Part shown: positions 1 to 33,685 of the stretch, in pieces
Layout of the letters: the number at the start of each line of letters is the position of its first letter
Numbering within the stretch: position 1 is the first letter of the stretch
NCBI GenBank assembly: GCA_020848965.1
Contig: JADLHE010000113.1
Span: 1-33,685 of the forward strand
Length of the DNA: 33,685 bases
Origin: Saprospiraceae bacterium
GTDB taxonomy: Bacteria > Bacteroidota > Bacteroidia > Chitinophagales > Saprospiraceae
Direction: 5' to 3'
Translations under genes and position numbers: made by a program
The notes under the pieces: generated by a model
Database searches by the model: none
Told to the model about the DNA's origin: nothing
Seen by the model: the letters and a program-made list of their open reading frames with translations, nothing else

Positions 1-1
1 A

Positions 2-178
2 GGGAACCAGGTCTACCTCTTCACAATTATTCAAGATGGGGATACTCTTAGGCTCGCCAAAACCATACTGCCCCGTGATGCTGCTGCCAGTTTAGTAGGC
101 AAAACAGATGGCAGTTTTGACGTGACGGGCTTAAAAACCGAAGATGGCACGAGCCATGATTTCAACTCGAATCGTTAA
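2..178 (+). CDS. C-terminal fragment of a hypothetical protein truncated by the window edge
   Basis: Open frame from base 2 to TAA at 176-178; translates as GNQVYLFTIIQDGDTLRLAKTILPRDAAASLVGKTDGSFDVTGLKTEDGTSHDFNSNR*. Confidence 0.5.
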   Translation, partial: GNQVYLFTIIQDGDTLRLAKTILPRDAAASLVGKTDGSFDVTGLKTEDGTSHDFNSNR

Positions 179-779
179 GTCATTGCACTAACGGCATTTA
201 TTATCAATTGCAGATTTGGGTTTTAGCAGGGTTTTTTACTTCCCTGATAATTAACAAGCACCCTGTGCTTGAAAGCCATGGCCATGTCCCAGCATAAGAC
301 TTTTTTATCCTCACAGGTGAGGGCTTGATATACCACCCACAACACACAACGAGGCACCCCAAAACCACGGCCAGTGAGTGCTTTTAAAATGCACTTATGC
401 AATAACCTGCGTGTACAGGGCCTATTTCCCTATGTGCCCCCCAGCTATCAGGGTATCTGGGGAAAAGGTCAGTTCAAGGGTAATAGCCATAGCTGGCAGT
501 TTGGGCATTTCTAAATAAGCCAATTGTCTTTTCCACGCATGGAGCCTGCGCCACCAAGCCAATATGGCTTGACTTGGCAAAGGGCTGTGCTTATGGTTGA
601 ATGTAAATGCTGAAATATTTAAAGCCTATAAACAAATCCGACGCACGGGTCACACAATAAAAAAAACGACACAACGCATCCAATATTAAGCAAAAAGGAG
701 TAACTCGAAAATCCAGAAAAGAGTAGAGCACGGTAGCCGAAAAGTGTGAAGAGTAGGCAATTATTCAAAATTTATCACA

Positions 780-1685
780 ATGAAAACCATCAATCATTTC
801 TCCCAAAAACGGAGCAACTTTAGAATGCTGGCCATTCTATTAATTGCAACTTCCATTATGGCTATTGGCTGCGACGAAGACTGCTCGGACGGCTTCCATG
901 ACGAAACCTATGGACGGACAGAATGGGCAAGCACCTTAGAAGCCCTGATACCCATGGGCAGCATCCGACTGAATAATTTTAATACTGCGCCAGATGGCAC
1001 GCCCATAGGTGGGGAGTTTTGCAATTATGTAGCCACTGAGGGCTGCGAAAATGAGCAAAACTCAAATTCTGGTGCCTTTTGCGAAGGGGCCGAGTTTCAG
1101 TTCAAGCGTCCGTGCGATTCGTATATTGATTTCGTTATTGGCAGGAGGCAATTCGACCTAAATGTACCCCGAATAGGCCCAGATTCGAGGTACAAAATAT
1201 ACGTCAACGACATCAACTCCACAAGCTTATCTGCTGGTTCCCAAGACCGTTTCCTGCGCTTCAGTGTTGATTTTGAGAGCGATGGCAGGGAAATCAGGGC
1301 CAATTGCTACAATAATTTCTTTTGTTTTGCTGGGGTGCCAGAGTTCGAGTTGGATAACTTGCATATTGATATACTGCTGGGCATAACTGCTATTGACAAT
1401 GCCATCACGTATGACGATGTACAGGTAAATGTGACCGCTGATTTGCAAAATGCAGGACTCTGCCACGATAACGTTTTTGCTGCTTTTTGCGGGGATACCC
1501 ACGAAATTATCTTCTCAAATTTAAGGGACCAAATCATTAATCAAATGAACAACCCAAGCATTAAGGATTTTATCAGCGAATCTATCACCAATTATATCAG
1601 GGCACAGCTTTCCCTGGGAGACAGGGTGATTAACCGAGCCAACATCATTGGCGAGAGTTTATTATTGAATATCGAGTGCCCATGA
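780..1685 (+). CDS. Putative lipoprotein of unknown function
   Basis: 301-aa ORF; N-terminal hydrophobic segment and lipobox-like LLIATSIMAIGC. Confidence 0.75.
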   Translation: MKTINHFSQKRSNFRMLAILLIATSIMAIGCDEDCSDGFHDETYGRTEWASTLEALIPMGSIRLNNFNTAPDGTPIGGEFCNYVATEGCENEQNSNSGAFCEGAEFQFKRPCDSYIDFVIGRRQFDLNVPRIGPDSRYKIYVNDINSTSLSAGSQDRFLRFSVDFESDGREIRANCYNNFFCFAGVPEFELDNLHIDILLGITAIDNAITYDDVQVNVTADLQNAGLCHDNVFAAFCGDTHEIIFSNLRDQIINQMNNPSIKDFISESITNYIRAQLSLGDRVINRANIIGESLLLNIECP

Positions 1686-1728
1686 AGCTAATTCGGTCTT
1701 TATAGGTGGACGCATTTAAAGCTGACAG

Positions 1729-1775
1729 CGCCTCTTTTAGTCAGCAGGGCTTGTCAGTCCCTGCTGACAGAGGCG
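1729..1775. repeat. Strong intergenic inverted repeat (hairpin)
   Basis: CGCCTCT-TTTA-GTCAGCAGGG / CCCTGCTGAC-AGAGGCG, 17 paired bases with a 9-nt loop and a 4-nt bulge. Confidence 0.7.
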
Positions 1776-1888
1776 ACTGCTAAATTGCTCAATCCGAACA
1801 TCATTTTCATTAACTACTAATAATTTAAAGAGCGGAGTAAGCCGAAAATCCGAATTACCAGAGTAGGCAAATCATAAACCTCAAACTT

Positions 1889-3769
1889 ATGGGTTATTTA
1901 ATTAAAGGAAACCTATGTGGATTCCTCTGCGACGACTGTTTTGAACCCCTCTTTGGTTCAAAAGTATTGCTTTACTTGCCTTGGCAAAAAGATGCCATAT
2001 TGCAAACCGCTGTTGCCAACCCGAAAGAGACCTTCCGGCTTGTGGACCCCAAAGAAGCCAAGGGCCGGGAAAAACTCCTGATAGGAACGGCAGACGTGGA
2101 CGAAAAAGGCAACTTTGAATTTGACATTGACGAAAAGTACCGTGGCACCGCCTTCGACATAGATTTTGTTTGTGGCTCCGTGCCCCGCAGGCCACCAGTT
2201 CCGCCACGGAAGATAGAACCGATTCAGTTCCACATTACTACCTTTTTCCCCGAATGGCGAGCCGATGAGATTAAGCAGAATTTCTACTACCACTGGAGAT
2301 ATTGCATATCGGCCAAATGGTGGTGCTATATCCGTGGGCACTACTTCGATGTGTGGACAATCTGTGGTCACATGTACGTTTGCGACACCAAAACGCCCAT
2401 CCCAAACGTGGAAGTTACTGCTTGGGACGCCGATTTCTTCACCGACGACAACCTTGGCTCGGCTATCACCGACGCATCTGGCCACTTCCGCATTGACTAC
2501 AGTTCCGATAAGTTCAAACAAACGTTTTTGTCCCCGGCCATTAACGTTGAAACCGACCCCGGCCTGCCGCTCAGCTTCAAAAGCGGCCCCGACGTCTATT
2601 TCACCTATAAGTACAATGGTGTTTCCATACAAGGCGAAACCGCCGCAAACAGGCGGAACAACGTGGGATACTGCCTATGCGTGAATCTTTGCCTGAAGGA
2701 CATCGTCGTCCCGCCTACAGGTGTTCCAGCTTCCTTTACGAAGATTGGCAAGATTGGCAACCATTTCATCAACGAGGAAATTGCCAGCGGCAACACAAAC
2801 GTGATAGCGCAGTCCACAGGCAAGACGCCGAGCGGTCAGGCTTTTTATGGCGGAATTGCACTGCGTGGCAACCTCGCACAGCAGCTAAACGGCAACCCCT
2901 TGGAGTACAGCTTCGATGTGATTGAAACTTCGGGGCCAGGTACCGCCGCCGATATTGGCACATGGAAGAAACTGCTGGTGGGCGATATGTTCGATGCAGT
3001 CATCGGTACGTTCTTGGGGCTACCCGACCCCATCACTGGCGACATCCCGACAACGGACTACGTGGTAGGCCCGTCGGGCGGTGTGGATGCCAGCGGCTGG
3101 ATTGCAGTGCCACAAGCAAACAATTTCGCTCCCAACATAAATGGCGAACTTTTGAACCTGAATACCGCCAAACTCAACGGGTTTAGCGTAAACATGGCTG
3201 GCCTTGTTCAGGGGCAGTCCACTACTACCAGGGCTGCACTCCAACAGAACAGGTACTTCAAAATCAGGATGGTAAAACGAGAGGCTGGCAATGCTTCCAC
3301 GGAAACAATTGCTGGTGTGTCCAATCCCATCGCCATGTTCAATACCGTGTATGCCAACGTGCCGCAATTCGGCTCATGGACACCGCAAACTTCCAACGAA
3401 TTGGGCGTTGCCTGCATAGACATCCAAGAGATGATAGGCGGCGGTGGCGGTACGGGTTGCAAGCCCATCACAAATGCCATCCACGTCAACTACACAGCCG
3501 CCAACCCGAACATGGGAGCAGTGAGCTTGGTGATGTATGGCCCAGGCGGCCCATACAACCTCGTCAACGCTGCCCCCGTAAGTTCGGTCAGCGAGACCTT
3601 TGGCACGGCAGTCGATTTGGAAACCCAGACCCCTACCCCTACAATAGAGCCTGTCGGCAATTTGAAAAAATGTGCCTACACAATATGGCTTACTGTCGAA
3701 TTGAAACTGACAAACGGTGAATCTCAGCACCCTGGCATTCATGACTGGATGTCGTTCTGTAAGGGATAA
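1889..3769 (+). CDS. Large hypothetical protein with a carboxypeptidase-regulatory/transthyretin-like segment
   Basis: 626-aa ORF; segment TPIPNVEVTAWDADFFTDDNLGSAITDASGHFRIDY resembles CarboxypepD_reg-like folds. Confidence 0.75.
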   Translation: MGYLIKGNLCGFLCDDCFEPLFGSKVLLYLPWQKDAILQTAVANPKETFRLVDPKEAKGREKLLIGTADVDEKGNFEFDIDEKYRGTAFDIDFVCGSVPRRPPVPPRKIEPIQFHITTFFPEWRADEIKQNFYYHWRYCISAKWWCYIRGHYFDVWTICGHMYVCDTKTPIPNVEVTAWDADFFTDDNLGSAITDASGHFRIDYSSDKFKQTFLSPAINVETDPGLPLSFKSGPDVYFTYKYNGVSIQGETAANRRNNVGYCLCVNLCLKDIVVPPTGVPASFTKIGKIGNHFINEEIASGNTNVIAQSTGKTPSGQAFYGGIALRGNLAQQLNGNPLEYSFDVIETSGPGTAADIGTWKKLLVGDMFDAVIGTFLGLPDPITGDIPTTDYVVGPSGGVDASGWIAVPQANNFAPNINGELLNLNTAKLNGFSVNMAGLVQGQSTTTRAALQQNRYFKIRMVKREAGNASTETIAGVSNPIAMFNTVYANVPQFGSWTPQTSNELGVACIDIQEMIGGGGGTGCKPITNAIHVNYTAANPNMGAVSLVMYGPGGPYNLVNAAPVSSVSETFGTAVDLETQTPTPTIEPVGNLKKCAYTIWLTVELKLTNGESQHPGIHDWMSFCKG

Positions 3770-3810
3770 GTTCTGATTGACCCCCTATGCAAGAAACCAA
3801 GTGGATTTTA

Positions 3811-3846
3811 AGCCTGTACCGCATTGAGGGGTACGGGCTTTTTTAT
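3811..3846 (+). terminator. Rho-independent terminator after the 1889-3769 gene
   Basis: AGCCTGTACC-GCATTGAGG-GGTACGGGCT followed by TTTTTT. Confidence 0.8.
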
Positions 3847-3886
3847 TTAATCGAGAATAACCTGCTGAATTATATGTTTAAGCTGT

Positions 3887-4924
3887 TTAGGAAGGCAAGA
3901 ATCCCATTTGTTGAAACAACACCACCTGCCCCCTCCCCCGCACCAAATTATGCTGCGGGTATTTAACCTTATAATAAACATCCCCCACGATATAATCACC
4001 AATAAACCGCACGGCCTGCATCAGCGTGAGCCACGGGCCAGCCAAGGGCAAAGCGTTGCGCTCTGCGGGGGTGAGTATCTCGCCCATTTCGGAGAGGAAA
4101 CCTTCCAATAACGCCTCATAAATCGGTTGCCGGAAATGGATTTTGGTCAAATCGGCTTCGTCCTCGTTGGCGAGGCTGGTGGCTGTGCGCACGAGGTCGC
4201 CAAAGTCGGAGAGAACGATGCCGGGCATGACCGTGTCGAGGTCAATGACGGCCACGGGAGTCGGGTTGGCCTTGTCGGAGGTGGCGGCGAAGAGTAGGTT
4301 GTTCACTTTCGTGTCGTGGTGGATGGCCCGCAGTGGCAGATTGAGGTCGGCCACTTGATGGAAAAGCGATTGGTATTCCAAAATGGCATCCACCTCGGCT
4401 CGGGCCTCGGCGAGGCGCTCCGGGATGGCGTTCTGTACAGCCTGATGGAACTGCTCCAAGCGCCAAAGGCCGTTGTGGAAATCGGGGATAGTCGCCTGCA
4501 ATTGCGAAGCATCCAAGCTGTCCAAAGCCCTTGCGAAAGCACCGAAAGCCTTGGCGGCTGCGTGGGCTTGGCCGGGTGTTTCCACTTGTTCATAGGAGGT
4601 CGTTTTATCGAAAAAAGGAAAAACCCGCCAGTAGTTGCCCGAAGGGTCGCAATGGAGCCAACGGCCATCGAGCGTGAGCCGGGGATTTAATATTTTCAAT
4701 TCATAAGGCTGTTTTTCGAGGTGCTGCGCAACGAGTTGGATATTCTGCATGACGGCCTCCGGCTGCCGGAAGACGTGGTGGTTGAGGCGCTGGAGCAGCC
4801 AAGTTTGCGGCTGGCCGTCCGCCACTATTTCGAGGCGGTAGGTGTCGTTGATATGGCCTGTGCCGAAGAGGACAAGGCTTACAAGCTGCTGATAATCAAA
4901 GAATTGCTGGACGATGGCTTCCAT
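3887..4924 (-). CDS. Phosphotransferase (APH/choline-kinase-like fold; possibly N-acetylhexosamine kinase-like)
   Basis: 345 aa; FGTGHINDTYRLE near the N-terminus, catalytic-loop-like AIHHDTKVNNLLF and VAVIDLDTVMPG. Confidence 0.75.
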   Translation of the reverse strand: MEAIVQQFFDYQQLVSLVLFGTGHINDTYRLEIVADGQPQTWLLQRLNHHVFRQPEAVMQNIQLVAQHLEKQPYELKILNPRLTLDGRWLHCDPSGNYWRVFPFFDKTTSYEQVETPGQAHAAAKAFGAFARALDSLDASQLQATIPDFHNGLWRLEQFHQAVQNAIPERLAEARAEVDAILEYQSLFHQVADLNLPLRAIHHDTKVNNLLFAATSDKANPTPVAVIDLDTVMPGIVLSDFGDLVRTATSLANEDEADLTKIHFRQPIYEALLEGFLSEMGEILTPAERNALPLAGPWLTLMQAVRFIGDYIVGDVYYKVKYPQHNLVRGRGQVVLFQQMGFLPS

Positions 4925-4995
4925 TCTGTGCGGGCGGTTTTTAGGAAAAGCCCGTTTTGCAAAGGTGGGGAAAACTGGCTACTTGGATTCCATTT

Positions 4996-5649
4996 TTATT
5001 CTACCGTTACGTCCAAATCCAAATTGATGGTAATCTCGTCCTTCACCTTGATGGCGCCCATGAGGGCCACGGGCGGCGTCACGCAGAAGTCGGTCATATT
5101 AAGGGTTTTGGTGCCGATGAAACGATATTGGTTGGGGCCAGATTTTTTAGCGGTGATGTTTATCCAATATTCTTTGCTCATGCCATTGAGCGAGATTTTG
5201 GTGAGCGCCTTCATTTTTATCCAATCCTTCAACTCGGTAAGGCGGTTGCATTTGTCCTGTTCCACTTTCTTTAGTTCGATGGTGATATAGGGGTGGTCGT
5301 CGGCATGAAGGGCTTTTTGCAGGTCCTTGTTCATGATTTTATTGCCACAATCGAGCGATTTGATTTTCAACTTTAATGTGGCGAAGCGGAAATGGGTGCT
5401 GAGGCTGCCATCGGCTGGCGGTTCCACGGTGAGCCGTTGGGGTTGAAAGGACTCGTTGCAGCCGCAGGTGAAGCCGTTGACATTGGTCTTACCGTCGAGC
5501 TTAAGCACGCTTTTCGGATTGATGCGGATGGTTTTTTCCATGCTCATTTTCTTAGTGGCCATAGCAATCGGTTGAGCATTGCCTGTCATGGATTGACCCA
5601 TAATGAGGATTAAGCTAAGGAATATGGCCGATTTAGTCAGCATTTTCAT
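4996..5649 (-). CDS. YceI-family protein with signal peptide
   Basis: 217 aa; signal peptide and YceI-like C-terminal part with VTPPVALMGAIKVKDEITINLDLDV. Confidence 0.7.
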   Translation of the reverse strand: MKMLTKSAIFLSLILIMGQSMTGNAQPIAMATKKMSMEKTIRINPKSVLKLDGKTNVNGFTCGCNESFQPQRLTVEPPADGSLSTHFRFATLKLKIKSLDCGNKIMNKDLQKALHADDHPYITIELKKVEQDKCNRLTELKDWIKMKALTKISLNGMSKEYWINITAKKSGPNQYRFIGTKTLNMTDFCVTPPVALMGAIKVKDEITINLDLDVTVE

Positions 5650-5712
5650 TTTGCTTATTTAATTGAGGGGTTAATTGAAGCTATGTGCTTTATCTTTTAA
5701 TATAGCCCGAAT

Positions 5713-5753
5713 AAAAAGCCCCAGTTCCTTTTCGAGGCAACTGGAGCTTTTTT
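5713..5753 (-). terminator. Terminator downstream of the 5785-7176 gene
   Basis: AAAAAGCCCCAGTT...AACTGGAGCTTTTTT inverted repeat with a T-run on the minus strand. Confidence 0.65.
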
Positions 5754-5784
5754 ATCGAGAATCATTTGCTAGAAGGCAGTTGCC

Positions 5785-7176
5785 TTAGAAGCCTACGACT
5801 GCTTCAACCATGATACCGTTGAACTTGCCACCGTTGAAGATGCTGGTGGTTGGGTAGTCCTTGTACTCTTGGTTGATATAGGCCAATTTCGCCAGAATAT
5901 TGTCATTCACGTACCAGCCTGCGCTGAGTTCGTAGCGAGCAATTTTCACTGGGTTGTTCACACCGAAGTTGGCACCAACGGCGGCCAATTCAGCGTTCAC
6001 GGTGTTGTAGCGGCCAGCGAGGTAGAAGTTTTCTTCTTTGCCAAAGCGGTACATCACGTCGGCAGCGTACTGCATGATAACCCGGTCTGGGCCAAGTTTG
6101 GTGGCATCCTTTGGGTCTTTCTCTTTCGAGCCACGGCCAGTTGCCCGCTCAACGGTTGCGAAAACTTCCAAGCCTTTGTATTTCAAGAATGCGTTGCCCA
6201 TGAGGGAGAAAACTTTGTCGCCGAAGCCTGGGCGCAGCCTGCCAGAGTAGTAGTTGGCATCGGTTGTGGCCTTGGTGTTTTCCATGACGAGGTAGTACCT
6301 GGAGCCTGCACGGTCGCCACCGTAGATATTGTTCGACCTTGAGCTGGCAGTGTAGTAGGTAGAGCCAGTTACACGTACCCGAAGGTCGTCGTCCACTTGC
6401 TTGTCAATGCCGAGTTTGCCAACGAATGCTGGTGCTTTTTTCGAACTATTGTCCACGTCCACGCCCTGAACCGGGTCTGGAAGTTTCACAACGTCGCCTT
6501 TGATTTCACCGCTGGTAATAGCACCCACTGCCAAGAACCCATTCCTTTGGAAAATCAATTCACCACCGATTTCCGTGTTGAAGGCATCCAAAATCAAGTT
6601 CTCAATATAAGGGTTGTAAAGCGCTGCACCGTTGTCGCTGCGGCGGAAGTGGGCGTCGCCGTAGTTCACCTCGTAGTGGCCAACCTTGATGGTCAGGTTT
6701 TCCATCAATTTATCAACGCCTGGGCTGTTGAAGAACGGCAACTTGTCGAATTGGATATAGCCGCCTTTTACCCATGACTCTTGGTGGTGGCGGGCAGACA
6801 GGTAAGAAACCATGTTGATGCGGATGCCATCGGCCAATTGTGCGTCAATGTTCAAGTTTGCAGTAGCAAGGTTAAAACCATTGCCAAGGTCAATCAACTT
6901 ATTGGCGTTGGTGGTGTCGGTAGCACTGACGGGCACATAAACCGCCGTGTTCTCGTGTTTGAGCGACTGGAATTGCTGGGCAAAATTGCCACCAATCCGC
7001 ACCTTGAACTCCTTCGGTGCGCCGTTGTCTGTTTTCGGTGTTTCAAACATATTGGCACCACGCCTGTCATAAGGGCGATAGTATTGGATGTCATTTTGGC
7101 TCCAGCCAAACATTGGGAGCAGGAACAGGGCTACAAACAGGCCCGACAGTTTCATGTTGAAAAGTGAGTTTTTCAT
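5785..7176 (-). CDS. Outer-membrane beta-barrel/porin-like protein
   Basis: 463 aa; signal peptide, alternating amphipathic strands, C-terminal strand ending in F (GIMVEAVVGF). Confidence 0.7.
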   Translation of the reverse strand: MKNSLFNMKLSGLFVALFLLPMFGWSQNDIQYYRPYDRRGANMFETPKTDNGAPKEFKVRIGGNFAQQFQSLKHENTAVYVPVSATDTTNANKLIDLGNGFNLATANLNIDAQLADGIRINMVSYLSARHHQESWVKGGYIQFDKLPFFNSPGVDKLMENLTIKVGHYEVNYGDAHFRRSDNGAALYNPYIENLILDAFNTEIGGELIFQRNGFLAVGAITSGEIKGDVVKLPDPVQGVDVDNSSKKAPAFVGKLGIDKQVDDDLRVRVTGSTYYTASSRSNNIYGGDRAGSRYYLVMENTKATTDANYYSGRLRPGFGDKVFSLMGNAFLKYKGLEVFATVERATGRGSKEKDPKDATKLGPDRVIMQYAADVMYRFGKEENFYLAGRYNTVNAELAAVGANFGVNNPVKIARYELSAGWYVNDNILAKLAYINQEYKDYPTTSIFNGGKFNGIMVEAVVGF

Positions 7177-7250
7177 GATGAGTTGTATTAAAAGTGAAAG
7201 GATATGGTAGAGGATTGTATTGGCCAGTAGGGCTGGTCTGCAATCGCTGT

Positions 7251-7829
7251 TTATTTCACGCTTGTGCTTGCGAAAGTTGCGTCGAACGTGATGGTCACGT
7301 TGTCGTCAGTCTTCAAAGTGCCGAGGAACAGCACTGGAGGTGTCACGTTGTATTCGGTCATTTTCACCTTCTTGGTTCCCTTAAAGGTGACCTGGCCACC
7401 GTTCACGGTAGCAGCTACCGTCATGTTGATGGTCTTTGTAGTGCCCGCAATCGTCAGTTTGCCCTCTGTCTCAAGAGTGTAGGTCCCACCCTTGGGGCTG
7501 ATGTACGTCACCTTGGTCAGGTTGTAGGTCATGGTCGGGTTGGCCTTTGCCTTCAGTTCCTTCATCATGTTCTTGTCCATCGTTTCGCCGTGGTTGCTTT
7601 TGATGGAATTCGTTGTCATGGTGATGTTGAGGGCATTGATGCCGCTGAGGGCATTGTTCGTGAACACCATTTGCCCGCTGCCGCTAACTTTCGTCACGTC
7701 GGCGGTCCAATCGTGGAGGGTAGATGTGCCGGACATTCTGATGGAGCTTTTCGAAAGCTTGTACTCCGTTTGGGAGAAAAGGCTGAAGCCGGCTATCAGC
7801 AATGCGAAGAGGATGATTGACTTTTTCAT
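7251..7829 (-). CDS. YceI-family protein
   Basis: 192 aa; signal peptide, IRMSGTSTLHDWTADVTKVSG, VTPPVLFLGTLKTDDNVTITFDATF. Confidence 0.85.
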   Translation of the reverse strand: MKKSIILFALLIAGFSLFSQTEYKLSKSSIRMSGTSTLHDWTADVTKVSGSGQMVFTNNALSGINALNITMTTNSIKSNHGETMDKNMMKELKAKANPTMTYNLTKVTYISPKGGTYTLETEGKLTIAGTTKTINMTVAATVNGGQVTFKGTKKVKMTEYNVTPPVLFLGTLKTDDNVTITFDATFASTSVK

Positions 7830-8069
7830 ATCTCAGTGATTTTAGTTACACTGCAAATATGAATGCCTGCGCAGAGGGTGCTGAATGAGCAAAATCAGAG
7901 GGGGCAGTGAGAATAATCAGCCGAGTGAACAAAACGCAGTAAACACTATTATTTCGCCACCAATCTATTTTATTGTACAATATTTTAATTCAAACCGCCC
8001 TTCTTAAACGAATCAAGTTTTTATTCCGAAAGTCAAAATTGGGGGTTTGCGAGCAAAAGCTCGTGCCCA

Positions 8070-10226
8070 TCAATCTTCTGGCAATGCGAAAGCCACATAT
8101 TTATCACCAGAGCGGGTACCCAACTTGCCTCCGCCACAGGCGATCACCACGTATTGCCGACCATTGACAGCGTAGGTAGCGGGCGTGGCATAGCCAGCTG
8201 CGGGCAGTTTGTATTCAAAAAGTTGTTTGCCCGTTTTTTTATCAAAAGCCCTGAATTTTTCATCCAAAGTGGCGGCGATAAAAAGCAGCCCGCCCGCCGT
8301 GGACACCGGGCCGCCATAGTTTTCTGAACCTGTTAAAGGACTGCCCTTCGCCGCCAAATCCGGGTACTCGCCAAAGGGCATTTTCCAAGCGATTTCCCCC
8401 GTGTTTAGGTTGATGGCGTTGAGCGTGCCCCAAGGCGGCGTGATGGCCGGGTAGCCGTCCGGGTCTTTGAACTTCACGTACCCGTCGTGGAAATAGGGAT
8501 AAGGCCAAGCCGTGCCCCCCTCAGGTTGGCGGGCCACGGCGTCTTTATTGCCCAAAACATAAGCCGCCACTGCATCCAATTCCGTGCTGGACAGTTGGGC
8601 AAACGAAGGCATGGCACCTTTGCCTTTCTGCACCAAAGCCTTCACTGCTGCCTCGTCCGACCGCTTTGCAAGGCCGTTCAGGTCGGGCGCTGAAAATACG
8701 CCACCGCCTTTGAAATCGGCCCCGTGGCAGGAGCGGCATTGCGTCGAATAAATGCCCTTACCCATATCATAAGGCTTTTGCGAAGCCGTAGCCGAATAGG
8801 GCACCAGTTTCAGCATCCAAGCCATTTCGTTGGCGTTCACGTACATCATGCCGTCGGGGTCAACGGCTGCCCCACCCCACTCTCCCCCACCGTCGTAGCC
8901 GGGAAAAAGCAGGGTGCCTTCCTCTGAGCCGGGTATGAACTGCCGCCCTTTTTGGCTTTTTTCCCAAAGGTTTTTCGCAAAAGCATGGGCTTCGGGCGTG
9001 CGCTGGGTCAGGTCTTCTTCCCGTAGCTCCTGCCTGGCAAATGGCGGCGGCTTCACGGGGATGGGCTGCGTGGGCCACGCTTGCTCACCTTTTAGTTTCG
9101 AGGGCGGCACGGGCGTTTCCTTTACTTCGTAAATGGGCTTGCCCGTCTCTCGGTCTAGCAGGAAAACATAGGACGATTTGGTAATCTGCGCCACGGCATC
9201 CACCGGTTTTCCCTCCACGTTCACAGTGACGAGGTTGGGCGGACTGGGCAGGTCTTTGTCCCATAAATCATGGCGGACGGTCTGGAAATGCCATTTGCGC
9301 TGGCCCGTGTTGGCGTCGAGGGCGAGTATGCAATTGGCAAAGAGGTTTTCGCCGGGGCGGTCGCCGCCATAAAAATCGAAAGCCGCCGAACCTGTTGGCA
9401 CAAAGACGAGGCCCCGCTTTTCGTCAAGGCTCATGCCCGCCCACGCATTGGCGCCGCCCGCACGTTGCCACGCATCGGGTGGCCAAGTTTCATGGCCAAA
9501 CTCGCCGGGTTGCGGTATCGTATGGAAAACCCATTCGACCTTGCCCGTTTTTACATTAAAAGCCCTGACGTGGCCGGGTGCCGCAAAAGTGGATTCGCTC
9601 ACCCGTGAACCCAGGATGAGCTTGTCTTTGTAAACAATGCCCGGCGTATTGGACACGATGAAAAGGCTGTCCGTATTGGGCCTATCGAGGCCGATGTGCA
9701 GGTCAACCATGCCGTTTTCGCCGAAGGACGGAACTGGTTTGCCGCTGTTGGCATCGAGGCAGTAGAGCTTGGAGCCAGCCGTGACCAGCAGCCGCTCTTC
9801 TTGCCCATCCGTCCAATAGGCAAGGCCCCGGTTCACACCCATGCCGAACTGCGCAAAGCCTTGGTCGGCAAAGGGGTCGAATTTCCAAAGTTCTTCGCCC
9901 GTGGCGGCGTTCAGCGCAAAAAACTTGAGCCGTGGCGTGCTGCCATATAGTCTGCCCTTGATAATGAGCGGGTTACATTGGATTTGCGTCCGGTTGAGGC
10001 TGTCGCCGTCCCCAGCGCTATAGGTCCAGGCCACTTCCAAATCCCCAACATTCTGGAGCTTGATTTGACGCAGTGCGGAATAGTGGTTGACGTCCAGCCC
10101 ACCGAGGTAGTGCGCCCAGTCCGTGTCCTTTACAGGTGTTTCTGCTTGTTTGCCGCAAGCGGCAATGACGACGGCAATAGCCGCAAAAAGAAAATGCTTG
10201 CCCATAGTTTGGAAAATATCGGGCAA
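8070..10226 (-). CDS. PQQ-dependent dehydrogenase (glucose dehydrogenase-like quinoprotein) with internal cytochrome c domain; lipoprotein signal
   Basis: 718 aa; DWAHYLGGLDVNHYSALRQI..., beta-propeller repeats, CRSCHGADFKGGG haem site; alternative start at 10205 (MGKHFLFAAIAVVIAAC). Confidence 0.88.
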   Translation of the reverse strand: MPDIFQTMGKHFLFAAIAVVIAACGKQAETPVKDTDWAHYLGGLDVNHYSALRQIKLQNVGDLEVAWTYSAGDGDSLNRTQIQCNPLIIKGRLYGSTPRLKFFALNAATGEELWKFDPFADQGFAQFGMGVNRGLAYWTDGQEERLLVTAGSKLYCLDANSGKPVPSFGENGMVDLHIGLDRPNTDSLFIVSNTPGIVYKDKLILGSRVSESTFAAPGHVRAFNVKTGKVEWVFHTIPQPGEFGHETWPPDAWQRAGGANAWAGMSLDEKRGLVFVPTGSAAFDFYGGDRPGENLFANCILALDANTGQRKWHFQTVRHDLWDKDLPSPPNLVTVNVEGKPVDAVAQITKSSYVFLLDRETGKPIYEVKETPVPPSKLKGEQAWPTQPIPVKPPPFARQELREEDLTQRTPEAHAFAKNLWEKSQKGRQFIPGSEEGTLLFPGYDGGGEWGGAAVDPDGMMYVNANEMAWMLKLVPYSATASQKPYDMGKGIYSTQCRSCHGADFKGGGVFSAPDLNGLAKRSDEAAVKALVQKGKGAMPSFAQLSSTELDAVAAYVLGNKDAVARQPEGGTAWPYPYFHDGYVKFKDPDGYPAITPPWGTLNAINLNTGEIAWKMPFGEYPDLAAKGSPLTGSENYGGPVSTAGGLLFIAATLDEKFRAFDKKTGKQLFEYKLPAAGYATPATYAVNGRQYVVIACGGGKLGTRSGDKYVAFALPED

Positions 10227-10372
10227 GGTAAAATTTTAGCCCAAAACCCAAACACCTGCCCGCCTCATCAACCCGAACAATTTCATTTTCTTGCAATTTC
10301 CTTTTTTAATTCCAGCCTTCGCCTTACTTTTTCGGCCATTTTCACAACTAAACGAAAAACAAACATTCAATT

Positions 10373-11887
10373 ATGTCCACTTCTCGCACTACCGACGCCC
10401 CCGATATGGGACTTTTCTGGGGCTGTTTCATCGCACTCATAGCGACTTCTTTCGGCTTCATCATACGGGCGCTCATCATCGGCGACTGGGCCACCGACTT
10501 CAACCTCACCGAGACCCAAAAGGGCGAACTCCTCGGCGTTGGCCTCTGGCCGTTTGCCATCAGTATCGTCCTTTTCAGCCTTGTGATTGACCGCATCGGC
10601 TACCGCATGGCCATGATTATCGGCCTTATCTGCCACGTGCTGAGCGCCATTATCACCATCACGGCTAAGGACTACACCATGCTTTATATCGGCACTTTTA
10701 TCTGTGCCCTCGGCAATGGCACGGTGGAGGCGTACATCAATCCCGTGGTGGGCACCATCTTCCGCAACGACAAGACCAAGTGGTTCAACATCCTCCACGC
10801 TGGCTGGCCCGGCGGCATGGTGCTGGGCGGCATCATGCTCATGATGCTGGGCACCCACGTGGGCTGGCAGGTGAAGGTCGGCCTGATTTTCATCCCGACC
10901 ATCCTCTATGCCGTGCTGCTTTGGAACAAAAAATTCCCCGTACACGAGCGGGTGGCGGCTGGCGTGAGCTACCAGGAAATGCTCAAGGAGGTAGGCATCC
11001 TCGGCGCTTTCATCATCAGTTTGATGGTGTTCAAGCAGTTGGGCGTCATCATGGGCCTCGGCAATATGGCCACTTGGGTCGTCATCATTTTGGCCACTGG
11101 CGCATTCGGGTTCTATACCAAATCATTGGGTAAGCCACTTTTCATCGTCATGTTGCTCATCATGATTCCGCTGGCCATCACCGAGCTTGGGGTGGACTCT
11201 TGGAGCGCCGACCTCATGGCAGGCGAGATGGGCAAAATGGGCATCAGCGGCGGCTGGGTGCTTATCTACACGGCCTTGTTGATGATGCTGTTGCGCTTCT
11301 TCGGAGGGCCTATCATCCATAAACTATCGCCCATCGGCTTGCTGGCCACTTGCGCAGCACTGGCAGCATTGGGCCTCTACCTCCTTTCTGGTGCCACAGG
11401 TGCCATGATTTTGCTTGCAGCCACGATTTACGCCGTCGGCAAGAGCTTCTTCTGGCCCACTTCTTTGGGCATCGTTGCGGAGCAATTCCCCAAAGGCGGC
11501 GCCCTGACGCTGAACGGCGTGGCCGCTGTGGGCATGTTGGCTGCTGGCATCGTGGGCGGGCCATTCCTCGGCAATGTGCAGGACAAGCAGGTGGACGCAC
11601 AGACCGCCGCTTATGACGCCACCAACAGCACCCAATTGCACAGTACCTACGTGACCACTGAAAAGGAGAGCTTCTTCGGCAAATACATGGGCATTGACCA
11701 AGCCAAGCTTGACGCTGCGCCCGAAACGGACAAGGCTGCGGTGGCTACGATTCAGGGAGAGGCGAAGAAATCTGCCCTGAAAACGGTGGCCATTCTGCCT
11801 GTCATCATGTTGCTCTGCTACATCGGGCTTGTCTTCTATTTCAAAGGCCGGGGCGGCTATAAGCCCGAGGTGATTGGAGGGCACTGA
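10373..11887 (+). CDS. Major facilitator superfamily transporter
   Basis: 504 aa with about 12 hydrophobic segments; MFS-like VIDRIGYRMAMIIGL loop. Confidence 0.85.
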   Translation: MSTSRTTDAPDMGLFWGCFIALIATSFGFIIRALIIGDWATDFNLTETQKGELLGVGLWPFAISIVLFSLVIDRIGYRMAMIIGLICHVLSAIITITAKDYTMLYIGTFICALGNGTVEAYINPVVGTIFRNDKTKWFNILHAGWPGGMVLGGIMLMMLGTHVGWQVKVGLIFIPTILYAVLLWNKKFPVHERVAAGVSYQEMLKEVGILGAFIISLMVFKQLGVIMGLGNMATWVVIILATGAFGFYTKSLGKPLFIVMLLIMIPLAITELGVDSWSADLMAGEMGKMGISGGWVLIYTALLMMLLRFFGGPIIHKLSPIGLLATCAALAALGLYLLSGATGAMILLAATIYAVGKSFFWPTSLGIVAEQFPKGGALTLNGVAAVGMLAAGIVGGPFLGNVQDKQVDAQTAAYDATNSTQLHSTYVTTEKESFFGKYMGIDQAKLDAAPETDKAAVATIQGEAKKSALKTVAILPVIMLLCYIGLVFYFKGRGGYKPEVIGGH

Positions 11888-11918
11888 AAGGATTGAAGGA
11901 TTGAAGGATTGAAGGCTC

Positions 11919-11971
11919 CTTCAACAAAAAAAGCCGTGATGGAGAAATCCACCACGGCTTTTTTGTTGAAG
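11919..11971. terminator. Bidirectional terminator between convergent genes
   Basis: CTTCAACAAAAAAAGCCGTG...CACGGCTTTTTTGTTGAAG long inverted repeat with A and T runs on both sides. Confidence 0.9.
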
Positions 11972-11982
11972 CATTTCGCTAC

Positions 11983-12663
11983 CTAATTGCGATTTGAGTT
12001 CAAGCGGAGCAGAAGATAGACCAGCATCACCAGCGAAGACAATGCTTGGGAGACGTAGGTCATGGCGGCCCATTTGAGGGCATCCTTGGCGCCTTCGTGC
12101 TCCTCGCCACGGGCCGTGCCGCTTTCCTCCAGCCAAACCAGTGCCCGGCGGCTGGCATCAAATTCGACGGGCAGGGTGATGAAAGCGAATGCCGTTGTCA
12201 CCATGAACGCAACGATGGTAATCAACAGCAGGCTGGGGAAGCTGCCCGCCAAACCCAAGGCAAGAATCAGCAGCCATTGTTGCGCCATTGCTGCCACATT
12301 GACCACCGGCACAATTGCGGAACGCAATTTCAGCCAAGTGTAGGCATTGGCATGCTGTACGGCGTGGCCGCACTCGTGGGCCGCCACCGCTGCGGATGAA
12401 ATGCTACGGCCTTGGTAAACGTCGGGGCTGAGGTTGACGGTCTTCGTCATGGGGTTGTAGTGGTCGGACAGAAAGCCCTGCCCCATCGTGACTTTTACAT
12501 CGTTGATGCCATAGTGGCGGAGCATCTTTTCGGCCACTTCTGCGCCGCTGAGGTTGGCACGCAGGCCAAATTGCGAGTAGTGCGCAAACTTGCTTTTTAG
12601 TTTTCCGCTGATGAACATGCCAATCAAGGACATGCCAATCGTAAGCGCATAGTATATCATCAT
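11983..12663 (-). CDS. Neutral zinc metallopeptidase, YugP-like family
   Basis: 226 aa; AAVAAHECGHAVQHANAY (HExxH-like HECGH) and membrane segments. Confidence 0.9.
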   Translation of the reverse strand: MMIYYALTIGMSLIGMFISGKLKSKFAHYSQFGLRANLSGAEVAEKMLRHYGINDVKVTMGQGFLSDHYNPMTKTVNLSPDVYQGRSISSAAVAAHECGHAVQHANAYTWLKLRSAIVPVVNVAAMAQQWLLILALGLAGSFPSLLLITIVAFMVTTAFAFITLPVEFDASRRALVWLEESGTARGEEHEGAKDALKWAAMTYVSQALSSLVMLVYLLLRLNSNRN

Positions 12664-12828
12664 TTTAGTCGAGTTTTAGTGAAGTACAAGGTTCTTGAAT
12701 CAGCTTTGAAACAGCAAAGAAAGCACGGTGTTCAGATTTTTTGATGAAAAGCCGTACCGCAATCTTTCAAGGCTACTGTTTCAACGACGAGCATATTGAC
12801 GGAACTCCAATTTGGCCGTCACATAATG

Positions 12829-12873
12829 AAAAAAGCCTCCCATCTGGCGATTGACCGAATGGGAGACCTTTTG
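12829..12873 (-). terminator. Terminator downstream of the DUF2911 gene
   Basis: AAAAAAGCCTCCCAT...ATGGGAGACCTTTT inverted repeat. Confidence 0.65.
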
Positions 12874-12898
12874 ATTCAAAATTGCAAGCAACTTCGTA

Positions 12899-13759
12899 TT
12901 ACATCTTCTTTTTCCACTCTGCGATGGAATCCGTGTTCATGCGCTCGTAGTCCTTGTTCTTGGCTTCTACGGCCAATGTTTTGGACCTTTCGGCTACCGC
13001 AACGGCATCTTTGTACTTGCCGAGCGCTGCCAGCACGAGCGATTCTTGACGCAGCTTCCAGAATTTAGGCTCTTTGCCGTCCATTTCATTGGATTTGTGA
13101 ATCCAATCATAAGCCTGCTTCAGGTCTTTGCCAGCCTCGAAGTAATAGCGGCCAGCAGCGTAGAAGTCGTCGCCACTAGGGCCGGCCATCGTCTTGGTGA
13201 TAGCGGCGGTAACCACCTCGTCGGTGGTCAACTTGATGGGGAAGCTCACCCAAGTCTTTTCCCAACCAATGCCGAAAGTCAAGCCATCGTTGGTAAGGTC
13301 GCCGAGGTCAATCATGAACGACTCGATGTTCATCGGGAATGCCTCTGATTTGACCTTGAAACGGACAGCCTCTTTGGTAGCATCCCAAGTTTGCGGCACG
13401 CCCCAGTTTTCGGTGTCGGTGTAGAAAATGATTTCCCACTCCGACTGGCCGGGCACGGTGAAAAGCGAGTAGCTGCCCGCCTTGAGGTCTGTGCCACCAA
13501 TTTTCACGGGAGCGCTGAAGGTCACGATGGTGTTCTTATTAGCACCAGTGCGCCACATTTCACCGAAAGGCACCAAGCCACCGAAGATGGTGCGGCCCTT
13601 CACGCTGGGACGGCTGTACTCGACCGTCACGTCCGTCAAACCGACGTTTTGCGTGATTTTGGCCGTTGGGCTGGCAGCGGGCGTCTTGATTTGGGCAGTG
13701 GCCACGCTGAACAGGCCAAGCACCATGAAAGCTGAAAGTGTCAGGATTAGTTTTTTCAT
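12899..13759 (-). CDS. DUF2911 domain-containing protein
   Basis: 286 aa; signal peptide, VEYSRPSVKGRTIFGGLVPFGEMWRTGANKNT, AGSYSLFTVPGQSEWEIIFYTDTENWG. Confidence 0.9.
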   Translation of the reverse strand: MKKLILTLSAFMVLGLFSVATAQIKTPAASPTAKITQNVGLTDVTVEYSRPSVKGRTIFGGLVPFGEMWRTGANKNTIVTFSAPVKIGGTDLKAGSYSLFTVPGQSEWEIIFYTDTENWGVPQTWDATKEAVRFKVKSEAFPMNIESFMIDLGDLTNDGLTFGIGWEKTWVSFPIKLTTDEVVTAAITKTMAGPSGDDFYAAGRYYFEAGKDLKQAYDWIHKSNEMDGKEPKFWKLRQESLVLAALGKYKDAVAVAERSKTLAVEAKNKDYERMNTDSIAEWKKKM

Positions 13760-13990
13760 TAAGTTGAAGTTTAGTTTTAGACTGATTCAAAAATCGGTTG
13801 CGAAGGTATCCAAATAGCTGTCAATACAGCCATTTTGCATAGTAACCTTAACAGTTTCCTAAAACTTGAGTTGAGCAATGTGGAAAAAAAGAATTGAAAC
13901 CCTTGCTTGCGGCCCTGCCCTGCGCCGGAGTTAATTTCCTACCTTTGTTCTTTAAGTACAAAGTTCGCCAGGTCTTGTCCCGATTCTTCG

Positions 13991-14114
13991 GGATGGCAGT
14001 ATGCAGTCCGTTTGAAAGTTGTCTAGTCGGAGCCGAGTTGAACGGCAAGAAACTTAAAGACTGCAAACTACAAGACTGACTGCGAACTGCCAACTGTCAA
14101 ACTGCCAACTTCCA
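13991..14114. repeat. Facing degenerate heptamer arrays upstream of dnaX
   Basis: Left GGCAGTATGCAGTC..., right GACTGCGAACTGCCAACTGTCAAACTGCCAACTTCC ending 2 nt before ATG; GGCAGTATGCAGTC pairs with GACTGCGAACTGCC with 2 mismatches. Confidence 0.7.
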
Positions 14115-14116
14115 AA

Positions 14117-15955
14117 ATGGCTTTCGTAGTATCCGCAAGAAAATACCGTCCCGTACATTTTGAGGATGTCGTTGGGCAAGCACACGTGTCGCAGACGCTG
14201 AAAAAGGCATTGCAGACCGACCACGTAGCGCATGCCTTCCTGTTCTGTGGCCCCCGTGGCGTCGGGAAGACGACCTGTGCCCGCATCCTTGCCAAGGTGC
14301 TCAACTGCCAGAACGTGACGGCCAATTTCGAGCCATGCGGCCAGTGCGAGAGCTGCCGTGCCTTCGCCGAAAACGCCTCTTTCAACATCATGGAACTCGA
14401 CGCCGCCAGCAACAACAGCGTCGAGCATATACGCACCCTCGTGGACCAGGTGCGCTTCCAACCGCAGCAGGGCAAATACAAAATCTTCATCATTGACGAG
14501 GTTCACATGCTCTCGCAAGCGGCCTTCAATGCCTTTTTGAAGACCTTGGAAGAGCCGCCGAGCTACGCCATTTTCATCCTCGCCACCACCGAGAAGCACA
14601 AAATCATCCCGACCATCCTCAGCCGCTGCCAGATTTTCGACTTCAAGCGGATACAGGTCGGCGACACGGTGGCGCATTTGCAAAAAATCTGCGACGCCGA
14701 AGGCATCGAGGCCGAGGGCGACGCCCTGCACATCATCGCCCAAAAAGCCGATGGCGCCCTGCGGGACGCACTTTCCATTTTCGATAGAATTACCAGTGCC
14801 TCCGGCAAAAAAATAACCTACGAAGACGTCATCACCAACCTGAACGTCCTCGATTACGACTACTTCTTCCGCCTCACCGACGCCCTGCTCACCGAGGATT
14901 TGCGGCAAGTGCTGCTCATCCACAATTCGGTGCTGCGCAATGGTTTCGAGGGCGACCATTTCATCAACGGCCTTGCGGAGCACCTGCGCAACCTGCTCGT
15001 GTGCAAGGACCCCGAAACGCTCCGCCTCCTCGAAGTGAGCGACAACCTGCGGGAACGCTACCGCCAACAGGCCGCCTTGGCCCCGGCTTCCTTCCTGCTC
15101 ACCGCCCTCAACCTCTGCAACGACTGCGACATCAACTACAAAATGGCCCGCCAGAAACCCCTGCACGTGGAGCTGTATTTGATAAAAATGTGCTACGCAA
15201 ACCAAGCGGTACAACTCGCAGCGGGCGGTCAGCAGCCAGCAGTTGGGGCTGAAAAAAAAACTCCTGACCTGAGCAAATCAGTGGGCAGTTCGTCAGTGGG
15301 CAGTGGGCAGTCAGTGCCTACCAATATTACTAGTTCTAATTTTAAACAGCAAGAAACAGCCCAACCGCCATCAAATGGAGCACCTGCGCCGGGTTATGCA
15401 GAGGTCGTGCCACCCCTGCCCGTCGAAACGGTCACGGTGAAAGAGCCGGCCATTGAGCCAGTTGCACCGCCACAAACTGGCCTGCTGCGCAAAACAGGCA
15501 TTCCGGGCCTTTCCGCAGTTTCATTGCAGAGCATCCACGAAGAAATTGCGGAGCAAGAAGCCAACGATGGCCCTGTGCAAGAAGCAAAGTTGACGCTCGA
15601 AGACCTGAAAGAAGCTTGGGCTGCCTATATTGATTCCCTCGACAAAGATTCGGTGAAGAACATCCTGCGGGGTGCCGACATAGACATCAACCCAGAGCAG
15701 GTGACGGTGACGGTAGGCTCTGCCCTTGCGGAAAACACCGTGCGGCAGGAAATGGGCCTGATGGAGTTCCTTCGGAAACAGCTTCATGCGCCACTGCTTG
15801 CCTTGTCCATCAAGCTAGACCCCAGCCGCTCCAATGCTGCCCCAGCCAAGCCCAAGCGCTTGACCGACAGCGAGAAATACCATGCCATGCGGGCCGTGAA
15901 CCCCTTGGTGGACGAGGTGAGGAAGCGGTTCGACCTTTCTTTGGAGAACGAATAA
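14117..15955 (+). CDS. dnaX: DNA polymerase III subunit gamma/tau
   Basis: 612 aa; GPRGVGKTTCARILAK, IIDEVHMLS, LEEPPSYAIFILATTEKHKIIPTILSRCQ. Confidence 0.97.
   Translation: MAFVVSARKYRPVHFEDVVGQAHVSQTLKKALQTDHVAHAFLFCGPRGVGKTTCARILAKVLNCQNVTANFEPCGQCESCRAFAENASFNIMELDAASNNSVEHIRTLVDQVRFQPQQGKYKIFIIDEVHMLSQAAFNAFLKTLEEPPSYAIFILATTEKHKIIPTILSRCQIFDFKRIQVGDTVAHLQKICDAEGIEAEGDALHIIAQKADGALRDALSIFDRITSASGKKITYEDVITNLNVLDYDYFFRLTDALLTEDLRQVLLIHNSVLRNGFEGDHFINGLAEHLRNLLVCKDPETLRLLEVSDNLRERYRQQAALAPASFLLTALNLCNDCDINYKMARQKPLHVELYLIKMCYANQAVQLAAGGQQPAVGAEKKTPDLSKSVGSSSVGSGQSVPTNITSSNFKQQETAQPPSNGAPAPGYAEVVPPLPVETVTVKEPAIEPVAPPQTGLLRKTGIPGLSAVSLQSIHEEIAEQEANDGPVQEAKLTLEDLKEAWAAYIDSLDKDSVKNILRGADIDINPEQVTVTVGSALAENTVRQEMGLMEFLRKQLHAPLLALSIKLDPSRSNAAPAKPKRLTDSEKYHAMRAVNPLVDEVRKRFDLSLENE
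15251..15272 (+). promoter_or_regulatory. Candidate A9 slippage/frameshift site in dnaX
   Basis: G-A9-CTCCTGACCTGA; -1 frame stops at 15265-15267, +1 frame stops at 15270-15272. Confidence 0.6.
15279..15316 (+). repeat. Degenerate (CAGTGGG)n heptamer repeats inside dnaX
   Basis: CAGTGGGCAGTTCGTCAGTGGGCAGTGGGCAGTCAGTG. Confidence 0.75.
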
Positions 15956-16000
15956 CCCAAGCCGTTTTTGTATCCTACCTGACGCAAGCACCCTTCGGCA

Positions 16001-16031
16001 TTGACAAAGCCACCAAACAAATTTATCTTTG
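16001..16031 (+). promoter_or_regulatory. Bacteroidota-type promoter for the small precursor-like gene
   Basis: TTG (16001-16003), 20-nt spacer, TATCTTTG (16024-16031). Confidence 0.55.
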
Positions 16032-16167
16032 TGCTTGCGCAAAATTGCCGGAATCCCGTATATCAGAATCCTGATTTTTGGAAATTTTTGGTTTTTCATT
16101 GGCGGTTGCGCACCTTAATTTTAAGCTTGGATTATTTTACTTTTACACTTACTTAAAACTCGTAAAA

Positions 16168-16377
16168 ATGGCTTCAATGAAAAAACTCAACGACTTTATG
16201 GGCAAGGCCCTCAATCAAAAGGAAAGCACCGAGGTAAAAGGCGGCAAGGCTTATGTGCCATCCGACTCTGGCTCGGTGGGCTATATCAACTGGGATGACG
16301 TTATCATCCGCAGCAACAATTTCAATTCCACGCCTTACGAAAGCATCAAGTCAGGCTTTACCATCAAGGGAAAGTGA
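16168..16377 (+). CDS. GG-leader peptide, putative RiPP/natural-product precursor
   Basis: 69 aa MASMKKLNDFMGKALNQKESTEVKGG|KAYVPSDSGSVGYINWDDVIIRSNNFNSTPYESIKSGFTIKGK; basic/amphipathic leader ending in double glycine. The longer TTG start in the ORF track is less likely. Confidence 0.7.
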   Translation: MASMKKLNDFMGKALNQKESTEVKGGKAYVPSDSGSVGYINWDDVIIRSNNFNSTPYESIKSGFTIKGK

Positions 16378-17898
16378 TTGTCGCCGGAAACGCTCTTTCA
16401 CTACCTCTGCATAGGGTAAGCCATTGATTTTGCTCTCCAGCCAGGATATGATGTCGAACAATTCAAAGACACCATAGGAAGGCTGCCTCGACAAGTCCTC
16501 GAAGTCCTGTTTCAGGGTTTCGAGGATTTGCTGCATTTCCCGCTTCGAATGGGGCTTTCCCGCTTCCCTGATAAAGTTTATCATCTTCCGTTCAAACTCC
16601 GAGAGTCGGTTCGCCTTGTTCAAATAACGGTAGGTTGACCGCAAAAGGCTGTCCAATAGCATGGTATTGCCCAGCTCATAGTGGATTATCAGGTTGAGTA
16701 TGCGGGCAAGGCTCTGCAAATCTTTCCGCTCCATGCTTTCCGACAATTTAAGCCAGTCGTTCAGGCTATTTAATGCCTCATCGAAATTGCCGATACCGAA
16801 ATTAATGCAGAAATATTGGAGGTAAAACGTGCTCTTCACATATTGCTCCTTCTCGTACTGCCCGATTATTTTCTGATGCTTTTTAAGCTCCCTCGCCCCC
16901 TCTTCAAACTCGCCCGTGCTGATGCAAAGGCGGAATTTATTCATATAATACAGGCGATTAATCGTAGCTTCATCCTCTATCGTTATCGGCTTGATTTTCA
17001 GCAATTTATCAAGTGCTTGGCGCACCTCGTCCATCTTGATTAACCGTCCGCAACTGATGATATGGTTATTCAATGCAGAGATATATTCCGACACGCCTTC
17101 CTGCAACATAAACTGATTGCTCTCCATCAACGCCAACAGCGTATTGCTTGATGTATAAAACGATTCGAAACTCGACGTCGAGAAATAATAAATGGACAAT
17201 ATGCGGTAATAAATAACCTTGGCCGTATAGGACAGGGCTTGCGATTCATCCTTCATCAAAGGGTGCTCCATGAGCGAATTGAACACCTCCAATTGCGCCT
17301 TGCTCCTCGATACATCCCTTCGGATACTTACCAAGAATCTAAAGAAAATATTCCGGTAGGCGGAGATGTTGGACAGCTTGTCCAAGCACGCTTGTTCCTC
17401 TTTTGCAATGCGCTCCAATTCCGTGGCGAGGAAGTTGATATCGTGCTGGGTATAGGCAATTCGCTTCTCCCAGTTCAACACTTCTATAATCACATTGAAT
17501 TCCTCATGCTCCGCCGCCGTCTTTTTCACCTTCGCCAAAATCGCCTTGCAGTCCTCGAAATGCGAGCGCTTGAACAGGGCACGCACCCCCATCAACTGGT
17601 TTTTCAGGCGGTAGTCCACCGAGGATTTTTCATCAAAAGACTGGAGGCTTCGGATGACCAGTTCGTAGAGATACGACTTCAGTTCCGAGTATTTGCGGGT
17701 CTCCACAGGCTGCTTGCCATAGACCATCCTGGCCAGTTGCTCGTCATCGAACTGCTCGCTGACCACAATGGCATCGAACAACTGCACGTACTTGTTGCTG
17801 GTAGCGTCCTTGCTGCTGACGTACAGCTTGAAGTACCGCCGCTCCGCACTCGTGAGCGACTTGATTAAATCGTAGAGCCTGCTGGAAGGTGTCTTCAT
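16351..17898 (-). CDS. Hypothetical alpha-helical (TPR-like) protein
   Basis: Start taken at MKTPSSRLYDLIKSLTSAERRYFKLYVSS (17898) rather than the 18144 extension; helical repeat-like sequence. Confidence 0.75.
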   Translation of the reverse strand: MKTPSSRLYDLIKSLTSAERRYFKLYVSSKDATSNKYVQLFDAIVVSEQFDDEQLARMVYGKQPVETRKYSELKSYLYELVIRSLQSFDEKSSVDYRLKNQLMGVRALFKRSHFEDCKAILAKVKKTAAEHEEFNVIIEVLNWEKRIAYTQHDINFLATELERIAKEEQACLDKLSNISAYRNIFFRFLVSIRRDVSRSKAQLEVFNSLMEHPLMKDESQALSYTAKVIYYRILSIYYFSTSSFESFYTSSNTLLALMESNQFMLQEGVSEYISALNNHIISCGRLIKMDEVRQALDKLLKIKPITIEDEATINRLYYMNKFRLCISTGEFEEGARELKKHQKIIGQYEKEQYVKSTFYLQYFCINFGIGNFDEALNSLNDWLKLSESMERKDLQSLARILNLIIHYELGNTMLLDSLLRSTYRYLNKANRLSEFERKMINFIREAGKPHSKREMQQILETLKQDFEDLSRQPSYGVFELFDIISWLESKINGLPYAEVVKERFRRQSLSLDGKA

Positions 17899-17902
17899 AA
17901 TA

Positions 17903-17920
17903 GGGATGAGGGATGAGGGA
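17903..17920. repeat. (GGGATGA)n heptamer repeat 4 nt upstream of the 17898 start codon
   Basis: GGGATGAGGGATGAGGGA. Confidence 0.75.
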
Positions 17921-18124
17921 AGAAAACCCGAAATCCATTTCCCAAGGCCGAAAGTAGAAATTTTGCGACGAAAAAACATAGTTTCACCAAAAATCAAAAA
18001 CCTGATTTTTAGCCCAATTTCAAGAATCAAACTTTGCGCCTTTGGCAAATGCGTTTTCGGTGGCAAAAAGCTAATTTTGCTCCGCAACTGACCAAGCCCA
18101 GTTTTGGGCGAATTCGATTTGCGC

Positions 18125-18163
18125 CAACAAACCCAATCAAACAATTCAAACCCATCAAACCCA
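18125..18163. repeat. 9-bp tandem repeat (TCAAACCCA) just upstream of uvrC
   Basis: TCAAACAAT-TCAAACCCA-TCAAACCCA-TATC-ATG. Confidence 0.7.
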
Positions 18164-18167
18164 TATC

Positions 18168-20129
18168 ATGACCACCGACGACTATAAAAAGCTCCTGCCC
18201 AACTGGCCCCACGACCCTGGGGTCTATCGCTTCCTCGACAGCGAGGACCGGGTGCTCTATGTCGGCAAGGCCAAAAACCTCAAGAACCGACTCTCCTCCT
18301 ATTTTTCGAACACCAAGGACATGGCCTACAAGACCCGTGTCATGGTGAAGCACGCCCACCGCATCGAAATGACGCTGGTGGACACCGAGGCGGATGCCCT
18401 GCTGCTCGAAAGCACGCTCATCAAACGCTTCCAGCCGCCGTACAACGTGATGCTGAAGGACGGCAAGAGCTACACCTACCTCTGCATCAAAAACGAGCGG
18501 TTCCCAAGGGTATTCCTCACCCGAAGGGTCATCCGGGATGGCTCGACCTACTTCGGTCCGTACACCTCCAAGTTCAGGGTGGAAACCATTCTGGACTTGA
18601 TAAAACAGCTCTTCCCGCTGCGCACCTGCAACCTCAGTTTGACAGAGGAAAACATTGCCCGTGGCAAGTTCAAGGTCTGCCTCGAATACCATATCAAGAA
18701 CTGCCAAGGCCCCTGCGAGGGCTTCGAGACGGAGGAGAACTACAACGATAAAATCGAACAGATAAAGAACATGCTGCGGGGCAATTTCGGCCCAGTGAAG
18801 CGGCATTTCCAGCAGCTGATGGCGCACCACGCCGAGCGCATGGAGTTCGAAAAAGCCCAGCAAATCAAGGAGAAACTGCTCGCCTTTGAGGACTATCAGG
18901 GCAAGAGCACCGTCGTGAGCACCACCATCCGGGACGTGGACGTGTTCAGCATCGCCAGCGACGAAAAGAACGCCTACGTGAACTACATCAAGGTGGTGAA
19001 CGGTGCCATCATCAACACCTGGACGCAGGAAATGGTCAAGAACCTCGACGACGACGAGGCCGACCTGCTGGCCTTCGTGCTGCCCGAAATCCGGGAGCGG
19101 TTCCAGAGCATCGCCCCGGAGGTGATTGTCCCGATGGAAATCCCCGTGACCGACCCGACCGTGACCGTCACCGTCCCGAAAATCGGCGACAAGAAAAAGC
19201 TGCTGGAGCTTTCGGAGAAGAACGTGCATTTTTTCCTCCTCCAAAAAAAGAAGGAAGAAGCCTCGGCAACAGGCAAGCAGACCAGCGCCGAGCGCATCCT
19301 GCGCACCCTCCAGAGCGACCTCCAGATGGCCGACGTACCGCTGCACCTCGAGTGTTTCGACAACTCGAACATGCAGGGCAGCTACCCCGTGTCGTCATGC
19401 GTGGTGTTCAAGAACGCCAAGCCCAGCAAGGGCGACTACCGCCATTACAACGTGAAGACCGTCATTGGCCCCAACGATTTTGCCACAATGGAGGAGGTCG
19501 TTTACCGAAGGTACAAGCGCCTCTTGGCCGAAGGCCAGCCCCTGCCGCAGCTCATCATCATTGACGGCGGCAAGGGCCAACTCGGTGCCGCCGTTAAAAG
19601 CCTCGAAGCACTTGGAATAAAAATCAGGGATGAGGGACGAGGGATGAGGGGTGAGTCAGGGATGAGGAATCAGGAATCAGGAATGAAGGGTGACACTGGG
19701 GCTATCATCCCTCATCCCTCACCCCTCATCCCTGAAGTGACTGTCGTTGGCATTGCGAAGCGCCTCGAAGAAATCTTCTTCCCCGGCGACTCGGTGCCGC
19801 TGTACATCAATAAAAAATCGGAGAGCCTGAAGCTCATCCAACAGGCCCGGAACGAGGCGCACCGCTTTGCCATCACCTTCCACCGCAACCAACGCTCGAA
19901 GGACTTCACCAAGACGGAACTCGAAGACATCCCCGGCATCGGCACGAAGACCGCCGAGAAGCTGCTCAAGCATTTTGGTTCGGTGAAAAAAATGCGGGAG
20001 GCCACGGCGGAGGAAATCGAAAGGGCGATTGGGAAGGGGGCAGCGAAGAAGGTGGAGGGGTATTTTCGGGCGGAGGAGGAAGGGGAGGAAGGGGAGGAAG
20101 GGGACTCAACTTTACCTAAATCCACTTAA
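18168..20129 (+). CDS. uvrC: Excinuclease ABC subunit C
   Basis: 653 aa; GIY-YIG region PGVYRFLDSEDRVLYVGKAKNLKNRLSSYF, LECFDNSNMQGSYPVSSCVVF, IIDGGKGQLGAA, C-terminal HhH LEDIPGIGTKTAEKLLKHFGS. Confidence 0.97.
   Translation: MTTDDYKKLLPNWPHDPGVYRFLDSEDRVLYVGKAKNLKNRLSSYFSNTKDMAYKTRVMVKHAHRIEMTLVDTEADALLLESTLIKRFQPPYNVMLKDGKSYTYLCIKNERFPRVFLTRRVIRDGSTYFGPYTSKFRVETILDLIKQLFPLRTCNLSLTEENIARGKFKVCLEYHIKNCQGPCEGFETEENYNDKIEQIKNMLRGNFGPVKRHFQQLMAHHAERMEFEKAQQIKEKLLAFEDYQGKSTVVSTTIRDVDVFSIASDEKNAYVNYIKVVNGAIINTWTQEMVKNLDDDEADLLAFVLPEIRERFQSIAPEVIVPMEIPVTDPTVTVTVPKIGDKKKLLELSEKNVHFFLLQKKKEEASATGKQTSAERILRTLQSDLQMADVPLHLECFDNSNMQGSYPVSSCVVFKNAKPSKGDYRHYNVKTVIGPNDFATMEEVVYRRYKRLLAEGQPLPQLIIIDGGKGQLGAAVKSLEALGIKIRDEGRGMRGESGMRNQESGMKGDTGAIIPHPSPLIPEVTVVGIAKRLEEIFFPGDSVPLYINKKSESLKLIQQARNEAHRFAITFHRNQRSKDFTKTELEDIPGIGTKTAEKLLKHFGSVKKMREATAEEIERAIGKGAAKKVEGYFRAEEEGEEGEEGDSTLPKST
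19623..19735. repeat. In-frame palindromic heptamer-repeat element inside uvrC
   Basis: Left arm atcaGGGATGAGGGACGAGGGATGAGGGGTGAG, right arm ATCATCCCTCATCCCTCACCCCTCATCCCTGA; encodes RDEGRGMRGESGMRNQESGMKGDTGAIIPHPSPLIP. Confidence 0.85.
20076..20102 (+). repeat. Three perfect 9-bp copies (GAGGAAGGG) at the uvrC 3' end
   Basis: GAGGAAGGG x3, encoding acidic EEGEEG. Confidence 0.85.
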
Positions 20130-20130
20130 C

Positions 20131-21429
20131 ATGGCATCCAAAAAACAGTTTTTCAATTTATCATACTTCATCATACTGCTGATATGTTTTGATGCATGCA
20201 AGAAAGATGAACCCATCTTCCAAAATATAAATCACCAAGACTTTTTTATTAGCTGCAATAGGGATACTACGCTAGTAAGTAGTGAAGGGGTTAGAATAAT
20301 CATTAAAGCTAACACCTTCCAGTGCGTTAGTGATCATCGAGTTCATGTTCAATTTGCAGCCATTTTAGATAAGTCAGACATGGTGCTCAATCGGGTTTAT
20401 ACAATTGATAGAAATGGCGACATGTTAGAAAGTGGCGGAATGTTTCAAATACAAGATATAACTACTGGCGCCGATGTTTTCAATAAGCCTATCCAACTTT
20501 TAGTGCCAGCTAACCCAAAATATTTGAATTTCAATATGGCTGAATATCAGTTAGCAAAAATTGACGGAATATCAGTTTGGGCAAGAACCTCGAATACGGC
20601 TAGGATTAGCAAGGGAGAAGGCGCTTTAAATGGGAAGGAACTTTTTAAGCAGAACTGCGCATCATGCCATAATGCCAAGTTAAGGGATAAACTCACTGGC
20701 CCTGCTTTGGGGAATGTACATTTGTTTAGAAGCAAGCAATGGTTGAGGGACTTCACCAAGGATTCACAGGCCTTAATAGCTAAAGGAGACTCAACTGCTA
20801 TATGTCTTTGGTATGAATGGAATAAATCAGTGATGACGGGTTTTAAACAATTAACCGATAACGATATAGACCAAATTTATGAATACATCGCAAATCAAAG
20901 CCGAGTAATGGAAATTGGGCAGGATGAAATCAAGTATGAAACAGAATGTGATTTGGCGAAAAGAATAAGTAAGTACGATAGTTTTGGCGTTGACACATCA
21001 ATAGTTGAAAATTACACGATTGACACGAATAGCATGACTTATAGATATGAACTAGCTCTACAAACAAAGAACTGGGCAAACATTGATTATCTCTTAAATG
21101 TTTATACCAGAATAGACCCCATCACTGTCATGCTGGACAAATCATATGAAAATACTTCAATGGCATTGGTTTTTCAAAATCGCAACATCGTTGTCCCATT
21201 TTATCAGCGCTTAGAATCAGACGGTAAATTCGTTCTATTGAACTCAATCGGAAAGCAACAAATTAATTTCCCTATTGATGAAAAAATATGGATAGTTGCT
21301 TTTAGTGAAGCATCAGAATTTAGGTATAAAGTAGAGGAATACACAACCAAAAAAGTAGGCAATAACCTCAAATTCAGTCTCGATTCAATGAGCAAGGAGC
21401 AGTTCATTCAGGAATTGAAAAAGCTATGA
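20131..21429 (+). CDS. Lipoprotein with c-type cytochrome domain
   Basis: 432 aa from MASKKQFFNLSYFIILLICFDAC; NGKELFKQNCASCHNAKLRDKLTGPALGNV haem site. Confidence 0.85.
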   Translation: MASKKQFFNLSYFIILLICFDACKKDEPIFQNINHQDFFISCNRDTTLVSSEGVRIIIKANTFQCVSDHRVHVQFAAILDKSDMVLNRVYTIDRNGDMLESGGMFQIQDITTGADVFNKPIQLLVPANPKYLNFNMAEYQLAKIDGISVWARTSNTARISKGEGALNGKELFKQNCASCHNAKLRDKLTGPALGNVHLFRSKQWLRDFTKDSQALIAKGDSTAICLWYEWNKSVMTGFKQLTDNDIDQIYEYIANQSRVMEIGQDEIKYETECDLAKRISKYDSFGVDTSIVENYTIDTNSMTYRYELALQTKNWANIDYLLNVYTRIDPITVMLDKSYENTSMALVFQNRNIVVPFYQRLESDGKFVLLNSIGKQQINFPIDEKIWIVAFSEASEFRYKVEEYTTKKVGNNLKFSLDSMSKEQFIQELKKL

Positions 21430-21491
21430 AATCATGAAAAATTAGCATCCAATAGTACAAATTATGGCCCTGCACGGGTTAAAATTACCCC

Positions 21492-21554
21492 CTACCCAAA
21501 CACCTCCCCAACCCCCACCTCAAACCCCGGCACCACTTCCGCCACGAGCGTATC
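21492..21554 (-). pseudogene. Possible remnant of a Uma2-family (PD-D/ExK) endonuclease C-terminus
   Basis: Frame reads DTLVAEVVPGFEVGVGEVFG*, similar in style to Uma2 C-termini; upstream frame interrupted by a stop. Confidence 0.35.
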
Positions 21555-21583
21555 GCCTGCATTCAAGTGATTTCAAGCACAGC

Positions 21584-21799
21584 TTATGCCTGCTTCTTCC
21601 CTTCCCGCATCTGCTTGATTTCTGCCATGATGCTATCCAACGTTTTCCCTTCGTGGATGGCTTCCCGTTCCTGTGTATAGTCTCCATGTCCCGTTGAGAA
21701 CTGGCAGATGAACCGTAGGGTATTGGCAATGCCAAGCTCTCGGCAAAGCACCGTAATGGCCCGGCGGTTGATTTCATATAGCGAAGCTGCTGCTGTCAT
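21584..21799 (-). CDS. Small hypothetical protein, possibly antitoxin-like
   Basis: 71 aa MTAAASLYEINRRAITVLCRELGIANTLRFICQFSTGHGDYTQEREAIHEGKTLDSIMAEIKQMREGKKQA. Confidence 0.55.
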   Translation of the reverse strand: MTAAASLYEINRRAITVLCRELGIANTLRFICQFSTGHGDYTQEREAIHEGKTLDSIMAEIKQMREGKKQA

Positions 21800-21903
21800 T
21801 TAGGAAGTTTTGTGACCAAGTCGAGGTAAAGTTTCATGCCCGAAAGATAGTAGATTTTATGATTTGCTACCAAAGTGCCATTCTTGCCATAAGTTTGGGC
21901 CAT
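21796..21903 (-). CDS. Tiny ORF (35 aa) overlapping the 71-aa ORF by ATGA
   Basis: MAQTYGKNGTLVANHKIYYLSGMKLYLDLVTKLPK*; TGA overlaps the next ATG. Confidence 0.35.
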   Translation of the reverse strand: MAQTYGKNGTLVANHKIYYLSGMKLYLDLVTKLPK

Positions 21904-21944
21904 AAATCATGGCTCAACAGTTAGCTTGACACCAATAGAAAAGA

Positions 21945-23243
21945 ATGTTCTTCCAAAAAAAAGCAAACTCCCTCGCCGAACAGGCTTCCCTCGCCCAAAC
22001 CCCTTGGGCGCAGGTTTGGCGGCGCTTCCGCAAGGGGCGCATGGCACGGTGGTCGTGGCGGGTGCTGCTGGGGCTGGGCATCGTGGCGCTGTTGGCCGAT
22101 TTCATCGCCAATGAGAAGCCGCTGTACTGCAAGCTAGGTGGCAACACCTATTTCCCAGTCTTCAAACAGTACGCCGTGGATTTGGGCCTCGCAAAATGGG
22201 ACACCATCTTTTTGCAAAAAAGCTGGGACGAACACGCCTACGAAGCGGCCATTTTTCCGCCCATACCCTATTCCGCTACCACCTTGGATTTGAAAAACAC
22301 CCGTTGCCGCAGCCCGTTTGGCAGCCAATCGGTGAAATCGCTGCGGTGGCGGCACTGGCTGGGCACCGACCAACTGGGCAGGGATGTGGCCGCTGGCATG
22401 GTCGCTGGCACGAGGGTGGCGCTGCTCGTTGGTATCATTTCGATGGGCATTGCCACGCTGCTGGGCATTTTGCTTGGCTCGCTGGCAGGCTTTTTCGGCG
22501 ATGACCGGATGCGGGCCAGTTGGACGGGAATCGTGCTGATGCTTTTGGCGCTGTTCTTCGCCTGGTTCTACGGCTTCTCCGCAAGGGGCTTTGCGCTATC
22601 GGAGGCGGCCAAGAACGGCGGGCTTGGGCTGGAATTGTTGAAGAGCAGCTTCATTGCGGCAGCAATATTCGCCTTGGCCATCGGCCTCAATTTTCTCCTC
22701 AAAAAATGGGCGAAGCCTCGCCGCCTCACCCTGCCGCTCGACCTCATCATCATGCGGGCGGTGGAGGTGATGAACGCCGTGCCCGGCCTGCTGCTCTTGC
22801 TGGCGATGGTGGCGGTGCTGGAGAAAAGTTCGATTTTCTATGTGATGGCCATCATCGGCCTGCTGCGCTGGACGCCCGTGACCCGCTTCCTGCGGGCCGA
22901 GTTGCTGCGCATCCGAAACCTGAATTATATAGAAGCAGCCCGTGCAATGGCTTTCCCGGAATGGCGCATCCTGTGGCGGCATGCCCTGCCGAATGCCATC
23001 GGGCCAATGCTCATCGTGGTGGCATTTGGGGCGGCGTCGGCCATTTTGATGGAATCCACGCTGTCGTTCCTCGGCATCGGCATTGGGTCGGGCGGGGTAA
23101 CGTGGGGCAGCATGTTGTCGGAGGTGAGGAGCAACCCCTCGGCATGGTGGCTGGCAGTATTCCCGGGGCTGGCCATCTTCTTATCGGTGACGATTTTCAA
23201 CCTGATCGGCGACGGGCTGTCAGAGGCGATGGCGGAGCGGTAA
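21945..23243 (+). CDS. ABC transporter permease, DppC/OppC-like
   Basis: 432 aa; GTDQLGRDVAAGMVAGTRVALLVGIISMGIATLLGILLGSLAGFFG and EAARAMAFPEWRILWRHALPNAIGP permease loop. Confidence 0.92.
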   Translation: MFFQKKANSLAEQASLAQTPWAQVWRRFRKGRMARWSWRVLLGLGIVALLADFIANEKPLYCKLGGNTYFPVFKQYAVDLGLAKWDTIFLQKSWDEHAYEAAIFPPIPYSATTLDLKNTRCRSPFGSQSVKSLRWRHWLGTDQLGRDVAAGMVAGTRVALLVGIISMGIATLLGILLGSLAGFFGDDRMRASWTGIVLMLLALFFAWFYGFSARGFALSEAAKNGGLGLELLKSSFIAAAIFALAIGLNFLLKKWAKPRRLTLPLDLIIMRAVEVMNAVPGLLLLLAMVAVLEKSSIFYVMAIIGLLRWTPVTRFLRAELLRIRNLNYIEAARAMAFPEWRILWRHALPNAIGPMLIVVAFGAASAILMESTLSFLGIGIGSGGVTWGSMLSEVRSNPSAWWLAVFPGLAIFLSVTIFNLIGDGLSEAMAER

Positions 23244-23251
23244 TTTTTGGT

Positions 23252-23362
23252 TTTCACCAACGGTGAAATGACGAACGCAGGGGCGCAAAAGCACAGTGAA
23301 CGAAACATTTCGCTGCGTTTTTGCACCCCTGCGTTCATTAATTTGTTGCGCCGCAGGCGCAA
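23252..23362. repeat. Three consecutive intergenic hairpins
   Basis: TTTCACC-aac-GGTGAAA; ATGACGAACGCAGGGGCGCAAAAGC...GCGTTTTTGCACCCCTGCGTTCAT; TTGCGCC-GCA-GGCGCAA. Confidence 0.8.
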
Positions 23363-23453
23363 TTGGCCTGCGAATGCACTACTATTTTTTAAAAATCCAG
23401 TAAAACAAGGCAAAAACCCAATAAATACTGAAACACTGGCCTAGGCTGGTGCG

Positions 23454-23651
23454 TTATTTTCCGCGCTTGTACATGCTTTTCGGGAAAAGTCCCGATTTGG
23501 TTTTCGACTTTTTGTAGTTGCCTTTTTTGTCCGGCGTCACGTGCGCCGATTCGTTCATCGGGCAGCCGGAACCACGGTTGCAAGCGGTGGTGGATAGCAA
23601 AAGAAGGAAGGCTGCGAAGCCAAAGACCAACAAAAAGGGTGATTTCTTCAT
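23454..23651 (-). CDS. Small lipoprotein
   Basis: 65 aa MKKSPFLLVFGFAAFLLLLSTTACNRGSGCPMNESAHVTPDKKGNYKKSKTKSGLFPKSMYKRGK. Confidence 0.65.
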   Translation of the reverse strand: MKKSPFLLVFGFAAFLLLLSTTACNRGSGCPMNESAHVTPDKKGNYKKSKTKSGLFPKSMYKRGK

Positions 23652-23868
23652 ATTCAAGTAAAAAAATTTAAGGTCTAGCAGGTTTATGGTTTTTGGGAGC
23701 GAAGACACTCTATCGTCAAAGCCCCCAAACATGTTAAGCCTTCTAAACCAAGCTTTTATAACAGATTTTGTTTGAAAAAAAGCTGGTGCAAAGTTGCGCA
23801 TAATCCTTGTCAAAAGCCAGTGTTGCGTGAAAAGCCCAATAAAATCAGGCATTTTTATGCTCAAAACG

Positions 23869-23898
23869 TTGGCGGATATGGATGCTTGTATATTTTTG
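23869..23898 (+). promoter_or_regulatory. Bacteroidota-type promoter of the HU gene
   Basis: TTG (23869-23871), 19-nt spacer, TATTTTTG (23891-23898). Confidence 0.65.
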
Positions 23899-23939
23899 CG
23901 CCTCTTTTTTTAAAACTGTAAATTTTTAAACCATTTAAG

Positions 23940-24212
23940 ATGAACAAAGGAGATTTGATCAACAAGGTAGCCGAAAGCGCTGGCCTGACCAAAGCACAAG
24001 CCACTTCTGCCGTTAACACTGTTTTCGAAGCAGTTGGTGAGTCACTCAACAAAGGCGACAAAGTTACCATCATCGGTTTCGGTACTTTCTCTGTTTCCAA
24101 GCGTGAAGCTCGTCAGGGCCGTAACCCACAGTCTGGCGCAACCATCACAATTGCAGCTAAAACTTCCGTGAAGTTCAAAGCTGGCAAAGAACTGGCAGAT
24201 TCTGTGAACTAA
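23940..24212 (+). CDS. HU family DNA-binding protein
   Basis: 90 aa MNKGDLINKVAESAGLTKAQATSAVNTVFEAV...GDKVTIIGFGTFSVSKREARQGRNPQSG. Confidence 0.97.
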   Translation: MNKGDLINKVAESAGLTKAQATSAVNTVFEAVGESLNKGDKVTIIGFGTFSVSKREARQGRNPQSGATITIAAKTSVKFKAGKELADSVN

Positions 24213-24241
24213 ACAGAACCGAAAGGTTTAGCTTTTAAAGA

Positions 24242-24283
24242 GGAAAGGGCAACTTGGGCGTCATACCCAGTTGCCCTTTTCCT
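24242..24283 (+). terminator. Terminator after the HU gene
   Basis: GGAAAGGGCAACTTGGG-CGTCATA-CCCAGTTGCCCTTTTCC. Confidence 0.85.
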
Positions 24284-24365
24284 TTGCGGAAAATCGTACC
24301 TTTGCAGGACTTTTGACAAAAATGCGCCAATTTTGGCACAAAACATTCATAACCAAACGGTTGGC

Positions 24366-24400
24366 CCGTCCACCGACTACCGTCCACCGTCCACCGATAA
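24366..24400. repeat. Five heptads directly upstream of the Cys/Met enzyme start
   Basis: CCGTCCA-CCGACTA-CCGTCCA-CCGTCCA-CCGATAA-AG-ATG. Confidence 0.8.
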
Positions 24401-24402
24401 AG

Positions 24403-25539
24403 ATGAAATTCGCAACCAAGACCATTCACGCTGGCATCGAGCCAGACCCCAGCACCGGGGCCGTGATGACGCCCATTTACCAGACCAGCACCTACGCCCA
24501 GGCCGCACCCGGCGACCACAAGGGCTACGAATACGCACGCACCCAAAACCCCACCCGGCATGCGCTGGAGGCCAACCTCGCCGCACTCGAAAACGGCGCC
24601 GACGGCATCTGTTTTGGTAGCGGCCTCGCCGCAATGGACGCCATCCTCAAGCTGCTCAGCGCGGGCGACGAAGTGGTGGCCACCAACGACCTATACGGCG
24701 GCTCATACCGCCTCATCACCAAGATTTACGAGCGTTTCGGCCTTAAAGGGCATTTTGTACCCATGTACGATGCCGCCCAGTTCGAACAATACTTGACCCC
24801 GAAAACGAAGCTGATTTGGATTGAAACGCCCACGAATCCGATGCTCAATATCGTGGACATCGAGGCCATTTGCGCCATTGCAAAACGGCGGGGCATCCTC
24901 ACGGCGGTGGACAATACCTTCGCATCGCCCTACCTCCAGAACCCGCTCGACCTCGGTGCCGACATGGTCATCCATTCTGCCACGAAGTACCTCGGTGGCC
25001 ACTCCGACACCGTGCTGGGGGCCGTCGTTGCCAAAGACGCCGAGCTTGCGAAGCAACTCCATTTCATCCAAAACGCCAGTGGCGGCGTGCCCGGCCCGAT
25101 GGACTGTTTCCTCGTGCTTAGGGGCATCAAAACCCTGCACCTGCGGGTGCAACGGGCCTGCGAGAACGCCGAGAAAATCGCCCATGCATTGCTCGGCAAC
25201 CCAAAAATCAACAAGGTTTATTACCCCGGTTTCAAGGACCATCCCGGCCATGAACTGGCCAAAAAGCAGATGCGCCATTTCGGCGCAATGGTCTCTTTTG
25301 ACCTCAAAGAAGATACCCTGGAACACGCCAACCAGATTTTGACCAAAACCAAGCTCTTCACGCTGGCCGAGTCGCTCGGCGGCGTGGAGTCGCTCATCGG
25401 GCACCCATCCACCATGACCCACGCCTCCATCCCAAGGGAAGAGCGGCTAAAGGTCGGCCTCACCGATTCGCTCATCCGTCTGAGCATCGGAGTAGAGGAC
25501 GTGGACGATTTGCTTGCTGATTTGCAGCAGGCGCTCTGA
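24403..25539 (+). CDS. Trans-sulfuration PLP enzyme (cystathionine gamma-synthase/lyase-like)
   Basis: Start at MKFATKTIHAGIEPDPSTGAVMTPIYQTSTYAQ; PLP-lysine motif HSATKYLGGHSDTVLGAVV. Confidence 0.92.
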   Translation: MKFATKTIHAGIEPDPSTGAVMTPIYQTSTYAQAAPGDHKGYEYARTQNPTRHALEANLAALENGADGICFGSGLAAMDAILKLLSAGDEVVATNDLYGGSYRLITKIYERFGLKGHFVPMYDAAQFEQYLTPKTKLIWIETPTNPMLNIVDIEAICAIAKRRGILTAVDNTFASPYLQNPLDLGADMVIHSATKYLGGHSDTVLGAVVAKDAELAKQLHFIQNASGGVPGPMDCFLVLRGIKTLHLRVQRACENAEKIAHALLGNPKINKVYYPGFKDHPGHELAKKQMRHFGAMVSFDLKEDTLEHANQILTKTKLFTLAESLGGVESLIGHPSTMTHASIPREERLKVGLTDSLIRLSIGVEDVDDLLADLQQAL

Positions 25540-25630
25540 AGGGAATTTGGTTGAAGAAGTCGAATCGGTTGAGCTGTTTAACCAACCTGATAAATTCAAT
25601 TCTTCCACCAATTGAACCCAATCACCTCGT

Positions 25631-25667
25631 CGGACAAAGCTGGGAACGCCCGGTGACGCATTGTCCG
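25631..25667. repeat. Intergenic inverted repeat
   Basis: CGGACAA-agctGGGaacgCCCggtgacgca-TTGTCCG. Confidence 0.6.
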
Positions 25668-25680
25668 GCAGGGTTTATAA

Positions 25681-25766
25681 TTGTTTGATTGTTAATTTGT
25701 TATGATTGTTAGCGGCGCTCCGCAACAATCCAGCAATTCCAACAATCCAGCAATCCAACAATTTTT
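25681..25766. repeat. Facing octamer arrays around a perfect hairpin core, upstream of the helicase gene
   Basis: Core GATTGTTaGCGG-CGCT-CCGCAACAATC (25704-25730) flanked by AACAATCA-type octamers in inverse orientation. Confidence 0.8.
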
Positions 25767-25774
25767 AAAATTCA

Positions 25775-27616
25775 ATGAAATTCACAGATTTGAACCTCAT
25801 CGAACCTATCCTGCGCTCTTTGCAGGAAGAAGGTTACGAGACCCCAACCCCCATCCAACAACAGAGCATACCGCACTCCATCGAAGGGCGTGACCTGCTC
25901 GCCTGCGCTCAAACTGGCACTGGAAAAACGGCGGCATTTGCCATCCCGATTCTCCAGCGCATGAACGCAAAATACCCCAACGGTACGGGTAGCAACCATA
26001 TCAAAACCCTGATTTTGACGCCGACCCGTGAGCTGGCCATCCAGATTGGCGATAGCTTCACGGCTTATGGCCGCCATTTGAAGCTGCGCAATTTCGTGGT
26101 CTTTGGGGGCGTGGGCCAAAAGCCACAGGAAGACGCCATGCGCCGGGGCGTGGACATCCTCATCGCCACGCCAGGCCGATTGCTCGACCTGATGAACCAA
26201 GGCTTCGTAAAACTCGACCAACTCGAAATCTTCGTGCTGGACGAGGCCGACCGCATGCTCGACATGGGCTTCATCCACGACGTGCGCCGGGTCATAAAGG
26301 CACTGCCCACTGTTCGGCAGACGCTGTTCTTCTCGGCCACCATGCCGCCAGAAATTGCGAAGCTGGCACACGACATCCTGACCGACCCCGTGAAGGTGGC
26401 CGTGACGCCCGTGAGCAGCACAGCGGAACTGATTGACCAGAGCATTTATTTTGTGGACAAAAACCGCAAGAAACACCTGCTGCTTCACTTGCTCCAGACG
26501 CAGGACATTAAGTCGGTGCTGGTGTTTACAAGGACAAAACACGGCGCAAACCGGGTGGCACAAGACCTTACAAAGGCAGGTATCGAGTCCATGGCCATAC
26601 ATGGCAATAAGTCACAAACGGCCCGCCAGGCAGCTTTGCAGAACTTCAAAACAGGCGAAATCAAGGTACTCGTGGCAACGGACATTGCCGCACGGGGCAT
26701 TGACTTGGAAGAATTGTCGCACGTGGTTAATTTTGACCTGCCCAACGTGCCCGAAACCTACGTTCACCGCATCGGTCGGACAGGGCGGGCAGGGGCGAGC
26801 GGGGTGGCCTTCTCTTTTTGCGATAGCGAAGAAAAAGCCTACCTGCGTGACATTGAAAGGTTGATCAACAAAAAAGTACCCGTCGTGAACGAGCATCCAT
26901 ACCCGCTGGGCAGTGCGCCGAAGGACGAAAGACCGGACGACGACCGCCCACCCCGCCAGCCTCGCAACCAGCCTCGACGGGGCGAGCCTCGCCGTGAGCA
27001 GCAAGGCGGCAGGCCAGCTAGAAATGAGCAACAAAGAGGCGAACAGCCCCGCCGCAATGAACCGCAAAGGGGTGAGTCCCGCCGTGAGGCGCAAGGTGAC
27101 CGCCCACAAAGGGACGGTCAGCCGCAACGCAATGAACCGCAAGGCGACCGCCAGCCTAGGAACGAGCAACAAAGGGGCGAGCAGCGACCGCAAAACGCTC
27201 AAAGCGGGGATGCCCGCCCAGAAGCTGGCAATGGTGAAGAGCGCTCACAATCATCCCGTCGCCGTGGCCGTGGCGGACGTGGACGGGGAGGTCGAAACCG
27301 TGAGAACGCCCCAGCCAATGAAAACCGCCAGCCACAAGGCGACAGGGAGCCACGCAACGAACAGCAGCAGGCAGATAGGCAAGCTCGTCCGCCGCAGCCA
27401 CAGCGGACGCCACAGCCGCCAAGGGAGCAAAAGCCAAAACAGGAAGACAGCTCCGAAAGTAGCGCCAAGTGGTCGTCGCTTTTCCAGGCCACCAAGACTG
27501 GAGCAAAGGGCTTCATCATCAAGAGCGACCGGGATGAGATGTCAAAAGCCAGGGACTCAATGAATAGGCGTGGCGGTGGTGGGCCACCACGAAGTGGCAA
27601 AGGAAGGGGCAGATAA
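25775..27616 (+). CDS. DEAD-box RNA helicase with long disordered R/Q/N/E/P-rich C-terminal tail
   Basis: 613 aa; [43 protein letters not shown]; tail with RNEPQRGE-like repeats. Confidence 0.96.
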
Positions 27617-27636
27617 GCTCCCTTAAAATATGCATA

Positions 27637-27674
27637 AGCGGTGACGGCTTTCGGGAGCTGTCACCGCTTTTTTC
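27637..27674 (+). terminator. Terminator after the helicase gene
   Basis: AAGCGGTGACGGCTTTCGGGAGCTGTCACCGCTTTTTT. Confidence 0.88.
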
Positions 27675-27715
27675 TTTTATAAAAGAATAGTTGCCATTGC
27701 TATTTTTACCCCAAA

Positions 27716-28531
27716 ATGAACCATATGGCCTTCGCACAAAAGCTATCGCTTTTAACTTGCCTTCACTTTCTCATACTGGTATCGGCCTACGGCCAAAAAG
27801 CCAAGGATTTCACATTTCCCAATGGTGCGAAAGCAGCCATCTGCCTCACCTACGACGACGGCCTGCCGAGCCATGTGCAAACCGTTGGCCCGGCTTTGAA
27901 CAAATATGGCCTCAAAGGCACATTTTTCATCACCGTCAATTCGGCTTCCTTGCAAGACGATATGGACAAATGGCGGGCCCTCGCCACGGCTGGCCATGAA
28001 TTGGCGAACCACTCCGTGTACCACCCCTGCCGAAAATCGCTGCCCGGCATGGACTGGGTTCGGGACTATTACAACCTTGATGGCTACACCGTGGAGCAGG
28101 TTTTGGCGGAGCTAAAAGTGGCCAATGGGTATTTGCAGGCGCTGGACGGCAAGCGGGCTAGGACCTATGCCTATCCCTGCGCACACCTGTTTGCTGGAGG
28201 CGTGAGCTTTAAAGACTCTATCGTACAGGTGGCCACGGCGGCGAGGGGCGTACATGATTTGCTGGTTCCCATCAAAGAAATTGACCTGAACAATGTGGCA
28301 TCGTATGCGCCCAACGGCGTAAGCGGCCAAGAATTGATTGCCTATGTGCAGCGGGTTATTGAGCAGCAAACGCTCGGCACTTTCTGCTTCCACGGTGTGG
28401 GGGCCGAGTACCTGTCCGTTTCAAAAGAGGCCCATGAAGAGCTGTTGCAATGGCTGGCAGGGCACCGCAAGGAGGTTTGGGTAGCGACTTTTGAGGAGGC
28501 AACGGGGTATGTGAAAGCAAATCGAAACTGA
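27716..28531 (+). CDS. Polysaccharide deacetylase family protein (NodB-like), secreted
   Basis: 271 aa; signal peptide, AAICLTYDDGLPSHV, GLKGTFFITV, ATAGHELANHSVYHP. Confidence 0.92.
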   Translation: MNHMAFAQKLSLLTCLHFLILVSAYGQKAKDFTFPNGAKAAICLTYDDGLPSHVQTVGPALNKYGLKGTFFITVNSASLQDDMDKWRALATAGHELANHSVYHPCRKSLPGMDWVRDYYNLDGYTVEQVLAELKVANGYLQALDGKRARTYAYPCAHLFAGGVSFKDSIVQVATAARGVHDLLVPIKEIDLNNVASYAPNGVSGQELIAYVQRVIEQQTLGTFCFHGVGAEYLSVSKEAHEELLQWLAGHRKEVWVATFEEATGYVKANRN

Positions 28532-28574
28532 ACCTTTTGGTAATTGGCAATATTGCCCGAAAGAAATCAACGAT

Positions 28575-29000
28575 ATGGAACTCGAAAAATACAACTTCAG
28601 CCTACCCATCCAAATAAGATGGAGCGATTTGGACCCGCTGGGGCATGTGAACAATGCTGTTTATGTCACTTATTTTGAAATCGTGCGGGGGCATTTCATG
28701 CTGCATGCCTGCCCGGGTTGGGATTGGCAACGGGACATGTTCCTGATTGGCAACGTGACCGTCAATTTCCTCAAGGAGCTGAAGTTGACGGCTGACGTTA
28801 CTGCTGTCCACATCAGGACATCCAAAATCGGGAACAAGAGCTTTGTGCTGGAATATGCCATTACTTCCAAGAAAGGCGATGAGGTAGTCGTTCATGCCAC
28901 GGGCCACACTACGCAGATCATGTTCGACCTAAAAACACGGGCTACCATCGAAATACCGGACTGGGTGCGTGAGGCGTTGGCTGCGTTTGATGGGCTGTGA
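28575..29000 (+). CDS. Acyl-CoA thioesterase, 4HBT hotdog fold
   Basis: 141 aa; IRWSDLDPLGHVNNAVYVTYFEIVR. Confidence 0.92.
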   Translation: MELEKYNFSLPIQIRWSDLDPLGHVNNAVYVTYFEIVRGHFMLHACPGWDWQRDMFLIGNVTVNFLKELKLTADVTAVHIRTSKIGNKSFVLEYAITSKKGDEVVVHATGHTTQIMFDLKTRATIEIPDWVREALAAFDGL

Positions 29001-29042
29001 AGGAAGGGTTAGAAAGGTTGCGGAGCATTGACAGAGCTTTCC

Positions 29043-29050
29043 TATTTTTG
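29043..29050 (+). promoter_or_regulatory. -7 element (TAnnTTTG) upstream of the nuclease gene
   Basis: TATTTTTG with TTG at 29018-29020 (22-nt spacer). Confidence 0.45.
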
Positions 29051-29066
29051 TAGGAAATTATAACAG

Positions 29067-29879
29067 ATGCAGTTTGTAGATATAAAAAACGACATCGCTT
29101 TTCGGAAGATTTTCGGCAACGAGCAGAAATCCGCCCCGCTCATTTCCTTTCTGAATGCCGCATTGGAACTGGAAGGAGACAAACGGGTGGTCAGCGTAAC
29201 GCTCAGCAATCCCAACCTTTTTCCACGTATCGCTGGAGAGAAGGCATCCATCCTCGATGTGCGGGCCACAGACCAAGCCGGACGTAAGTTCGTGGTAGAA
29301 ATGCAGGTCGCCGAAAAAGACGGCTTTGACAAACGGGTGCAATACTACCTCTCCCGTGACTATTCCATGCAGATAAACCGTGGAGAGGATTATCCCTTGC
29401 TGAATCCTGCCTACTTTATTGGGATACTCGACTTTGAGTTCAGCAAAAGCAAGCACTACCATACCCGACACCTACTTTTGGATAAAGCCAGCAATGAGCA
29501 TTTGTTGAAAGACATTGAATTTTCCTTCGTAGAGCTGCCGAAGTTCCTTTTAGAACTTAACGAATTGGCAAGCCCGATTGACAAATGGACTTATTTTATC
29601 AAACATGCGGATGAATTGACGTTTATACCCGATTATGCAAATGAAGACGAGGGATTAAAAATAGCGTTCATTGAAGCAGATAAACACAATTGGTCAAAAG
29701 ACGATCTGATTGCCTATGACAATGCTTCCATTGCCGAGCAAGATGAAAGGGGTAAAATCACAGCAGCCGAAAGAAAAGGTAAAATTGATACAGCAAAAGA
29801 GCTTAGGAAATTGGGGGTTGCCTCAAGCATAATCAAGCAGGCGACAGGTTTATATGATGAGGAAATTGAAAGCCTATAA
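29067..29879 (+). CDS. Rpn/PD-(D/E)XK transposase-like nuclease family protein
   Basis: 270 aa; DIKNDIAFRKIFGNEQ, ILDVRATDQAGRKFVVEMQV (D...ExQ), Rpn-like C-terminal helix. Confidence 0.9.
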   Translation: MQFVDIKNDIAFRKIFGNEQKSAPLISFLNAALELEGDKRVVSVTLSNPNLFPRIAGEKASILDVRATDQAGRKFVVEMQVAEKDGFDKRVQYYLSRDYSMQINRGEDYPLLNPAYFIGILDFEFSKSKHYHTRHLLLDKASNEHLLKDIEFSFVELPKFLLELNELASPIDKWTYFIKHADELTFIPDYANEDEGLKIAFIEADKHNWSKDDLIAYDNASIAEQDERGKITAAERKGKIDTAKELRKLGVASSIIKQATGLYDEEIESL

Positions 29880-29958
29880 CACGCTCGGGCAGCGTTAGTA
29901 TTGCCGTTAGTTTTGGGATAAGCTCTAAAAGAATAATCACAAAACCCTAAGCTAAGAA

Positions 29959-31491
29959 TTACCCCTCTCCTTTCCTCGAAATCCCCCACAGCCCCAAGAA
30001 CGTCAACAGCCCGTTGAGTATCAGCAACTCGAAGCCGAATTTGTAACCGAAGATGGGATAGCCAAAATAACCATTGTAGAGATACACGCCAGCTGTGAAG
30101 AGCACTGAGGCGATGCACACCCATAGGGCACGGCGGTCGGCAATCTGGCGCTTGGTGTAAAAGCCAAAAGCGAAGAGGCCGAGCAGTGGTCCGTAGGTGA
30201 TGCTCGCCGAATCGAAGACGAGCTTGATGACCTCGCCCGTGGCAGCGAAGTGAAACACCATAATGAGCAAGAAGAAAATGGCCGAGAAAGCGATATGCAC
30301 CCGATGGCGGGTACGGGCATGTTCCGGGGTGTTCACCTCCGATTTGCCAAAGCCGAGAAAGTCAATGCACCAAGCAGTGGTGAGCGAAGTAAGCGCTGAG
30401 TCGGCGCTGGCATAGCTGCTGGCCGTGATGCCGAGTATGAACAGGATGCCCACCGCTGCGGGGGCGTATTTGAAAGCGATGGTCGGGAAGAGCAGGTCGG
30501 TATCGGGTACAGACGCTGTGCTGGCCACCCCTTCGGCGAATTTGGTGACTTCTTTCGTGGGGATGTCAATGCCGTTTTGCGCAGCATAAATGAAGAGCAA
30601 CACGCCAAGGGCCATGAACAGCAAGTTCATGAGCACCAGCAGGCTGGAGTAGGAGAAGATATTGATTTGTGCGCCTTTTAGGGTCTTCACCGTCAGGATT
30701 TTCTGCATGATGTCTTGGTCCAAGCCGCTCATCACGATGGCGATGAAGGCCCCGGCGGTGAACTGCTTGAAGAAGTTCTTGGGGTCGCTCCAGCCGCCTT
30801 CGAAGAAGAAAATTTGGGAGCGTTCGTCCTTGGTCACCGTGCTGACGAGGTCGCCAAGGCCGAGGTTCATGTGCTGGCCAACGAGCACGATGGTGAGCAC
30901 GAGCGAGCTGATGAGGAAGAGGGTCTGGAGCGTGTCCGTCCAGATAATGGTCTTCACGCCGCCTTTATAAGTATAGGTGAAAATGAGCAGGATGGTCACC
31001 AGCACCGTAACGAAGAACGGGATATGGAAAATGGGTTCGATGACGAAGGCGTGCAGCACTTTGGCCATCAAAAAAAGCCGAAGCGATGAACCCACCGTGC
31101 GGCTCAGCAGGAAGAAAGCCGAGCCTGTTTTATGCGATACGGGCCCAAAGCGCTGCTCCAAATAACCGTAAATGGACACCAAATGCAGCTTGTAGTACAT
31201 CGGCAGCAGCACCAAGGCGATGACCGAATAGCCGACCATATACCCGAACACCACCTGCATATAGCTCATGGCCGAGGAGTTGACGTAGCCCGGCACGCTG
31301 ATGAAAGTAACGCCTGAAATAGAAGTGCCTATCATGCCGATGGCAATGACCCACCAACTGCTTTGCCGCCCGGCATTGAAGAAGTCGGTGGTGTCGGCCT
31401 TGCGGCTGGTGTACCACGAAATGCCAATAAGCATCGCAAAATAAGCGACGATGATGCTGAGGATGAGGGTGGGTGAGAGGTTTTCGTTCAT
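29959..31491 (-). CDS. Sodium:solute symporter family transporter
   Basis: 510 aa, multi-TM; WYTSRKADTTDFFNAGRQSSWWVIAIGMIGTSISGVTFISVPG. Confidence 0.92.
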   Translation of the reverse strand: MNENLSPTLILSIIVAYFAMLIGISWYTSRKADTTDFFNAGRQSSWWVIAIGMIGTSISGVTFISVPGYVNSSAMSYMQVVFGYMVGYSVIALVLLPMYYKLHLVSIYGYLEQRFGPVSHKTGSAFFLLSRTVGSSLRLFLMAKVLHAFVIEPIFHIPFFVTVLVTILLIFTYTYKGGVKTIIWTDTLQTLFLISSLVLTIVLVGQHMNLGLGDLVSTVTKDERSQIFFFEGGWSDPKNFFKQFTAGAFIAIVMSGLDQDIMQKILTVKTLKGAQINIFSYSSLLVLMNLLFMALGVLLFIYAAQNGIDIPTKEVTKFAEGVASTASVPDTDLLFPTIAFKYAPAAVGILFILGITASSYASADSALTSLTTAWCIDFLGFGKSEVNTPEHARTRHRVHIAFSAIFFLLIMVFHFAATGEVIKLVFDSASITYGPLLGLFAFGFYTKRQIADRRALWVCIASVLFTAGVYLYNGYFGYPIFGYKFGFELLILNGLLTFLGLWGISRKGEG

Positions 31492-31762
31492 TTTTTACAT
31501 TGAGTTGGCAAGGGTATCTAGTGATGCATAGCTAAACAAGCGAGCGGCAAAAATGGAATAAAAAATCATGCTGCACTAGAAAACTTCATGTCCGGCTTAC
31601 CCTTTTGTTAAGGCCGAACTTATGGTTTTGTTAATTGAAGACGGGCTTCTTGAACAGGTAAAATTGAACGGATAAAATTGCAACACGTTCAAACACGCCA
31701 CAACAAAATTCGGCTTGTTTCGACCATCACCTACTTTTTTCATTTCCATTAAATTATCATTT

Positions 31763-32413
31763 ATGAAAAACGCAATTTTTTACGCCACCACAATTATGTT
31801 ATTTACCACAGTCGTAGAAGCACAAAACAGCAAGGTCAAACTGAGCTTTGATTATGGCAGGAGTCGTTCTTTCTTGAACCTGGAAGAAGGGAAAAAAGAA
31901 AGTGCAAATACAACTTACCAACTTGGTATGGACTACTTGCTTGGCAATCGCTGGCACTTGAACCTCGGTATCAGGCACATGACCACCGGCTATGCCACGA
32001 AATTCTCGCAAAGAGAATTCAACGAAACATCAGGAAGTCTAGCGGTCACAAATACAAGCACGCTGAATTATCGGCATTTAGGGTTTCCTATCGGGGTTGG
32101 GTACGAACCCTTAAAGCACTTGGTTTTCCAGATTTCAATCATCCCGACGCACAATGAGACTGCTTACACTTCGCAAAACAACGATGCCAATACTGAAAAC
32201 AATTTTACGCTTGAGTCCACCGCCGGGCTGCCTAGGCAGTTTGGCATATTTTGGGGAGCCAGTGCTGAATATGGGATAGCAATTAATCAACGTCTGGAAA
32301 TACGGCTTGGCGCAAGGGCAACTGCCAGCGGAAAGACGCTGCTTAAAGATGAAGCTCAAATAACTAAGTTGACGGACTATGGTGCATTTTTGGGAATTGC
32401 CTACAAACTGTGA
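31763..32413 (+). CDS. Outer-membrane beta-barrel-like protein
   Basis: Start at MKNAIFYATTIMLFTTVVEAQ; signal peptide, alternating beta strands (LNLGIRHMTTGYATKFS, LEIRLGARATASG). Confidence 0.7.
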   Translation: MKNAIFYATTIMLFTTVVEAQNSKVKLSFDYGRSRSFLNLEEGKKESANTTYQLGMDYLLGNRWHLNLGIRHMTTGYATKFSQREFNETSGSLAVTNTSTLNYRHLGFPIGVGYEPLKHLVFQISIIPTHNETAYTSQNNDANTENNFTLESTAGLPRQFGIFWGASAEYGIAINQRLEIRLGARATASGKTLLKDEAQITKLTDYGAFLGIAYKL

Positions 32414-32419
32414 AGTCCA

Positions 32420-33370
32420 TTAAGGTCGGGAAATTTCGGTGTCGGTTTCCCGACCTTTCCATAAAAAGAAGCCTGCAAAAAAGAATACACCTGCCGAAGA
32501 GAGCACCACAGCCAGTGGTAAGTCTTCGAGGTTACCTTCCTTTAGTTCGTTGATTTTGTCCTGGCTTTGCCATGTGATGAGCACCTGTGCGCCATTGTTG
32601 ATGAAATGCGCCGCAATGGGCACCCAGAGGTTTTGGGTCCAGTAGAAGAGCAGGCCGAGCACCCCACCGAGGAGCAGAATGGCGAGGAAGCGCTGTATCT
32701 CAAAATGCGTGATGCTGAAAATAAGAGCCGTGAGCGCAATGCCCAGCGCAGGCTTCCCGGTGATTTCAATGAGTTTTTGTTGGCCAATGCCCCGGAAGAC
32801 CAACTCCTCGCCCAAGGCTGGCACGATGGCCATGACCACGAGGCTGGCCACCATCTCCCACGGGGTTTGCATGACCAAAAGCCCTTCCATCATCTGGATG
32901 GTGCGCTTCTCGGAATGCACAAAGGATTCCAAGTAGGGAAATTGCTCCACGATGAATTTATTGGCCAAATAGGCCACCTGCGCCAGCGGGAATGCCGACA
33001 TGGCAAATAACAAGCCCAGCATCAAGGTGCTTAAATTGGGCAATTGGTGCAGCGAAACAGCTTGAAGTCCTTTCTTTTTGTAAAAAAGCCAAACAGCGGC
33101 AACCGAAGGCACCAAGAAAGTAAAAGTGTGGTTCAGAAAAAGTGCGGCCCTTACGAAATAGCGGCTTCCAACGCTGCTGTGCTCGTCAATTTTCAACGCC
33201 GATTGAAGGTCCATGCCCCGCAAATTGGCGGCCAAGATGAGCAGCCCACTGCCAAGAATGGCGCACATACCAATCATGAGCAGCATGGTCAGCAGTACCA
33301 TAGCAGGCTTCGGTGCGAATGATTCCGAAGAACCCGATTCTGTATCCGACTCCAAGTGGAGTTCGTTCAT
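32420..33370 (-). CDS. CPBP family intramembrane metalloprotease
   Basis: 316 aa, multi-TM; GEELVFRGIGQQKL, HFEIQRF, AAHFINNG. Confidence 0.92.
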   Translation of the reverse strand: MNELHLESDTESGSSESFAPKPAMVLLTMLLMIGMCAILGSGLLILAANLRGMDLQSALKIDEHSSVGSRYFVRAALFLNHTFTFLVPSVAAVWLFYKKKGLQAVSLHQLPNLSTLMLGLLFAMSAFPLAQVAYLANKFIVEQFPYLESFVHSEKRTIQMMEGLLVMQTPWEMVASLVVMAIVPALGEELVFRGIGQQKLIEITGKPALGIALTALIFSITHFEIQRFLAILLLGGVLGLLFYWTQNLWVPIAAHFINNGAQVLITWQSQDKINELKEGNLEDLPLAVVLSSAGVFFFAGFFLWKGRETDTEISRP

Positions 33371-33429
33371 TCGGTTGCGAGTTTATAAATTTGCGCAAAG
33401 ATAGTTTTAGTTTGCAGTTCGACAGTGGG

Positions 33430-33474
33430 CAGTTGGCAGTCAAGGGCTGCTACCCCGTCGTTGACTGCCAACTG
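33430..33474. repeat. Inverted heptamer-repeat hairpin upstream of pdxJ
   Basis: CAGTTGGCAGTCAA (33430-33443) perfect inverse of TTGACTGCCAACTG (33461-33474), flanked by further CAGTGGG/ACAAACTG units. Confidence 0.9.
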
Positions 33475-33494
33475 ACAAACTGCACACTCGAAAA

Positions 33495-33685
33495 ATGACA
33501 AAACTTAGCGTAAACATCAACAAGGTCGCCCTGATACGCAACTCTAGGGGCGGTAACCTGCCAGATTTGGTGCAGGTCGCCAAGGATTGCGAAGAATATG
33601 GCGCTCAGGGCATCACTGTACACCCCCGGCCCGACCAGCGGCATATCCGCTTCGATGACATCCCCCTGTTGAAGGAGGCGGTGAA
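33495..33685 (+). CDS. pdxJ: Pyridoxine 5'-phosphate synthase, N-terminal part (runs off window)
   Basis: [63 protein letters not shown]. Confidence 0.93.

Follow-up and report, generated by a model that had tools for sequence, protein, structure and literature searches.

An in-frame heptamer-repeat hairpin in uvrC of a Saprospiraceae bacterium, probably a copy of a dispersed gene-trailing repeat

The DNA analyzed here, called the window, is a 33,685-nucleotide stretch of contig JADLHE010000113.1 from a Saprospiraceae bacterium (assembly GCA_020848965.1, designated G000). It contains an intact uvrC gene, and within this gene lies a hairpin made of seven-base repeats. The features considered are listed below.

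17902-17920, plus strand: single short GGGATGA array, the other family member in the window, between divergent genes
18168-20129, plus strand: uvrC, intact, 653 amino acids, matching TIGR00194, with Pfam UvrC RNase H, GIY-YIG, and HhH domains
19620-19736, plus strand: net insert in uvrC, 117 nt, 39 amino acids, codons K485-E523, delimited by comparing its codons with those of genus members and of about 90 other Bacteroidota
19624-19654, plus strand: G-rich arm of GGGATGA-type units
19656-19686, plus strand: second, more degenerate G-rich array (GGGATGA, GGAATCA, GGAATCA, GGAATGA)
19705-19735, plus strand: C-rich arm of TCATCCC units, translated as IIPHPSPLIPE

Against TIGR00194, the UvrC model, the uvrC reading frame scored 505 bits (cut-off, 285). 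D398, D466, and H565 were invariant in an alignment of 17 homologues, and they align with the known catalytic residues of UvrC (Asp, Asp, and His). K485-E523 stands where close relatives have a three-codon LDK loop, a net gain of 36 codons. The inverted arms (31 nt) are 90% complementary, and Tandem Repeats Finder reported period-7 arrays at 19626-19655, 19656-19684, and 19705-19733. With one mismatch or fewer, GGGATGAGGG occurred 10 times in the window versus 1.9 expected, and none of 100 shuffles reached 10. In the G-rich arm, the unit with a potential in-frame TGA reads GGGACGA; the C-rich strand of the repeat has no stop in any frame. A preliminary description of this DNA had reported GGGATGA-type inverted heptad arms in frame within uvrC. 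The sequence, arms, arrays, and open frame all confirmed that this hairpin within an intact uvrC is real. The proposed insert of about 113 bp (19623-19735) was correctly located, and relatives refined its limits to 19620-19736. The upstream heptamer copy noted at 17903-17920 was also present, as a single short array 4 bases from a minus-strand gene. Separately from the hairpin, a 9-base in-frame array near the 3' end of uvrC (20075-20104, GGAGGAAGG x 3.3) codes for an acidic EEEGEEGEEG-like tail.

Twelve genus genomes had a readable uvrC (G006 did not). The insert was present at the same codon in four of them (G000, G007, G009, and G012) and absent from eight, including G001 and G004 (93% identity). 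About 90 UvrCs from other Bacteroidota had none at that point. Because three other genus genomes have an insert at the identical codon, the assembly is unlikely to be at fault. The comparison across relatives also rejected a conserved UvrC domain, in keeping with the insertion read in the preliminary description. This distribution suggests that the insert is recent and occupies a tolerated loop. The four inserts share one insertion point, but their sequences differ in each species: those in G009 and G012 are GGGATGA-type, and that in G007 consists mainly of CCTCTCAC-type repeats. A tree of four proteins placed G006 with G000, followed in order by G007, G004, G009, G012, G001, and G008. Taken with the insert distribution, this order implies either that the insert was gained once and then lost from G004 or that it was gained several times. 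Where most other relatives without an insert read ILDK or similar, G004 reads LLGQ, which would fit an insert loss that left a scar.

In the solved Thermotoga UvrC domain, the positions flanking the insert are three residues apart, and mapping onto this structure supported the earlier suggestion of a surface-loop insertion. A predicted model of the whole protein was only moderate (mean pLDDT, 67.8; pTM, 0.35). In it, residues 490 to 520 were unstructured (pLDDT below 50), between a helix (468-481) and a strand (523-529) with pLDDT values of about 74 to 87. The insert is most likely a passive disordered surface loop.

The G000 assembly contained 108 matches to GGGATGAGGGATGA and none to a reversed control. 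We read copy sites region by region, assigning them as genic or intergenic with a home-made gene caller. Of 48 sites inspected, 36 were intergenic and 12 were intragenic, even though the gene caller scored about 87% of the window as coding. A stop codon was usually no more than a few tens of bases from an intergenic copy, which mostly lay just 3' of it. Only two intergenic sites were in divergent-gene intervals, and none of the 18 intergenic palindromes was between divergent genes. The order was G-rich arm, loop, C-rich arm in all 22 palindromes. Exactly four units made up 38 of 58 arms, and perfect arms contain four GGG runs with four-base gaps. Most elements had loops of 5 to 28 nt, and every loop was different.

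In a sample of relatives, at least one GGGATGAGGGATGA copy was found in 10 of 13 other genus members. Outside the genus, 2 of 47 sampled genomes had it, with one copy each. The element is a dispersed heptamer-repeat family of one Saprospiraceae genus, and the genome search and site positions bore out the earlier view that an intergenic-type repeat is now part of a repair gene. Three consecutive GGGATGA units were found in only 4 of 398 genomes searched across the phylum. Two of these are distant Bacteroidota (G217 and G294, with 37 and 43 three-unit matches), and nearly all other genomes had none. Therefore, the distribution of GGGATGA is patchy. G003 contained 650 GGGATGA doublets and G005 contained 176; the reversed pattern (AGTAGGG), a second abundant heptamer, had 745 and 138 matches in them, respectively.

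Besides UvrC, in-frame copies in G000 were in UvrA, PheT, an Fdh-alpha/NuoG-like subunit, a hybrid histidine kinase, an SNF2 helicase, a xylulokinase-like kinase, an ABC-2 permease, a helicase, and an amidase. The remaining two of the 12 intragenic sites were at gene ends. An in-frame copy was also present in ABC exporters of G009 and G012. In PheT, the repeat stands in for a linker of nearly equal length, and the Fdh-like insert was confined to G000, G006, and G009. One UvrA loop carried GGGATGA hairpins in G000, G004, G006, and G009 and a different in-frame palindrome (PLTPKGG...PPLGVRG) in G001 and G007 (L195 and L204). G011 and G002 had further insert types there, and the one in G011 (L205) was palindromic (SPPEGG...SFGGGWG). 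Two histidine kinases that are 41% identical, L179 of G000 and L186 of G008, had GGGATGA inserts in the same ATPase-domain loop, suggesting that a permissive site was hit independently in each.

In all three frames, a perfect GGGATGA array presents a TGA at 21-base intervals, whereas its complement has no stop codon in any of them. All eight single intragenic arrays read as the C-rich strand. In the G-sense units of palindromic coding copies, the in-frame TGA was intact in 0 of 22 cases, a count that is partly automatic since open genes were chosen and that includes non-independent orthologues. The out-of-frame TGA was intact in 46 of 55 cases in these copies, and the intergenic TGA was intact in 80 of 107. 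Altered in-frame units had various substitutions (CGA, TCA, ACA, AGA, TTA, and others). The informative part of this count is that mainly the in-frame position was altered, and by several substitutions.

The GGGATGA hairpin is a Saprospiraceae variant of known G-rich heptamer repeats. Heptamers of Xanthomonas and Nostoc (GGGAATC or GGGGA(C/T)T) have a four-unit mode and avoid divergent regions; the two Xanthomonas species have 70 to 75 inverted pairs, 89 to 93% of the repeats there are intergenic, and the authors connect the four units to G-quadruplexes (PMC4692102). The family described here shares with them a dispersed seven-base unit with a G run, the preference for four units, many close convergent inverted pairs, a mostly intergenic location shortly 3' of genes, and the avoidance of divergent regions. 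However, GGGATGA is outside GGGANTN and GGGGA(C/T)T, which makes it a repeat of the same kind but a different repeat. Its hosts are in the phylum Bacteroidota. A quarter of the sites inspected in G000 are intragenic, in frame in core enzymes, compared with 7 to 11% in Xanthomonas (PMC4692102), and relatives have other units at orthologous sites. Several of these other units have no GGG runs, so G-quadruplexes are not the whole reason for the arms.

Three other systems invite comparison. TAACTGA heptamer repeats of Beggiatoaceae, some Cyanobacteria, and five Bacteroidetes (PMC4679880) are likewise dispersed arrays with a patchy distribution, stop codons in one orientation, and reversed intragenic copies. 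They differ in being direct repeats ahead of start codons, essentially unpaired as palindromes (one case). Rickettsia palindromic elements (RPEs; Ogata 2000, 2002, as cited in PMC10969869) are palindromic repeats in frame in unrelated housekeeping genes. The in-frame palindromes in UvrC, UvrA, Fdh-alpha-like proteins, histidine kinases, and ABC exporters resemble that description, and RPEs are, by analogy, the closest precedent for such insertions. The likeness drawn in the preliminary description holds for the outcome but apparently not for membership: RPEs form families of about 150 bp with a conserved peptide, whereas these are heptamer arrays of the Xanthomonas/Nostoc kind whose length and loop vary and whose unit can differ from one species to another. 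REP elements with RAYT transposases (PMC3733652) are also short palindromes behind genes, but here the arms are tandem heptamers. We found no description of such repeats in Saprospiraceae in the part of the literature searched.

To examine orthologous intergenic sites, we searched four relatives with the joined flanks of 15 intergenic palindromes and read 41 intervening stretches. A strong hairpin (z of -3 or lower) was present in 30 of the 41, with GGGATGA in five and other sequence in 25. Often it was built from a different 7- or 8-base unit, such as GGTATGA in G007, AAATTGG and AATTGTTG in G006, or an AATTGAT-like unit in G004. The 5' arm had more G than C in 28 of the 30. Matched controls were ordinary intergenic stretches of the genus (45 to 160 nt), of which 30/124 tandem and 27/42 convergent ones reached the same threshold. 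Sites between tandem genes exceeded these controls (22/31; P = 2.5e-6), whereas sites between convergent genes had no clear excess (8/10 versus 64%). Period-7 or period-8 repeats were enriched at orthologous sites (18/41 versus 16/146; P = 8.5e-6). Short intergenic regions make some positional coincidence expected, so these results support persistent repeat-bearing positions and do not prove direct exchange.

We consider it likely, with a probability of roughly 0.78, that the uvrC insert is a copy of the dispersed gene-trailing heptamer hairpin, tolerated in a loop and then diverging in each species. The normal hairpin would have about four GGGATGA units, a short loop, and about four TCATCCC units, directly behind genes. 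A copy would have arisen in, or been copied to, the three-residue UvrC loop of the RNase H domain that connects the helix following the GGKGQ motif to the strand after it, in an ancestor shared by part of the genus. It may have survived because this is a surface loop, the C-rich arm can be read through in all frames, and units with an in-frame TGA were altered. Gain, loss, and substitution of units would then have changed it rapidly, taking a different course in each species. The arrays themselves might arise by slippage together with break repair or template switching, and be copied occasionally from one locus to another. However, the presence of one unit at about 50 places calls for a copying route, and we found none; the sharp four-unit mode is also unlike the outcome of free slippage. 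Two ideas about their history were set aside. A mirror test of template switching keeping the arms of one element alike gave a weak signal (P = 0.027), and loops were not conserved between species, so a template-switch history is not demonstrated. The Fdh-like gene, in which NGTN is kept as NGTSN, prompted the idea that loops are retained host sequence. We dropped this rule because orthologous intergenic loops did not resemble each other more than permuted loops did (P = 0.35).

Another account, possible but doubtful, is that every array was born locally by seven-base slippage on site, without movement between loci. Unbiased samples had 11.5 period-7 arrays, of many units, per 100 kb in G000 and 11.0 in G007, compared with 1 to 2.5 in G004, G003, and G009 and 0.3 in Sphingobacteria/Flavobacteria. 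Periods other than 7 were rare in G000 and G007. Polymerase slippage has also been suggested to favour seven-base units (PMC4692102). However, independent births are not expected to repeat one unit, and dozens of unrelated sites share GGGATGA, with four units as the mode, while so few genomes of the phylum contain its three-unit arrays. Because the period-7 arrays comprise many different units, there are two puzzles: why seven-base arrays tend to form, and how particular units became dispersed.

It is also conceivable, though improbable, that hairpins are actively written in this lineage behind genes and sometimes inside them, with the G-rich arm leading and about four heptamers in each arm, so that species keep a hairpin at a given position but replace its unit completely. 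If so, such replacement would mean a templated repeat-adding or repeat-swapping machinery rather than neutral slippage.

There is a similarly small chance that the hairpin works on RNA within uvrC, slowing or ending transcription or translation. The uvrC hairpin stretch folds as RNA at -64.6 kcal/mol (z = -6.6 versus shuffles), and family members are located at gene 3' ends, as terminators are. However, the gene portion 3' of the hairpin is well conserved, and only 2 of 28 flanks of intergenic members contained TTTT. The intergenic hairpins mostly have no T-run and are therefore not classic intrinsic terminators. They may still have a role at 3' ends.

Mobilization of a REP- or MITE-like palindrome by a Y1 (RAYT-type) transposase is less probable again. 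Y1_Tnp genes were found in 13 of 14 genus genomes, with three in G000, and REPs are likewise located behind genes. However, the flanks of the best Y1 gene of G000 (L273) contained no GGGATGA, and gene number was unlinked to repeat number: G010 has eight Y1 matches and no doublets, whereas G003 has two Y1 matches and its 650 doublets. In these comparisons Y1 genes showed no association with the repeat, and this reading was set aside. No target duplication was noticed by eye, and no core common to the elements was found, since each site has its own loop. The statement in the preliminary description that the repeat had "invaded" uvrC is thus sound in that a copy is within the gene. It need not imply a mobile element with its own sequence, given these loops, the lack of a duplication visible by eye, and the other heptamers of relatives at orthologous places.

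A new selected function in UvrC, such as partner binding or nuclease tuning, is very unlikely: the frame is preserved in four species and UvrA of the same pathway also has an insert in several of them, but the four sequences all differ (LEALG to VTVVG spans 33 to 60 residues), G004 has no insert, the peptides GMRDE and PHPSSLIP also occur in unrelated proteins, and the insert is predicted to be disordered. A passive surface loop would be the simplest reading, and as far as can be seen, the effect of the insert on UvrC is ordinary.

The interest of the finding is in how heptamer hairpins persist, change, and enter genes. Bacteria beyond Rickettsia also take noncoding repeat hairpins in frame into core enzymes, and closely related species offer a series of states: empty, inserted, altered, and with a different unit. 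The change of unit at conserved positions makes the origin and spread of bacterial heptamer repeats testable.

Other units were seen elsewhere. At 25680-25762, between two plus-strand genes of the window, is a repeat-armed hairpin with a different unit (ATTGTTTG / CAACAATC). More 7- and 8-base arrays of other units are at 11888-11915, 14079-14115, 15279-15311, and 24366-24396; units of such arrays in the window include AAGGATTG (in an array that begins directly after a stop codon), ACTGCCA, CAGTGGG, and CCGTCCA. In L352, long CGGTTGA-type and CCACCGA-type arrays (857-934 and 1117-1227) face each other about 180 bases apart.
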